Shown one piece after another: positions 1 through 53,027 of a stretch of DNA of 53,027 nt. Origin of the DNA: Thermoproteota archaeon (lineage in GTDB: Archaea > Thermoproteota > Thermoprotei_A > Sulfolobales > Pyrodictiaceae). Positions within the stretch are counted from its first letter, which is position 1; each line of letters begins with the position of its first letter. Where the stretch lies: the NCBI GenBank assembly GCA_013153145.1, contig JAADEY010000002.1, positions 1 to 53,027 on the forward strand, written 5' to 3'. Made by a program: the position numbers and the translations under genes. The notes below the pieces were generated by a model. It was not told the origin of the DNA. It searched no databases and saw only the letters and a program-made list of their open reading frames with translations.

Positions 1-38
1 TCTCTCCTGACGAGCCTTAGGAGCCTCATTGTGGACAC

Positions 39-983
39 CTATGCTTCGAGGTAGGCCTTTATGAGGGCGTCTTCCAGGGTCGGCTCCTCGATTCTAAGGT
101 CGATCAGCTCGAGGCCTTCGCGTCGGGCCTCAACAGCTATGCTCTCCACTATGCGGGCGACGTCTCCCCGTCTTGCATATACCTCGATGCATGCCCCGAG
201 AACCCGGAGGGCTCGGATAGCCTCCCCAGCCTCCCTGCTGATGCGCTCGGTGAAGCCTGGATCCGGCTTCTTGGGGAACTTCACCGTGATCTTGGTTAGT
301 CCACCGAAGGTTCTCTTGAACTCGTCTACGCTCATGTCTGCGCGGATGACTCCACGGTGGATGAGTATGATTCTGTTGCATAGCCTCTCGATGTCTTGGG
401 GTATGTGTGTGGATAGTAGTATTGTCGCGTCCCGTTCACGGCCCCACTCGGCTATGTAGTCGATGACTCTCCTCCTGGCTACGGGGTCCAGCCCCGTGGT
501 CGGCTCGTCTAGGAATAGTATCTCGGGGTCGTGGATCAACTCCCGGATAACCTGTACCAGTCTCCTCATGCCTATGCTCAGCTGTGATGGGTAGAGCTTC
601 CGGATGTTCTCGAGCCCGAAGACTTCGAGGAGTTCGCGGGTTCTCCTGCGTGCCTCGGCTCTGCTGAGGCCCCATAGGTAGCCGTAGAGTTCTAGGCTCT
701 GCTCGACGGTTAGGCCTAGCTCTAGGCTGAGGCCCTGCCTAACATAGCCCAGCCTGCCCTTGACGCTTCTCGGATCCTTTAGGATATCGTGGCCCAGGAT
801 CTCGACACGGCCGCTTGTGGGCTTGATGAGGCCGAGCAGTATCCTTATGGTTGTAGTCTTGCCTGCGCCGTTTGGGCCGAGGTAGCCGACGTATTCTCCC
901 TTACCGATCCTAAACGATACTCCCTTTAGAGCAACTATTTCACCGAATACCTTGACTAAGTTCTCGACTACCACTGCATCCAT
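39..983 (-). CDS. ABC transporter ATP-binding protein
   Basis: 314-aa ABC ATPase that would power a membrane permease. Walker A GPNGAGKTT lies near residues 36-44, a signature loop of the form LSIGMRR near 135, Walker B/D-loop FLDEPTTGLDP near 157-167 and an H-loop STH near 193. The last ~90 residues form a C-terminal extension typical of DrrA/NatA-type exporters. Start ATG at 983. No permease is seen inside the window; one may lie to the left, since the gene ends 38 bases from the window edge. It is divergent from a winged-helix regulator 55 bases away, which may control it. Family is clear; substrate is unknown. Confidence 0.93.
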   Translation of the reverse strand: MDAVVVENLVKVFGEIVALKGVSFRIGKGEYVGYLGPNGAGKTTTIRILLGLIKPTSGRVEILGHDILKDPRSVKGRLGYVRQGLSLELGLTVEQSLELYGYLWGLSRAEARRRTRELLEVFGLENIRKLYPSQLSIGMRRLVQVIRELIHDPEILFLDEPTTGLDPVARRRVIDYIAEWGRERDATILLSTHIPQDIERLCNRIILIHRGVIRADMSVDEFKRTFGGLTKITVKFPKKPDPGFTERISREAGEAIRALRVLGACIEVYARRGDVARIVESIAVEARREGLELIDLRIEEPTLEDALIKAYLEA

Positions 984-1038
984 TTAGACTTGCCCTATAT
1001 TCCCCTGCCCCGTCAAGACTCGATAAGGGTTTCTAGCA

Positions 1039-1599
1039 GTGCTTCGAATCCTTCTAAAGAGGGAGGAGTGCTTGGATGATGCGCTGAGGGTTCTTAGGGA
1101 GGTTTTCTCGCCCACCAGGATGCTTATACTGTTCGAGCTAGCCATGGGTGAGAGGAGCCTAACCGAGTTATCGAAGAGGCTGGGCCTGGCTCCTTCGACG
1201 ATACATTATCACCTTAAGAGGCTTGAGAAGCTAGGCCTCATAGAAGTCTCCAGGGTTGAGCAGAGGGGTAATGTGCTTGTGAAGTACTATAGGGCTTCTG
1301 AGGACATACTCGTACTCGGCAGATCCATCCCGAGGAAGTCAATGAGTGAGTTAAGCCGCTACATTGCACCCTGCATTGCAATGATGATGTTGAAGATTAT
1401 TGAGAAGGTTGCCTCGAGGAGGCGTGGCATAGGAGCCCTGGACGTCGTTATCGTGAGGCTGGATAGCGAGCAGGCCAAGAAGGTGATCCATGAGCTTCAG
1501 GGTATGATAAGCCGTGTCAAGGAGCTCGAGAAGGAGTCGCAGCGTAGAGACTACCTACTTGCTATAGCCCTCACGGCCGTCGCGCAACACGTAGCCTAG
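1039..1599 (+). CDS. ArsR-like winged-helix transcriptional regulator
   Basis: 186 aa, GTG start. Residues ~25-90 form a winged helix: an helix-turn-helix of the form LTELSKRLGLAPSTIHYHLKRLE, followed by a wing (LIEVSRVEQRGNVLVKYYRAS). The C-terminal half (about 100-180) is helical with a charged, coiled-coil-like stretch (ELEKESQRR) and could dimerise or sense a ligand. Gene placement, divergent from the ABC ATPase with a 55-base shared promoter region, suggests it regulates that transporter; this is inference. The family call rests on the HTH pattern. Confidence 0.85.
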   Translation: MLRILLKREECLDDALRVLREVFSPTRMLILFELAMGERSLTELSKRLGLAPSTIHYHLKRLEKLGLIEVSRVEQRGNVLVKYYRASEDILVLGRSIPRKSMSELSRYIAPCIAMMMLKIIEKVASRRRGIGALDVVIVRLDSEQAKKVIHELQGMISRVKELEKESQRRDYLLAIALTAVAQHVA

Positions 1600-1691
1600 C
1601 CCTACTAGTATCTATGCCGCCATGCAGCGTGGCTGCAGGGAGAGCCTAATCTGGTAGTACTCTGCATACTGCACATGGGGGAGGGAGGGTA

Positions 1692-2057
1692 GTGGCTGAT
1701 GCTGCTACTAGTGTTGCTGGCGCCGTGCTTGCCGAGGTTACCAGGAGTATCCTGGAGAGGGTGAAGCGGGGCGAGAAGCTTTCGACAGAGGAGCTAATGA
1801 TACTGCTCCTCGACCTAAACTACCGCCAGATCATTGAGCTGCGGAAGGAGATGCTGGAGCTCTACAGGCAGCTTAACGGTAGGATTGACCGGCTAGACAA
1901 GAAGATGGAGAGTATGAGAAGCGAGCTAGACGCTAAGATAGAGGGTGTTAGAAGGGAACTGAACTCCAAGATTGAGGCTGTGCGCAGGGAGATCAATCAG
2001 CGGCTAGACGCCATCTACCAGCTGTTGCTCAAGATGATTGAGCAGCGGAAGGAGTAA
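1692..2057 (+). CDS. coiled-coil protein of unknown function
   Basis: 121 aa, GTG start preceded by a purine-rich GGGAGGGAGGG tract about 5 bases upstream. The N-terminal ~45 residues are helical; residues ~50-115 are an almost uninterrupted heptad coiled coil with repeated units such as RIDRLDKKM, ELDAKIEGVRR, ELNSKIEAVRR and EINQRLDAI. No membrane segment or catalytic motif is visible. It lies just left of the decayed integrase, so it may be cargo of the same relic element, or simply a structural or adaptor protein. I do not recognise a function. Confidence 0.75.
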   Translation: MADAATSVAGAVLAEVTRSILERVKRGEKLSTEELMILLLDLNYRQIIELRKEMLELYRQLNGRIDRLDKKMESMRSELDAKIEGVRRELNSKIEAVRREINQRLDAIYQLLLKMIEQRKE

Positions 2058-2065
2058 GTGTTGAG

Positions 2066-2565
2066 TTAAAGCGTTTGGGGCTGGGGCTTCTCCGGCTGTT
2101 TCGGTATTATCTTGTCTGATGACGGTTCATAGTTTAGTTCCGCTAGCGCCCGTGATAGGTAGAGGTGGTATCTCTTGATGGTTTCGATTTTGGCTTTTTG
2201 CCTTTGAGCGGTTGTTGTAGCAGTCTTGAAGAATAGCTGTATGTTTTGCTCTCTCACATGGTAGACTTTCGCATAGTGTTTCAATCAACCGGTCTCCAAC
2301 GTGTCACAACACTATGTCGATGACGATGTCCCATAGCTGCGAGTCTGCTAATGCTATTTCGAGTACTCTAACAACGGTGCTCGGCTCTACCTTCTCCACG
2401 ATGTGTTTGCCCGTCAACCGCGCATACTCCTCTACGGTTTTAATGCTGTTTACAGAGGAGGAGCTTATCCCGAGTTCTCTGGGAGAGAGATTCCTTTTTC
2501 ACACCGGACGTACATGAAGATCTTGTGGCGTGTCTCATCGTCTAGGGACGAGAGGTCTATGATGC
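2066..2565 (-). pseudogene. decayed archaeal integrase (tyrosine recombinase, N-terminal part)
   Basis: Reading the minus strand leftward from about 2565, I translate a stretch beginning EALVDPRIIDLSS and continuing to EKGISL. A frameshift follows, then RELGISSSSVNSIKT and a helical stretch ending IDIVL at a stop at 2304-2306. The pattern GISLRELGIS is common in the helix-turn-helix part of archaeal integrases, from memory of the family. A further open piece, 2066-2284 (72 aa, TTG), has an IKRYHLYLSRALAELNYE segment like the SAM-like core-binding domain. Stops and frameshifts separate the pieces, and the catalytic R..H.R..Y part is absent. The neighbouring tRNA-Arg 3' end fits an integration site. 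Confidence 0.5.
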
Positions 2566-2670
2566 GTGGGTCAACCAAGGCTTCTCATGGGCACGTGCAT
2601 TCTGGCGGGGATACAAAAGCCTATGTGCATAGTCAGCCTCTGAGAAGGAGGTTATTTTCAAAATTTGCTG

Positions 2671-2749
2671 TGGCGGGCCCGCCGGGATTTGAACCCGGGA
2701 CCTCCGGCTCCGCAGGCCGGCGCTCTAGTCCTGGCTGAGCTACGGGCCC
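2671..2749 (-). tRNA. tRNA-Arg (anticodon GCG)
   Basis: The minus strand folds as a complete cloverleaf: acceptor GGGCCCG pairing with CGGGCCC, D-stem GCTC/GAGC, anticodon stem CCGGC/GCCGG with loop CTGCGGA (anticodon GCG, reading CGC), a five-base variable loop, and T-arm CCGGG-TTCAAAT-CCCGG. The discriminator is G at 2674 and the CCA end is encoded (2671-2673). No intron. The decayed integrase starts about 100 bases beyond its 3' end, the usual arrangement for an archaeal element integrated in a tRNA gene. Confidence 0.95.
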
Positions 2750-2954
2750 AGCCAGCTCGCTCCGAGGGGACGCGTGGGGTTTGCTGCGGCCCGGGTCTTT
2801 GGGTCTTGGTGTGTGCCGGTTTTTGGTTTTGCTGGTGGGTTAGGCTTTAGGGGTGTTACGGGGCTTGTGTTGTATATTGGGTTGCCATGTCTAGATGGTA
2901 TGGATTGGTGTAGTGCTGTACTGTTGCTGTGTTGTTTGATTGTGGGGTGGTGTT
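2750..2954. other. G/T-skewed intergenic region with putative polB promoter
   Basis: This gap between the tRNA and polB carries no convincing gene. The plus strand is strikingly G/T rich and the skew continues into polB. A TATA-like TTGTATATTGGG at about 2869-2880 could serve polB with a leader of about 50 bases. No clear TATA box for the tRNA is visible on the minus strand. Confidence 0.4.
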
Positions 2955-5873
2955 GTGGCTAGGAAGTCTGGTAGGGCTGGGAGGGGTAGGAATGCTGATT
3001 TGTTGAGGTTCCTTATGGGTGGCGGTTCTGCTGGGCGTGGTTCTAGTCGTGGTGGTGGGTCTGGCGGTGGCTCGGTGAATGGTGGTTCTGGTGGAGGGGG
3101 GCGTAGGGGTGATGGTGGTGTTGGTATTGAGGTTTTCCTTGGCTTGCTGAAGGGGCCGGAGGAGAGGAGTGAGGGTAGTGGTGGCAGTGGTGGCGGCGGG
3201 GTTGTTGGGCGGCGTGTAGAGCGTCGTGTTGAGGAGCGTGTTGTGGAGGGTGGTGGTTCTGCTGGTTCTGGTGGAGGGGGTGGGGGTGTTGTTGTGCGTG
3301 TTGCTGGTGATGTGAGGAGGTTTGGTGGTCTTAGTCTTACTCGTGAGCCTGAGCCTGCTGGGGAGGGGTTTGTTGGTTATCTTCTTGACGTGTATTATGA
3401 TGGTGGTCTTGGTAGGGCTGTTGTGAAGCTTGTTGGTAGTGATGGTGGTATAAGGGTTTATGTTGATAGGACTGGGCATATGCCTTACTTCCTTACTGAT
3501 CTGCCTCCGGATAAGGTTAGGGGTTTGAGGGATGTTGTTGGTCATCCTGGTTTCGACCACTTGGAGGTTGTGGAGAAGTTTGACTTGTTGAGGTGGACTC
3601 GTAGGAAGTTGACGAAGATTGTTGTGAAGACTCCTGATGTTGTGCGTGTCCTGAGGGGTAAGGTGCCTAGGGCTTGGGAGGCTAACATCAAGTATCATCA
3701 TAACTATATCTATGATCTTGGCCTTGTGCCTGGTATGCGTTATCGTGTTGCTGGCCGTGGCCTGGAGCCTGTTGGTTTTGAGGTTTCTAGGGATGAGGAG
3801 GAGTGGATTAGGGGTGTGTTTAGGGGTGAGGATGAGGAGACGTTGAAGCTTGCTGTGGCGTGGCTGCCGTTGTTCGAGGAGGCTCCGCCTAGTCTTGAGA
3901 TGGTTGCGTTCGATATTGAGGTGTTTACGCCGTTTAAGGGTAGGATTCCGGAGGCTTCTGAGGCGGCCTATCCTGTGATTAGCGTGTCTTTTGCTGATAG
4001 TGGTGGTTGGCGTTGCGTGCTTCTTCTTGCTAGGCCTGGTGCTGTGTTTGGTGATAGGGTTCCTAGCGAGTTTCCTGGTGATGCGTTTATCGAGATTTAT
4101 GATTCTGAGCGTGCCTTGGTTCTTGACGCTATAAGGATTATTGCTAATTATCCTCTCGTCGTCAGCTTTAACGGTGATGCGTTCGACATGCCTTATCTGT
4201 ATAATCGTGCGTTGAAGCTTGGTGTTGATAGGCGCTTGTTGCCGTTTAGGTTTACTGGGGGTGGTGGGCAGCATGTGCCTACTGTTAAGTTGAGGTATGG
4301 GCTGCACATAGATCTTTACAGGTTCTACAACATTAAGGCTATACAGACCTATGCGTTCGGCAACGCGTACAAGGAGTTTACACTGGATGCTATTGCTCAG
4401 GCCCTGCTTGGTGAGAAGAAGATCGCTATTGAGTCTACTGTTAGTGATCTCACGCTGGCCGAGCTGGTTACGTATAACATGCGTGACGCTGATCTGACCC
4501 TTAAGCTCATCTCGTTCGATCATTACTTGCCGTGGAAGTTGATGGTGCTGTTGATGCGTATCTCTAAGCTCCCGCTCGAGGATGTTACTCGTAGCGCTGT
4601 GTCTGCGTGGATTAAGAGCCTGTTGTACTGGGAGCATAGGAGGAGGGGGTACCTGATTCCTACCAGGGAGGAGGTTGTGCAGCTTAAGGGTGAGGTTAGG
4701 AGCTCCGCGATTATTAAGGGTAAGAAGTATCAGGGTGCTATTGTTATTGATCCGCCTAGCGGGGTGTTCTTCAATATTGTTGTGCTTGACTTTGCCAGCC
4801 TGTATCCGACTATTATTAAGAGGTGGAATTTGAGTTATGAGACTGTTAATCCTGCTTATTGTCCTGGTGGTAAGCTTGTTGAGGTTCCTGGTGTTGGGCA
4901 TAAGGTGTGTATGAGTATTCGTGGTTTGACCTCGATGATTGTTGGGTTGCTTAGGGATTATCGTGTTAGGATCTATAAGAGGAAGGCTAAGGATAAGTCT
5001 TTGAGTGAGGATGAGAGGCGGTGGTATAATGTTGTGCAGGCGGCTATGAAGGTGTATATTAATGCTAGTTATGGTGTGTTTGGTGCTGAGAGCTTCCCGT
5101 TGTACGCACCCCCTCTCGCTGAGAGTGTGACTGCTATTGGTAGGTACTCGATTATGCAGACTCTGCGTAGGGCTGGGGAGCTCGGGCTTAAGGTTATCTA
5201 TGGTGACACGGACTCCTTGTTCATTTGGAGCCCGCCTGAGGAGGCTTTGAAGGAGCTGCAGGATTATGTTGAGAGGGAGTTCGGCCTTGAGCTGGAGGTT
5301 GACAAGGTGTATAAGTTTGTGACGTTCTCCGGGCTTAAGAAGAACTATGTTGGTGTGACTACGGAGGGTAAGATTGTTGTTAAGGGTCTTCAGGCTAAGA
5401 AGAGGAATACGCCGGAGTTCCTTAAGAAGGAGTTTAAGGAGATACTCGACATCCTCGTTGCTATATCTAGCCCGGAGGAGTTCGTTAAGGCTCGTGATGC
5501 TATCCGTGAGAAGCTGAGGGAGGTGTATAGGAAGCTTAAGAACTACGAGTATAATCTTGATGAGCTCGCTATAAGGATGGCTCTTGGTAAGAGGATTGAG
5601 GAGTATACTAAGAATATGCCTCAGCATGTTAGGGCTGCGCTTCAGTTGAAGCAGGTTGGTATTGAGGTGTTGCCGGGCGACGTGATAACGTTTGTGAAGG
5701 TTAGGGGTAGGGAGGGTGTTAAGCCTATACAGCTTGCGAAGCTCCTAGAGGTTGATGTTGATAAGTATGTTGACCATATGAGGTCGAGCTTTGAGCAGTT
5801 GCTGGCTGCGCTGAATATGTCCTGGGATGAGGTTGTCGGCGCGTCTAGGCTTGAGGCGTTCCTGCTAGGATGA
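2955..5873 (+). CDS. polB: family B DNA polymerase (PolB1-like replicative polymerase)
   Basis: About 972 aa. I prefer GTG at 2955 (GGGGTGGT just upstream) over the in-frame TTG at 2940. The first ~115 residues are low-complexity Gly/Ser with two poly-Gly blocks flanking a conserved-looking GIEVFLGLL and an Arg/Glu-rich RRVERRVEERV. A classic B-family polymerase follows. Exo I is FDIE near 320, Exo II FNGDAFDMPYL near 405-415 and Exo III YNMRDAD near 507-513. Polymerase motif A is DFASLYPT near 612-619, motif B is KVYINASYG near 700 and motif C is YGDTDS near 750. All catalytic acids are present, so it should polymerise and proofread. Length and the N-terminal extension fit crenarchaeal PolB1 better than the shorter PolB3. 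No intein. It overlaps the convergent downstream gene by 9 bases. Confidence 0.96.
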   Translation: MARKSGRAGRGRNADLLRFLMGGGSAGRGSSRGGGSGGGSVNGGSGGGGRRGDGGVGIEVFLGLLKGPEERSEGSGGSGGGGVVGRRVERRVEERVVEGGGSAGSGGGGGGVVVRVAGDVRRFGGLSLTREPEPAGEGFVGYLLDVYYDGGLGRAVVKLVGSDGGIRVYVDRTGHMPYFLTDLPPDKVRGLRDVVGHPGFDHLEVVEKFDLLRWTRRKLTKIVVKTPDVVRVLRGKVPRAWEANIKYHHNYIYDLGLVPGMRYRVAGRGLEPVGFEVSRDEEEWIRGVFRGEDEETLKLAVAWLPLFEEAPPSLEMVAFDIEVFTPFKGRIPEASEAAYPVISVSFADSGGWRCVLLLARPGAVFGDRVPSEFPGDAFIEIYDSERALVLDAIRIIANYPLVVSFNGDAFDMPYLYNRALKLGVDRRLLPFRFTGGGGQHVPTVKLRYGLHIDLYRFYNIKAIQTYAFGNAYKEFTLDAIAQALLGEKKIAIESTVSDLTLAELVTYNMRDADLTLKLISFDHYLPWKLMVLLMRISKLPLEDVTRSAVSAWIKSLLYWEHRRRGYLIPTREEVVQLKGEVRSSAIIKGKKYQGAIVIDPPSGVFFNIVVLDFASLYPTIIKRWNLSYETVNPAYCPGGKLVEVPGVGHKVCMSIRGLTSMIVGLLRDYRVRIYKRKAKDKSLSEDERRWYNVVQAAMKVYINASYGVFGAESFPLYAPPLAESVTAIGRYSIMQTLRRAGELGLKVIYGDTDSLFIWSPPEEALKELQDYVEREFGLELEVDKVYKFVTFSGLKKNYVGVTTEGKIVVKGLQAKKRNTPEFLKKEFKEILDILVAISSPEEFVKARDAIREKLREVYRKLKNYEYNLDELAIRMALGKRIEEYTKNMPQHVRAALQLKQVGIEVLPGDVITFVKVRGREGVKPIQLAKLLEVDVDKYVDHMRSSFEQLLAALNMSWDEVVGASRLEAFLLG

Positions 5874-6401
5874 TTTCTTCCTCCTGCTGCGGCGCCTCCT
5901 CTTCTTCTTTGGCTTCTCGGCCTCCTCCGCCTCTGCTAGGCCCTCCTCTAGTCTTGCGAGCTCCTCCTCGGTTAGGCTTAGTTGTGGTGCTAGTTGCTTC
6001 GGCTTTGATGTGGCGTCGACGGCGTAGTCTATGATTTGTTTCTTTGCGTCTTCGTCTATGTAGTATGTTACTATGCATATTGCCCTGTCACGGTAGGTGT
6101 CGCCGGTCCACTCGTTGTTGTAGCTTATGGTGTATACTGGTAGTGTTATTATTGCCTCGTTGCCGGATCTGGCAACTTGTAGGCCGTACTCCTGTATCTT
6201 GTCTAGGACGTCTACTGGTACTGGTATCTTGTATGTTAGCTCGTATCCTCCCCTTATGACTGTGAAGTCGCTTAGGCTTGGATCCCACTTCTCTATCAGT
6301 TTTAGTGCTACCTCCTTGACTTTCTCGTATAGGTTTCCCTCTACTACTTCTTGCCTGATTAGCTTGCCGTCCTCTGTCTCGACGATCAGTATCTGGGCCA
6401 T
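5865..6401 (-). CDS. conserved archaeal protein, acidic hinge plus basic tail
   Basis: 178 aa, ATG start. Residues 1-135 look like a compact alpha/beta domain (MAQILIVETEDGKL..., later TYRDRAICIVTYYI). They are followed by an acidic helix (LTEEELARLEEGLAEAEEAE) and a very basic tail of about 16 residues (KPKKKRRRRSRRKKSS) that could bind nucleic acid. It resembles small uncharacterised archaeal families such as DUF2286, but I cannot confirm that. It is last in a minus-strand group after a wHTH protein and aKMT, and overlaps the 3' end of polB tail to tail. Function unknown. Confidence 0.8.
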   Translation of the reverse strand: MAQILIVETEDGKLIRQEVVEGNLYEKVKEVALKLIEKWDPSLSDFTVIRGGYELTYKIPVPVDVLDKIQEYGLQVARSGNEAIITLPVYTISYNNEWTGDTYRDRAICIVTYYIDEDAKKQIIDYAVDATSKPKQLAPQLSLTEEELARLEEGLAEAEEAEKPKKKRRRRSRRKKSS

Positions 6402-6407
6402 GTTTGT

Positions 6408-6890
6408 TCACCGGGTGCTGTAGCCGATGACGTAGAGGTATATATTGTGTGATATGTGGCCCTCGCTTATTGTGGCGAATGCCAGGGGTCTCCAGCCAGT
6501 TATCTGGAACTCGTGCGATACTATCCTTGTACCCCTCCTCAGCTCCTTCCTTAGCTTTGGGGCTAGCTCGTTGTTGACGCTTGTTAGGAGGAATAGGGTT
6601 ACTATTGTTGCGTCCGAGATGTCTGCCTTGAACATGTCTTCTCTCCTTACCTCCATCCTCCCCTTCAAGCCCTGCCTCTCTGCCTCCTCCTCAGCCTTGT
6701 CTGCCAGGTCTTCCCTCAGCTCTATGCATATCGCCTTGTCGACGTTGAATTCTTTGACTGCGAGGAGGGGGATTCTGCCGTCGCCGCATCCTAGGTCGTA
6801 GAGTATGTCTCCGGGGCCTGCTCCGGCAAGCTCCAGCATCTTCCTGGCGACTGGGAGCGGGGTTGGGACGAAGGGCACCCTTACGCCCAT
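6408..6890 (-). CDS. archaeal protein-lysine methyltransferase (aKMT-like)
   Basis: 160 aa from ATG at 6890. The opening VPFVPTPLPVARKMLELA and the SAM-binding motif I YDLGCGDGRIPLLA closely match the Sulfolobus aKMT family, as do the motif II acid IELRE, the TIVTLFLLTSVNN strand and the C-terminal SHEF...GW...IYLYVIG. aKMT is a broad-specificity protein lysine methyltransferase, distantly related to Dot1, that methylates many chromatin and replication proteins. A longer reading frame reaches 6980, but the family starts at this ATG. The ATG overlaps the upstream wHTH gene by 10 bases, implying translational coupling. Confidence 0.9.
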   Translation of the reverse strand: MGVRVPFVPTPLPVARKMLELAGAGPGDILYDLGCGDGRIPLLAVKEFNVDKAICIELREDLADKAEEEAERQGLKGRMEVRREDMFKADISDATIVTLFLLTSVNNELAPKLRKELRRGTRIVSHEFQITGWRPLAFATISEGHISHNIYLYVIGYSTR

Positions 6891-7114
6891 GGGGCGGCAC
6901 TCGATGCGAGTCTCTCTAGTGTGCCGGGTTTTATCCTGTACGTGGTCCTGCTCCAGCGCTCCACGTAGCCCTGCCTGCATAGGTGTGCCAGCAGCCTGCC
7001 GGCAGTCCTCTTCGACACCCCGAGGCTCCTCGAGACCTCTGATACGGTTAGGAACCTCTTGCCCCTCTTGACCGCCAGCACGAGCACCACCAGGGGCTCT
7101 ATGCTAACCCTCAA
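6881..7114 (-). CDS. small winged-helix DNA-binding protein
   Basis: 77 aa, TTG start. After a hydrophobic helix (IEPLVVLVLAVKRGKRF) comes a clear helix-turn-helix, LTVSEVSRSLGVSKRTAGRLLAHL, then a wing (QGYVERWSRTTYRI). It overlaps the aKMT start by 10 bases, so the two are probably co-translated. It could be a local regulator or a chromatin-associated factor; no target is visible. Confidence 0.8.
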   Translation of the reverse strand: MRVSIEPLVVLVLAVKRGKRFLTVSEVSRSLGVSKRTAGRLLAHLCRQGYVERWSRTTYRIKPGTLERLASSAAPWA

Positions 7115-7350
7115 GCCTCAACCCCCCCTGGCTAGGGGCGTCATCGGCTGCGGGGAGGCTCTGCATGGGGGTGTCGGGCGAAGCTATTCGAGGCCCTCAT
7201 TACCGTTTTTAGCAGGGTTTCCCCAGCCTGGCCCTAGGATGGAGAAGGGGGGTTCCAGGCCCCCTACACGTGTGGGCCTCTCCCCCGGGTGAGCCCCTCC
7301 CCTCGGCGGGGGCTGGGGGTGGGCTGTGACGCCTCGGGGGCAGGGTAGGT
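7115..7350. other. GC-rich intergenic region with strong local hairpins
   Basis: The gap between the divergent wHTH gene and PINA contains a T-rich box (CGTTTTTAGC, about 7204-7213) that could be a plus-strand TATA element. About 110 bases able to form several G/C hairpins follow, for example GGGGG-TTCCAGG-CCCCC near 7246-7263 and CCCCTC-GGC-GGGG near 7306-7318. This could be a structured leader or a small RNA. No family (SRP, RNase P, C/D box) is recognisable. Confidence 0.3.
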
Positions 7351-7368
7351 GTGAAGGGTAGAGGGTTC

Positions 7369-8949
7369 ATGGAGGCCATGTACTACCCTACGGGTGGTGG
7401 CCCTCAGCCGGTCTACGTGCCGGATACGAGTATCGTGATTGAGGGAGCTGTTAGTAGGCTTGTTGAGGAGGGCCGTATCCGGGGTAGGATAGTAATCCAT
7501 AGGGCAGTGTTGATGGAGCTTGAGCATCAGGCTAACATGGGTAAGGCTGTGGGCTTTGCGGGGCTCGCGGAGATAAAGAGGCTGCGCGAGCTGGCGATGA
7601 AGGGCCTCATAGAGGTGGAGGTCGCCGGTGAGCCGCCGAGGTGGAGTGATGTAAGGTATGCTGCTTCGGGCTCCATAGACGCGTTGATAAGGGAGTATGC
7701 ATACGAGATAGGGGCCACGCTGATCACGGCCGATAGGGTGCAGGCCCTGGTCGCGGAGGCTATGGGTGTCTCCGTGATCTACATACCGCCCAGGAAGGAG
7801 CATAGATTGAGGATAGAGGAGTTCTTCGACGAGAACACTATGAGCGTGCACCTCAAGGAAGGAGTAGTACCCATGGCCAAGAAGGGTACCCCCGGCAACT
7901 GGCGCCTAGTACCGATAGGGGATAAGCCGTTATCGAGGCAGGAGCTTGAGGAGATAGCGCGCAACGTGATAGAAGCCGCCAAGATGTCTCCGGAGGGCTT
8001 CATAGAGAGCGACAGGAAGGGCTCGACTATAATACAGCTGGCAAACTACAGGGTTGTGATAACTAGGCCTCCGTTCAGCAGCGGCTGGGAGATAACAGCC
8101 GTTAGGCCCATCAAGAAGCTGAAGCTGAGCGACTACAACCTCCCGCCGAAGGTGCTCCGCCGCCTCGACGAGAGGGCTGAGGGCATACTAATAGCCGGGG
8201 CCCCTGGCATGGGTAAGACCACGTTCGCGCAGGCCCTCGCCGAGTACTATGCAGAGAAGGGCAAGATAGTGAAGACCATCGAGTCCCCGAGGGACATGAG
8301 GCTACCGCCAATAGTAACCCAATACTCCAAGACATACGCTAGCAGCGGCGAGCTCCACGACATACTCCTCCTCAGCAGACCCGACTACACCGTGTTCGAC
8401 GAGCTGAGGACAGACGAGGACTTCAAACTCTACATAGACCTAAGGCTCGCAGGAATAGGCATGATAGGAGTCGTACACGCAACCACGCCGATAGACGCCG
8501 TGCAGCGCTTCCTACACCGCACAGACATAGGAGTACTGCCAAGCATAATCGACACCGTCATCTTCATAGAATACGGGAAAGTATCAACCATATACACGCT
8601 CAACATGACAGTGAAACTGCCAACCGGGCTGCGCGAGGCCGAACTAGCAAGACCAGTAGTAGAGGTCAGGGACTTCCTCACCGGGGAACTAGCCTACGAG
8701 ATCTACACCTTCGGAGAACAAACAGTCATAGTCCCAGTCAAGGGGCTCCGCGGCACAGCAGGCCTCGAAGAGAAACTGAGACGCTACATACAACGCATAC
8801 TCCCAGGAGCCGAGATAGAGCTTAGGGATCATACAGCAATAGTCAGCATACCACGCCCGATGGCCAGGCTCGCAGCAAAGAAGATGAAGAAGCTGAGGAA
8901 ACTAGAGCAGAAGTTCGGCATAAACATAAGACTCAACCTCATAGGCTAG
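7369..8949 (+). CDS. PINA-type ATPase: PIN domain + VirB11-like ATPase + KH domain
   Basis: About 526 aa from ATG 7369; GTG 7351 and ATG 7378 are alternatives. Counted from 7351, the PIN domain spans ~20-145 with the acidic set PDTS (D25), ELE (E56) and TADR (D128). A secretion-type ATPase follows with Walker A GAPGMGKTT (283-291), a degenerate Walker B TVFDEL near 347 and a conserved GVVHATT near 373. A KH-like domain fills ~470-532. In Sulfolobus islandicus, PINA is a hexameric Holliday-junction branch-migration ATPase that works with Hjc and Hjm. The next gene here encodes Hjc, matching that partnership. Confidence 0.93.
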   Translation: MEAMYYPTGGGPQPVYVPDTSIVIEGAVSRLVEEGRIRGRIVIHRAVLMELEHQANMGKAVGFAGLAEIKRLRELAMKGLIEVEVAGEPPRWSDVRYAASGSIDALIREYAYEIGATLITADRVQALVAEAMGVSVIYIPPRKEHRLRIEEFFDENTMSVHLKEGVVPMAKKGTPGNWRLVPIGDKPLSRQELEEIARNVIEAAKMSPEGFIESDRKGSTIIQLANYRVVITRPPFSSGWEITAVRPIKKLKLSDYNLPPKVLRRLDERAEGILIAGAPGMGKTTFAQALAEYYAEKGKIVKTIESPRDMRLPPIVTQYSKTYASSGELHDILLLSRPDYTVFDELRTDEDFKLYIDLRLAGIGMIGVVHATTPIDAVQRFLHRTDIGVLPSIIDTVIFIEYGKVSTIYTLNMTVKLPTGLREAELARPVVEVRDFLTGELAYEIYTFGEQTVIVPVKGLRGTAGLEEKLRRYIQRILPGAEIELRDHTAIVSIPRPMARLAAKKMKKLRKLEQKFGINIRLNLIG

Positions 8950-8963
8950 AGACGTGGCGAGCC

Positions 8964-9416
8964 TTGCCGGGCCCCGCCACGAGGAAGAGGAGGGGTATTG
9001 AGGCCGAACACGACCTCGCAAAGAAGCTATGGAGGCACGGCTTCGCAGTGATAAGGGGCCCGGCAAGCGGCGCAAAAGCCAAACACGTTATTTACCCTGA
9101 CATCGTCGCCATAAGGAAGGGCAGGGTACTCGTCTTCGAGGTCAAGAGGAGGACAACGCAGACAACAATATACATCAGCAGAGAGCAGGTGGTAAAGCTG
9201 AGAGAGTTCGCGGAGAGGGCAGGCGGCAAGGCATACATAGCCGTGAAGACCGGCAACCCCGGCTCCTGGACATTCATACGCATAGAAGACCTCCTGGAGA
9301 CCAGAAACGGGAACTACAAGGTGACCGAGGAGCTATTAAGGGAAAAGGGGGTCGGGCTCAAAGAGCTGGTAAACATGTACACCTGCAAGGGGCTCAACGA
9401 GTTCTCAGCCGGGTAA
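8964..9416 (+). CDS. hjc: Holliday junction resolvase Hjc
   Basis: 150 aa from TTG 8964, 14 bases after PINA. Archaeal Hjc cleaves four-way junctions symmetrically. The visible family signature includes KRRGIEAEHDLAKKL, GFAVIRGPASG, the metal-binding YPDIVAI (Asp) and VFEVKRR (Glu and Lys). The last ~35 residues extend beyond the usual ~135-aa core. The gene follows PINA with almost no gap, so the two are very probably co-transcribed. Confidence 0.93.
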   Translation: MPGPATRKRRGIEAEHDLAKKLWRHGFAVIRGPASGAKAKHVIYPDIVAIRKGRVLVFEVKRRTTQTTIYISREQVVKLREFAERAGGKAYIAVKTGNPGSWTFIRIEDLLETRNGNYKVTEELLREKGVGLKELVNMYTCKGLNEFSAG

Positions 9417-9482
9417 GTAGTCACCATCCCCCGGCTGAAGGGTCGGTCCGGGAGTAACTCATCACAAGAGGGGGCGACTCAC

Positions 9483-10553
9483 CTAGGCCTGTACCTTCAA
9501 GTCCTTGAACCCCGTCCTTCCATGATAGCTCCACACCAGCCTAACTATATTGGTGTAGCCCTGCTCCAATGGTATCTCCACTATCCTCTCCTCGCCGGGC
9601 TGTATCCTGCCCATGCTCACCCTTCTTATGATCCTGCCGGCTGCAAGTACGACTATGAATGCCTTGTCGGGGGCTGCATCGCCGCTATTGACTATCTTTA
9701 TCCTCGCCGAGCCCCCGCCCCTCGACTCGACCATTGCCTCCAGTCTCGGCTCCTTGCAGCGGTAGACTAGGCTGAGCAGGCTTGAGACGACCACGTGGCG
9801 TGGATAGTAGTTTCCTCCCGTATCCTCATGCACTATCCTTAGGCTGAGGCCGCGGGGAGGCTTGGGCAGCTCGACCTCGAAGTCGCCTACACCGGTGTAC
9901 CCCTTCACCCTCCTCACGACGTCGCCGGCCTCTAGGCGGAGTACAGCGTTCTTGCAGGGCATTGAGGCAACTACGCGGAAGACTGCCCTCCCCGCCCCCG
10001 GCACCTGGCAGTCACCTGCAAGCTCGAAGCCAGCCTCCTCGCCGGGGGCTAGTGCTAGGCAGCCGGAGGCGAAGCTATAGTATGTATAGGAGTCCTCAAC
10101 CCTGTAGACGACGAGCAGCCCCACCTCCTCAACCGTCACCGGGCTGCTCCCCTCATACTTTATGCCGACCCTATGCTGCACCCCAGGCTTGTAGATCGGC
10201 GTGAGGTCGTAGACTACCTTGCTGTAATACCTATCATCGACGTCTAGCAGCACGTGGGGCTTATACTCCCTGCTTATCGCGACACCGTCAAACCATATCC
10301 TCCACTTGGACAGCACCTTTGAGGAGTGGCTCAACGCTACGTCCAGCAGCACCTGCTCGACCTCATCGCTTATCATTGGAGGGGTCAGTAGCAGGGAGAC
10401 GGTGGTGGGGTTGCCGAGGCCGCCGAGGCGGTAGGGTGTCGACGAGACCTCGTAGACCACCTCCTGCTTACCCTGACCCCTGGCGTAGATGTGCAGCTCT
10501 CCACGCCCCATTACAAGCGTCACGCTCCAGGTATCAGAGAGAGCCGCGGCCAA
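9483..10553 (-). CDS. beta-rich protein with CARDB-like C-terminal domain, function unknown
   Basis: 356 aa, TTG start preceded by GAGGAG. No signal peptide or membrane helix is visible. The sequence is strand-rich. The segment of about 265-350 (SARIKIVNSGDAAPDKAFIV, later RIQPGEERIVEIPL) has the pattern of CARDB/Ig-like modules found in archaeal surface proteins. The middle contains three cysteines (SGCLAL, GDCQV, MPCKN). The lack of an export signal is odd for such a fold; it may be cytoplasmic, or a membrane partner may be missing. A single gene, convergent with hjc. Confidence 0.75.
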   Translation of the reverse strand: MAAALSDTWSVTLVMGRGELHIYARGQGKQEVVYEVSSTPYRLGGLGNPTTVSLLLTPPMISDEVEQVLLDVALSHSSKVLSKWRIWFDGVAISREYKPHVLLDVDDRYYSKVVYDLTPIYKPGVQHRVGIKYEGSSPVTVEEVGLLVVYRVEDSYTYYSFASGCLALAPGEEAGFELAGDCQVPGAGRAVFRVVASMPCKNAVLRLEAGDVVRRVKGYTGVGDFEVELPKPPRGLSLRIVHEDTGGNYYPRHVVVSSLLSLVYRCKEPRLEAMVESRGGGSARIKIVNSGDAAPDKAFIVVLAAGRIIRRVSMGRIQPGEERIVEIPLEQGYTNIVRLVWSYHGRTGFKDLKVQA

Positions 10554-10585
10554 CTCCTCTTAAAGGCTAGTACCTGGCCCGGGGC

Positions 10586-12214
10586 CTAGCCCGTCATGAG
10601 GAGGCTCGAGTAGTGCTTCTTGACGTACCTCTCCTCGAGAGTGCCCCTCGCTATTATCTCGTAGAGTTTAGCCTCCTTCCCCGGCGCCGGGCGGAGGAGC
10701 CTGCCGAGCCTCTGTATGAACTGCCTCCTAGACCCCGTGCTCGACAATATTATGCCGACGTTGGCGTCTGGTATATCCAGGCCCTCGTCGCCGACCGTCG
10801 TCATGACCACAACCCGGTACTTGCCCGCCTTAAAGCCCTCTAGTATGAGCCTCCTCCTAACCCGGTCAGTTGAACCGGTTACCACCGGCGCCCCAAGGAA
10901 CTTTCCGGCCCTGGATGCCTGGCCAACATACTGCGTGAACACTATTATCTTGCTGCCCTCCGCCAGCTCCCTATCAACTATCTCCTTCGCCGCCCTCAAC
11001 TTACTCACACTATAGGCGACCAGCATCCTCATCCTATTCAGTACACGGAGCGCCTGCCTGGCCGACTCATCACCGCTCCTGGCGTCGCGGAGCAGCTGCT
11101 CGACGCTCCTGCCGCGGGCGTAGAGGCGGTACTCCCTAGAGAGCTCCCTGTATTGCCTCTCCTCGCTCCTCTCAAGCCTCACGAAGACGGGGATTACACG
11201 GTATGGCGCTATGTAGCCCTCCCTCTGCAGGTCGCTGAGAGGCTTGAAGTAGACTATGCCGCCCATGAGCTTGAAGAGCTCCTCATGCCTCCCATCCTCA
11301 CGGTAAGGGGTTGCCGAGAGGCCGAGACGGTACGGGGCGAGCACACCCACAGCAATCAGCTTGAACTTGTCCGCAGGCAGGTGGTGAACCTCGTCAACCA
11401 CTAGGAGCGAGAAGCGGCCTCCAAGCTTATCGACGTAACGGTATGCTGTCTGGTAAGTCGTGATCGTTATGTCACTTATCCTCTTCTCCTCGGAGTAGTA
11501 GACACCCACCCTATACGCCGGCACGCCGAGATACTTGATTATCTTCTCCCTCCACTGGTTCAACTGCTCCCTAGTATACACGACGACGAGCGTCGGCGCA
11601 CGGAGCCTCGCTATCGCCGCAAGCCCGATGAAGGTCTTACCACTACCAGTCGGCAGAGCCACGACACCCCTACCGTCAGCCTCAAGCCACTTCCTCAGCG
11701 CCTCCTCCTGGTAGTCCCTGAGCCTGAAGGAGGGGTTTACATCGAGGCCGCCGGCGGGCTCCAGGAGGCCGGTCTCATCCTCGACTCTTAGGCCCGCGAG
11801 CCTAAGCTTTTTGACAACATCTATAATCCTGTAGGGCTTGACGACGAAGCCCCCAAGCCTCCTCGAATAATAGGCGTCACCATCCTCAATATACTCCGCC
11901 AGATACCCCTTCAACAGCCTAGCCGAAGACAATACAAAGCCCTCACCGGGAGCGGCCCTCACGACTACAGTCTTCTCAAGCTCCAACAACCTATCAACAA
12001 CAGCCCTCGAGGAGTCATCAAACTCTCCCCCAAACCTCTCAACAAACTCCACAAACTCCTCAACACTATACCCGAGCCTCCTAAGCCTATCAACATCAGC
12101 CCCGAATAACGAGCACCCACCCCTCCTACCAAGATACTCGGCAAGCGCAGTAACCTCCTCATACTCGTCCCTCTCAAGCCACCTACAGACACGGAACACA
12201 AGCCTCACAAGCAC
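10586..12214 (-). CDS. xpb: XPB/Rad25-family DNA helicase
   Basis: 542 aa, GTG start. A superfamily 2 helicase that opens or translocates on DNA in repair and transcription. Residues ~80-160 form the damage-recognition-like domain. The motor has LRDYQEEAL (Q-like), Walker A LPTGSGKTF near 187-195, DEVHH near 274, LSATPYRED near 299-307 including the XPB-specific RED motif, and motif VI QRLGRLLRP near the C-terminus. Archaeal XPB often sits beside the nuclease Bax1; no Bax1 is seen here. Instead a Cys-containing unknown protein lies 21 bases upstream. Confidence 0.93.
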   Translation of the reverse strand: MLVRLVFRVCRWLERDEYEEVTALAEYLGRRGGCSLFGADVDRLRRLGYSVEEFVEFVERFGGEFDDSSRAVVDRLLELEKTVVVRAAPGEGFVLSSARLLKGYLAEYIEDGDAYYSRRLGGFVVKPYRIIDVVKKLRLAGLRVEDETGLLEPAGGLDVNPSFRLRDYQEEALRKWLEADGRGVVALPTGSGKTFIGLAAIARLRAPTLVVVYTREQLNQWREKIIKYLGVPAYRVGVYYSEEKRISDITITTYQTAYRYVDKLGGRFSLLVVDEVHHLPADKFKLIAVGVLAPYRLGLSATPYREDGRHEELFKLMGGIVYFKPLSDLQREGYIAPYRVIPVFVRLERSEERQYRELSREYRLYARGRSVEQLLRDARSGDESARQALRVLNRMRMLVAYSVSKLRAAKEIVDRELAEGSKIIVFTQYVGQASRAGKFLGAPVVTGSTDRVRRRLILEGFKAGKYRVVVMTTVGDEGLDIPDANVGIILSSTGSRRQFIQRLGRLLRPAPGKEAKLYEIIARGTLEERYVKKHYSSLLMTG

Positions 12215-12235
12215 ACCACCCCTCTCCCCTCCTCC

Positions 12236-12724
12236 TCAACTACCCCTCCCCGCTCCAGCATCCTCCCCCATGCCCGCGCCGAGAACCTCGACGCCCCTGC
12301 GGAGCATCTCGTCCGCCAACTCCTCAATACTCGTAGAAGCGAAATAATACCAGGAAAACCTGTCCTCCCCGGAGCATACATCCTCAAGCCTATCATCTAA
12401 GACCACGAAGCATACTCCCCCAAGACTATGCACCGCCACAACCCGTTCAACATCCACGCCCGACACGATGCTGCATGGGCACAGGTAGGCGTGGCCTATG
12501 AACTCGACGCCGTACACCCCGAAGGCGCCCAGGCATAGGCGGTAGAGGCCGCCGTAGAGGAGGCAGCCACCGCTACAACCCCGGTAGACCAGGATCCAGG
12601 GCTTATCGTAGAGCTCCCCGTAGGCCACAGCCTCGACGAGGACTTCAGCCGGGGCATTAATCATTGAGGCGGCGTCGTCGGGGTCGAGGCAGCCCGGTCC
12701 TCGCGTGGGTTCTGACATCACCAT
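12236..12724 (-). CDS. cysteine-containing protein of unknown function upstream of xpb
   Basis: Up to 162 aa. Start ATG 12724 or ATG 12718 (MSEPTRG...). Minus-strand TATA-like GGTTTTAAGGG lies near 12733-12742. The protein has a hydrophobic beta-rich centre (VLVYRGCSGGCLLYGGLYRL, later VVAVHSLGGVCFVVLDDRL) with nine or so cysteines and a Gly-rich acidic tail. No known motif is recognised. It is likely co-transcribed with xpb (21-base gap), so a helicase partner is possible; this is inference from position only. Confidence 0.65.
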   Translation of the reverse strand: MVMSEPTRGPGCLDPDDAASMINAPAEVLVEAVAYGELYDKPWILVYRGCSGGCLLYGGLYRLCLGAFGVYGVEFIGHAYLCPCSIVSGVDVERVVAVHSLGGVCFVVLDDRLEDVCSGEDRFSWYYFASTSIEELADEMLRRGVEVLGAGMGEDAGAGRGS

Positions 12725-12787
12725 GCTCAGCCCTTAAAACCTCAGTCACGCCGGGCTAGGCCCATCAAAATGCTCTGCGGGGTTAAG

Positions 12788-12798
12788 CCTATATAGAC
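12788..12798 (+). promoter_or_regulatory. TATA box for the Mrp-type ATPase gene
   Basis: CCTATATAGAC sits about 30 bases before the TTG starts at 12823 and 12832, which would give a very short leader, as is common in crenarchaea. Confidence 0.6.
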
Positions 12799-12822
12799 TT
12801 AACCATAGCCGCGCGTTTATGG

Positions 12823-13719
12823 TTGGGCTGGTTGGCGTCTAGGCCTCCACGCACGGGTATTACGAGGGAGCAGATATTCAAGCAGATCATGGAGCAGCAG
12901 AGGAAGATTAAGGAGAAGATGTCGAAGATAAAGTACAAGATAATGATATTGAGCGGTAAGGGTGGGGTCGGGAAGTCCTTCGTCACCGCGAGCCTGGCCT
13001 TTGCATTGGCTAAGAAGGGGAGGAAGGTAGCAATACTCGACGCGGACATACACGGCCCCTCAATACCGAAGATGACTGGGTTGCAGGGCTACACGCTCAT
13101 GGCCTCACCCGAGGGGGAGATCCTGCCCGCCACGGCGGAGCTTGGAGTAAAGGTTGTCTCGATAGGCCTCATGCTAGCTGAGGCCGCGACACCCGTCATA
13201 TGGAGGGGGCCCCTCAAGGCCTCAGCCCTCCGCGAGTTACTAGCCTACACCGCGTGGGGCGAGCTGGACTACTTGCTCATAGACCTTCCACCCGGGACGG
13301 GGGATGAGCAGCTCAGCATAGCGCAGCTGATACCCGATCTCACTGGAGCGATAATAGTAACCATACCCTCCGATGTATCCCGCATAGTGGTGTTAAAGGC
13401 TGTGACGTTCGCGAAGAAGCTGAACATACCGATCATAGGGATAATAGAGAACATGAGCTACTTCGAGTGCCCCGATGGAAGCCGCCACTACATATTCGGC
13501 AAGGGGGCTGGCAGGAGGATAGCGGAGGAGACGGGGCTGAGGTTCCTCGGGGAGATACCAATAGACCCACGCATCTCCGAGGCGAATGATAAGGGGGAGC
13601 CGTTCTTCATAAAGTACCCGGACAGCAAGGCGGCGAAAGCCTTCCTAGCTGTAGCCGACAGGGTTATAGAGATAGTGGAGGGTGGCGGGGAGGAGAAGGG
13701 TCCAAGCACTGAGAAGTGA
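12823..13719 (+). CDS. Mrp/NBP35-family P-loop ATPase
   Basis: 298 aa from TTG 12823 (TTG 12832 is possible). The MinD/Mrp fold shows deviant Walker A GKGGVGKS near 45-52, Switch I DADIHGPSIPKM near 73-84, the GLML...PVIWRGPL motif and Switch II DLPPGTGDEQ near 150. Family members carry or transfer Fe-S clusters, usually via a C-terminal CPxC dimer-bridging site. Here the equivalent segment reads FECPDGSRH, so the second cysteine is missing and the protein has only one Cys. It may be a P-loop NTPase without the canonical cluster site, or may bind a cluster with other ligands. Confidence 0.9.
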   Translation: MGWLASRPPRTGITREQIFKQIMEQQRKIKEKMSKIKYKIMILSGKGGVGKSFVTASLAFALAKKGRKVAILDADIHGPSIPKMTGLQGYTLMASPEGEILPATAELGVKVVSIGLMLAEAATPVIWRGPLKASALRELLAYTAWGELDYLLIDLPPGTGDEQLSIAQLIPDLTGAIIVTIPSDVSRIVVLKAVTFAKKLNIPIIGIIENMSYFECPDGSRHYIFGKGAGRRIAEETGLRFLGEIPIDPRISEANDKGEPFFIKYPDSKAAKAFLAVADRVIEIVEGGGEEKGPSTEK

Positions 13720-13791
13720 TGAGCAGGCTAAGCGCCGAGCCACCCTCGAAAATAACCGCTTCTATCCCTGTGGGTGAATGATACCACAATT

Positions 13792-13805
13792 TATAATCCT
13801 TTATA
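13792..13805. promoter_or_regulatory. inverted repeat overlapping two TATA-like boxes
   Basis: TATAA-TCCT-TTATA is an imperfect inverted repeat embedded in ATTTATAATCCTTTATAG. It overlaps the likely promoter of the AbrB-ACT gene, whose GTG start is about 30 bases on. It could be the operator through which that protein controls itself. AT-rich promoters can look palindromic by chance. Confidence 0.4.
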
Positions 13806-13833
13806 GTGAGGGTGTGTAGGCGGGTGGGCCTCC

Positions 13834-14244
13834 GTGAAGATAGCCGAGATAGTCCGCGTGGATAGTAAGGGTAGGATAACAATCCCAATGGTTGTAAGGG
13901 AGACGCTCAACATAATCGAGGGGATGAACCTCATACTGATAGCAGACACGGAGTCGCGGCAGATAACAATAGCACCCCTCTCAGCCAAGCCCGAGAACCT
14001 CGCTGAGATAAGGATAGAGTTCAAGGACGTCCCCGGGGCCTTCGCCAAGATATCCGAGAAGCTGGCCGAGCTTGGAGTAGACCAGGTCATGACCCACTGT
14101 ACCACCATTAAGCGGGGAGAGCTGGCGGAGTGCGTGATAGTCGTGGACACGGCCCCCAGCAAGGCGAGCCTAGATACGATAAAACGCGAGCTCCTCTCGC
14201 TACCAGAGATACAAGTGATAAATGTAAAGCCCCTGAAGAGGTAG
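13834..14244 (+). CDS. AbrB-type DNA-binding domain fused to ACT domain
   Basis: 136 aa, GTG start. Residues 1-50 form a SpoVT/AbrB swapped-hairpin domain (IVRVDSKGRITIPMVVRETLNI). Residues ~58-135 show the beta-alpha-beta-beta-alpha-beta pattern of an ACT domain (RIEFKDVPGAFAKISEKLAELGVD). ACT domains bind amino acids or other small ligands, so this is probably a ligand-responsive transcription factor. An inverted repeat overlaps its own promoter. It lies between the Mrp-like and DUF72 genes, with a 16-base gap to the latter. Confidence 0.85.
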   Translation: MKIAEIVRVDSKGRITIPMVVRETLNIIEGMNLILIADTESRQITIAPLSAKPENLAEIRIEFKDVPGAFAKISEKLAELGVDQVMTHCTTIKRGELAECVIVVDTAPSKASLDTIKRELLSLPEIQVINVKPLKR

Positions 14245-14260
14245 CCGTGGGCGCAGCATC

Positions 14261-15016
14261 TTGGCAGAGGTGCTTGTAGGCTGCTGCGGGTTCCCCGTGT
14301 CGCGTAGGCGGTACATGCAGGAGTTCCGGGTCGTCGAGGTCCAGAAGACTTTCTACAAGCCTCCCTCCAAGGAGACCCTTGAGAGGTGGAGGAGGGAGGC
14401 GCCCAGTGGCTTCGAGTTCACAGTTAAGGCCTGGCAGGCTGTGACTCATCCACCGACAAGCCCCACGTGGAGGAAGGCCGGGATAAAGCCTAAGGGCAAC
14501 CCGGAGAACTACGGCTACCTCAAACCAACACCCGAGAACCTTGAGGCGTGGAGGGTCACCCTCGAGGCCGCCAGGATCCTGGAGGCGAGGGTAGTCGTCC
14601 TGCAGACTCCTGCGAGCTTCAAGTGCACCGAGGAGAACGCGGAGAACGCTATAAGGTTCTTCCGGATGATAGAGAGGGATAACCTACTGGTCGCCTGGGA
14701 GCCGAGGGGCTGCTGGCACACGAGCCGGGAGCTGCTGAGGAGGGTTCTGGAGGAGGGGGAGGTGATACACGTCACAGACATCCTGCGGAGGAGGCCAGTC
14801 ATCGTCAAGAAGGTTGCCTACACCAGGCTGCACGGGCTTGGCGGCAGAGAGGTCAACTACCGGTACAGGTACACCGAGGAGGATCTCAGGAGGCTGCTCA
14901 GCGAGGTAAGGTGGTTGGAGGAGCAGGGCGCCGAGAGGATATACGTGATGTTCAACAATATATACATGTACAGCGACGCTAAGAGGTTCATGGAGCTCCT
15001 CGCTGCAAGGGGATGA
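14261..15016 (+). CDS. DUF72 (YecE-like) TIM-barrel protein
   Basis: 251 aa, TTG start. The family hallmarks are the opening VGCCGFPVSRRRYM, the FRVVEVQKTFYKPPSKETLERW strand-helix unit, FEFTVKAWQAVTHP, a late YTRLHGLGGR and a C-terminal YVMFNNIYMYSDAKRFMELL. DUF72 proteins adopt a TIM-barrel fold like endonuclease IV or xylose isomerase, but their reaction is unknown. The stop codon overlaps the next gene's ATG (GGATGATG), suggesting coupling. Confidence 0.9.
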   Translation: MAEVLVGCCGFPVSRRRYMQEFRVVEVQKTFYKPPSKETLERWRREAPSGFEFTVKAWQAVTHPPTSPTWRKAGIKPKGNPENYGYLKPTPENLEAWRVTLEAARILEARVVVLQTPASFKCTEENAENAIRFFRMIERDNLLVAWEPRGCWHTSRELLRRVLEEGEVIHVTDILRRRPVIVKKVAYTRLHGLGGREVNYRYRYTEEDLRRLLSEVRWLEEQGAERIYVMFNNIYMYSDAKRFMELLAARG

Positions 15017-15507
15017 TGCAGCTCTACCCGCTCGAGCTGCATGCCGGCCATGAAGAACCGATACCACCGGCTGACCCATCTCTCCCCCTGTGGAGTGTGA
15101 GGGGCGGCGGGTGCTCGCCGCGGCCTACATCAACGGGGCCTACACCCTTCCAGGGGTGTGCCCCGCCGCGATTACCGCGGCTCATCGCCCGCCGTGGAGT
15201 AGTTGGTTGCGGGGTTAGGGTTATACTCCCTGCCGGCAGGCATAGCTTGTTGTGCGGGTGCCTGGCTGTGTCGATCTACTGGGAGAAGTGTAGTACTTGT
15301 TGGAGGCACCACCCTGTGAGGCAGTGCTGGCTCCACCCAGAGGACATGGTGTGCGTGTACTGCTGTCTGGCCTGCCCGGAGAGGAGGGGGTGTCCCAGGC
15401 CTGCATGGCTCCGTGAGCTCAAGCCTGTGGAGGCTGCTGGTGGTGGGGGTGCTGAGGCTAAGAAGGTTCTTGAGAGCTTGTTGGAGAGGCTTGGCGGTGA
15501 GGGCTAG
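15013..15507 (+). CDS. cysteine-rich small protein, function unknown
   Basis: Up to 164 aa from ATG 15013, which overlaps the DUF72 stop. GTG 15097 and TTG 15247 are shorter alternatives. The first ~65 residues look poorly constrained (Pro-rich). The rest carries a dense cysteine array: CGC near 81-83, CSTC near 93-96, then QCW, CVYCCLAC and RRGC, more than ten Cys in ~50 residues. A GGGGAEAKKVLESLLERL tail follows. The pattern suggests zinc or Fe-S binding. It probably partners the DUF72 enzyme or binds metal; no named family recognised. Confidence 0.6.
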   Translation: MMQLYPLELHAGHEEPIPPADPSLPLWSVRGGGCSPRPTSTGPTPFQGCAPPRLPRLIARRGVVGCGVRVILPAGRHSLLCGCLAVSIYWEKCSTCWRHHPVRQCWLHPEDMVCVYCCLACPERRGCPRPAWLRELKPVEAAGGGGAEAKKVLESLLERLGGEG

Positions 15508-16265
15508 ATCCTCGGCGATATCCAGTACACAAGCGTGCTGCCCGCTGGGAGGCTGAAGACGAGCCTCATTGGTAGCGCCTCTCCATACTCCATTGTGACT
15601 GTCTGCGCTGCCTGCGCGGCCTTCATCCCCGCCTGTAGCAGGTCTACTGCGTATTTCGCTGTGACCGGTGTCTTCCCCCTAACCTCTAGGCTTATGAGGC
15701 CCCCCGATGTATCCATGATGCACTTGTATTGTTTCTGCATGGATGAGGTTATCGCCTCTATCCTGTCCTCATACGCCTTGAACTCTATCTCGTCTGAGAC
15801 GAGCTTAGCATCCCTAACGATGAGCTTGAAGTCGTCTGCTATGAGCTGGGCTGTTACGGTTAGCTCGACCTGGGGCTCTGCCAGCTCCTCTACAATACTC
15901 TCCCTCAGCGGGACGTCGAAGCTCCTGGATATGTTGGTCTTCTTATCCCTGAATACGAGGATGAGCTTCCTCGCGTCGAGGTCAACCCTTATCTCGAGTA
16001 CATCGTTGCGTGTACCCCTCTTCGCCGCCTTCCTCAGCTCGTCGGCGCCGACCACGAAGGTTACCTTGTCCTGTGACACCTCGTACTCCTCGAAGCTTGA
16101 TGCAGGCATGTTGAGGACTATCATCGTGGTCTTGTCTGGGCTTAGGCTCTTCACTGTTATCCCCTCGGGGGTTGCTATGAATGGTATCTCGTCTATCGCC
16201 TTGGCAAGGGTCTCGACGATGTACTTGAACTTCGTCGCCGCGGGGTAGACTGCACGCATGCTCAT
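15504..16265 (-). CDS. pcn: PCNA sliding clamp
   Basis: 253 aa from ATG 16265 (GGTGGA 10 bases upstream); ATG 16259 is a close alternative. The ring-forming clamp tethers PolB, FEN1, ligase and others to DNA. Family signatures are AKAIDEIPFIATPEGI (centre of domain 1) and KTTMIVLNMPASSFEEYE. Later ones are VDLDARKLILVF, the interdomain loop region ISRSFDVPL and the C-terminal MRLVFSLPAGSTLVYWISPRI. Crenarchaea often have three PCNA paralogues forming a heterotrimer; which one this is cannot be decided here. It overlaps the Cys-rich gene tail to tail by 4 bases. Confidence 0.94.
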   Translation of the reverse strand: MSMRAVYPAATKFKYIVETLAKAIDEIPFIATPEGITVKSLSPDKTTMIVLNMPASSFEEYEVSQDKVTFVVGADELRKAAKRGTRNDVLEIRVDLDARKLILVFRDKKTNISRSFDVPLRESIVEELAEPQVELTVTAQLIADDFKLIVRDAKLVSDEIEFKAYEDRIEAITSSMQKQYKCIMDTSGGLISLEVRGKTPVTAKYAVDLLQAGMKAAQAAQTVTMEYGEALPMRLVFSLPAGSTLVYWISPRI

Positions 16266-16306
16266 ATTGGGGGCTCCACCGTTACCTTTTATCAATGGGG
16301 CCAGGT

Positions 16307-16317
16307 CTTTATTTTAG
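16307..16317 (-). promoter_or_regulatory. TATA-like box for pcn
   Basis: On the minus strand CTAAAATAAAG lies about 45 bases before ATG 16265, giving a leader with a good ribosome-binding site. The 87-base gap also has to serve the divergent gene at 16353. Confidence 0.45.
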
Positions 16318-16352
16318 CTCGGGCACATGGGTGCAGTGGTGGTGAATGGGTA

Positions 16353-16733
16353 ATGGGTGTCGTGATAAGGGTTGACCTGGCGCGGTACAAGTACGTGGAT
16401 CTCGAGGCCTCTGAGGCGTTGAAGCTATTGTCGAAGATAGCCGAGGTTACCGGTAAGAGGGGGCAGGATCTCGACGAGGCTGAGAGGTATATCAGGAACT
16501 TCGACGAGTTCTACGAGTACATGCAGAAGAAGTTCAAGGACTATATCGCGCCGCCTAAGAGGACTGACGACTATATCCGCGGCCTGGTGGTTGTCGATAA
16601 GCTGAAGCTCTATAAGAAGGATGGGGAGAAGAGGGTCGTCATCGTCTTCGACAGAAGGATAAGTGTTGACGATATCAAGAAGGCGCTCGAGGAGCTCGGC
16701 TACAAGGACATCACTGTTGAAAAGATGGGCTAG
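16353..16733 (+). CDS. conserved small protein of unknown function, divergent from pcn
   Basis: 126 aa, ATG start. Two parts: an N-terminal helical section (LEASEALKLLSKIAEVTGKRG, then DEFYEYMQKKFKDYI) and a C-terminal beta-alpha-beta section (RGLVVVDKLKLYKKDGEKRVVIVFDRRISVDDIKKALEELGYKDITVEKM). Highly charged, no cysteine, no membrane segment. Divergent from pcn across an 87-base promoter region. Function not recognised. Confidence 0.8.
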   Translation: MGVVIRVDLARYKYVDLEASEALKLLSKIAEVTGKRGQDLDEAERYIRNFDEFYEYMQKKFKDYIAPPKRTDDYIRGLVVVDKLKLYKKDGEKRVVIVFDRRISVDDIKKALEELGYKDITVEKMG

Positions 16734-16960
16734 GAGCCAGCCGCCCTATGCCTCCTCCTTTTAGGAGCAAGCAGCGCCGCGGCCCTGGCGCCGAGTTCTT
16801 GTAGCTTCTGCAACGCCTCCTCGGGTGGCAGTGTTTTTGTCATCAATTCCTCTAGGATGAGTGTACGTTCGACCATTATCTCGAGGAGCGAGGCGTTGAG
16901 ATCCATCTCTATTTCCTCGGCCTCTCCCGTGCTCTGCTTGCCCTCCTCCTCCCTCACCAT
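16730..16960 (-). CDS. small acidic helical protein with basic tail
   Basis: 76 aa, ATG start. Acidic N-terminus (REEEGKQSTGEAEEIEMD), a predicted helical hairpin (LNASLLEIMVERTLILEELMTKT and PEEALQKLQELGARAAALL), then a basic end (APKRRRHRAAGS). It overlaps the convergent gene's stop by 4 bases. Coding potential is plausible from helix periodicity, but there is no family recognition. Confidence 0.55.
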   Translation of the reverse strand: MVREEEGKQSTGEAEEIEMDLNASLLEIMVERTLILEELMTKTLPPEEALQKLQELGARAAALLAPKRRRHRAAGS

Positions 16961-17004
16961 GGCATTCCACCGTGTCCTCCCAGTGCCGGGGCTGGTGGAT
17001 TATA

Positions 17005-18690
17005 TTACCGCTTTTTCTCCATGAGCCTAACTATGACTGGTGAGGGGAGTCCATGCGTCTTTAGGATCCCATACCCCCTTGGCAGCTCGTGTAGTATCAG
17101 CTTGACCGCCTCAACCCTGTCCTCGACACGGTAGGCTGCCAGCAGTTTTGCCGTATACTCGAGGACCCGGGGCTCGGTGAGTGTGAGTGTTAGGATTGTG
17201 GCCGTGTTGTCTATGACCTCTCTTTCGAGGTCGAGCGGGCTCTGGGTGACTACTATGACTGCTACACCATACTTCCTCAGCTCCCTTACGAGCCTTGTTA
17301 GTGTTGTCTCGGTCTGCTGCCTTGCTCTGGGGTAGAATGTGTGTGCCTCGTCGACGACTATTATCTTCCGGATCCCCGTGGTTATGCCCTTGGAGGTGTA
17401 GTAGTGGTACAGTATTCGTAGGAGCGTGTCGACGTAGAGTGTTTTCGCTCCACGTGCTCCTATGCGGTGTAGGTCTATGACCACGTTCGATTCGACTATC
17501 TTCTCCATGGGTATTGTTTTTGCCCCGAGTTTCTCTAGGAAGTCCGTGACGTAGTAGTTTAGTGTCTCCGCGGACTTCCTGCCGGCCGCCGCCTCCTCAG
17601 CGATGTATCTTACAGCCTCGTTTAGTGTTGGCCACGCCGTCTCCTGGCCCTGGTAGGGTGTGTCCGGGTCCAACCCCTTGTCGATGTAGGCTGTTATGAT
17701 CGCGTTTTCCAGTATCGTTGCCTGGAGTGGGCCTATGGGGTATTGTGCCTTCATGAGCTCGACTATTTGCCTGGCCCTCCTCCTGGGGGTTTCGCCTTCT
17801 AGTAGCATGAGGGGGTTTAGGCCGTGCTGGGCCGCGTCTATGACCTCTACCCTTAGTCCGTACTTCTTGTAGAGCTCCTTGTACTCCCCGTGGGGGTCTA
17901 TGGCTAGTATTGTCGCCCTGTACTCTTTGGCCATCTTTGATGATAGTAGGGCTGCTGCGTGTGACTTGCCCGAGCCAGTTGATCCTATGATTGTTACATG
18001 GGGGTTTATTGAGCCGTGGTGGGGGTGGTGGTAGGTCGTGCCTGGTTGTAGGCGTAGCCACCACCATTTCGTCTTATGCCTTATCCTTGGAGCGTATCTT
18101 AGTGGTGGCTTGTAGGCTAGGATTGCCTCTGCTGGTGCTAGTGGTTTTTCTCCGTCTTCGACGAGGGGGGCTGTGTCGATTAGGAGTGATAGTGCGTAGG
18201 CGGGGGTTAGGGGTGCTGCTGCTATCGAGAGTATGTATGCTGCCGCGACGTGTAGTGGCGGCTTGCGGGGTGCTGCTGCGGTGGCTAGGACTGCTATGGG
18301 TGTTGCCATGAGTGCTACTGCTAGTGGTGGCTGCCTTGATGCCAGGAGTATTAGTGTCTCTGCCGCGATCCCTGTGGCTGCCAGTCTTAGTGATGGCCTC
18401 GGTGTTGTTAGCCTCTTTAGGGCTTCAATTAGGGGTTCTGTGCCGTTTGCCGCGCAGCTCCACGCGGCTGCGAGTATTGTTGCCGTTATCGATGCCGCTT
18501 GTATGGGTGTTGGCGTGTAGAGTATCGTTGTTATCGTTGCCGCGGCGACGATTATTGATGGTGACTCCACGGGTAGGAGGAGTAGTGATGGGGCTGTGAG
18601 TAAGGCTAGTAGGGGGGCTTCGTGGATCCCGAGTACTGGTAGGGTGAGGGCTAGGCAGGCTAGTAGGGCTGCTAGTAGCCGGGCTATCAT
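17005..18690 (-). CDS. membrane-anchored HerA/VirB4-like ATPase
   Basis: 561 aa, ATG start. The first ~180 residues are very hydrophobic and could form about six membrane helices. A cytoplasmic motor follows with Walker A GSTGSGKSHA near 236-245, the HerA-type AIDPHGEY near 263-270, Walker B KIIVVDEAHTF near 445 and sensor VVTQSPLDL near 480. HerA/VirB4/FtsK ATPases pump DNA or drive secretion; a membrane-anchored one next to a Ced-like locus is a good candidate for a DNA translocase. In Sulfolobus, CedB is described as membrane-bound, so this could be the true CedB orthologue or a second motor. It is divergent from the Lhr helicase with about 50 bases between. Confidence 0.88.
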   Translation of the reverse strand: MIARLLAALLACLALTLPVLGIHEAPLLALLTAPSLLLLPVESPSIIVAAATITTILYTPTPIQAASITATILAAAWSCAANGTEPLIEALKRLTTPRPSLRLAATGIAAETLILLASRQPPLAVALMATPIAVLATAAAPRKPPLHVAAAYILSIAAAPLTPAYALSLLIDTAPLVEDGEKPLAPAEAILAYKPPLRYAPRIRHKTKWWWLRLQPGTTYHHPHHGSINPHVTIIGSTGSGKSHAAALLSSKMAKEYRATILAIDPHGEYKELYKKYGLRVEVIDAAQHGLNPLMLLEGETPRRRARQIVELMKAQYPIGPLQATILENAIITAYIDKGLDPDTPYQGQETAWPTLNEAVRYIAEEAAAGRKSAETLNYYVTDFLEKLGAKTIPMEKIVESNVVIDLHRIGARGAKTLYVDTLLRILYHYYTSKGITTGIRKIIVVDEAHTFYPRARQQTETTLTRLVRELRKYGVAVIVVTQSPLDLEREVIDNTATILTLTLTEPRVLEYTAKLLAAYRVEDRVEAVKLILHELPRGYGILKTHGLPSPVIVRLMEKKR

Positions 18691-18740
18691 TAGTGCTTCC
18701 TTCCCGTCATAGCGTGCGTGGCGGGGGAGGGTGTTTACTG

Positions 18741-21524
18741 TTGCCCAGTGTCTTTGACATGCTTCATCCGAGGCTTAGGAGGCTGCTGCCTAGGTATGGG
18801 TATAGGGAGCCTACGCCTATCCAGCGTAGGGCTATACCGGTATTATTGAAGGGCTTCAACTGCCTGATAGTCGCCCCTACCGGGATGGGTAAGACGGAGG
18901 CTGCCGTCCTGCCCTTCCTCAGTAGGATGATTGAGGAGGGGGGTTCTGGGCTACGGTTGGTCTATATCACGCCGCTGCGTAGTCTTAATAGGGACTTGTT
19001 TCACAGGCTTGAGGGGCTTGCTTCTGAGCTTGGTTTTAGGCTTCTTGTCCGTCATGGTGATACCAGCCAGTCTGTTAGGCGTGCTTTTCTGCGGGAGCCT
19101 CCAGACGCGGCTATCATGACGCCGGAGGCGTTTTACTTTCTCCTCTCGGTGCCGCGTTTTAGGAGGATAGCTCGTAGTATTAGGTATGTGGTTATTGATG
19201 AGGTTCATGAGCTTGTTTATAGTGAGAGGGGTGTTGAGCTTGTTGCTGCTCTTGAGAGGCTGAGGAGGCTTACGGGTAGGAGGATTGTGCGTGCTGCTCT
19301 CTCGGCTACGGTTGCTGACCCGCTGGAGGTTGCCAGGTTAATCTCGCCGAGGGACTACATGGTTATCGTTGAGGATAGGGAGAGTAGGAGGGGGCTGAGG
19401 GTTAGTGTCGTCTCTCCCGAGCGTGATGAGTGCGGGTTTTCCGGCGTACTGGGTGTTCCTAGTGATGTTGCTGCGAGGGTCTGCTTCATTGCGAGGGTTG
19501 CTAGGGAGGCTGCGGGCGGCGTGCTCGTGTTCGCTAATACTAGGGATACCGCGGAGTACCTCGGTTCTTTGTTGAAGCGTGTGCTTGGTGATGATAGGGT
19601 TGCCGTGCATCATGGTAGTCTTAGTAGGAGGGAGAGGGTTGCTGCTGAGGAGGGTTTCCGCGAGGGTAGGATAAAGGTGCTTGTCGCTACTAGTAGTCTT
19701 GAGCTGGGCATAGATATTGGGTGGGTTGATGTTGTTATCCAGTATGCTTCTCCGAGGCAGGCTTTGAGGCTGTTGCAGAGGGTTGGCAGGTCGCGGCATA
19801 GGGTTGGCGGTGTCTCTGAGGGTTATGTTGTTAGCCTTGAGGGTGTCTATGATGTGCTTGAGTCTATTGTGCTTGCTAGGAGGACTATTGCTGGCGATCT
19901 AGAGAAGCCTACCGTGCCTATTAAGCCTCTTGATGCGCTGCTTCATCAGCTTGTCGGGATGGTTCTCGAGGAGGGGTGTATCGGTTTCATGGATGCTTAC
20001 TCGTTCTTCTCATCCCTCCCCTATTATAGGGGGTTGAGTGTTGAGGAGTTCAGTGGGCTTGTCGAGTACGCGGAGGCTGCGAGGATTCTCAGGGTTAGGG
20101 ATGATAGGATTTGTCCTGGTAGGAGGGCTAGGAGCTACTACTACTCTACAACGATGATACCCGATGAAGTCCACTATGTAGTTGTTGACGCTGCTTCGAG
20201 GGAGAAGGTTGGCGTCCTGGATGAGGAGTTTGCAGCGTCTCTCGAGGAGGGCGATGTCTTTGTCCTTGCTGGGAGGGTGTGGAGGGTTCTCGACGTGTCT
20301 GAGGGGAGGGTCTATGTCACGCCTGCTGAGGAGGGGGAGCTTGTCCTCCCGTCCTGGGAGGGCGATATGATACCGGTTGAGTATCTTGCTGCGAGGGAGA
20401 TGGGGAGCCTGGTTAGGAGGCTTGTTGAGGAGGGTGTTGATGCTGGTAGGCTTGCCGGGGTCTACCCCTGTGATAGGGGGTTGCTTGAGAAGGTTGCAGG
20501 CTTCTTCCGTGGCGTTGAGCCTCCCCCGACGGATAGGAGGATTGTTGTTGAGTCTTCCGGTGAGTTTGTCTTCGTCTATGGCTTCTTTGGGTCGAGGATT
20601 GCTAAGTCGTTTGAGTTGATGTTGAGGGGGCTTGTAGAGGAGATACTCGGCTTCCAGCCTGCGAGCTACTCCACGCCGTATGCGATACTGCTCCGCCTCA
20701 CTCGTGACTCTGCGCCACGCGTGGCCTCTGCTCTGCCGAGGCTGCTGCGCCGGCTGAGTAGGGAGGAGGCCCGTGGGCTTCTCGAGAAGGGGTTGAGGAG
20801 TAGTAGGCTGTTTGAGTGGAGGATGGGGCAGGTTGCAAGGAAGATGGGGGTTGTTGAGCCCGGTAAGCCCCTGGATCATCGCCTCCTCCGCAGCCTGCGC
20901 GACACAGTTATCGGCGTGGAGGCTGTGAGGGAGCTTGAGGCGTCGAGGCTCGATACCGGCGGCATGCTGCGCCTACTCGAGATGATTAGGGATGGTTCCA
21001 TCGAGATCATCTACCGTGGGCCAGGTGGCTCCGGGCTTGCGAAGGCGTTGATAGAGTCCACGCCCATCCTCCGCGCGGCCAGGACTGCCGCTATACCGTC
21101 GACGCTGCTCCCGGAGGTTTATCGCCGCAGGCTAGCCTCCCGGAGGGTTAGGTTGATCTGCCTCATGTGCATGCATACATGGGAGAGGAGGTTCGCCGAG
21201 ATAGAGGAGGAGCCTAGATGCCCGAAGTGCGGCTCGCGGTTCATAGCCCCACTCATAGGCGTCAGCGCCGAGGAGGCTGTGAGGATGCTTAGGAGGTACC
21301 GTGCCTCCAAGAAGGGTGCTGCGCGTAGATTGATAGAGCTCGGAAACCTAGTCCTAAGCTACGGCAAGAGGGTTATAGAGGCCCTGCTCGTCCCCGGCGT
21401 CGGGCCGGGTAATGTGAGGAGCATACTGAGCAAGCTGGTGCTCGGTGAGGAGGCCTACTATAAGGCGTTGATGGAGGCTGAGCAGAGGTTCCTGCGCACT
21501 AGGAGGTATTGGCAGCACAGGTGA
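18741..21524 (+). CDS. Lhr/Ski2-like superfamily 2 helicase with C-terminal zinc ribbon
   Basis: About 927 aa from TTG 18741 (GGCGGGGGAGGG upstream); an open frame reaches 18693. Motifs: GYREPTPIQRRAIP, Walker A APTGMGKTEAA, ITPLRSLNRDLF, DEVHEL, LSATVADP, VFANTRDTAEYL, ATSSLELGIDIG and QRVGRSRHR. The C-terminal part contains a zinc ribbon, CLMC...CPKC near residues 805-830 counted from 18741. Lhr proteins unwind RNA:DNA and DNA hybrids in repair; the Ski2-like ASH-Ski2 group acts in RNA decay. I cannot separate these by eye. It directly precedes the pilin-like gene (72 bases to its preferred start), so it may share transcription with the ced genes. Confidence 0.9.
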   Translation: MPSVFDMLHPRLRRLLPRYGYREPTPIQRRAIPVLLKGFNCLIVAPTGMGKTEAAVLPFLSRMIEEGGSGLRLVYITPLRSLNRDLFHRLEGLASELGFRLLVRHGDTSQSVRRAFLREPPDAAIMTPEAFYFLLSVPRFRRIARSIRYVVIDEVHELVYSERGVELVAALERLRRLTGRRIVRAALSATVADPLEVARLISPRDYMVIVEDRESRRGLRVSVVSPERDECGFSGVLGVPSDVAARVCFIARVAREAAGGVLVFANTRDTAEYLGSLLKRVLGDDRVAVHHGSLSRRERVAAEEGFREGRIKVLVATSSLELGIDIGWVDVVIQYASPRQALRLLQRVGRSRHRVGGVSEGYVVSLEGVYDVLESIVLARRTIAGDLEKPTVPIKPLDALLHQLVGMVLEEGCIGFMDAYSFFSSLPYYRGLSVEEFSGLVEYAEAARILRVRDDRICPGRRARSYYYSTTMIPDEVHYVVVDAASREKVGVLDEEFAASLEEGDVFVLAGRVWRVLDVSEGRVYVTPAEEGELVLPSWEGDMIPVEYLAAREMGSLVRRLVEEGVDAGRLAGVYPCDRGLLEKVAGFFRGVEPPPTDRRIVVESSGEFVFVYGFFGSRIAKSFELMLRGLVEEILGFQPASYSTPYAILLRLTRDSAPRVASALPRLLRRLSREEARGLLEKGLRSSRLFEWRMGQVARKMGVVEPGKPLDHRLLRSLRDTVIGVEAVRELEASRLDTGGMLRLLEMIRDGSIEIIYRGPGGSGLAKALIESTPILRAARTAAIPSTLLPEVYRRRLASRRVRLICLMCMHTWERRFAEIEEEPRCPKCGSRFIAPLIGVSAEEAVRMLRRYRASKKGAARRLIELGNLVLSYGKRVIEALLVPGVGPGNVRSILSKLVLGEEAYYKALMEAEQRFLRTRRYWQHR

Positions 21525-21595
21525 GGATTAGTTTCACTCAGCCCCCACATGCAGCCCATACCCTACGTTCCTCCAGGCTTCTGGGTGGCCAGGGG

Positions 21596-21859
21596 TTGGC
21601 GAGCGGTATAATCAACTTCATCACCGACCTCACAGTCAAGATAACGACGGCTGCGTGGGGCCTCTTCCTACTGACATGGAGTGTCGGCTGGCTGATAAGG
21701 GGCGCGCCGATACCGGTGCTTAGGTTCAAGAGGGTTGGCCAGAGCCTCATCGAGGACGCCGTCTGGGCTGCATTTGGACTCGCAATCGGAACCTCAGTCT
21801 TCGCATTGATAGCGTATATCGCCAAGCTCTTCGGCGCGACCCCGCCTAAGCCCCCCTAG
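21596..21859 (+). CDS. cedA1: CedA1-like two-helix pilin (VirB2/TrbC-type)
   Basis: 87 aa from TTG 21596, preceded by GGTGGCCAGGGG; an open frame extends back to 21509 but its first 29 residues look non-coding. The protein is two hydrophobic helices (about 14-34 and 52-78) joined by a short basic turn, RGAPIPVLRFKR, and ends in a Pro-rich tail. No cleavable signal peptide and no class III site. This matches the known plan of the Ced and Ted pilins, homologous to bacterial conjugative VirB2/TrbC pilins whose positively charged loop lines the lumen. The next gene is CedA. Assignment rests on topology, turn motif and context. Confidence 0.72.
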   Translation: MASGIINFITDLTVKITTAAWGLFLLTWSVGWLIRGAPIPVLRFKRVGQSLIEDAVWAAFGLAIGTSVFALIAYIAKLFGATPPKPP

Positions 21860-21899
21860 GCATGGGGCATGCACTGCAGTTGTTGTGAGGTAGCGGCGT

Positions 21900-23363
21900 A
21901 TGGCGGCGCCGACAGTAACCGAGATGACGATCGGCGACCTCCTCTACGCCGCGTTTCTGACGGCGATACTGACGTACCATATCGGTATACTCTTGTACGC
22001 AGTCCCCTACCCTAGTAGGTCTTTGAAACGCTGGGGCTACATACTGGTTAACGACGGGATCATGGCCGCCTTCCTCATAGCGCTCTATGGAGTTGTGGTC
22101 AAGATAGCTGACTATGTCCTGGCCGCTGCGGGGCTCAGCGTCAACAAGGGGATAACGATGATCAATGAGGCTTTGAATGCGGCTGCCATGGTTACGCTCG
22201 TTGCAAAGACTGTTGCAACTATAATCCCGTATCCCTTCAGCGGTGTTGTGAATAGCTTCCTAAGCCCCGTCATAATGTTTGCCAACGGTGTACTTGTCTC
22301 ATCCCTGCTAATGCTTGTAATAGGTGCTCTCGGCATCGAGGGGAAGCCCCTACTGGTGGCTGCCTCGGCGCTCCTCTATGCCCTACCCTTTAGGGCTGGG
22401 AGGAGTATTGGTGCGTCACTACTTGCATTCTCTATTGTGGCCCCGGTGGCTATAGCATTGTTTCCGTCCTGGTACTCGCTCTTCAATATACATGTCTATC
22501 TCGGGTACACGGAGAAGCCCTACCAGATGATAACCGTGCTGAAGCCCGTGGCCGGCGTCTGGGGGAATGTGACTGGGAGCTATGGTGTTATGAGTAGGGG
22601 CGTGCTAGTCTTCAGCGATGAGTCCGGTGGCAGGTTTGAGTTTAGGACGAGTATGGAGGGCGCCTACTATGCTCCGGAGACGCAGAGCGGCCTCCCAATG
22701 TATGTGAAGCTCCGTGTGTACGCGGAGCATCTGGGGCAAAGAATCCGTCTCGACCCCTCAGTGGTCGAGATACCCTTGACTAGTGAGGTTGATTTGAGTA
22801 AGCCTGGGATAGAGTATAGGCAGGACTTTAGGGCTGTTGACACTGTCTTCTACTCCTGCTACTTCAATGTAGTTACCTCACTCTGCCCCATAATAGGGGT
22901 TGACAAGGAGGGGAAGACGCTGATAGTCAAGTGTGTGCCGATATACAATGAGGCGTACGTGAATGTGTCGATGATACCCGATGCGACTGGGGACATCTAC
23001 ATGGCTGTCGGCGGGGGTAAGATCGTCGGCGGTATAAGGTGGTATAAGAAGGAGTGGAGGGGTATACCCGTTGAGGTTGACACATTCACCGTGCTTAGGA
23101 GCCCCAACCATGCATACATATCGATAAGCTTGACGCCGCAGCTTAAGGGTGACTGTAGGAGATATGTGCCGAGGATAAGTACGGGTAACTACATCAAGAC
23201 GTTGATTGACAGGATTGGGAGGATTCTCATGGACATGGTCTGGAACTATGTGAAGCTGATGGTTGCAATGGTAAGCTATGTGGCCGTGGTTGCTGCAAGC
23301 GTCTATGGCCTGGCGAGGGTGCTGGGTGCAACGTACCCGAGGCTCGTGGTGAGCCTGCCATGA
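21900..23363 (+). CDS. cedA: CedA-like polytopic DNA-import channel protein
   Basis: 487 aa, ATG start with GAGGT upstream. Six or so membrane helices occupy ~12-190, followed by a large probably extracytoplasmic domain of ~191-445 with four cysteines (C320, C328, C345, C419), and a final helix ~448-475. CedA of the crenarchaeal Ced system is the polytopic protein needed for DNA uptake and has been likened to VirB6. Helix pairs carry turns like that of the neighbouring pilin: PYPSRSLKRWG near 36-46, PYPFSG near 110-115 and a weaker LPFRAGRS near 162-169. Its stop overlaps the next small gene's ATG (CATGA). Confidence 0.75.
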   Translation: MAAPTVTEMTIGDLLYAAFLTAILTYHIGILLYAVPYPSRSLKRWGYILVNDGIMAAFLIALYGVVVKIADYVLAAAGLSVNKGITMINEALNAAAMVTLVAKTVATIIPYPFSGVVNSFLSPVIMFANGVLVSSLLMLVIGALGIEGKPLLVAASALLYALPFRAGRSIGASLLAFSIVAPVAIALFPSWYSLFNIHVYLGYTEKPYQMITVLKPVAGVWGNVTGSYGVMSRGVLVFSDESGGRFEFRTSMEGAYYAPETQSGLPMYVKLRVYAEHLGQRIRLDPSVVEIPLTSEVDLSKPGIEYRQDFRAVDTVFYSCYFNVVTSLCPIIGVDKEGKTLIVKCVPIYNEAYVNVSMIPDATGDIYMAVGGGKIVGGIRWYKKEWRGIPVEVDTFTVLRSPNHAYISISLTPQLKGDCRRYVPRISTGNYIKTLIDRIGRILMDMVWNYVKLMVAMVSYVAVVAASVYGLARVLGATYPRLVVSLP

Positions 23364-23536
23364 CGGGGCGGGAGCTCAAGCTTAGGGATACACTAGTGCT
23401 CGCAGCGGTACTAGAGGTTGCAATGATAATGCTTGGTGCGGGGAGCGGGGCGAGTGTGACGATCCTCGTACTTTTGCTCGCCTCCCTCCTACTCACACTG
23501 CTACTTGCATTCTACGCGTGGAGGGCAGGCCTGTGA
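23360..23536 (+). CDS. 58-aa two-helix membrane protein (VirB3/CedA2-like candidate)
   Basis: ATG at 23360 overlaps the cedA stop (ATGA), and its stop TGA at 23534-23536 overlaps the preferred GTG start of the next ATPase gene (GTGA). The product starts MTGRELKLRDTLVL and has two hydrophobic stretches (about 11-26 and 32-52) around a GAGSGAS turn, ending FYAWRAGL. Stop-start overlaps on both sides strongly suggest a real, translationally coupled gene. In conjugation systems a small two-helix VirB3 lies beside, or is fused to, VirB4; Sulfolobus Ced also has a small CedA2. Either match is inference from size, topology and position. Confidence 0.65.
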   Translation: MTGRELKLRDTLVLAAVLEVAMIMLGAGSGASVTILVLLLASLLLTLLLAFYAWRAGL

Positions 23537-25092
23537 GGCTCTTCGGCATCCTCTCGAGGGCCGCCAGGGTTAGGGGTGATGGCTGCTTCACCCGTGTAAA
23601 GGGCCTATGCTACGCCCTACTGGAGGTCGAGAACCCTGAGTGTATAGCGCGGCTGCTCTATGGAGAGATGAATATCCTCGAGTTCCTCATAGGGAGCTGC
23701 AATATGCGTGGACTGCTCCTATACATGGAGCCCCTTGATAGAAGCAAGGCTATGAGGAGCCTTGAGGCAAAGATGATGACATACCGTGTCATACTTGAGC
23801 GCAACCCGGACGACAAGACTGCCGAGGCTAGGCTCGAGATACTATCAAGGATGTATAAGAGGGTGGCGGAGGGCTACACGCCTCTAAAGGCTAGGTATGT
23901 CATAGTCATAGCAGACCCCGAGCCCTGCAGCGAGATAGAGAGGAGACTTGAGACGGCGAAACGCACCCTCGAGATCCATGGCTGCAGGTGCAGGGTTGTG
24001 TGCAGCGACCTCAACTCAGTACTGTCGAGGAGGGCTGAGGGCCCCCTCGACTCAATGACAGCCATAGATCCCCTAGTGACTATGTCGAGGAGGATTAGGA
24101 GCTACAGGGAGGGCGTATTCATAGGGAGAGATATGGATACTGGGCTGCCGATCTACCTCAACCTATGGGATGAGAGGAGGGGGGCTAACCACGTGTTAAT
24201 CGTCGGGCCGACGGGTAAGGGTAAGACAACACTGCTGGCCACCCTACTCGTGAGGCTCTATGCCCTGGACTCAACCCCGCTCACCGCTATAGACCCGAAG
24301 GGCGACCTCATAGACTCGTTGAAGAGCATCGGTGTAGCAGAGACCGTGGTCGACACCGGCATGGTTGCATCGATCCTTGGCCAGCTCTACAGAGAGGGTA
24401 CACCCATAAGCATGATCCTCGAGGCCGGGGTCGAGCTGACGGGGGCTGAGCGTAGGGCAATCGACGCCCTCCTCTTCTGCAAGGATACGACAGACCCCTA
24501 CGCCTCCTCGGCCGCCGTAAAGCTCCGCGTCATGGGGCTACCCGTGGAGAAGCTCTGCAGGGAACCAGGAGAACCCATCCCCCTGGGCGGGGGTAGGCTG
24601 GAAGCGTTCGACCTCAGCAGCCTAAGCAACCCCGTTAAGAACATCGCCGCCTCCGGCCTGCTAGCACTCATACATGCCATGTACTCGTCTGGATCCAGGA
24701 GGCCTAGGGGGCTTAGAAGGGTCATAGTTGTTGACGAGGCGTGGAGGGCCATGAAGATGCCGAAGGAGCTCCTCGAGAGACTAGTGAAGGAGTTTAGGAG
24801 CTACGGTGTCTCACTGGTCCTTGCCTCGCAGGATCCGGGCGACATACCCGACACCGCCTGGAACAACGCATCCCTCGTAGTAGTCTTCGGCTCGCACGAT
24901 AAGTCGTTCATAGAGCAGGTCGGCAGGGTGCTGAGGCTCACGGAGAGGGATCTTGAGAGGCTAAGATGGCTCCACATAGGCGAGGCCGCGTTAAAGCTTG
25001 CAGACGACCCCCGGCCGGTCTTCGTGAGGGTGGAGCCCGAGCCAGAAATAATTAAAGCAGGCACAGCTTCGCAGCATGTCCACGGGGTCTAG
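23533..25092 (+). CDS. cedB: CedB-like VirB4/HerA-type ATPase
   Basis: 519 aa. I prefer GTG 23533, overlapping the previous stop and preceded by GGAGGG; GTG 23518 is the longer option. The N-terminal ~190 residues, with several cysteines (for example HGCRCRVVC), resemble the VirB4/TraC adapter region. The motor shows Walker A GPTGKGKTT near 225-233, AIDPKGDL near 253-260, Walker B VIVVDEAWRAM near 400 and LASQDPGDI near 430. VirB4/HerA ATPases energise pilus assembly and DNA passage. The gene sits third behind the pilin in a tight operon. Its stop abuts the uL2 start codon with no spacing. Confidence 0.78.
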   Translation: MRLFGILSRAARVRGDGCFTRVKGLCYALLEVENPECIARLLYGEMNILEFLIGSCNMRGLLLYMEPLDRSKAMRSLEAKMMTYRVILERNPDDKTAEARLEILSRMYKRVAEGYTPLKARYVIVIADPEPCSEIERRLETAKRTLEIHGCRCRVVCSDLNSVLSRRAEGPLDSMTAIDPLVTMSRRIRSYREGVFIGRDMDTGLPIYLNLWDERRGANHVLIVGPTGKGKTTLLATLLVRLYALDSTPLTAIDPKGDLIDSLKSIGVAETVVDTGMVASILGQLYREGTPISMILEAGVELTGAERRAIDALLFCKDTTDPYASSAAVKLRVMGLPVEKLCREPGEPIPLGGGRLEAFDLSSLSNPVKNIAASGLLALIHAMYSSGSRRPRGLRRVIVVDEAWRAMKMPKELLERLVKEFRSYGVSLVLASQDPGDIPDTAWNNASLVVVFGSHDKSFIEQVGRVLRLTERDLERLRWLHIGEAALKLADDPRPVFVRVEPEPEIIKAGTASQHVHGV

Positions 25093-25809
25093 ATGGGTAA
25101 GAGGATACTGGCTCAGCGAATGGGTAGGGGTACATCGACGTTCCGCAGCAAGCCATGGCTACACCCGGCGCCGGCAAGATACCCGCCGCTAAGCAACGAG
25201 ACCCTACGCGGCAGGGTGGTCGAGCTCGTACACGACCCCGGACGCTGGACCCCACTGGCACACATAGTCCTCGAGAACGGCACAGAGTTCTGGATACCGG
25301 CCGTCGAGGGCATGTACAGGGGGCAGGTGATACAGGTAGGGCCCGAGGCCAGGCCCGGCAACGGCTGCATACTACCACTCGGCAAGATACCCGAGGGAAC
25401 ACAGGTCTGCAACCTGGAGGTTAGGCCGGGCGACGGAGGCAAGCTCGCGAGGGCGCCCGGCACATACGCGCTCGTACTAGGGAGGAGCGGAAACCGCACC
25501 CTAGTACAGCTGCCAAGCGGCAAGATAAGGGAGCTGCCGAACACGTGCAGGGCAACCATAGGAGTTGTTGCGGGAGGCGGCAGGCTCGAGAAGCCCCTAC
25601 TGAAGGCCGGCGCCGCATACTACAAGTGGAGCGCCAAGGCGAAGAAGTGGCCGCGCGTGAGGGGAGTAGCGATGAACGCCGTCGACCACCCACACGGCGG
25701 AGGAAGGCACCAGAGCCCAGGATTCCCGACAACTGTGTCGAGGAACGCACCACCAGGCCAGAAGGTTGGACATATAGCCGCCCGTACAACCGGCCGCAGG
25801 AAGAGGTGA
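25093..25809 (+). CDS. rpl2: 50S ribosomal protein uL2
   Basis: 238 aa, ATG directly after the cedB stop. uL2 helps form the peptidyl transferase centre and intersubunit bridge. The family core is present: NGCILPLGKIPEGTQVCNLE, ARAPGTYALV, PSGKIRELPNTCRATIG and the invariant C-terminal NAVDHPHGGGRH. It normally lies between uL23 and uL22; here it is about 8 kb upstream, behind the ced genes. A 6-base gap separates it from uS19. Confidence 0.98.
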   Translation: MGKRILAQRMGRGTSTFRSKPWLHPAPARYPPLSNETLRGRVVELVHDPGRWTPLAHIVLENGTEFWIPAVEGMYRGQVIQVGPEARPGNGCILPLGKIPEGTQVCNLEVRPGDGGKLARAPGTYALVLGRSGNRTLVQLPSGKIRELPNTCRATIGVVAGGGRLEKPLLKAGAAYYKWSAKAKKWPRVRGVAMNAVDHPHGGGRHQSPGFPTTVSRNAPPGQKVGHIAARTTGRRKR

Positions 25810-25815
25810 GGGGGC

Positions 25816-26286
25816 GTGAGCGCCAGGCAGTCGTACACGGCGGAGGACGAGATAAAGAAGTGGCTGGAGAGCCTGCCATCGGAGTGGAAGAAGTTCAGGT
25901 ATCGTGGCTACACCCTAGAGGAGCTCATAAGGATGCCTATGGACAAGTTCGTGGAGCTCCTACCGGCGAGGCAGAGGAGGAGCCTCCTACGCGGCCTAAC
26001 AGACCCGCAGCGCAAACTCCTACGCAGGATAAGGAAGGCGAGGCAGAAGATACTCAAAGGCGGGAGGGCCGTCGTCAAGACCCATGTAAGGGACATGATA
26101 ATACTGCCGGAGATGATAGGGCTCACGATAGCAGTCTACAACGGCAAGGAGTTCGTCCCGGTGAGGATAACGCCGGAGATGATAGGCCACTACCTGGGAG
26201 AGTTCAGCCCGACATGCAGGCAGGTAAGGCACAGCGAGCCGGGACTGAAGGCGACGCGCAGCAGCCTACACATAGCATTGAAGTAA
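25816..26286 (+). CDS. rps19: 30S ribosomal protein uS19
   Basis: 156 aa, GTG start with GAGGGGG upstream. The archaeal-type N-terminal extension ([30 protein letters not shown]) precedes the S19 core [26 protein letters not shown] and [10 protein letters not shown]. It binds the head of the small subunit. Follows uL2 in the usual L2-S19 order but away from uL22. Convergent with the VWA gene, with 2 bases between stops. Confidence 0.97.
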
Positions 26287-26288
26287 GG

Positions 26289-28172
26289 CTATGCAAGGAG
26301 CCTCTTCAACCCCTTTGCAAGCTCCTCAACACTACCCGCCACAAGCACCCTGGCAAACCCCCTCACAGCCCTCAAGACGTTTTCATCAACGCTTGGTGGA
26401 GCTACTATAAACAGCCTCCACCCCCTCCCATGAAGCTTTCTCAACGCCTCAGCAACCCCCTCCTCCGACACGACAGTCTGCCGGAGATCAGATCCCAGCA
26501 CAAGCCTTGAAGCCGGGAGCCCACGGGAAGCCTCAGCAAGCGCCGAGACGACGTCGGTATACCCCTCAAACCTCACACCTAGGCTGAAGAGCTCAGCGAA
26601 AACCCTGCCAGCCACCGCCTCGCCGTCAAACACCCTCACATCCTGGTCGAAGACGACGAGCCTCCTCAGCGAGCCCGAGAAGGCGTAGGCGGCCAGGAGG
26701 GCCACGAGAGAATACTCCCTCATACTACCACTCTTATCGAGAAGCAGGACCACGCTCCTCCGCCTACGCGGCACACGATAAACCGGGCACCCCCTCATAG
26801 ACACAAGGCTCCTAACACTACGCCTCACATCAAGCCTCGCGCCAGGAGCCCTCGACGCGGAATAGTAGTAGCCCTGCACACCCCTACAGCCATAATACCT
26901 GTACAACAGCCTATGCAGCACCATCCTCATCAACCGCCTGGCAACACCCCTCAGCCTAGGATCCCTCGAAACACCCCCAACGGCCGAGACAAGCCCCTCA
27001 AGGCTAAGCATCCCCCTAACATGCATCCTAGTCAACACGTCAACCAGCTCCTCCACACAAGAACCCTTGGAGAGGAAGCAGTCAACAGCACCAACCAGCA
27101 AGCCGACTAGACCACCGCCCCCAGCCTTCTCGAGCTCCGAATACGCCATGTCAACATAGCCCCTATTACCCGTCTCAAGCCCCCTCAACGCATACACCAG
27201 TGCCCTCGCAAGCCTACCAGTACCAGCAACATCCAGCGGCACACCACCAACACTAACACCACGCCTCTCCAGCTCAGAGACAATCCTACCAATGGCACGC
27301 GGGTTCCTAGCACGGGAGAGGAGGGATTCAAGCCCCTCAACACTCAACCCCATACGCTCAACAAGCCTCGGCTCCTCATCAACAAGGCGCGCAGCAACAA
27401 CGCCATCAACAAGGCCCATGCGCCTAAGAACACGGTAAACCCTATCAGCATCAAACCCCCTCTCACCACGTGCAACCCTCTCACGAAGCCTCGCAGCGGC
27501 ACGCCTAGCCAGGCCATACTCGCCGACCTTGAGCGCAGACTCGACAAGGCCGGCAAGACCATCAATACTAACCCTATCGAAGACTGCCTCCGGAAACTCC
27601 CTGCCCAGCAGGGCAGAGACCCCACCACCACGCTCGACATCCCTAACAACAGCCTCCTCAAGAGCAGACTCAAGGCTACCATAACGCCTCACAAGCCTCT
27701 CAACCCTCCCACGCGCGGCACGCCTACCAAGAATCCTCCAGCCACGCTTCCCCCTAACCATCAGCCCAAGCAGCCTCAGCCTGGCATACGCAGCCCTACC
27801 ACCCTCCCCGAGCCTCCAGGGAGGAGCCACCCCGCCGCCAAACCTAGAGCCGACGGCAGCCATATCATGCCTAACAGCCTCAAAAGCATCCCTCCCATGC
27901 CCCGTCAATCCCTCGACAACCCTACGGAGAGCCTCGACACCCTCATCATCCTTCACGAGCGTCGAAGAGAGAACATAGAACAACTCCCTGGGATCGGGCG
28001 AGCAGGGGTCGAGGCCGCGCACCGCGACATACGACTCCAAGACCTCCACCGACTCGATCACAGCCGACGTCGGAACCCTGACACCACGCGCCCTAAGCGC
28101 CTCAGCAACAGCAACCACGAGGTCAGCGATACACGAGTCAGAGCTGCTCCTCGAGAACCGCGTCGACGACAT
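26289..28172 (-). CDS. CoxE-like VWA-domain protein
   Basis: About 627 aa from ATG 28172; GTG 28118 is a shorter option. The N-terminal ~400 residues are helical and Arg/Leu-rich. The C-terminal ~190 form a von Willebrand A domain whose metal site begins LLLDKSGSMRE (DxSxS), with a later GYTDVVSAL threonine region and VLGSDLRQ. The preceding gene encodes a MoxR-type AAA+ ATPase; MoxR-VWA pairs act as chaperones that insert metals or remodel partner proteins. Partner unknown here. The coding strand is strongly G/T rich. It overlaps moxR by 35 bases from ATG 28172; GTG 28118 would remove the overlap. Confidence 0.88.
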   Translation of the reverse strand: MSSTRFSRSSSDSCIADLVVAVAEALRARGVRVPTSAVIESVEVLESYVAVRGLDPCSPDPRELFYVLSSTLVKDDEGVEALRRVVEGLTGHGRDAFEAVRHDMAAVGSRFGGGVAPPWRLGEGGRAAYARLRLLGLMVRGKRGWRILGRRAARGRVERLVRRYGSLESALEEAVVRDVERGGGVSALLGREFPEAVFDRVSIDGLAGLVESALKVGEYGLARRAAARLRERVARGERGFDADRVYRVLRRMGLVDGVVAARLVDEEPRLVERMGLSVEGLESLLSRARNPRAIGRIVSELERRGVSVGGVPLDVAGTGRLARALVYALRGLETGNRGYVDMAYSELEKAGGGGLVGLLVGAVDCFLSKGSCVEELVDVLTRMHVRGMLSLEGLVSAVGGVSRDPRLRGVARRLMRMVLHRLLYRYYGCRGVQGYYYSASRAPGARLDVRRSVRSLVSMRGCPVYRVPRRRRSVVLLLDKSGSMREYSLVALLAAYAFSGSLRRLVVFDQDVRVFDGEAVAGRVFAELFSLGVRFEGYTDVVSALAEASRGLPASRLVLGSDLRQTVVSEEGVAEALRKLHGRGWRLFIVAPPSVDENVLRAVRGFARVLVAGSVEELAKGLKRLLA

Positions 28173-29106
28173 CCTCCTCACCAACCCTCTTATAGAGCAC
28201 AATGCTAGCCGCATCGATCAAGTCACGCCTAGTAACCCTGGAATCACCACGAAGCCTCGCAAGCCTCGCAGCTATACGCGCCCAGAGCACAGTGTCAGCC
28301 GGCCCAGGCTTATAGACAGCCCTCCTCCTAAGCTCGCCCACAACCCTCAACATCGCCGAGAGAAGCTCGTCGGGGAGCTCAACGTCAACATCAAGCCTAA
28401 GCCTGACTATCTCCCTCTCAACACTGGGCGGGGGATAGTCAAACCTAACCCTCACAACCCTCCTGAGAAAAGCATCGCTCAGCTCGCCCTGCGCTATATC
28501 CTCCGGGTTGCTCGTGAATATGAACTGGAAGCCTATCCCCCGGGCCCGGAACACCCTCTTAATCTCCGGGACGATTATCCTCCGCTTATCAATGACGTCA
28601 AGGAGGAGGTTCTGGAACTCCTCACTACTCCTCCTAATCTCATCAACCAACACACCAGCATCAAGTATCAACGCCGCAAGGAGGGGGCGTGGTATGAAGC
28701 TCTTCTCGTTGAAGCCGAGCCTCATAGCCATCAAGGGGTGGAAGTCCCCAATAACCCTATACTCGTCGTATCCACTACTACACGGTATAACGAAGGCAGT
28801 CTTCCCAGCCCAGAGGCTGAGAATAGCCTCCCCGATCTCAGTCTTACCAGTACCAGGGGGGCCCTCAAACAACACCGGCCTACCCGCCAGGAACGCTGCA
28901 ACAACAAGCGACACAAGCCTCTCATCAACCACAAGCCTATACTCGCTACGGAGCAGCCTAACCATCTCCCTCGGATTCCTAACCGGCTCCCTAACCTCCA
29001 CAACCCCTCCATAGATCCTCTTAACCTTCTCCTCAACGGTCTCCCCGACCTCCTCCCCAGCACCCAAACCCTCACCAGTAAGCCCCACCGGCTCGACCAT
29101 CACCAT
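28138..29106 (-). CDS. MoxR-family AAA+ ATPase
   Basis: 322 aa from ATG 29106, which is preceded by AGGGTGG and lies just inside a TATA-predicted transcription start; an open frame extends to 29163. Motifs: Walker A EGPPGTGKTE, Walker B LVDEIRRSSEEF, sensor 1 FIFTSNPED and sensor 2-like FLRRVVRVRFDYP. MoxR ATPases work with VWA partners, and the VWA gene overlaps the 3' end here. The order MoxR then VWA is the standard one. Confidence 0.92.
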   Translation of the reverse strand: MVMVEPVGLTGEGLGAGEEVGETVEEKVKRIYGGVVEVREPVRNPREMVRLLRSEYRLVVDERLVSLVVAAFLAGRPVLFEGPPGTGKTEIGEAILSLWAGKTAFVIPCSSGYDEYRVIGDFHPLMAMRLGFNEKSFIPRPLLAALILDAGVLVDEIRRSSEEFQNLLLDVIDKRRIIVPEIKRVFRARGIGFQFIFTSNPEDIAQGELSDAFLRRVVRVRFDYPPPSVEREIVRLRLDVDVELPDELLSAMLRVVGELRRRAVYKPGPADTVLWARIAARLARLRGDSRVTRRDLIDAASIVLYKRVGEEDVVDAVLEEQL

Positions 29107-29135
29107 GCTCCACCCTAACACTATAACCCGCACAC

Positions 29136-29145
29136 CCTTATAGAG
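29136..29145 (-). promoter_or_regulatory. TATA box for the moxR-VWA operon
   Basis: Minus-strand TCTATAAGGG about 30 bases before ATG 29106 predicts a near-leaderless transcript and supports that start over the longer frame. The same AT box could also act in the plus direction for the gene at 29163. Confidence 0.5.
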
Positions 29146-29162
29146 ACCCTGGGCATGGGGCA

Positions 29163-29567
29163 ATGGACGTCATATACAGCGTTAAGCTGAGGAGGGGGCC
29201 CGACACACTACACTACGACCTATACTTCACTGATGAAGCACTGGAGCTACGCTACCTAGGCGAGTACTGGGACGCTACAAGACCGGTAACCGGTATACAG
29301 CGGAGGGCAGACCTCCTCATCTACTCAATACACAAGAAGCGCAGGAGGAGCACGGGCACCGGCTCGAGAGAGGACATAACCATACCATACAGCGATATCA
29401 AGACGATACGGCTCACAAGGGACAGGGAGGATCCAAGGATAGCACGGATAATACTCGAGACGAAGAGGGGGGAGAGACTGGAGCTCGAATTCGCCTCAAA
29501 ACTCTATAGGCTCGCACAGAGACTCATAAACCGCCACGTCAAGCCAAGGATGGGGGCTAGGCGGTGA
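29163..29567 (+). CDS. unknown 134-aa beta-rich protein
   Basis: ATG start. The strand-rich N-terminus (VIYSVKLRRGPDTLHYDLYFTDEALELRYLG) and a later section (ITIPYSDIKTIRLTRD...IARIILETKRGERLELEF), ending in a helix (YRLAQRLINRH), are reminiscent of small PH-like or bPH domains. Basic overall, no cysteines, no membrane helix. Divergent from moxR with 56 bases between. No confident family. Confidence 0.75.
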   Translation: MDVIYSVKLRRGPDTLHYDLYFTDEALELRYLGEYWDATRPVTGIQRRADLLIYSIHKKRRRSTGTGSREDITIPYSDIKTIRLTRDREDPRIARIILETKRGERLELEFASKLYRLAQRLINRHVKPRMGARR

Positions 29568-29613
29568 CGAGAGCCCGATAAGCTCACCCGCAGCCCCGGG
29601 GGATGGTGAGGGA

Positions 29614-29862
29614 TCAACCGGCTGAGCCACCAACCTCGACGACGTAGGCCTTAACACCAAACACCTTGTCCCCGCCAACCCTCCGAACAACCTCCACGAC
29701 CCTCGAGGGGTCATCAAACCCCTTCAACTCGACGTAGTAGAGTGTGTCGACGACACGCGACCTGGAGACCACCACCTCGCTGCAGAGCCTCCGAAGCTCG
29801 GCCAGCACGGCCTCAGCCGCATCCGGGTAGAATGTGTTGAAGAAGAGCCTAGTCACCTTCAA
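29614..29862 (-). CDS. small alpha/beta protein following the YkgJ-type gene
   Basis: 82 aa from TTG 29862, overlapping the preceding gene's stop by 14 bases. A ferredoxin-like beta-alpha-beta pattern is visible: KVTRLFFNTFYPDAAEAVLAELRRL, EVVVSRSRVVDTLYYVEL, SRVVEVVRRV, VFGVKAYVVEV. No catalytic motif. The open frame runs further upstream, but those residues are out-of-frame shadow of the YkgJ gene. Function not recognised; likely co-translated with its neighbour. Confidence 0.65.
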   Translation of the reverse strand: MKVTRLFFNTFYPDAAEAVLAELRRLCSEVVVSRSRVVDTLYYVELKGFDDPSRVVEVVRRVGGDKVFGVKAYVVEVGGSAG

Positions 29863-30409
29863 CGCCCCACCCCTCGCCACCTGCAAGCATCTCCAGGTAA
29901 ATGTCTGCATCGACCAGCCCCCCACACTTCGAGGCATCAACCCTCTCAAGGCCAAGGCTCCTAAGCCTCTCAACAACACCCGTGTAGAGGAGGAGCACGG
30001 TCTCAGCAGCCCTAAGCTCCACGGGGAAAACCCTCTCAACCCCACCCCTTATCGGGGGCCTAACAGCATCGCACGCCGCGGAGAGCATTAGCCTGCCAGA
30101 GGGGAGCTCGAGGAGCAAGGGGAACATCCTGCATGCAAGGGGCTTCAACTCGTGGATCATACACCTCCTCGAAACCGAGTCATAGAAGGGGCAGAAACCC
30201 CTCACCACCCACCGGTAGAGGACAACAACACAGCCACCGCCGGGCAGCGGGCCATACGCCTCAACCGGCGCGAAGACCCCACGCAGCCCGGCATCATTCA
30301 GCATCCTCTCCAGCAGCCTCTTCTCCCACGGAAACACTATGGGAGACTCCCACTCCTGCGCGAAGAAGCAGCAGTGTATACAGTGGAGGCACTTAAACCC
30401 CCCAGTCAT
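29849..30409 (-). CDS. YkgJ-family zinc/iron-chelating cysteine-cluster protein
   Basis: 186 aa from ATG 30409; GTG 30433 is possible. The opening CLHCIHCCF cluster, the central GFCPFYDSVSRRCMIHELKPLACRMFPL and a late Cys (DASKCGG) match the YkgJ/UPF0153 pattern thought to bind zinc or an Fe-S cluster. Function in cells is unknown. It heads a two-gene minus-strand group. Confidence 0.85.
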   Translation of the reverse strand: MTGGFKCLHCIHCCFFAQEWESPIVFPWEKRLLERMLNDAGLRGVFAPVEAYGPLPGGGCVVVLYRWVVRGFCPFYDSVSRRCMIHELKPLACRMFPLLLELPSGRLMLSAACDAVRPPIRGGVERVFPVELRAAETVLLLYTGVVERLRSLGLERVDASKCGGLVDADIYLEMLAGGEGWGVEGD

Positions 30410-30652
30410 CCCACACCACGCCTGGCTGAGCACACACTCCAGGTGCTGAGGGGTGCAAACGCTGACGCCATGGTTAAAAGGCTAGTGATGAGCCGGCCTC
30501 AGGAGAAGGGGATTGTTCATCAGCCCCTCAGCACTCGGCAAACTCCTCACAGGCCGAAACCAGCCACTACTCCAGGAATGCTAGGGCCGGGAGTCCAGGT
30601 AGATATATGGCTGCCTCACGCCCTAGCCGCCTCCCGGGGGTGTAGACGGGGT
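30410..30652. other. intergenic stretch with a possible promoter
   Basis: No gene is supported between the YkgJ gene and the small basic reading frame at 30653. A weak TATA-like AGATATATGG at about 30601-30610 points toward the small basic reading frame and the SPOUT methyltransferase. Longer open frames here read antisense to the YkgJ gene and look like shadows. Confidence 0.35.
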
Positions 30653-30751
30653 ATGGGTGGCAGGCAGCAGACGAGCCTCTTCATGACGCCTGGATCCAAG
30701 AAGCAGCAGGAGGCCAAGGGGAAGACTAAGGCTAGGAAGAAGAAGAGGTAA
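30653..30751 (+). CDS. possible 32-aa basic peptide
   Basis: ATG 30653 to TAA 30751 encodes MGGRQQTSLFMTPGSKKQQE followed by a Lys/Arg-rich end (KARKKKR). It lies about 45 bases after an AGATATATGG box and just before the SPOUT gene. The extreme charge and ribosomal neighbourhood suggest an RNA-binding peptide, but purine-rich spacer can mimic this. Treat as a candidate. Confidence 0.35.
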   Translation: MGGRQQTSLFMTPGSKKQQEAKGKTKARKKKR

Positions 30752-30786
30752 GGGAGGAAGCAGGAAGAGGAGGGGAATGAAGCCTT

Positions 30787-31653
30787 TTGTTCAAATGGCC
30801 TCCCCCGAGGAGGCGCTACCTCCTAGAGGTGGCTGTGCCCGCCTCCTTCCTCTCAACGGAGCCCACGCTGCAGCTTAAGACGCTGAAGGCAGGCCTCCTG
30901 GCCAGGGCATGCTCCATATACCGCGTCGACGTCATCAAGATATATATTGACAGAGCCGACGCCTGGCTGGACGCCGACCTACTACACAAGCTCCTCGAGT
31001 ACGCCCGCACGCCACCATACCTGCGAAGACACCTCTACCCCCTACGCCACGAATACCAGTACGCTGGCCTCCTACCACCCCTACAGCTCCCAACACATGG
31101 CGCCGGCGGGCCGAGGGAGGGTGAGTACCGGGAGGCGCTGGTCCTCGAGTCTAGGCGGGGCAGGCTTCTACTTGAGGCCGGGCTCGGCAGGCCAGTGCAG
31201 GCCCGTGGGAGGGCGCGGAAGGGGAGCATAGTGCTTGTGCGGATAGAGTCCCTCAACCCTCCCAGGGTATCCATTACCGAGGGGGCCCCGGTGTATAGGG
31301 GCTATAGTGTACGCATCTACTCGTCGCTGAGAACCGTTGTGCGCAGGAGCCCTTCAACACTCATAATAGCTACCGACAAGTACGGCGACCCGATAGACAG
31401 TGTCGAGGACAGAATACTCGAGGACATAAAGAAGTCCATGAGGGTCCTCGTCCTCTTCGGCTCCCCGAAGGAGTCCCTCGAGGAGATAGCCTCGAGGGAG
31501 GGCTTCAACCTGAAAAGCCACGTAGACTACATAGTGAACACAGTGCCCCTGCAGGGAACCCTCACAGTCCGGACGGAGGAGGCAGTCCACGCCACGCTTA
31601 GCGTGTTGAACAGGGCTACTTGGAGGATAGACTTGGAGAGGGGCGGAGCATAG
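30787..31653 (+). CDS. SPOUT-superfamily RNA methyltransferase (COG2106-like)
   Basis: 288 aa, TTG start with GAGGAGGGG about 10 bases upstream. N-terminal part LEVAVPASFLSTEPTLQLKTLKAGLLARACSIYRVDVI and DLLHKLLEYARTPPYLRRHL; an inserted OB-like region (~95-170); and a C-terminal knot-type segment VLVLFGSPKESLEEI...VDYIVNTVPLQGTLTVRTEEAV. This pattern is the archaeal relative of eukaryotic SPOUT1, found just upstream of uL3 in many archaea. Substrate unknown, probably rRNA. Confidence 0.85.
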   Translation: MFKWPPPRRRYLLEVAVPASFLSTEPTLQLKTLKAGLLARACSIYRVDVIKIYIDRADAWLDADLLHKLLEYARTPPYLRRHLYPLRHEYQYAGLLPPLQLPTHGAGGPREGEYREALVLESRRGRLLLEAGLGRPVQARGRARKGSIVLVRIESLNPPRVSITEGAPVYRGYSVRIYSSLRTVVRRSPSTLIIATDKYGDPIDSVEDRILEDIKKSMRVLVLFGSPKESLEEIASREGFNLKSHVDYIVNTVPLQGTLTVRTEEAVHATLSVLNRATWRIDLERGGA

Positions 31654-31654
31654 C

Positions 31655-31664
31655 TATTAAAAAG
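31655..31664 (+). promoter_or_regulatory. TATA-like box for the uL3-uL4-uL23 operon
   Basis: TATTAAAAAG lies immediately after the SPOUT stop and about 50 bases before uL3 ATG 31713, leaving a leader of about 25 bases. Confidence 0.5.
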
Positions 31665-31712
31665 GGTGCGGGGCTGCGGAGACAAGGGAATCATACGAGA
31701 GAGTGGTGACTG

Positions 31713-32753
31713 ATGGGCGCGCGAAAGAAGCATGCACCGCGAAGAGGTAGCCTAGGTGTAAGGCCCAGGAAGCGCGCCTCGAGGATAGTGCCGAGGATAA
31801 AGTCCTGGCCGGAGCTCGACGTAGAGACCCCGATGCCGCTCGCATTCCTCGGCTACAAGGCGGGCATGACACACGTGATAATGATCGATGACAGGCCCGG
31901 CACCACGACGCATGGAAGGGAGATATTCGTCCCCGTGACGATCGTCGAGACCCCCGACATGGTTGCAGCAGCTATACGCGTCTACGGCTACGACCCCAAC
32001 ATAGGCCTCTACACGCTGACCGAGGCGTGGGCCAGCCCCGAGACCCTCAAGGAGAAGTACAACGTTGACGTCTACAGGCTGGTTCCCAACCTCAAGCCGG
32101 GCGACCCGGAGAAGAAGGTCAAGAAGATGGAGGAGCTCCTGCCGAGGATATACGATGTAAGGATAATAGCGCTCACGAGGCCCAGGCTCGTGAAGGGGCT
32201 CGGCAAGAAGAAGCCGGACGCCATAGAGATAAAGATAGCTGGGGGCAGCATAGAGGATAGGTTCAACTACGCCGTGAAGCTCCTAGGCAACACGTTCAGC
32301 GTGCGCGACGTCTTCAAGGAGGGGCAGCTAGTAGACGTGATAGCGGTCACTAAGGGGAAGGGCTTCCAGGGAGTCATCAAGAGGTATGGCGTGAAGGAGC
32401 TGCCGCGCTGGCATAAGCACAGGAAGGGGAGCCGCAGCGGCCCGGGAACCAGGGGGCCTGCGACGACGTTCTCGTGGAGCGAGGTGCCGCAGCCGGGCCA
32501 GATGGGCTACCATAGGAGGACGGAGTACAACAAGAGGATACTCATGATAGGCGACGACGGCTTCAAGATAACGCCCGCCGGCGGCTTCCTCCACTACGGC
32601 GTGGTGAGGAACACCTTCGTCATGCTGGCGGGCAGCATACCCGGCACGCCCAAGAGGCCGATAGTGCTTAGGCACCCCGTGCGCCCGACATGGCAGCCTC
32701 CAGGCCCGCCCAAGATAGTCTACATCAGCCTCGGGAGCAAGCAGAGCAACTAG
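31713..32753 (+). CDS. rpl3: 50S ribosomal protein uL3
   Basis: 346 aa, ATG start. Archaeal L3: basic N-terminus RKKHAPRRGSLGVRPRKRA, FLGYKAGMTH, FQGVIKRYGVKELPRWHKHRKGSRSGPGTRGPATTF compatible motifs, GQMGYHRRTEYNKRI and a C-terminal LRHPVRPTWQPPGPP. Binds 23S rRNA near the peptidyl transferase centre. First gene of the main ribosomal cluster. Confidence 0.98.
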   Translation: MGARKKHAPRRGSLGVRPRKRASRIVPRIKSWPELDVETPMPLAFLGYKAGMTHVIMIDDRPGTTTHGREIFVPVTIVETPDMVAAAIRVYGYDPNIGLYTLTEAWASPETLKEKYNVDVYRLVPNLKPGDPEKKVKKMEELLPRIYDVRIIALTRPRLVKGLGKKKPDAIEIKIAGGSIEDRFNYAVKLLGNTFSVRDVFKEGQLVDVIAVTKGKGFQGVIKRYGVKELPRWHKHRKGSRSGPGTRGPATTFSWSEVPQPGQMGYHRRTEYNKRILMIGDDGFKITPAGGFLHYGVVRNTFVMLAGSIPGTPKRPIVLRHPVRPTWQPPGPPKIVYISLGSKQSN

Positions 32754-32780
32754 CCTCGTGACCTAGGAGGGGTGTGAACC

Positions 32781-33605
32781 GTGCCTCTCGGCTCAACCAT
32801 GTTCATGCTCCTATCGGAGCCCCCTAAGGTGAAGCTCTACGGAGTAGACGGCTCCGTGAAGGGGGAGCTCAGCCTACCCCCGGTCTACGGGCTCCCCGTG
32901 AGGAAGGACTTGATACGCAGGGCCTTCCTGGCGGCGTTCACCGCCAGGCTGCAGCCGAAGGGGAGGGATCCCCTCGCCGGCAAGAGGACTACTGCCAGGA
33001 GCTTCGGCGTAGGCCTCGGCATAGCCAGGGTGCCGAGGATACCCGGGCTGGGGAGGGCCGCCTTCATAAACTCGGCCGTTGGAGGCCACCTAGCCTTCCC
33101 GCCCACGCCCATGAAGAAGCTGAGGGAGGAGATAAACAAGAAGGAGATGAGGCTCGCCGTAGCCTCGGCGCTCGCTGCAACCGCCAGGCCGGAGATGGTG
33201 AGGGCCAGGGGCCACGTATTCACGGCCGAGACACTACCGGTCGTCGTGGAGGATGAGGCTGAGAGGGTCATAGTCCGGACCAGGGATGTCAAGGCATTGC
33301 TGGACAAGCTGGGCCTATGGCCCGACATCGAGAGAGCCATGAAGAGGAAGAGGTGGAGGGCCGGGAAGGGCAAGATGAGGGGGCGCCGCTACGTCGTGCC
33401 GAAGACGGTGCTCTTCATAGTCTCGAACCACCGCTCGCCGCTGGCAAGGGCCGCCTCCGTGCTGCCGGGCGTCGACATAGCCGAGCCGGAGCTAGTGAAC
33501 ATTAAGCACTTGGCGCCCGGAGGAGAGCCTGGCAGGCTAACCCTGGTCACGGCCTCCGCGCTTGAGAGGCTGGCTGAGAGGTTCAAGGACGTGGTCTCGT
33601 GGTGA
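32781..33605 (+). CDS. rpl4: 50S ribosomal protein uL4
   Basis: 274 aa, GTG start with AGGAGGGG upstream. YGVDGSVKGELSLPPVYGLPVRKDLIRRAFLA and the exit-tunnel loop region (AGKRTTARSFGVGLGIARVPR) are typical of archaeal L4, as are KKEMRLAVASALAATARP and YVVPKTVLFIVS. 27 bases after uL3; 6 bases before uL23. Confidence 0.98.
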   Translation: MPLGSTMFMLLSEPPKVKLYGVDGSVKGELSLPPVYGLPVRKDLIRRAFLAAFTARLQPKGRDPLAGKRTTARSFGVGLGIARVPRIPGLGRAAFINSAVGGHLAFPPTPMKKLREEINKKEMRLAVASALAATARPEMVRARGHVFTAETLPVVVEDEAERVIVRTRDVKALLDKLGLWPDIERAMKRKRWRAGKGKMRGRRYVVPKTVLFIVSNHRSPLARAASVLPGVDIAEPELVNIKHLAPGGEPGRLTLVTASALERLAERFKDVVSW

Positions 33606-33611
33606 GGGGGT

Positions 33612-33875
33612 ATGAGTGACCCGAGGAAGATCATTATAAGGCCCCTACAGACGGAGAAGGCTATAAGGCTCATAGAGCAGAACAATACGCTGACATTCAT
33701 AGTTGACCGTAGGGCAACGAAGCCGCAGATAAAGAAGGCTGTGGAGGAGCTGTTCAACGTCAAGGTAGCGAAGGTGAACACGCTGATAACGCCGAGGGGG
33801 GAGAAGAAGGCATACGTTAAGCTTGCGCCGGAGTACAGTGCCTCAGAGGTAGCAGCGAAGCTAGGAATACTCTAA
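33612..33875 (+). CDS. rpl23: 50S ribosomal protein uL23
   Basis: 87 aa, ATG start after [53 protein letters not shown] is the conserved core. It forms the docking site for SRP and SecYE at the tunnel exit. In most archaea uL2 follows; here uL23 ends its transcription unit and uL22 comes after a 149-base gap. Confidence 0.97.
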
Positions 33876-34024
33876 ACCCCCTGAAGGGTGGCAGCTTCAT
33901 GGAAGTCCCTGGGGACTGGGGCGTAGTCCCCGCCCCGTGGGATGAGCCAGCGGGGGCTCCACCCCTAGGCACCACCACTTTATAGGCCTGGATCTAGACG
34001 CGGCAAGGAGCGGGGAGTAGAGGC
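33876..34024 (+). promoter_or_regulatory. 149-base gap where uL2-uS19 normally sit; promoter for uL22
   Basis: The gap contains repeated short GGGG/CCCC blocks (CCTGGGGACTGGGG, CCGCCCCGTGGG) able to form a hairpin that may act as a terminator. A good TATA box CTTTATAGGC at 33978-33987 lies about 40 bases before uL22. The pattern fits a junction created when uL2-uS19 were moved away. Confidence 0.5.
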
Positions 34025-34501
34025 TTGCCCAGGTGGAGCTACTCAGTCAAGCAGCTGGATGAGGAGAAGACCGCTAAGGCGATGGTGTGGGATGCGCCGA
34101 TATCGTACAAGAAGGTCGTAGACCTAGCCAGGGTTCTGAGGGGGATGAGGCTCCAGGACGCCAAGAGGTTCCTGGAGGACGTCATCAAGGGTAGGCAGGC
34201 GGTGCCCGTCCGCAGGTACCATGGAAAGCAGGCCCACCACCGCGGCCTCGGGGAGAGGTTCGGCTGGCCGGCCGGCAGATACCCCGTCAAGGCGGCGAAG
34301 ATACTCTTGAAGCTCCTCGAGAACGTCGAGAACAACGCGGACGTGAAAGGACTAGACACGGAGAAGCTACGCATAATACACCTCGCAGTCCACAAGGGCC
34401 CCGTGCTCAAGAGGTGGATGCCCCGCGCATTCGGCCGCTCATCCCCCAGGTTCCGTAAGAGGAGCCACATCGAGGTAATCGTGGAGGAGGAGGAGTCGTG
34501 A
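34025..34501 (+). CDS. rpl22: 50S ribosomal protein uL22
   Basis: 158 aa, TTG start. Core AMVWDAPISYKKVVDLARVLRGM, VPVRRYHGKQAHHRGLGERFGWPAGRYPVKAAKILLKLL and the tunnel-loop end GPVLKRWMPRAFGRSSPRFRKRSHIEVIV. Overlaps uS3 by 4 bases (GTGA). Confidence 0.97.
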   Translation: MPRWSYSVKQLDEEKTAKAMVWDAPISYKKVVDLARVLRGMRLQDAKRFLEDVIKGRQAVPVRRYHGKQAHHRGLGERFGWPAGRYPVKAAKILLKLLENVENNADVKGLDTEKLRIIHLAVHKGPVLKRWMPRAFGRSSPRFRKRSHIEVIVEEEES

Positions 34502-35211
34502 AGATCAAGTCGTACTTCATAGAGAAGGCCATGATAAGGACGAAGATAGACGAGTACCTAGCCAAGAAGTTCTACCGCGCAGGCTACGCCGGCATACAGA
34601 TCATAAGGTTCCCCCTAGGCACGAGGATCTACATCGAGGCCGCCAGGCCAGCCCTCATCATAGGGAGGAGGGGCGAGACGATAAGGCAGCTTGCAAGGAT
34701 ATTCGAGCGCCGCTTCGGCCTCCAGAACCCACAGATAACCGTGAAGAGGGTTGAGGAGCCCGACCTCAACGCCCGCGTAGTCGCCTCAAGGATAGCAATA
34801 CTCCTCGAGAGGGGTGCACACTACAGGAGGGTTGCCCACATAATGCTGCGCAGGATAATCAACGCCGGCGCCATAGGAGCCCAGATAGTGATAAGCGGCA
34901 AGCTCCGAACCGAGAGGGCCAGGTACGAGAAGCTGCGCTGGGGCAAGGTCTACACCACCGGCCACCAGGTCGAGTACATGGTTGACAGGGCTGTGATGCA
35001 TGTACTGCTGAAGCCCGGTATATTCGGGATAGAGGTCGTAATAGTAAAGCCCATGAAGCCGGTCGACCACGTCGAGATAAGGAGCCCGGAGGAGGTCGCG
35101 GAGCAGGTGCAGAAGCTGCGCGAGGAGATGGCGGCCGCGAGGGCAGCCGCGATAAAGGCCCAGCAGCAGGAGGCGGCGGGTGAGGCAGGGGCAGCCGGGG
35201 GTGCCGCGTAA
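34498..35211 (+). CDS. rps3: 30S ribosomal protein uS3
   Basis: 237 aa, GTG start. N-terminal type II KH domain with RPALIIGRRGETIRQLARIFERRFGL, then LNARVVASRIAILLERGAHYRRVAHIMLRRI and the C-terminal S3 domain. The last ~25 residues are a low-complexity Ala/Gly/Gln tail. Sits at the mRNA entry channel. Start and stop both overlap neighbouring genes by a few bases. Confidence 0.97.
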   Translation: MKIKSYFIEKAMIRTKIDEYLAKKFYRAGYAGIQIIRFPLGTRIYIEAARPALIIGRRGETIRQLARIFERRFGLQNPQITVKRVEEPDLNARVVASRIAILLERGAHYRRVAHIMLRRIINAGAIGAQIVISGKLRTERARYEKLRWGKVYTTGHQVEYMVDRAVMHVLLKPGIFGIEVVIVKPMKPVDHVEIRSPEEVAEQVQKLREEMAAARAAAIKAQQQEAAGEAGAAGGAA

Positions 35212-35444
35212 TGGGCAAGTACATACTCAAGGTGGATGATATACGTAAGATGACCCCGGAGGAGAGGCTGAAGAAGCTGCAGGAGCTCCGTGAGGAGCTG
35301 ATGAAGCTTAGGTTGAAGGCTGTCACCGGCACCCTGGACAACCCCGGCATGGTTAGGGCTATAAGGAAGTCTATAGCGAGGATACTCACCGTTATGAGGG
35401 AGGAGGAGCTCGGCATTAGGAGGGGTAAGGAGAAGTCTTCTTGA
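35211..35444 (+). CDS. rpl29: 50S ribosomal protein uL29
   Basis: 77 aa, ATG overlapping the uS3 stop (TAATG). Helical hairpin with the L29 signature ERLKKLQELREELMKLRLKAVTGTLDNPGMVRAIRKSIARILTVM. Overlaps Rnp1 by 4 bases. Confidence 0.96.
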   Translation: MGKYILKVDDIRKMTPEERLKKLQELREELMKLRLKAVTGTLDNPGMVRAIRKSIARILTVMREEELGIRRGKEKSS

Positions 35445-35797
35445 AGCAGAACGCCTGGAACATTATATTCCATAACCTCATAGGCCTGCGTGTCCGCGTC
35501 CTCCTCCACCCAGACCCCGGCCTCCGCGGCCTCGAGGGAGTGGTTGTCGACGAGACGAGTAGGACCCTGCTAGTGGAGACGAGTAGTGGTAGGAGGGTAC
35601 GGGTGCTGAAGGATTCCTCCATGCTCCTTTTCCAGCTCCCCGACGGCGACTGGGTGCTTGTATACGGAGAGGAAATAAGTGGTGACCCCGCGGAGAGGCT
35701 GAAGAGGCTGGAGAAGCTACGGGGAGTGAGGTGGCTTGTCCGTAGAGCCGAGAAACATAGGCATCCCTGGAGTAAAGCCCCCGGAGAAGACCTGTAA
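35441..35797 (+). CDS. rnp1: RNase P protein component 1 (p29/Rpp29-like)
   Basis: 118 aa, TTG start. IIFHNLIGLRVRVLLHPDPGLRGLEGVVVDETSRTLLVET and RVRVLKDSSMLLFQLPDG give the Sm-like barrel of archaeal Rpp29, which with Rnp4 (p21) helps RNase P RNA mature tRNA 5' ends. Located between uL29 and uS17 as in most archaea. Its 3' end overlaps uS17 by 62 bases. Confidence 0.93.
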   Translation: MKQNAWNIIFHNLIGLRVRVLLHPDPGLRGLEGVVVDETSRTLLVETSSGRRVRVLKDSSMLLFQLPDGDWVLVYGEEISGDPAERLKRLEKLRGVRWLVRRAEKHRHPWSKAPGEDL

Positions 35798-36083
35798 GGA
35801 CCCCAAGTGCCCCTGGCATGGGAGGGTGAGGGTACGCGGCCTCATACTGAGGGGCGTCGTTATAAAGGCTAAGATGCAGCGCACCGTGGTCGTCGAGAGG
35901 GAGTACCTCTACTACAACCCGAAGTACCGCCGCTATGAGCGTAGGAGGAGCAGGATACACGCCCACAACCCGCCATGCATCAACGCCAGGGAGGGCGACG
36001 TCGTAATCATAGGTGAGACGAGGCCCCTCGCAAAGACAGTGCACTTTGTAGTGCTGGGCGTCGTCCAGAGGGCAAGCCACTAG
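35736..36083 (+). CDS. rps17: 30S ribosomal protein uS17
   Basis: 115 aa, TTG start inside the rnp1 3' end. IGIPGVKPPEKTCKDPKCPWHGRVRVRGLILRGVVIKAKMQRTVVVEREYL is the archaeal S17 opening, with two cysteines. The OB fold continues with INAREGDVVIIGETRPLAKTVHFVV. The long overlap with rnp1 is real because both frames are conserved. Confidence 0.95.
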   Translation: MSVEPRNIGIPGVKPPEKTCKDPKCPWHGRVRVRGLILRGVVIKAKMQRTVVVEREYLYYNPKYRRYERRRSRIHAHNPPCINAREGDVVIIGETRPLAKTVHFVVLGVVQRASH

Positions 36084-36084
36084 C

Positions 36085-36094
36085 CTTTAAAAGG
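36085..36094 (+). promoter_or_regulatory. internal promoter with palindromic TATA box before uL14
   Basis: The uS17 stop is followed by GCCTTTAAAAGGCC, a palindrome with a CTTTAAAAGG core about 35 bases before uL14 ATG. Spacing fits an internal promoter with a very short leader. Confidence 0.45.
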
Positions 36095-36126
36095 CCCTAG
36101 GAGAGCATGGTGAGAGGGAAGCATTC

Positions 36127-36543
36127 ATGCCGAAACGTGAGGCCGCGGGAGGCCCACGACGACGCATCAACACGGGAGTGCAGGTAGGCACCTATGCAAG
36201 GGTAGCCGACAACAGCGGCGCCAAGGAGGTCATGATTATAGGCGTTATAGGCTACAAGGGCAGGCTACGCAGGATACCCGCGGCCGGCGTAGGGGACATG
36301 GTAGTGGTCACCGTGAAGAAGGGGACTCCGGAGATGAGGAAGCAGGTTGTCAGGGCGGTAGTCGTAAGGCAGAGGAGGCCTTTCAGGAGGCCCGACGGCA
36401 CATGGGTCGCGTTCGAGGACAACGCCGTCGTCATAGTATCCCCGGAGGGTGCGCCGAAGGGCAGTGAGATTAGGGGCCCGATCGCGAGGGAGGCTGCCGA
36501 GAGGTGGCCCAAGGTGGCGAACATAGCAAGCATAATAGTCTAG
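36127..36543 (+). CDS. rpl14: 50S ribosomal protein uL14
   Basis: 138 aa, ATG start. [54 protein letters not shown] is the conserved L14 core, with [27 protein letters not shown]. Contacts the small subunit in a bridge. The N-terminal ~15 residues are basic. Confidence 0.98.
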
Positions 36544-36559
36544 GCGGGGGTGGCTGGCC

Positions 36560-36982
36560 GTGAGGCTCACGGAGTCGAGGCAGCCTAGGAAGCAGCGTAA
36601 GGCCCTCTTCAACGCCCCGCTGCATAAGAGGCAGAAGCTGGTATCCGCGCCCCTCTCGCCGGAGCTTAGGGAGAGGTATGGTATCCGCAGCCTACCCGTG
36701 AGGAAGGGTGACGAGGTACTCATAATGAGGGGTGACTGGAAGGGCCAGAAGGGGAAGGTCGCAAAGGTCGACTTGAAGAGGATGAGGATATACATTGAGG
36801 GGATAACCGTTAAGAACGCCCGCGGCGAGCCACGCTACTACCCGATACACCCCTCGAACGTGATGATCGTGAACCTCAACCTCGACGATAAGAGGAGGAA
36901 GGAGATAATTGAGCGCAGGAGGAAGGGCCGCGAGGCCGTACTCAAGCTCATGAAGGCCGGTGGGGCGGTGAGCCATGGCTAG
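36560..36982 (+). CDS. rpl24: 50S ribosomal protein uL24
   Basis: 140 aa, GTG start. [27 protein letters not shown] and the KOW-type strand [36 protein letters not shown] are the archaeal L24 pattern. It initiates large-subunit assembly. Overlaps eS4 by 8 bases. Confidence 0.97.
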
Positions 36983-37745
36983 GATGGGTGGTAGGAGGCA
37001 TATCAAGACCCTAGCCGCGCCAAAGTTCTGGCCCGTTAGGGGCAGGGTGGGGGTATTCACTGTAAAGCCGTCACCCGGCCCCCACCCCGCTATGAGGTGT
37101 ATACCGCTCCTCATCATAGTTAGGGATGTGCTTGGCTACGCTAAGACCGGTAGGGAGGCTAGGAAGCTGATAGCCGAGGGCCACTTCAAGATAGACGGGA
37201 GGGTTAGGAGGAACTACAAGTTCCCCGTCGGCTTCATGGACGTGATAGAGGTCGTGGATACCGGGGAGAAGTATAGGGTTCTACCATACCCGTCGAGGTT
37301 CTTCACGCTGCACAGGATAAGTGATGAGGAGGCCAGGTTCAAGCTGGGAAGGATAGAGGATAAGTCAACCGTCAAGGGAGGCCACGTCCAGCTACACCTC
37401 CACGACGGCCGCAACATACTGATAAGGGTCCAGGATCCACGCAACCCTGTTGAGGCAGCGAAGTACAAGACGCTGGGAACCGTGAAGTTCACCATACCGG
37501 AGCAGGAGCTCCTAGACTACGCCCCGCTCGAGGAGGGGAGCCTAGCGATAGTCTTCGGCGGCCGCAACGTCGGCAGGGTGGGCAGGGTCGTCTCGATACA
37601 GAGGGGTATGAGGAGGTACCGCAGCATAGTCACACTTGAGGACGTGAGAGGCGAGAAGCTCCAGACGAGCCTCGACTACGTGTTCGTCATAGCACCGCCG
37701 GGAGAGGAGCCCTGGATAAGCCTGCCGGAGGGTGCATGGAAATGA
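36975..37745 (+). CDS. rps4e: 30S ribosomal protein eS4
   Basis: 256 aa, ATG start. N-terminal [18 protein letters not shown]4-type RNA-binding region [44 protein letters not shown], and C-terminal KOW region [18 protein letters not shown]. Archaeal/eukaryotic specific. Overlaps uL5 by 4 bases at the preferred uL5 start. Confidence 0.97.
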
Positions 37746-38305
37746 GCCTCCCCCTGCCACCCGAGCTTGTAGAGGAGATACGTAAGCGCTGGGAGCAGAA
37801 CCCGATGCTGAAGCCGAGGATAGTGAAGGTCACCGTCAATATAGGCGTGGGGGAGGCTGGAGAGAGGCTCCAGAAGGCGGCGAAGGTGGTTGAGCAGCTC
37901 ACAGGCCAGAAGCCCGTGTTCACGAAGGCTAAGAGGACGATAAAGGACTTCGGCGTTAGGAAGGGAGAGAGTATAGGAGTGAAGGTTACGCTGAGGAGGG
38001 AGAAGGCTATAGAGTTCCTCAAGAAGGTGCTTGAGGCTGTAGACTACAAGCTTAAGGCCAGCCAGTTCGACAGGCACGGCAACGTCTCCATAGGGATCAA
38101 GGAGCACATACACCTCCCAGGCGTGAAGTACGACCCCGAGATAGGAGTGTTCGGCATGGACGTCGCAGTGACCATAGAGAGGCCGGGCTACAGGATAGTG
38201 AGGCGTAGGAGGTGTAGAAAGAGGCATATACCGCGCCGCCACCGCGTCAAGCCAGAGGAGGCCATGGTGCTGCTTCACGACTTATTCGGGGTAACGATAG
38301 TCTAG
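37742..38305 (+). CDS. rpl5: 50S ribosomal protein uL5
   Basis: 187 aa. ATG 37742 is preferred because GGAGGGTG lies 7 bases upstream; ATG 37736 is too close to it. [66 protein letters not shown] is the L5 core. Binds 5S rRNA. C-terminal [16 protein letters not shown] basic end. Confidence 0.97.
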
Positions 38306-38336
38306 CCCCTATCGGGAGAGAGGGAGGTGAGCCTGC

Positions 38337-38501
38337 ATGGGGAAGTATAGGCCCCCGAGACACGTGAAGGTGGGTAGGGAGACGCGTAGGTGTCAGCGCT
38401 GCGGCAGCAGGGACGCCGTCATCCGGAAGTATGGCTTGAACCTCTGCAGGCAGTGCTTCCGCGAGCTGGCCGTAAGCCTGGGGTTTAGGAAGTACTCGTA
38501 G
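38337..38501 (+). CDS. rps14: 30S ribosomal protein uS14 (zinc-binding type)
   Basis: 54 aa, ATG start after GGGAGGTG. Short archaeal S14 with a complete zinc ribbon: CQRC near residues 19-22 and CRQC near 37-40. Starts [14 protein letters not shown] and ends SLGFRKYS. 31 bases after uL5. Confidence 0.96.
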
Positions 38502-38524
38502 CCGCGTGGTGGAGGTGCCTGGTA

Positions 38525-38926
38525 ATGGTCATGCTTGATACCCTCGCCAACGCACTCGCCTCGATAATGAATGCGGAGATGAGGGCTAAGAACGAGGTAA
38601 TCATAACGCCGGCCTCCAAGCTCATAGCCTCGGTGCTGAGAGTGATGCAGAGAGAGGGCTACGTAGGAGAGTTCGAGTACATAGATGACGGCAGGTGGGG
38701 CAAGATAAGGGTGAGGCTACTAGGCAGGATAAACAAGTGCGGCGTCATAAAGCCGAGGTTCCCGGTATCATACAGAGACCTGATAAGCATGCCGGACTGG
38801 CTCCGCAAATACCTGCCAAGCAGGGACATAGGGGTACTGATAATCTCGACGAGCCAGGGAGTCCTCTCGCACAGGGAGGCTATAAGGAGGAAGATTGGCG
38901 GCATACTGCTGGCGTACGTGTACTAG
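38525..38926 (+). CDS. rps8: 30S ribosomal protein uS8
   Basis: 133 aa, ATG start. [67 protein letters not shown] is the archaeal S8 N-terminus; [15 protein letters not shown] is the conserved C-terminal loop. Central-domain small-subunit assembly protein. Confidence 0.97.
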
Positions 38927-39002
38927 CCTTGACGGTACAGCCTTGTTTTACCCCCCTCTGGGAGGCCTGGCTTCTAGGCAGGCTACGCGAGGTGCTACGG
39001 GG

Positions 39003-39569
39003 TTGGCGCGGATAGTCCACGTGGAGGAGAGGGTGCCCGTACCCGACAACGTGGAGGTAAAGATAGACGGCATGAAGGTGACTGTTAAGGGGCCTAAGGG
39101 GGAGCTGACGAGGGACTTCTCGCACGCCAGGGGAGTAATCATCCGTCTTGAGGAGGGAGAGGAGGGTAAGAAGGAGGTCGTGGTCGAGACCTACTTCGCG
39201 CACCGCAGGAGGAAGGCGCTGGTCGGCACACTGGCGGCACACATAGAGAACATGATAACGGGCGTGACCAAGGGGTTCAGGTACAGGTTGAAGATAATAT
39301 ACTCACACTTCCCCGTAACCGTGAAGGTTGAGGGAGACAAGGTAGTGATAGAGAACTTCCTCGGAGAGAAGGCGCCGAGGATAGCGAAGATAATGAAGGG
39401 GGCCAAGGTAAGGGTCGAGAAGAACGACGTAGTCGTGGAGGGGATAGATATAGAGGCCGTGGGCCAGACCGCGGCCAACATAGAGCTCGCCACGAAGGTC
39501 AAGGACAAGGATAGGAGGGTTTTCGTCGACGGCATATACATATACAAGAAGGAGGTGATGGAGGAGTGA
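39003..39569 (+). CDS. rpl6: 50S ribosomal protein uL6
   Basis: 188 aa from TTG 39003 (MARIVHVEERVPVPDNVEV). An open frame extends to 38895 but overlaps uS8 and lacks L6 character. Two L6 repeats: VEVKIDGMKVTVKGPKGELTRDFSH and VTKGFRYRLKIIYSHFPVTVKVEGDKVVIENFLGEKAPRIAKI. Near the GTPase centre. 4-base overlap with eL32. Confidence 0.96.
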   Translation: MARIVHVEERVPVPDNVEVKIDGMKVTVKGPKGELTRDFSHARGVIIRLEEGEEGKKEVVVETYFAHRRRKALVGTLAAHIENMITGVTKGFRYRLKIIYSHFPVTVKVEGDKVVIENFLGEKAPRIAKIMKGAKVRVEKNDVVVEGIDIEAVGQTAANIELATKVKDKDRRVFVDGIYIYKKEVMEE

Positions 39570-39961
39570 CCACGCTCGACCCGGCGGAGAAGGAGAGGCT
39601 CCTACGCCTAAGGAGGAGGCTTAAGGAGAGGAAGCCGGAGTTCCTACGCACCCTCTGGTGGAAGTTCCCCAAGTTCAAGAACGACCCGAAGTGGAGGAGG
39701 CCGAAGGGGATAGACAACAAGACCAGGCTCCAGCTCAAGGGCTACCCGCCGCCAGTCAAGATAGGCTACCGGGGCCCCGCGGCTGTACGCGGCCTACACC
39801 CCACGGGCCTCGAGCCAGTAGTGGTTCACAACCCCGAGGAGCTGGAGGGGCTGAACCCGGCGAGACACATAATACTAGTGGCGCACAGCGTCGGGCTAAG
39901 GAAGAGGCTTGAGATACTCAGGAAGGCGAGGGAGAAGGGGTTCAGGGTTAGCAACGGGTGA
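39566..39961 (+). CDS. rpl32e: 50S ribosomal protein eL32
   Basis: 131 aa, GTG start. RKPEFLRTLWWKFPKFKNDPKWRRPKGIDNKTRLQLKGYPPPVKIGYRGPAAVRGLHPTG compatible with the eL32 core, plus ILVAHSVGLRKRLEILRKAREKGFRV. Archaeal/eukaryotic protein. 6 bases before eL19. Confidence 0.97.
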   Translation: MTTLDPAEKERLLRLRRRLKERKPEFLRTLWWKFPKFKNDPKWRRPKGIDNKTRLQLKGYPPPVKIGYRGPAAVRGLHPTGLEPVVVHNPEELEGLNPARHIILVAHSVGLRKRLEILRKAREKGFRVSNG

Positions 39962-39967
39962 TGAGCC

Positions 39968-40420
39968 GTGACAGACCTTAGCCTCCAGCGGAGGCTTGCA
40001 GCCGAGATACTCGGGGTCGGGGAGAAGAGGATCTGGATAGACCCCGACCACATCGACGAGGTAAAGGAGGCTATAACCAAGGAGGAGGTAAGGAGGCTGA
40101 TCAAGGACAGGATTATACAGGTTAGGCCGGTGCACCCGCCGAGCAGGGGCAGGTGGAGGATAAGGCACGAGCAGAGGAAGAAGGGTAGAAGGAGGGGCCA
40201 TGGGAGAAGGAAGGGCGTCGCCTCGGCCAGGAGGGACCCGAAGGAGGAGTGGGTCAACCGTATAAGGAAGATGAGGAGGTACCTGCGCTGGCTCCGCGAC
40301 AACGGCGTCATAGACAGGAGGACGTATAGGAGGCTGTACATGTGGGCTAAGGGAGGCATGTTCCCCACCTTCGCGTCGCTGCGGAGGTGGCTGATAGAGC
40401 ACGGCTACGTGAAGCAGTGA
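39968..40420 (+). CDS. rpl19e: 50S ribosomal protein eL19
   Basis: 150 aa, GTG start. LSLQRRLAAEILGVGEKRIWIDPDHIDEVKEAITKEEVRRLIKDRII, then a very basic loop (EQRKKGRRRGHGRRKGVASARRDPKE) and YLRWLRDNGVIDRRTYRRLYMWAKGGMF. Typical eL19, with a long basic helix contacting both subunits. Confidence 0.97.
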   Translation: MTDLSLQRRLAAEILGVGEKRIWIDPDHIDEVKEAITKEEVRRLIKDRIIQVRPVHPPSRGRWRIRHEQRKKGRRRGHGRRKGVASARRDPKEEWVNRIRKMRRYLRWLRDNGVIDRRTYRRLYMWAKGGMFPTFASLRRWLIEHGYVKQ

Positions 40421-40428
40421 GGTGAGCC

Positions 40429-41052
40429 GTGTTGGCTAGGGGGCCGCGCTACAAGGTTCCTAGGAGGAGGCGTAGGGAGGGTAAGACGAACTACTATAAG
40501 AGGTACAAGATGATACTCTCGGGGAAGCCCAGGTTCGTCGTGAGGAAGACCAACAAGTACATCTGGGTGCAGGTAGTGGTCGCGAGGCCGGAGGGCGACA
40601 GGGTTATCGCGGCTGCGCATAGCAGGGAGCTGGTGAAGCGCTACGGCTGGCTAGGCGGCACCAAGAACACCGCCGCCGCATACCTCACCGGCTACCTGGC
40701 AGCCCTACGCGCGTTGAGGGCAGGGATAAAGGAGGCCATCATAGACATAGGGCTTCACCGGCCGACGAAGGGGGCCAGGGTCTTCGCAGCCCTGAAGGGC
40801 GGCGTCGACGCCGGGCTGAAGATACCGCATAGCCCCGAGATACTGCCGGAGGAGTATAGGATCCGGGGGGAGCACATAGCGAAGTACGCGAGCCTCCTCG
40901 CTTCGGAGAGGCCCGAGGAGTATGAGAAGAGGTTCTCGGAGTACCTGCGGAGGGGGCTTGACCCGAGGAGGCTGCCGGAGCACTTCGAGGAGGTGAAGAG
41001 AAGGATTGAGGCCGAGTATAGAGAGATTTTAGGGAAGCAGGCCCAGGCATGA
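40429..41052 (+). CDS. rpl18: 50S ribosomal protein uL18
   Basis: 207 aa from GTG 40429 (TTG 40432 equally possible), with GAGGTGAG upstream. [47 protein letters not shown] and [30 protein letters not shown] are the L18 5S-rRNA-binding core. C-terminal ~50 residues form a charged helix. Confidence 0.96.
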
Positions 41053-41080
41053 GGGGGATTAAGGGATAGGTGTAGGAGGG

Positions 41081-41731
41081 GTGGCTGGGATGAGCTTTGA
41101 GGAGGCTGAGTGGAAGCCGCGCACCCTGGTCGGGAGGCTCGTCAAGGAGGGGAAGATAAAGAGCATATACGAGATATTCGAGAGGAACCTCCCGCTCCTC
41201 GAGCCGGAGATAGTGGACTACTTCCTAGGCCCCGAGCTGAAGACGGAGACCGTCGACGTCGGTATAGTGCAGAAGATGACCGACGCGGGCAGGGTGACGA
41301 GGTTCAGGGTCGTCGTGGTGATAGGTAATGAGAATGGTATAGTGGGCGTCGGGCAGGGCAAGGCGAGGCAGCTGAGGCTAGCCATAGACAAGGCGATTAG
41401 GAACGCGAAGCTCAACATAATACCGGTTAGGAGGGGGTGCGGGAGCTGGGAGTGCCTCTGCGGAGAGCCCCACAGCGTGCCCTTCACGGTCAGGGGCAAG
41501 GTTGGAAGCGTCGAGGTCGTGCTGAAGCCAGCCCCTAAGGGAACCGGCCTCGTCGCCGGCGATGCGGCGAAGGTGGTGCTTAGGATGGCCGGGATAAGGG
41601 ATGTGTGGTCGTTCACTCGCGGCGAGACGAGGACAACCATAAACTTCGTGAAGGCTACCTACGAGGCCCTCAAGAAGACGTACAAGTTCATAACACCTGC
41701 TGACTGGGCGCGTGCGGGTGCAACGGCATGA
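41081..41731 (+). CDS. rps5: 30S ribosomal protein uS5
   Basis: 216 aa, GTG start. Double-stranded RNA-binding-like S5 domain [51 protein letters not shown], and [44 protein letters not shown]. Influences decoding fidelity. 4-base overlap with uL30. Confidence 0.97.
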
Positions 41732-42222
41732 AGCTCTACGCGGTGATAAGAATCCGGGGCAGGGTCGACGTACCCCCAGACGTGGACTACACGTTGAAGC
41801 TGCTGAGGCTACATAAGAAGTTCCACTGCACCCTCTACCCCTCGACGCTGCCCGGCATAGAGAGGATGCTGCACAAGGTAAAGGACTGGGTGACGTGGGG
41901 AGAGATAAACAAGGAGACACTAGTCAAACTGCTGAGGGCCAGGGGCAGGATCCCCGGCAACAAGCCGCTCACAGACGACTATGTACGGGAGAAGCTCGGG
42001 CTGAAGGGAGGCATAGAGGAGCTGGCCGAGAAGCTGCTATCCGGCGAGCTAATGCTGCACAGGCTGAAGACGCCGAGCGGGGAGTGGATCATAAAGCCGG
42101 TGTTCAGGCTGCACCCGCCCCGCGGCGGCTTCAAGAAGTCCACGAGGAGGCCCTATGGAGCCGGCGGGGAGCTCGGCTACCGGGGTGAGGCTATAAACGA
42201 GCTGCTGGAGCGCATGCTCTAG
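41728..42222 (+). CDS. rpl30: 50S ribosomal protein uL30
   Basis: 164 aa, ATG overlapping the uS5 stop (ATGA). [35 protein letters not shown] is the L30 N-terminus. The archaeal extension includes [28 protein letters not shown] and [28 protein letters not shown]. Confidence 0.97.
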
Positions 42223-42245
42223 GCCACCGGGAGGGGTGGTGCTGG

Positions 42246-42710
42246 ATGGTCGTACGCAGGAGGAAGAAGAGTAGGAAGCTACGCGGCAGGACCAGGACGA
42301 TGGGCTGGGGCCGTATAGGGCAGCACCGTAAGAGCGGCAGCAGGGGAGGCTTCGGAGCAGCGGGCATGCATAAGCATATGTGGACGTGGGTTGTGAAGTA
42401 CGCGCCCAACTGGTTCGGCAAGCACGGGTTCCAGAGGCCGCCGAGCATAGTGCTGGAGCCCCTGGAGGTCAACGTGGGCTTCCTGGACGAGGTGGCTGAG
42501 GAGCTGGTGGAGAGGGGGCTTGCGAGCAGGGAGGGCGACTACATAGTCATAGATCTCAGGAGGCTTGGGTTCAACAAGCTCCTCGGCAGGGGGAGGGTTA
42601 CTAGGAAGCTCCGCATCATAGCCCCCTACGCAACCGAGAAGGCTGTCAGGAAGGTTGAGGAGGCGGGCGGCGAGGTAGTCGTCCTGGCCCGCCAGGAGTC
42701 CTCTGGTTGA
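42246..42710 (+). CDS. rpl15: 50S ribosomal protein uL15
   Basis: 154 aa, ATG start. Basic glycine-rich N-terminus [45 protein letters not shown] and a C-terminal L15/L18e-like domain [37 protein letters not shown]. Precedes secY, as in most prokaryotes. Confidence 0.97.
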
Positions 42711-42720
42711 GCTTTTAACC
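42711..42720 (+). promoter_or_regulatory. TATA-like box before secY
   Basis: GCTTTTAACC overlaps the end of uL15 and lies about 40 bases before secY TTG 42757. It may give secY its own promoter in addition to read-through. Confidence 0.35.
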
Positions 42721-42756
42721 GGGCCGTGCCCCTCCCCGTTTAGCGGTGCGGCCTCA

Positions 42757-44154
42757 TTGGGCCTATTGAAGGCGATGGCGACAGTATCCCAGTACATACC
42801 CGCGGTCGAGAAGCCTTCTAGGATGCCCTCGCTGCCCGCGAGGCTCGCCTGGACAGCGCTCGTCGTAACCCTCTACCTGATAATGAGCGAGATACCGCTC
42901 TACGGAGTACCCATCAAGGGCGGCACCCGTGCACCCACGCTGGCAGCCATACTACTGGGAGCGAACACCGGCACCCTGATGACGCTGGGTATAGGCCCGA
43001 TAGTGACCGCCGGTATAGTGCTCGAGGTGCTGGTTGGAGGCGGCCTCATAAAGCTAGACCTCTCGAAGACGAGGGACAGGGCAATCTTCATGGGCGCCCA
43101 GAGGACACTCTCACTACTATTCGCCGCCTTCGAGGCGAGCATGTACGCCCTGGGCTGCACCTTCTGGGTCTCGGGGCTCGGCGGCGGGCTAACAGCATGC
43201 CCCGCCACGATATTCCAGCGCGTGATAGTCGTAGTCCAGCTGATATTCGCGACACTGATACTGATGTGGTTCGACGAGCTCACGAGGAAGGGGTGGGGTA
43301 TAGGCAGCGCACTGAGCCTCTTCATAGTAGCCAACGTCGCTAAGGGCATGTTCTGGGAGCTGGGAGGCCCGGTCCCGGTGGCGAAGACGAAGGCGGGGGA
43401 GGTGATCTACTATGGCTTCATACCGGAGCTGCTGCACGCGAGGAGCATAACCGAGGTCATCCTACGCCCCAGGCTCCCCGACCTAGTGGGCTTCATAGCG
43501 ACCATAGCGATAATAGTGATACTCGTCTACCTGCAGATAATGAGGGTAGACATACCGGTCACCAGCCCAAGGATGGGGAGCCTCAAGACGAGGATCCCGC
43601 TACAGTTCATATACGTGACCAACATACCTATACTCTTCGTAGCGATACTGATAGCAGACCTACAGGTCTTCTCAGGGCTGACAGCAGCCATAGCAGGGCC
43701 GGGGAACCCCCTCGCCAAGGCATTCACGATGCTAGCGATCTACATGAGCACGCCGAGGGGCCTCATAGAGGTCGCCTCACACCCACTGAGAACAGTCACA
43801 GCCGCCATAGCATGGATAACGCTGTCAATACTCTTCGGCTTCATCTGGGTCGAGGTAGCTGGCCTCAGCCCGGACAAGCAGGCAGAGAACATTATAAAGT
43901 CCGGGCTCGAGGTGCCGGGTATAAGGCGTAACATAAAGCTGCTCGCAAAGATACTAGAGAAGTACATCTACCCGCTGACGATAATAAGCTCGATAATAGT
44001 CGGCGTGATAGCAGTCCTTGCAGACATGTTCGGCGCCTACGGCACTGGCTCCGGCCTAGTGCTGACTGTAGGAATACTGCAGAACTTCTACATGATACTG
44101 GCGTACGAGAGGACGCTGGAGATGTACCCGGTGCTGAGGAGGCTGATCAAGTAG
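42757..44154 (+). CDS. secY: preprotein translocase subunit SecY
   Basis: 465 aa, TTG start. Ten-helix protein-conducting channel of the cytoplasmic membrane. Family motifs: a plug region near 60-75 (LYGVPIKGGTRAPTLAAILLGANTGTLMTLGIGPIVTAGIVLEVLVGGG) and FMGAQRTLSLLFAAFE. Also RKGWGIGSALSLFIVANVAKGMFWEL, a cytoplasmic loop VTSPRMGSLKTRIPLQFIYVTNIPILF, and an ending of the form LERTLEMYPVLRRLI. Last gene of the ribosomal block proper. An 84-base gap follows before adk. Confidence 0.97.
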   Translation: MGLLKAMATVSQYIPAVEKPSRMPSLPARLAWTALVVTLYLIMSEIPLYGVPIKGGTRAPTLAAILLGANTGTLMTLGIGPIVTAGIVLEVLVGGGLIKLDLSKTRDRAIFMGAQRTLSLLFAAFEASMYALGCTFWVSGLGGGLTACPATIFQRVIVVVQLIFATLILMWFDELTRKGWGIGSALSLFIVANVAKGMFWELGGPVPVAKTKAGEVIYYGFIPELLHARSITEVILRPRLPDLVGFIATIAIIVILVYLQIMRVDIPVTSPRMGSLKTRIPLQFIYVTNIPILFVAILIADLQVFSGLTAAIAGPGNPLAKAFTMLAIYMSTPRGLIEVASHPLRTVTAAIAWITLSILFGFIWVEVAGLSPDKQAENIIKSGLEVPGIRRNIKLLAKILEKYIYPLTIISSIIVGVIAVLADMFGAYGTGSGLVLTVGILQNFYMILAYERTLEMYPVLRRLIK

Positions 44155-44238
44155 CCGGCAGACCAGTACCAGTGTTGAGGTTTAGCTGACAGTTTTTACC
44201 TCTCAGAGTAGAGGTCTAAAGGCCGGTGCCCCCACGCC

Positions 44239-44859
44239 TTGCCCAAGAGGAACCCCTTCCTAACCATAATCGTCACCGGCGTACCCGGAGTAGGCAAGAC
44301 AACAGTCCTAAAGCTAACCTCGAAGATGCTCGCAGAGAAGGGGGTAAACCACGTCATACTAAACTATGGAGACTACATGCTGGAGACAGCCAAGCGCCGC
44401 GGCCTCGTACGTAACCGCGACGAGCTACGCCACCTCCCACTCCGCACACAGCTCGAGCTCCAGGAGGAGGCTGCGAGAAGCCTCGTCGAGGCAGCGGGGG
44501 AGAAGCTGGGCGGGAAGCCAGGAGTCCTCATAGTAGACACCCACGCCGCGATAAGGACGGACACCGGGTACTGGCCAGGCCTCCCAGAACACATCATTAA
44601 ATGCTTCAACCCAGACTCGATCGTAGTCATCGAGGCAAAGCCCGAGGAGATACTATCAAGGCAGCTACGGGACCCGACCAGGTACCGCAAAGACCTGGCA
44701 AACATAGAGGAGATAGAGAAGCTCATGGCGATGGCCAGGACCGCGGCAATGGCAAGCGCGGTGCTGACAGCCTCAAGCGTCTACATAGTATACAACCGCG
44801 AGGGACAACCCGAGAAGGCGGCAGAGGAGATCATAAAGCTCATAGAGAAACTCAGCTAA
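44239..44859 (+). CDS. adkA: archaeal adenylate kinase
   Basis: 206 aa, TTG start. P-loop GVPGVGKTT near 14-22, NYGDYMLETAKRRGLVRNRDELRHLPLRTQLELQEEAA and LIVDTHAAIRTDTGYWPGLPEHI match the trimeric AdkA family of archaea. Converts ATP and AMP to two ADP. Located after secY as in other archaea. A T-rich AGTTTTTACC at about 44191-44200 may be its promoter. Confidence 0.96.
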   Translation: MPKRNPFLTIIVTGVPGVGKTTVLKLTSKMLAEKGVNHVILNYGDYMLETAKRRGLVRNRDELRHLPLRTQLELQEEAARSLVEAAGEKLGGKPGVLIVDTHAAIRTDTGYWPGLPEHIIKCFNPDSIVVIEAKPEEILSRQLRDPTRYRKDLANIEEIEKLMAMARTAAMASAVLTASSVYIVYNREGQPEKAAEEIIKLIEKLS

Positions 44860-45029
44860 CCAGCCCCCGAGGCCGAGGAGGCCCCCCGGGAGCCCTCCAC
44901 TCGCCCCACCACCCTCTCTTTATCACCTAGTGCCCCCAGGCCCGGGCGTCTAGCCGGAGAGTGTTTATGGTGAGGCCCCTCCTGTAGGCTTCATGGATTG
45001 CCTGGTGGTTGTGGCGGCTGGGGTGTACG
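44860..45029. other. intergenic region between adkA and the DUF106 gene
   Basis: Contains GC-rich sequence (CCCCCGAGGCCGAGGAGGCCCCCCGGGAG, which can fold back on itself and might act as a terminator) and then AGTGTTTATGG near 44959-44969 as a possible TATA box. No RNA gene is recognised. Confidence 0.3.
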
Positions 45030-45590
45030 GTGTTGTCGGTTAATCCCTGGATAGGCTTGAAGATAGCGTTGATACTCGTCCTGCTCCCCGCGGTCTCCAT
45101 AATAATGGCTGACCTGGCCGTCATCATGTCTATTGGTGGGCCTAAGCCCTACGCCTATGGCAGGGTCTACCTTGAGGCGTTGGTTGAGGAGGCTAGGAGG
45201 CTTAGGAGCCTCGGTGATAAGAGGAGTGAGAGGAGGTTCAAGAAGCTTAAGCCTGAGATAGAGCTGTTGAGGGGCAGGATAAGCAAGATACAGCTGATAA
45301 GGCTGCTGCTGATACTCTTCTTCTACGTCACCACCGTGCTCCTCGTCTACCAGAGGTACCCGATAGTCCTCCCCGTCGAGCCCTGCATCCCCCTGCTGAG
45401 CGTCACCGTGAAGGGCATCTGTGTCATGCCCTCACCGATACTGATAGTGCTAGGATACCTGCTCTGGATACCCCTCGTAGAGGAGCCGGTCTTTGTGCTC
45501 AGGATTTATAGGAGGCTGGCGATGGGGAGGGTTGAGGGGTCTCCACGTGCCGAGGCCGGCTTACCGGTCGAGGAGCCTAAGAAGGGTTAA
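45030..45590 (+). CDS. DUF106/EMC3-like membrane protein (Oxa1 superfamily)
   Basis: 186 aa from GTG 45030 (CTGGGGTG upstream; TTG 45009 and 45033 are alternatives). One N-terminal helix (IGLKIALILVLLPAVSIIMADLAVI), a charged cytoplasmic coiled coil (LVEEARRLRSLGDKRSERRFKKLKPEIELLRGRISKI) and two more helices (IRLLLILFFYVTTVLLV and PILIVLGYLLWIPLV). This is the archaeal Oxa1/EMC3/TMCO1-type insertase plan, and its position between adk and eL34 is conserved. It likely assists SecY-dependent or independent membrane insertion. Its 3' end overlaps eL34 by 44 bases. Confidence 0.88.
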   Translation: MLSVNPWIGLKIALILVLLPAVSIIMADLAVIMSIGGPKPYAYGRVYLEALVEEARRLRSLGDKRSERRFKKLKPEIELLRGRISKIQLIRLLLILFFYVTTVLLVYQRYPIVLPVEPCIPLLSVTVKGICVMPSPILIVLGYLLWIPLVEEPVFVLRIYRRLAMGRVEGSPRAEAGLPVEEPKKG

Positions 45591-45873
45591 GAGGAGAACC
45601 CCCGGCGGCGAGACGAGGACATACTATGAGAAGAGGAGGCCTGGCCCGGCCCGCTGCGCCCTCTGCGGCAAGCCCCTCAACGGCGTGCCGAGGCTTAGGC
45701 CTCCGAAGCTGAGGAACCTACCGCTCAGCCAGAAGAGGCCGGAGAGGCCCTACGGCGGCGTGCTGTGCGCGAGGTGCCTGGAGAGGCTGCTCAAGAAGAC
45801 TATAAGGGAGACGGTGCTAGCCGAGCTCAGCGCCGTTAAAGCCCCTGCAGCAGGGAGCCAGGAGACCGGTTGA
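45547..45873 (+). CDS. rpl34e: 50S ribosomal protein eL34
   Basis: 108 aa from GTG 45547 inside the DUF106 gene: MPRPAYRSRSLRRVKRRTPGG is the typical eL34 opening, so the longer frame from 45493 is rejected. A zinc ribbon is formed by CALCGKPLNGVPRLRP (C..C) and VLCARCLE (C..C). 6 bases before cmk. Confidence 0.93.
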   Translation: MPRPAYRSRSLRRVKRRTPGGETRTYYEKRRPGPARCALCGKPLNGVPRLRPPKLRNLPLSQKRPERPYGGVLCARCLERLLKKTIRETVLAELSAVKAPAAGSQETG

Positions 45874-45879
45874 AGCGGC

Positions 45880-46467
45880 GTGGCGGGGCGACGCGCACCA
45901 ACCATCGCTATAAGCGGGCCCCCGGGCAGCGGGAAGACAACCTACGCGCGCATGATAGCCAGGGATTTCTCCCTAAAACACCACTCCGCGGGGAGTATTT
46001 TCAGGGGGCTTGCTAGACGCCTAGGCCTCAGCCTCGAGGAGCTAAACGAGCTCGCGGCAAGGGATCCAAGCATAGACCTCGAGATAGACAGGATGACCTA
46101 TGAGCTGGGGTTGAAGGGCGGGGTCGTGGTCGAGGGTCACCTCGTCGCCTGGGTGCTGAGCGACGTGGCAGACTCAAAGATATACATAACAGCAGACCCC
46201 ATGGTGAGGGCAAGGAGGATAGCGGAGAGGGAGGGAAGGCCACTAAACGACGTCATACTCGAGACGTTCCTACGCCAAGAACTACACGCGGAGAGGTTCC
46301 GCAGATACTACGGCTTCGACCTCAGAGACCTCTCCATATTCGACCTCGTAATAGACACCACAAGGCTAACCATAGAGCAAGCCTACAGGGTCATCCACGC
46401 ACACCTCTGCGCAACACTAACAAGCCTCGGCTACGGCGAACCATACACCACAACCTGCAAAGAATAA
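45880..46467 (+). CDS. cmk: cytidylate kinase
   Basis: 195 aa, GTG or TTG-type start near 45880 (GTG GCG GGG). P-loop ISGPPGSGKTTYARMIA near 11-27, LKHHSAGSIFRGLARRLGLSLEELNELAARDPSIDLEIDR and LVAWVLSDVADSKIYITADPMVRARRIAEREGRP are the archaeal Cmk pattern. Phosphorylates CMP and dCMP. Conserved neighbour of eL34 and eL14. Confidence 0.95.
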   Translation: MAGRRAPTIAISGPPGSGKTTYARMIARDFSLKHHSAGSIFRGLARRLGLSLEELNELAARDPSIDLEIDRMTYELGLKGGVVVEGHLVAWVLSDVADSKIYITADPMVRARRIAEREGRPLNDVILETFLRQELHAERFRRYYGFDLRDLSIFDLVIDTTRLTIEQAYRVIHAHLCATLTSLGYGEPYTTTCKE

Positions 46468-46526
46468 AAAGCTAAAACCGGCTCCAGGCTGCATGCAGAG
46501 GCCTGGTAGTGCAGGAGGGGGCCAAT

Positions 46527-46823
46527 GTGCCAGCCATAGAGGTCGGGAGGCTCTGCATAAAGCTAAGGGGCAGGGAGTCAGGAAGAAAGTGCATAATAGT
46601 CGACATCATAGACGAGAACTTCGTATTGATAACAGGCCCCAAGGACGTAAGCGGAGTGAAGAGAAGGAGATGCAACATAAACCACATCGAGCTACTACCA
46701 GAAAAGATAGACATCCAGCCAGGCGCAAGCGACGAGGAGGTAAAGAAGGCACTAGAGGCAGCAGGACTACTAGAATTCATGAAGAAGCCCGTCAAACCCG
46801 TAATGAGGCCAGGACTACTCTAA
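46527..46823 (+). CDS. rpl14e: 50S ribosomal protein eL14
   Basis: 98 aa from GTG 46527: AGGAGGGGG lies 6 bases upstream and [38 protein letters not shown] is the usual start, so GTG 46509 is rejected. KOW-like SH3 barrel plus basic C-terminus ([13 protein letters not shown]). In most archaea cbf5 follows; here about 1.1 kb intervene. Confidence 0.94.
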
Positions 46824-47099
46824 CCCCACACACCCACTCTTTAACGCCCCAAAACCCCAAGGTGGGGGCACGGCACGCCCCTCACCAGACAAAAACACAT
46901 GTTCCTCCCTAAGAGCACCCCCACCCTCCCTCCTCCACAACAACTCCCCGCAATCCTACAGCCCTTCCAGAAACCGAGCTAGGAGCATTTTCTCGAGAGG
47001 AGGGCGGGGGAGTGGAGGAGGAGCCCCAGGGAGGAGTCTACCGGGGGCCTCTTCTCCCTTGAGGGTGTCCGGGGGAGGAGGGGGAGGGGAAAAAGACGT
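46824..47099. other. 276-base gap with a long GC-rich inverted repeat
   Basis: No open frame is supported. Bases 46930-46951 (CTCCTCCAC....ACTCCCCGC) are complementary to 47004-47020 (GCGGGGGAGTGGAGGAG) around a 52-base loop, giving a stem of about 17 pairs interrupted by four inserted bases. The purine-rich right side (47030-47095) is another run of GGAGGAGGGG. Could be a terminator pair for the converging transcripts or a small structured RNA. No known RNA family recognised. Confidence 0.4.
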
Positions 47100-47699
47100 C
47101 TAGCATTTGATCCTCTTGACTATTATCCTGCAGCGTGGTAGTTGTACGTCGTCGCGGTACACCACGTAGTCGATGTTTCTTGCCGCCAGGCTCCTGCATA
47201 GTATTCTTAGCTCTGAGCCGTGCATTATTGGGTAGGCGTTGTGCCCCATCGAGGAGAGTATTCCTGCCATCAGGCCTACGCATGCCGCGCATGTGACTGG
47301 GCATCTTGCTGCGAGCTCTGCGTATGCGCAGTTCTCGGTCTCCAGGATGAACTCGTCGCCCTTGTCGACCATCTTGTCGAAGGATTGTACGACCATGCCT
47401 ATGCTCCTGCTCGTCGAGTGGTTCCTGTACCCCTGCGTCTGTAGGCTCAGCGTCTCGTTGAGGGTTAGGCTGCCCGTGACCCCTAGGTACCGATTAACCC
47501 TCTTCAGCGCCTCCATTGCAGCCTTGCGGGTTGACTCCGCTATGAAGCGGAAGGCTGCGTGCTTGCCCAGCACCCGGTATAGTATGCTTGGAAGCGCGTC
47601 CATGACGAGGGATTCGAAGTAGGAGTGGTATAGGTGGAGGAGAGGCTTGGACTCGACATACCCAGCGCCCCTTTCGGCCATTCGCTCCGATAAGGTCAT
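47100..47699 (-). CDS. V4R-like protein, possible ligand-binding domain
   Basis: About 199 aa from ATG 47699 (AGGTG about 10 bases upstream); GTG 47711 is possible. After a helical N-terminus (LLHLYHSYFESLVMDALPSILYRVLG, later RFIAESTRKAAMEALKRVNRYLG) the C-terminal ~90 residues contain ETENCAYAELAARCPVTCAACVGLMAGILSSMG and a final KRIKC. This Cys-rich helix-strand pattern resembles V4R/4VR domains that bind small hydrophobic ligands. It interrupts the usual eL14-cbf5 neighbourhood. Function unknown. Confidence 0.7.
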   Translation of the reverse strand: MTLSERMAERGAGYVESKPLLHLYHSYFESLVMDALPSILYRVLGKHAAFRFIAESTRKAAMEALKRVNRYLGVTGSLTLNETLSLQTQGYRNHSTSRSIGMVVQSFDKMVDKGDEFILETENCAYAELAARCPVTCAACVGLMAGILSSMGHNAYPIMHGSELRILCRSLAARNIDYVVYRDDVQLPRCRIIVKRIKC

Positions 47700-47748
47700 G
47701 GATATAGACACCTCGAGATCCTTGGTGACCGGTAAACTCAGTTGCTGA

Positions 47749-47761
47749 AATATATAATAAG
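47749..47761 (-). promoter_or_regulatory. TATA box for the V4R-like gene
   Basis: Minus-strand CTTATTATATATTTC about 50 bases before ATG 47699, in the only strongly A/T-rich spot nearby; predicted start of transcription about 47728. Confidence 0.5.
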
Positions 47762-47804
47762 GTTTTTCTCTCGTTTACAATATGTATCCTTTAACAGCCT
47801 TTCG

Positions 47805-47820
47805 TTTTTTTTTTTTTTTT
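47805..47820. repeat. homopolymer run of 16 T
   Basis: An uninterrupted T16 on the plus strand, between the V4R-like promoter and cbf5. In a G+C-rich genome this is unusual. It could be a U-tract terminator for plus-strand RNA, an A/T spacer in the promoter region, or a slippage hotspot. Confidence 0.85.
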
Positions 47821-47917
47821 GAATGCAACCCGCGCAAAGAAGCCCGGGAGGAGCACCGGTATCCATTAACCCCTCTAAGCTACTGCATCCTCCTGCTGGC
47901 TTGGAGGGTAGAGGGGC

Positions 47918-48967
47918 TTGGCGAGCCTGGCTGAGAAGGGCTTGGAGTTCCTGCGGAGGCTCGACGAGTACGCTGGTGTGAAGAGGAAGTGGCTTGTAAG
48001 GGTTATGGAGGAGACCAGCCCCGACTATGGCACCCCGCCGTGGGAGAGGCCTATTGAGCAGCATATCAGGATGGGCGTTATACCGGTTGATAAGCCTCCG
48101 GGGCCGACTAGCCATGAGGTTGTTGCGTGGATTAAGAGGATGCTCGGCTTAAGCAAGGCTGGTCATGGGGGGACTCTTGACCCCAAGGTTACTGGGATGC
48201 TGCCCGTAGCGTTGGAGGAGGCTACCAAGATCATTGGGTTGGTGGTTCACACGGGTAAGGCGTATGTCTGCGTTATGCAGCTCCACTCGCCGGTGCCCGA
48301 GGAGGAGCTTAGGCGTGTCGTCTCGATGTTTGTCGGCCGTATCTATCAGAGGCCGCCTCTCCGGAGTAGTGTGAAGAGGTCGCTGCGTGTGAAGACTATA
48401 CACCGTATAGACCTCCTCGAGTACACCGGCAAGTATGCCCTTATGATAGTTGAGTGTGAGGCGGGCACGTATATGAGGAAGCTTTGCCACGATATAGGCC
48501 TCATACTCGGCGTCGGCGCCCATATGAGGGAGTTGAGGAGGATTAGGAGTGGGCCTTTCAGCGAGGATAAGGGGATTGTGCGTCTGCAGGAGCTTAGCGA
48601 GGCCCTATACCGGTGGAAGACCGAGGGCAAGGACGACTTGCTGAGGAAGTATATACTCCCGATGGAGTATGCCGTCAGCCACCTGCCCAAGATAGTGATA
48701 AGGGATACCGCTGTTGACGCTATAGCCCATGGGGCACACCTAGCCGTGCCAGGTATAGCAGCCCTCCACGAGGGCATCAGGAAGGGCGACATGGTCGCCG
48801 TGTTTACCCTGAAGGGGGAGCTGGTCGCCATAGGTAAGGCTGAGATGAGCAGCGAGGAGATAATGAAGGCCAGGAAGGGCATAGCTGTGAGGATGAGGAG
48901 GGTTATAATGAAGCCCGGAGTATACCCGAAGTACTGGCGGTCGAAGAAGCAGGAGTCAAAGGCCTAG
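47918..48967 (+). CDS. cbf5: Cbf5, H/ACA pseudouridine synthase
   Basis: 349 aa, TTG start with GGAGGGTAGAGGGG upstream. TruB-type catalytic core [25 protein letters not shown] and [25 protein letters not shown], with the catalytic Asp in GTLDP near residue 88. Then [35 protein letters not shown] and the C-terminal PUA domain ([43 protein letters not shown]). Modifies rRNA guided by H/ACA RNAs with Nop10, Gar1, L7Ae. Confidence 0.97.
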
Positions 48968-49011
48968 GCGGGGAGGATGTGTATCCCTCTCCCTCCGCGG
49001 GGGTTCCTCCT

Positions 49012-49608
49012 TTGTCGCAGCATTATTACTCTAGGAGGCCTAGGCGTAGGGGTTCTAGGAGGCTTATAGGCTGCTTCCTTAGGGGCGTGACTGTAGAGTT
49101 CTACGTCTACCCCGGCGTCTTCTCCGTCGACGAGGTTGATGAGGGTACTAGGCTCCTCGTGGAGAACGCCATTGTACCCGAGGATGGCGTCGTGCTCGAC
49201 ATGGGGTGCGGGTATGGTGTTATAGGTGTCACGCTGGCTAAGCGCTATCCCCGCCTAAGGGTCGTGATGGTTGATGTTAACCCGTCCGCCGTTGAGCTTG
49301 CGAGGATGAATGCGAGGCTTAACCGTGTTGAGGACCGTGTGGAGGTGCTGCTGGGCGACCTATACGGCCCGGTGGAGGGCAGGGTCTTCGACGCCATTAT
49401 ATCCAACCCGCCTATGAGTGCGGGTATGAGGGTCGTGGAGGGCATCATAAGGGGTGCGCCGCGCCACCTGCGTAGAGGGGGGTGGCTGGAGCTCGTGGTG
49501 AGGAGGGGTGCTGAGCGGGTTGCGAGGGTCATGGAGGAGGTCTTCGGCGGCGTGGAGGTGTTGGCGCGTAAGCATGGATACCGCGTGCTCGCGTCAAGGC
49601 TTGGGTAA
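49012..49608 (+). CDS. RsmC-like class I SAM-dependent methyltransferase
   Basis: About 198 aa from TTG 49012 (MSQHYYSRRPRR); GTG 48979 and 49087 are alternatives. The HYYS opening, FYVYPGVFSVDEVDEGTRLLVE, motif I VLDMGCGYGVIGVTLAKR, motif II VMVDVNPSAVELAR and the catalytic FDAIISNPPMSAGM (NPP) are the small archaeal RsmC-like pattern. The NPP motif indicates N-methylation of a base in RNA or DNA. Directly follows cbf5, suggesting rRNA or tRNA as substrate (inference). Confidence 0.88.
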   Translation: MSQHYYSRRPRRRGSRRLIGCFLRGVTVEFYVYPGVFSVDEVDEGTRLLVENAIVPEDGVVLDMGCGYGVIGVTLAKRYPRLRVVMVDVNPSAVELARMNARLNRVEDRVEVLLGDLYGPVEGRVFDAIISNPPMSAGMRVVEGIIRGAPRHLRRGGWLELVVRRGAERVARVMEEVFGGVEVLARKHGYRVLASRLG

Positions 49609-49610
49609 GG

Positions 49611-50312
49611 GTGCCGGATGCATTGGCCACGCTGGGCTGGCTGCTGTACCGGGCCTCCGAGCTTAGGGGGCGTGTCATCGTGCTCCCCGTTGCGAGCGTC
49701 GAGGAGCATGGCTGCCTGCCCGCGGCTACCGACTACCTCCTCGGACTCTGCCTCGGCGAGAGGCTGGAGGGCGTGGAGGGTGTCGCTGTGCTGCCCCCGC
49801 TCCCCTACACGCTCTGCGCCGAGCACCCCGTCTGCATTGACGCCGGGGAGGCGTGGAGGCTTGAGGCATACCTCGAGGCTGTAGCCGCCTCCGCCGCGAG
49901 GATTAGTGGGGCCGGGGTCGTACTCGCCGTGACTCATGGCGGAGCCTACCACGCCGCCTACGCCGCCGCCAGGTCTGTGTCGCGGTCGACTAGGGTTAGG
50001 GTTGCCGTGGTCAACGTCGTCGAGGAGGCTGTTAGGGGTGCTGGCAGGGCCGGCTGCCTGGAGCATGCAGGCGTTGTTGAGGCTAGTATGCTTGCCGCCT
50101 GCGGCGTATGGCTAGGCGACTGCATGGCTGCCGGCTTGGAGGCCGAGTGCCTGGAGCCGGGGAGCGTCCAGCCATGGATGCATAGTGATTATCGCTGCAG
50201 CGAGCTCTACCCCTCGAGGATTGCCGCCTCACGGGAGCTCGGCGAAAAAGCCTGGAGGACTGTGGTCGAGAGGATTAGGCTCATCGCGGGCCGGCTTCTC
50301 TCCTCCCGGTGA
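49611..50312 (+). CDS. creatininase-family amidohydrolase (possibly ArfB-like)
   Basis: 233 aa, GTG start, 2 bases after the methyltransferase. Family pattern: VLPVASVEEHGCLPAATDYLLG (metal-binding E, H, D), VLPPLPYTLCAEHP, then VLAVTHGGAYHA where the usual NGHGGN is altered, and WMHSDYRCSELYPS. Archaeal members include ArfB, the second enzyme of riboflavin and F420 synthesis; others hydrolyse creatinine-like amides. The altered glycine-histidine motif weakens a specific call. Convergent with and overlapping the ABC ATPase by 32 bases. Confidence 0.8.
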   Translation: MPDALATLGWLLYRASELRGRVIVLPVASVEEHGCLPAATDYLLGLCLGERLEGVEGVAVLPPLPYTLCAEHPVCIDAGEAWRLEAYLEAVAASAARISGAGVVLAVTHGGAYHAAYAAARSVSRSTRVRVAVVNVVEEAVRGAGRAGCLEHAGVVEASMLAACGVWLGDCMAAGLEAECLEPGSVQPWMHSDYRCSELYPSRIAASRELGEKAWRTVVERIRLIAGRLLSSR

Positions 50313-51036
50313 CGGCTAGGAAGACATCCTCCAGGGTCTCGGCGCCGTACTTCTCCTTGAGCTCCTGGGGGCTCCCCTCCTCCACTATCCTCCCCTTGAT
50401 TATGATCCCTATCCTGTCACAGAGCCTCTCCACCTCGAGCATGTTGTGGCTTGAGAGGAGCACGGTTACGCCGAGGCTCCTCGAGTACCTCCTGATTATA
50501 CTCCTTATCCTAAGGCTCTGCTCGACGTCGAGGCCGCTTGTCGGCTCGTCGAGTATCGCTAGCCTCGGCCTCACTGCCAGCATCGTCGCGAGGAGGAGCC
50601 TCCTCTTCATACCCTTGCTGTACGTCTTCACCTTCCTCTCGAGATCCTTTCCCAGCCCAGATATCCTTGAAGCCTCCTCCAACACCTGCGCTATGTCCCT
50701 AGGGTTCGTGTAGCGCAGCTTTGCTATGAACTCTATGAACTCTACGCCCTTCATCTCCCTCGGCGCACTAGCCTCCTCGGGCAGGTATGATAACAGCCTC
50801 CTGACCTCGAGCGACTCCTTGACTACGTCATGGCCGTAGATGTAGACCCTCCCCTCCGTCGGCTTTAGGAGCGTCGCGAGTATGCGTAGAGTCGTTGTCT
50901 TACCAGCCCCGTTGGGGCCGACGAGCCCGTATATCTCGCCCTCGTTCACCGTGAAGCTCAGCCCGTTAAGCGCCCTGACGCCCCGCGGGTAGACCTTAAC
51001 CAGGCCCTCAACCCTTACAGCCAGGTTCTCCGCCAC
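50281..51036 (-). CDS. ABC transporter ATP-binding protein
   Basis: 251 aa, GTG or ATG start near 51036. Walker A GPNGAGKTT near 39-47, Q-loop LSYLPEE near 88, signature YSKGMKRRL near 143 (a YSKGM form typical of ABC-2 exporters), Walker B LAILDEPTSGLD near 162 and H-loop SSHNM near 200. Pairs with the permease just upstream (15-base gap). Likely an exporter of a small molecule or lipid; substrate unknown. Confidence 0.94.
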   Translation of the reverse strand: MAENLAVRVEGLVKVYPRGVRALNGLSFTVNEGEIYGLVGPNGAGKTTTLRILATLLKPTEGRVYIYGHDVVKESLEVRRLLSYLPEEASAPREMKGVEFIEFIAKLRYTNPRDIAQVLEEASRISGLGKDLERKVKTYSKGMKRRLLLATMLAVRPRLAILDEPTSGLDVEQSLRIRSIIRRYSRSLGVTVLLSSHNMLEVERLCDRIGIIIKGRIVEEGSPQELKEKYGAETLEDVFLAVTGRREAGPR

Positions 51037-51051
51037 GAGGCACCACCCCGG

Positions 51052-52245
51052 CTAGGACAAGCCCCTCATGAACCTTATGGCTGCAGTCAGGCTCCTCTCG
51101 CTCTCGAGGAGCCTAGCGAAGAGCTTGATGAGTATACCCGCCTCCACAAGCCTCACGAGGACTACTAGCCACCCGTACGCCACGGCGCCCGCAAGGTTCA
51201 GCGCGGAGACCAGCATCGGGCCTATGAGGGGTATCGGGGACAGCATCAGGGCCTTCAATGGCGCCAGGGGGACGCCGTAGCTCGTCGCGAACGTGGCGAC
51301 GCCAATACCTATAACGACTATTATCGCCATGGCGCCGCCCATCGCCTCCGGCCCAGGCATGAACACCGATATAGCCAGCGCGAGGCTTGCGGCAAACACC
51401 ATCTCCGCTATAACCGAGGCTGCTAGGAGCACCATGGCTGAGGGGGAGCCGAGGGCCTGCAGCGACAAGCCCCCAAGCCCCTTAGGCATCTCACTCATCA
51501 TCGCGAACATCGCCGCTATCATGACTCCTCCCTGGACGAGCCCGGTCACCGTGGCTGCAACAGACTTCGCCAATGCTATCGTGGTCCTCTTAACCGGCTG
51601 GCTCAAGAGTATCTCGATAGTCTTATCACTATACTCCATCATCATGCTCGAGATGGCCGGGGCGAATGCGAATATGGCCGCAAATATCAACGGGAAGGAC
51701 AACACGTTAAGCATCGTCATCATCATTGAGGCGACGGAGCCCGATATAGCCTTACCGGTCGGGAGCAGCACAGTCGCATTAACAACAACCTTGGGGGTTA
51801 CAAGGCTAACATTACCGGCGATCTTAGCAAGGAGCTTAGCAATACTCAATGGGGCCTTGAGGCTAGCAATACTAAGCGACTCCAACCGGTAGTAGACGCT
51901 AAGCTTGACCGGCAACCCCCTGCTGAGGTTCTCAAGGAGCCCCGGCGAGGCATAGATGACGAGGTCAGCCTTAGCAGGAGTAGTGAGGCAGACGCCACGC
52001 ATCTCAAGAAACCTCTCCACAGCCTGAGCCTCCGGCCCCGTCACAGCGACACAGAGCTTGCTCGTCGCAACCTTCGTCGCCTGCTGCACGCTCGCCTGCC
52101 CAGCCATGAGGATGACTATAGGTATGAGCACGAGGGATATCAAAGCACCCTTGTTGAGCAGGAGGCTCCGCAGCTCCTTCCACAACAATACCTTGAACAC
52201 CAAGACCAGGCCACCTAGCATCCTTCTGTATAGAATAGTGGCCAC
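51052..52245 (-). CDS. ABC-2 type permease
   Basis: 397 aa. One helix near 30-50 (LNKGALISLVLIPIVILMAG), a large extracytoplasmic domain (~50-180) and five to six further helices from ~185 on (MMTMLNVLSFPLIFAAIFAFAPAISSMMMEYSDKT, ALAKSVAATVTGLVQGGVMIAAMFAMM, VLLAASVIAEMVFAASLALAISVFM, MAIIVVIGIGVATFATSYGV). NatB-like architecture. MEYSDKTIEILLSQPVKRTTI is the typical cytoplasmic coupling loop. Forms a transporter with the following ATPase. Confidence 0.9.
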   Translation of the reverse strand: MATILYRRMLGGLVLVFKVLLWKELRSLLLNKGALISLVLIPIVILMAGQASVQQATKVATSKLCVAVTGPEAQAVERFLEMRGVCLTTPAKADLVIYASPGLLENLSRGLPVKLSVYYRLESLSIASLKAPLSIAKLLAKIAGNVSLVTPKVVVNATVLLPTGKAISGSVASMMMTMLNVLSFPLIFAAIFAFAPAISSMMMEYSDKTIEILLSQPVKRTTIALAKSVAATVTGLVQGGVMIAAMFAMMSEMPKGLGGLSLQALGSPSAMVLLAASVIAEMVFAASLALAISVFMPGPEAMGGAMAIIVVIGIGVATFATSYGVPLAPLKALMLSPIPLIGPMLVSALNLAGAVAYGWLVVLVRLVEAGILIKLFARLLESERSLTAAIRFMRGLS

Positions 52246-52396
52246 GCCCTATACCAGGATAAAAGCAGAACCCCTAGCAGGTAAGGCGAGGAGATAAACG
52301 CAGGAGCGAGGGGTGGGAGGAAGAACCCAAACCCCAACAGCCCCTGCCACCTCATAAAAAACAGGGCTGAGTAGAGGGTGGGCTTGTATACTATCT
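52246..52396. other. intergenic region between the pilin gene and the ABC permease
   Basis: No gene supported. CATAAAAAACAGG near 52352-52364 is A-rich on the plus strand. On the minus strand it reads TTTTTTATG and lies about 35 bases after the pilin stop at 52397, so it may be a terminator. Confidence 0.3.
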
Positions 52397-52846
52397 TTAG
52401 CTTGCCTGCACGCCGCTGTAGTATGCCTCGATGCCAGCCACGGACAGCTTTATGTCATAGTACTTGCCGGCTGTTATGCCGCTGAGCGAGCTGGTAGCGT
52501 ATATCTCACAGATCGCTCCAGGCTTTAGCATGTCTCCACAGTTGTTCCCGGTGCTCGTCACCGCGGTTACGAGTGCGCCGCTCCAGTGGTCGTAGATGTA
52601 GATTGCCGCGTTGCTCACGTTTATTGTTGTGTCGCCGACGTTCCTCACATAGAGAGTTACGTTGTCAGTTGTGAGGTTGACGTTCTCTATTGTTATCCTT
52701 GCCTTCATGGAGGCTGGTGTTGCTGTTGCTGTTCCTGCGAAGCCCGTCAGCCATAGGTATACTATCACTGCGCCAGCAATAGCCACGAGAATCAACAGTA
52801 TAGCGGCGACGATGGGCGAGATACCCCTAGCACGCCTGCTGGGCAT
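52397..52846 (-). CDS. type IV pilin-like protein with class III signal peptide
   Basis: 149 aa, ATG start with GGGTGAG upstream. Basic N-terminus MPSRRARG followed by ISPIVAAILLILVAIAGAVIVYLW, the archaeal prepilin/archaellin signal cleaved by PibD/FlaK after RARG. The rest is a beta-rich head (ITIENVNLTTDNVTLYVRNVGDTTINVSNAAIYIY) with many N-x-S/T glycosylation sites and a cysteine pair (NNCGDM, AICEI) that may form a disulfide. A candidate adhesion filament subunit. Distinct in structure from the Ced pilin. Confidence 0.9.
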   Translation of the reverse strand: MPSRRARGISPIVAAILLILVAIAGAVIVYLWLTGFAGTATATPASMKARITIENVNLTTDNVTLYVRNVGDTTINVSNAAIYIYDHWSGALVTAVTSTGNNCGDMLKPGAICEIYATSSLSGITAGKYYDIKLSVAGIEAYYSGVQAS

Positions 52847-52894
52847 CGTGTCTCACCCGCTTCACTCTCTACCAGATACGTGCATGTGTAAATA

Positions 52895-52906
52895 CTCTTA
52901 AAAAGG
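52895..52906 (-). promoter_or_regulatory. TATA box for the pilin gene
   Basis: Minus-strand CCTTTTTAAGAG, with predicted transcription start near 52874 and a leader of about 28 bases that includes the GGGTGAG ribosome site. Confidence 0.55.
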
Positions 52907-53027
52907 CTTTTGCAGGTAGGCAGGGTGGTTTCCTCTTGGCCGTCCTCGTTGTTTTTGGCTTTCCGGAGTGTACGTGTACATGCATTTGTCTACTCACCTT
53001 ATAGGGGGGTTCCGGGGGCGGGGCAGA

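Follow-up and report, generated by a model that had tools for sequence, protein, structure and literature searches.

A chromosomal Ced apparatus, i.e. a domesticated type IV secretion machine, is very probably encoded by the Pyrodictiaceae archaeon analysed here. Its four genes lie between positions 21596 and 25092 of the window, the whole 53,027-nt stretch of DNA under study. The host assembly comprises 1.19 Mb in 47 contigs and is 79% complete; the nearest relative found is a Pyrodictium MAG. As a system, the locus is of a known kind and widespread. Ced is one of the few known routes of chromosomal DNA exchange that use a host-owned conjugation machine, and the gene order, fold predictions and promoter data obtained here extend it to hydrothermal-vent hyperthermophiles. 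Three points are new: the outer domain of CedA, the generality of a small hairpin gene in the cedA2 slot together with its relation to a transmembrane (TM) helix of CedB, and an ANTTTC promoter element common to ced and radA. The system itself is ordinary; the ANTTTC regulon and the CedA2-type hairpin provide testable new leads. Tentatively, and with considerable doubt, these points can be combined into a picture in which Ced outside the Sulfolobaceae is a fuller, damage-regulated chromosomal type IV secretion system (T4SS). CedA would use an Ig-like outer domain to contact the partner cell or the S-layer, a fast-evolving CedA2 hairpin would act as a VirB3-type link to CedB and be replaceable by a CedB TM helix, and an ancestral ANTTTC regulon common to ced and radA would couple import to repair.

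A coupled operon beside ribosomal genes

The original prediction of four tightly linked genes is borne out by the reading frames, all of which were found on the plus strand. The first, cedA1 (21596..21859), encodes a two-helix conjugation-type (VirB2-like) pilin of 87 aa and begins with TTG at 21596, a start backed by the alignment. It is followed by cedA (21900..23363), which codes for a long form (487 aa) of the putative membrane channel protein, and by a 58-aa two-TM hairpin gene (23360..23536), a CedA2-like/VirB3-like candidate by position, size and hydropathy. The last gene is cedB (23533..25092), encoding a VirB4/HerA-type ATPase of 519 aa. The stop-start overlaps announced for the last two junctions can be read in the sequence: the cedA stop shares ATGA (23360-23363) with the ATG of the 58-aa gene, whose own stop shares GTGA (23533-23536) with the likeliest cedB start, GTG 23533; a GTG upstream at 23518 is also possible. 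Ribosomal genes adjoin as described, since rpl2 (25093..25809, plus strand; ORF and synteny), the 3' neighbour encoding ribosomal protein L2 and lying outside Ced, begins at the base directly after the cedB end.

This linkage is far beyond chance, because CedA1 scores 116.6 bits against the NF041797 equivalog in the NCBIfam profile search (cut-off 100), the cedA1-cedA pair recurs in conserved order across the taxonomic order, and mini-ORFs are enriched after cedA (see below). Linkage and homology together suggest a single apparatus made up of the four gene products. The usual arrangement in Pyrodictiaceae is a divergent gene for a HerA-family ATPase with TM helices (TM-HerA), then lhr, cedA1, cedA, the small gene, cedB, rpl2 and rps19; pcna is frequently found on the far side. 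Other families keep parts of this gene order, so that the synteny proposed as a check holds across Pyrodictiaceae and related families. In the window, the conserved 5' neighbour is the Lhr-type helicase gene (18693..21524, plus strand), identified by Pfam DEAD, DEAD_assoc and WH_Lhr and by synteny. The divergent TM-HerA gene (17005..18690, minus strand), identified by hydropathy, profiles and synteny, encodes an ATPase for which about four TM helices are predicted at the N-terminus. At one locus (L088), TM-HerA directly abuts cedA1 without lhr. Both genes are listed as neighbours only, because conservation of gene order in the vicinity of ribosomal genes says little about a common function. 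TM-HerA was also considered as a co-occurring Ced component and rejected: HerA paralogues blur the signal, and synteny alone is claimed.

Pilin, channel protein and ATPase

The profile search proposed to establish Ced identity gave CedA1 above its equivalog cut-off, and CedA and CedB as best matches in their own families, both below theirs. In a PDB sequence search, CedA1 aligned co-linearly with the Aeropyrum pernix pilin 8dfu (E 6e-26), which has been solved by cryo-EM; a cleaved leader is absent from both. The equivalog score and this match identify the predicted two-helix pilin as CedA1, and homology to the solved pilin suggests a VirB2-like fold.

The best family for the predicted CedA-like polytopic protein is indeed CedA (NF041796), with 95.5 bits on residues 10-200 and a cut-off of 330; several TM helices lie in the N-terminal half and one is C-terminal. 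Likewise, the best NCBIfam match of CedB is the CedB model NF041017 (139 bits, E 2e-40, cut-off 700). Both proteins score well below their equivalog cut-offs, which appear to be fitted to Sulfolobaceae-like sequences. The NF041796 profile has 259 positions, compared to the 487 aa of the protein found here. In addition, the CedA N-terminus matches the CedA1 pilin profile in the NCBIfam search (2.4e-7); its homology to the pilin has been published (PMC9905601).

The AlphaFold2 model of CedA, built on an alignment of 71 full-length relatives, has a mean pLDDT of 92.8. The N-terminal half (residues 11-202) is helical and is followed by a beta domain (217-416; 22548..23147, plus strand) and a C-terminal helix (431-474; 23190..23321, plus strand). 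According to the secondary structure of the model, the beta domain is probably a tandem of two Ig-like sandwiches. The positive-inside pattern and several cysteines within this domain suggest that it is located outside the cell. The C-terminal helix is 44 residues long, spans a TM segment predicted by hydropathy and would be the last TM anchor. In a PDB fold search with the whole model, nothing was found below E 0.001; the weak matches were mostly antibody-type two-domain Ig structures, and no VirB6 match was obtained. An order-wide search found short CedA frames (about 250-350 aa) in f11, a family that comprises the Sulfolobaceae, and frames of 440-580 aa in nearly all lineages outside it. 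A term search of open papers on Ced yielded no mention of an outer domain of CedA. Neither this extra domain nor the position of the 58-aa gene in the cedA2 slot was part of the original prediction.

For CedB, an AlphaFold2 model with a mean pLDDT of 86.8 was compared with the PDB using Foldseek. The top nine matches were R388 TrwK/VirB4 (best E 7e-19), and HerA ranked lower. The fold match to VirB4 is partial (TM 0.54 on the query). The Walker A motif GPTGKGKT (24205..24228, plus strand) occupies near-invariant alignment columns, and a DEAW motif is conserved as well. Profile, fold and motifs agree with the VirB4/HerA ATPase that had been predicted. CedB and CedD have been reported to co-occur (PMC11868833), and a CedD candidate is encoded elsewhere in the genome (ORF on G000:C8); its best family is CedD with 158 bits (cut-off 600). 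The genome also has a HerA-Mre11-Rad50 operon. Besides the pilin, only one CedA-family match was obtained; therefore, a CedE paralogue did not emerge from this assembly, which is 79% complete.

Compared with Ced of Sulfolobus and Saccharolobus (CedA, CedA1, CedA2, CedB and CedD), homologues of CedA1, CedA, CedB and CedD and a two-TM gene after cedA are found here. The long CedA with its outer beta domain contrasts with about 260 aa in those species, and cedB is located in the same operon here. The Ted system of Thermoproteales has a similar VirB2/VirB6/VirB4-like set, frequently accompanied by HerA-like genes in the vicinity, but published Ted proteins are without recognisable sequence similarity to Ced, whereas the locus here encodes members of the CedA1 and CedB families. 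Neither a TedC-type pilin with a signal peptide nor TedB was found at the locus: pilin and ATPase match the CedA1 and CedB models, and no leader precedes the pilin helix in the alignment. The R388 T4SS resembles the locus through TrwK/VirB4, to which the CedB model corresponds over its length, but no outer-membrane core or VirB8/VirB10-like gene is seen here.

The hairpin gene in the cedA2 slot

The 58-aa protein comprises, as predicted, two hydrophobic helices according to hydropathy. It has no significant match in Pfam, NCBIfam or the PDB. The slot after cedA, which the gene occupies, is the cedA2 position in Sulfolobaceae. Two-TM genes were found in this slot at the loci L104, L105, L115, L116, L191 and L197. 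An intact cedA end is present at 89 distinct loci. In 55 of these, an ORF of 38-80 aa with at least one TM segment begins at the cedA stop, and in 50 the ORF has two. Behind other genes in the same loci, a two-TM mini-ORF was counted in only 1 of 590 cases. Since dN is smaller than dS in close pairs (e.g. 0.03 vs 0.24), the hairpin gene is real, though fast-evolving. On this evidence, CedA2 would no longer count as a peculiarity of a few species. It has been described in print as non-conserved, or as missing in A. pernix; this suits the Acidilobaceae-type loci, which have no small gene, but not most other lineages. The locus here differs from the A. pernix system in this respect.

Profile comparisons joined the Desulfurococcaceae-type and f2 hairpin groups to the Sulfolobaceae CedA2-slot group with probabilities of 81 and 78, values that hydrophobic composition alone may inflate. 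The Pyrodictiaceae group reached a probability of 10.5 with the Sulfolobaceae group. As it was not joined, a single family for all small hairpins was discarded. Homology of the 58-aa protein to VirB3 was likewise rejected, with no Pfam or PDB match for the protein and one relative at E 0.94; the likeness to VirB3 of bacterial T4SS is positional only.

Two functions can be envisaged for the hairpin, each of them possible but doubtful, and to the same degree. It may be a VirB3-type protein that couples the CedB ATPase to CedA, a task that would elsewhere fall to a TM helix of CedB itself. Its gene is flanked by a VirB6-like and a VirB4-like gene and shares stop-start overlaps with both. Furthermore, among the 57 loci in which cedB is adjacent to cedA, CedB has an N-terminal TM helix in 27 of the 28 without the small gene, compared to 11 of the 29 with it (Fisher p 2e-6, an overstated value since the association is phylogenetically clumped). 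Apart from this clumping and the lack of a VirB3 profile match, the coupling function is at odds with several Pyrodictiaceae that have both hairpin gene and CedB TM helix, and with the number of helices, one in CedB and two in the small protein. The co-existence of both in Pyrodictiaceae also weakens a simple split or fusion, i.e. a 58-aa gene that is a detached CedB helix. Alternatively, the hairpin may join CedA1 in the assembly as a further pilin-like or lumen subunit, the function suggested for Sulfolobus CedA2. In S. acidocaldarius, a membrane complex of CedA2, CedA and CedA1 has been reported (PMC9905601), and both CedA2 and the 58-aa protein have two helices. Against such a subunit speak the absence of sequence similarity to CedA1 in profile searches, the evolution of the 58-aa protein, which is much faster than that of CedA1, and the A. 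pernix pilus structure, which was built from CedA1 only.

Direction of transport and the ANTTTC promoter element

By analogy with the work on Aeropyrum, Sulfolobus and Saccharolobus, CedA1 subunits would build a hollow pilus and CedA would form the membrane channel. For the outer domain of CedA, the base of the pilus, the S-layer or the partner cell is the probable contact. The small hairpin is probably part of the membrane platform, where it may help to dock soluble CedB beneath the channel, like VirB3 with VirB4. CedB and CedD, the latter encoded elsewhere, would drive DNA from neighbouring cells inward through the channel; both transport and its direction are assigned by analogy. RadA-dependent recombination repair probably makes use of the DNA once it has been imported.

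An operon that exports DNA in the manner of plasmid conjugation would account for the relationship to bacterial VirB4 and VirB2, which work in export, and loss of CedA1 in Sa. islandicus cuts not only import but also export, the latter by about half (PMC11868833). On the other hand, loss of CedA or CedB in the same species lowers import only (PMC11868833), and no relaxase-like or VirD4-like gene was found within the operon. Export is consequently an unlikely function of this locus. Even less credible, and indeed very improbable, is an integrated conjugative element instead of a host system. T4SS genes mostly belong to mobile elements, but this block is situated inside a ribosomal protein cluster with the same neighbours across families, and cedA was found in 160 of the 197 genomes of the order. 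A host-owned Ced importer is the preferred reading.

The promoter region may link this importer to DNA damage. A copy of the ANTTTC damage-response element, AGTTTC (21530..21535, plus strand), is located 66 nt 5' of the cedA1 start and directly 3' of the lhr stop codon. ANTTTC is required at the UV-induced ups promoters (PMC5817253) and binds Orc1-2 (PMC9738581). The ced loci of S. acidocaldarius have been stated to be devoid of it (PMC5817253), in contrast to the locus here, and its presence upstream of ced has not been reported before. Start codons were fixed prior to counting, which excludes coding Ser-Phe codons (AGT TTC), and near-identical loci were removed. On the sense strand at -70 to -41, the element was found in 26 of 72 non-redundant cedA1 upstream regions. 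Shuffled sequences yielded a mean of 2.7 and a maximum of 8 in 200 runs; 4 cases were counted on the opposite strand and 10 among 533 other genes. Carriers belong to several families, and the element is missing in many lineages.

Four copies of the extended form GAWTASTTTCR were counted in the genome of 1.19 Mb. One is that of the cedA1 promoter; another is located about 70 nt 5' of radA and is followed by TATATAAG. The same element is also present upstream of radA in four relatives from the family and, across the order, in 10 of 30 cases (shuffle mean 1.0, maximum 5). Since the ced promoter has ANTTTC like that of radA, ced expression is probably raised by DNA damage in this lineage. A joint response of ced and radA to such damage would be expected. 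Two Orc1/Cdc6 genes were found in the genome.

Genes around the ced operon

An Lhr-type helicase is encoded immediately 5' of the pilin gene cedA1 (window 18693-21524, plus strand). This lhr gene adjoins cedA1 on its upstream side in Pyrodictiaceae as well as in Ignisphaera-like and Desulfurococcaceae-type loci. Divergently from lhr and the ced genes, the minus strand (17005-18690) encodes an ATPase of the HerA family whose N-terminal part is predicted to hold several TM helices; its gene is found at most 8 kb from cedA1 in at least four families. This ATPase could be an unrecognised DNA pump.

The ribosomal cluster is adjoined by genes for a VWA (CoxE-like) protein and a MoxR/AAA_5 ATPase (26289-29163, minus strand). 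This pair is also kept in relatives.

Damage-response-type elements and Orc1/Cdc6 outside the window

In the same genome, the extended ANTTTC element (GAWTASTTTCR) GAATAGTTTCG, followed by TATATAAG, is located ~70 nt upstream of radA (position 1501 of stretch L203; G000:C12:44672-44682). It is also found before radA in four other family members. The element as at radA recurs 29 nt 5' of a 154-aa ORF (position 1501 of stretch L205; G000:C37:7556-7566), which may encode a thioredoxin-like protein and is a possible additional regulon member. An Orc1/Cdc6 gene, possibly that of the damage regulator Orc1-2, lies ~2 kb from the candidate for the partner ATPase gene cedD (stretch L014, 5907-7469 and 9266-10513).

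Possibly interrupted radA frames

In 10 genomes of the order (G004, G008, G010, G019, G026, G036, G040, G045, G048 and G053), radA homology starts only from residue 117-118 inside open frames that are 470-864 aa long. This pattern suggests that radA carries inteins in several families of the order.

Follow-up and report, generated by a model that had tools for sequence, protein, structure and literature searches.

The window, a stretch of 53,027 nucleotides from a heat-loving Thermoproteota archaeon, carries a chromosomal Ced operon, a type IV secretion-like system for DNA import, whose genes encode a pilin (cedA1), a channel protein (cedA), a CedA2-like protein and an ATPase (cedB), all on the forward strand. 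The pilin gene cedA1 (positions 21596-21859), recognized by phmmer and NCBIfam, encodes 87 residues and begins with a TTG codon (M1 = TTG at 21596). It is followed by cedA (21900-23363), which encodes a VirB6-like channel protein of 487 residues; by a 58-residue open reading frame for the two-helix CedA2-like protein (23360-23536), which overlaps both of its neighbours; and by cedB (23518-25092), the gene of a VirB4/HerA-like ATPase (NCBIfam DNA_import_CedB, E = 2.2e-40; VirB4_CagE, E = 2.2e-9). Homologues of CedA are found in 176 of the 229 genomes of the class, and homologues of the pilin in 177. Pilin and cedA genes are adjacent except in family f6, where they lie far apart on the chromosome (G119: L335, L336; G118: L337).

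Several features of the gene layout deserve mention in their own right. A small two-helix open reading frame (48-75 residues) follows cedA, often overlapping its stop codon, in at least 37 of 64 loci (L122-L201), and so holds the position that VirB3 has ahead of VirB4; CedA2 had previously been called not conserved. An identification of CedA2 with VirB3 was rejected, as a Pfam VirB3 search of CedA2 gave no match. At the other end of the operon, the stop codon of cedB abuts the next open reading frame (25092/25093), which is uL2-like by eye and is followed by a uS19-like frame at 25816; at this junction DNA-import and ribosomal protein genes may sit on one transcript. A Ced locus of archaeal type also occurs in a metagenome-assembled genome labelled Nitratiruptor (Campylobacterota; L148, JALWCE010000049.1), most likely on a misbinned contig.

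The 87-residue frame encodes CedA1, the pilin of the Ced system; it forms a hairpin of two helices and is predicted from its sequence to assemble into a pilus. It matches the pilus of Aeropyrum pernix (8dfu) with an E-value of 5.9e-26 (phmmer), and clears the NCBIfam Ced_CedA1 equivalog cut-off (116.6 bits versus 100). Between its two helices lies the turn GAPIPVLRFKRVG (pilin residues 36-48; 21701-21739), directly followed by LIEDAVWAAFGLAI; residues G30, G35, P37, P39, G47, E52 and D53 are invariant in 29 homologues.

AlphaFold models the full-length CedA with a pLDDT of 90.5 as six helices, a beta ectodomain and a C-terminal helix, with helical segments at residues 11-34, 40-61/63-77, 81-108, 111-147, 149-160, 168-186, 188-201 and, last, 433-474. 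The protein thus has the six or seven membrane helices of a CedA channel, and its gene adjoins those of the pilin and CedB (AlphaFold, order of open reading frames). It matches the NCBIfam Ced_CedA model, which has 259 positions and is similar in length to the short CedA of Sulfolobales, over residues 10-200 with 95.5 bits (E = 3.7e-27) against an equivalog cut-off of 330, and is therefore filed as a CedA-family homologue rather than an equivalog. In CedA of this lineage a beta-sandwich ectodomain of about 200 residues (22545-23153; AlphaFold strands 220-415) separates helix 6 from the final helix. VIA matched the full-length protein only to beta sandwiches, with Z up to 5.2, and since these ectodomain matches dominated the fold search, the N-domain (residues 1-203) was also folded separately (pLDDT 95).

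The earlier note had aligned, by eye, the pilin turn and the helix after it with the first hairpin of CedA, and this alignment is borne out. Helices 1-2 of CedA (residues 11-77; 21930-22130) enclose the turn PYPSRSLKRWG (36-46; 22005-22037), after which ILVNDGIMAAFLIAL begins at residue 48. With BLASTP nearly the whole pilin aligns to CedA residues 6-73, with 21 identities in 68 positions (31%), one gap and an E-value of 1e-7; the local score of 87 compares with a mean of 28.9 and a maximum of 58 over 2000 window shuffles of the pilin. When each family is represented by a profile of about 110 sequences, the HHalign probability for the pilin and helices 1-2 is 98% (E = 6e-14 to 6e-15; score 69-74). 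The highest score among 162 control windows, cut from alignments of SecY, antiporters and MFS proteins in the same order, is 14. Residues G29, P36, P38 and K43 of CedA are invariant in 70 of 70 homologues and align with pilin G30, P37, P39 and K44, and D52 (69 of 70) aligns with the invariant pilin D53.

The relation is general across the family. A profile built from CedA alone (A3) ranked 8dfu first among 177,635 PDB sequences (E = 6.2e-10), and a CedA-only profile of the N-domain (A4), run over 300 Thermoproteota genomes, recovered the pilin as a second, distinct gene in each of the 44 CedA-bearing genomes of the order, as counted from the result table. These pilins matched at about 6e-7 to 7e-14 (that of the window at 8.4e-13) and were mostly encoded directly upstream of cedA. 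The NCBIfam models for CedA and the pilin, which were built independently, cross-match in both directions at about 1e-7. Convergence of two membrane helices around a positively charged cytoplasmic turn, of which some of the common residues (P, G, KR) are indeed typical, has next to no chance of explaining a similarity that spans both helices in a single register in every genome examined and that scores some distance beyond any membrane-protein window of the same order (69-74 against at most 14). We regard it as practically certain that the pilin and helices 1-2 of CedA are homologous. It follows from this homology that one gene arose by copying the other or part of it, and the hairpin was fused ahead of a larger VirB6-like channel.

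The predicted structure agrees with the sequences in fold and register. Foldseek superposes the CedA N-domain on 8dfu over 66 columns (rmsd 2.8, 35% identity), and 8dfu is the only match with probability 1.00 among the best 50 in the PDB; its E-value (0.56) falls short of significance, as E-values for such short hairpins usually do. VIA likewise places residues 4-78 of the CedA model on residues 4-80 of an 8dfu chain (Z 7.5), the identity ranging from 28 to 35% across the two programs; this Z is middling for helices, so the register and the identity weigh more than the score. For the N-domain as a whole, the first Foldseek match is a VirB6 chain (7o3v_H), though at E = 0.25. VIA matches the VirB6 chains of 7o3v, 8rt9 and 8rtd with Z of 6.6-6.9 over up to 183 residues (CedA residues 8-199), for example 8rt9_F at Z 6.8 over 181 residues with an rmsd of 7.5, among unrelated helical bundles; that a fold is missing from the VIA lists carries no weight as evidence. 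This match is consistent with the published relation of CedA to VirB6, and taken alone is a weak and not decisive indication. Searches with the TrbL Pfam model found no match in the genome of the window, and only sub-threshold matches over 250 Thermoproteota.

The link between pore and pilus that the earlier note proposed is right, but it had already been published: the homology of CedA1 to the N-terminus of CedA, and that of VirB2 to VirB6, the latter at lower significance, were reported by Beltran et al. 2023 (PMC9905601). Our analysis, which drew on many genomes and on explicit controls, confirms the common ancestry of a pilus subunit and the channel from which it grows. The Ced system of Sulfolobales and Aeropyrum pernix has the same pilin family, the same gene order (pilin, channel, ATPase) and the same homology (PMC9905601); it differs in that CedA of the window has 487 residues and a beta ectodomain, for which the Sulfolobales (f9) CedA frames of about 255-300 residues are too short. 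Bacterial VirB2/VirB6 (R388 TrwI, 7o3v, 8rt9) resembles the Ced system of the window in that VirB6 chains are the top Foldseek match of the CedA N-domain, and differs in having no sequence-level match to CedA of the window and a Foldseek E-value that is not significant.

CedA-like channels with an adjoining pilin are also found in Ted-like loci (L328, L331, L341-L356), in family f38 (L330, L332, L367-L373) and in families f24/f28 (L326, L327). The pilin of f38 matches the first hairpin of its own channel with an HHalign score of 33.7 (86%), against 8-12 for any other pilin, and the Ted pilin matches its own with 23.8 (29%), above controls; on iteration, a model of TedC picks up TedA at 1e-30 to 1e-6. 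Comparison of these sequences indicates that pilin-channel homology recurs in Ted and in a third archaeal lineage, which extends the reach of the relation beyond Ced. Ted of Thermoproteales (TedC pilin, TedA, TedB) is thus alike in having a pilin beside a CedA-like channel with a homologous first hairpin, and unlike in that the similarity is at profile level only, the turn is shorter, and TedC has a signal peptide (Beltran 2023, PMC9905601). For the pilins of Ced, Ted and f38, the match to the cognate channel is about as good as, or better than, the match to pilins of other systems; this does not hold for f24/f28, whose pilin scores 14.8 against its own channel and 20.0 against the Ced pilin.

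Besides the first turn, the earlier note had pointed to similar turns in CedA at about residues 110 and 162, and had read the protein as a tandem fusion of pilin-like hairpins; all four motif locations (the pilin, and CedA 36, 110 and 162) are present in the sequence. The turn at 162 is the better conserved of the two later ones. Helices 5-6 (149-186; 22344-22457) consist of a short helix, the turn LPFRAGRS (162-169; 22383-22406) and a second helix, and in 70 homologues P163 and the nearby G171 are invariant and R168 is always R or K. With HHalign, repeated with CedA segments set by motif, helices 5-6 score 20.6-22.1 against helices 1-2 (probability 30-43%), above all 162 control windows, and the consensus alignment pairs GvLiyaLPIP..KrWg..Li with GilLysiPFR..R.aGa.LI. 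Their resemblance to the pilin itself is slight, with a score of 14.3 that equals the best control (14.3) and a probability of about 2%. The hairpin is strongly conserved across four systems (Ced-Ted 94%, Ced-KoA 96%), and helices 5-6 would thus seem to be an old conserved core element with a possible kinship to the first hairpin.

One alternative reading is that only helices 5-6 share an ancestor with helices 1-2 and with the pilin, whereas helices 3-4 do not. The score above controls and the conservation across four systems speak for it; yet the HHalign probability is only 30-43%, and the common features could have arisen by convergence in any positively charged turn on the cytoplasmic side with a glycine that opens the next helix, so that we consider it unlikely, if by no means far-fetched. 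Somewhat less probable still is a broader history, in which an internal duplication of a hairpin related to the pilin (closely in helices 1-2, remotely in helices 5-6) enlarged the channel, the first copy still serving as an integral first layer of the pilus and the turns of pilin and channel evolving together within each archaeal system. A search of the open-access literature, which misses most subscription journals, yielded no publication that describes an internal repeat in either CedA or VirB6.

A different alternative concerns the pilins, which could more than once have originated from the channel of their own system, or have been converted by it, each pairing with its cognate hairpin. 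It draws on the far better match of the f38 pilin to its own channel than to other pilins (33.7 versus 8-12), and on a first tree of the hairpins, by which the grouping of all pilins in one clade was rejected (AU p = 0.0007). This rejection disappears when the turn columns are removed (p = 0.45) or another alignment is used (p = 0.62), in a tree of about 70 columns with long branches; its loss without the turn columns places the cognate signal of pilin and channel in the turn. This signal is explained equally well by a turn that co-evolves with a partner common to both proteins, and the f24/f28 pilin is not best matched by its own channel (14.8 versus 20.0). Since two changes of data remove the rejection, pilin polyphyly is not claimed, and repeated derivation appears to us rather improbable.

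The original proposal of a tandem fusion of three pilin-like hairpins fares worse. Helices 3-4 (81-147; 22140-22340) show no detectable relation in HHalign either to the pilin or to helices 1-2 (probability below 1%, scores within or below the controls), and their turn PYPFSG (110-115; 22227-22244) is not conserved in the family: among 70 homologues the proline at 110 is mostly replaced by S, and the one at 112 is kept in 13. On sequence comparison this turn is private to CedA of the window and a few relatives, and the part of the proposal that concerned helices 3-4 fails. For helices 5-6 the proposal holds insofar as their similarity to helices 1-2 exceeds every control window, and both hairpins have a glycine seven residues before the proline and a second helix that opens with [KR]xxGxx[LIV]; over four systems, moreover, pairs of helices 1-2 or pilin with helices 5-6 somewhat outscore those with helices 3-4 (mean 12.1 versus 8.4; the pairs are not independent). 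It does not hold for the pilin, which matches helices 5-6 no better than the best control, and within Ted, f38 and KoA helices 1-2 and 5-6 compare at background (9.8, 11.1 and 11.6). Helix 5 is also half as long as helix 1 (12 versus 24 residues in AlphaFold). A fusion of three hairpins is accordingly very improbable, and beyond its first hairpin CedA (helices 3-7 and the ectodomain) does not appear to be a series of hairpins of the pilin type, although helices 5-6 may be an ancient and strongly diverged relative of helices 1-2. Helix 7 was considered as a pilin relative on a single-sequence score of 43 (p = 0.008), but was set aside at a profile probability below 1%.

The explanation that we favour, and hold to be very probable as a whole, is that the window encodes a Ced operon in which helices 1-2 of CedA are a pilin-homologous hairpin, which may act as a mimic of a tethered pilin within the channel. 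In the bacterial system, all 50 top pairs in the co-evolution of VirB2 with VirB6 fall in VirB6 helix 1, mutations in or near this helix lowered conjugation, and a VirB6 pentamer was proposed as the base of the R388 pilus (Mace et al. 2022, PMC9259494). VirB6 helix 1 corresponds to the CedA helix that is homologous to the pilin; co-evolution together with homology makes a tethered pilin the simplest reading of helices 1-2, although co-evolution between two homologous families may be inflated by homology itself. Within Ced, moreover, the first turn of the pilin and that of its cognate channel have one loop length and one motif, PIPxxxxKRxG. The hairpin would then behave in the membrane as a tethered pilin, on which membrane pilins would pack as they do on each other; a ring of such hairpins would be both the recruitment site and the first template layer of the pilus, and CedB would feed pilins into the pilus on this ring. 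We hypothesize tentatively that the mimic recruits or templates pilins in this manner, which seems quite possible; the Ced pathway of assembly may differ from that of bacterial VirB6, because Ced imports DNA. That the VirB6 helix held from co-evolution to recruit the pilin is the very helix related to it offers a simple and testable idea of how a pilus starts.

Among the relatives of CedA is CedE, a CedA paralogue of Saccharolobus, whose NCBIfam model is matched by both CedA (2e-17) and the pilin (1.5e-7) of the window; CedE differs in having five helices and is described as Saccharolobus-specific (PMC11868833). Two consecutive genes for CedA-like channels follow the pilin in L327 (780-4497; 296 and about 800 residues) and in L326, and in f38 (L330, L367-L373) and some loci of the Ted order a second protein of 490-640 residues matches the TedA model at 1e-17 to 1e-5. 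Channel pairs of the CedE kind may therefore be widespread.
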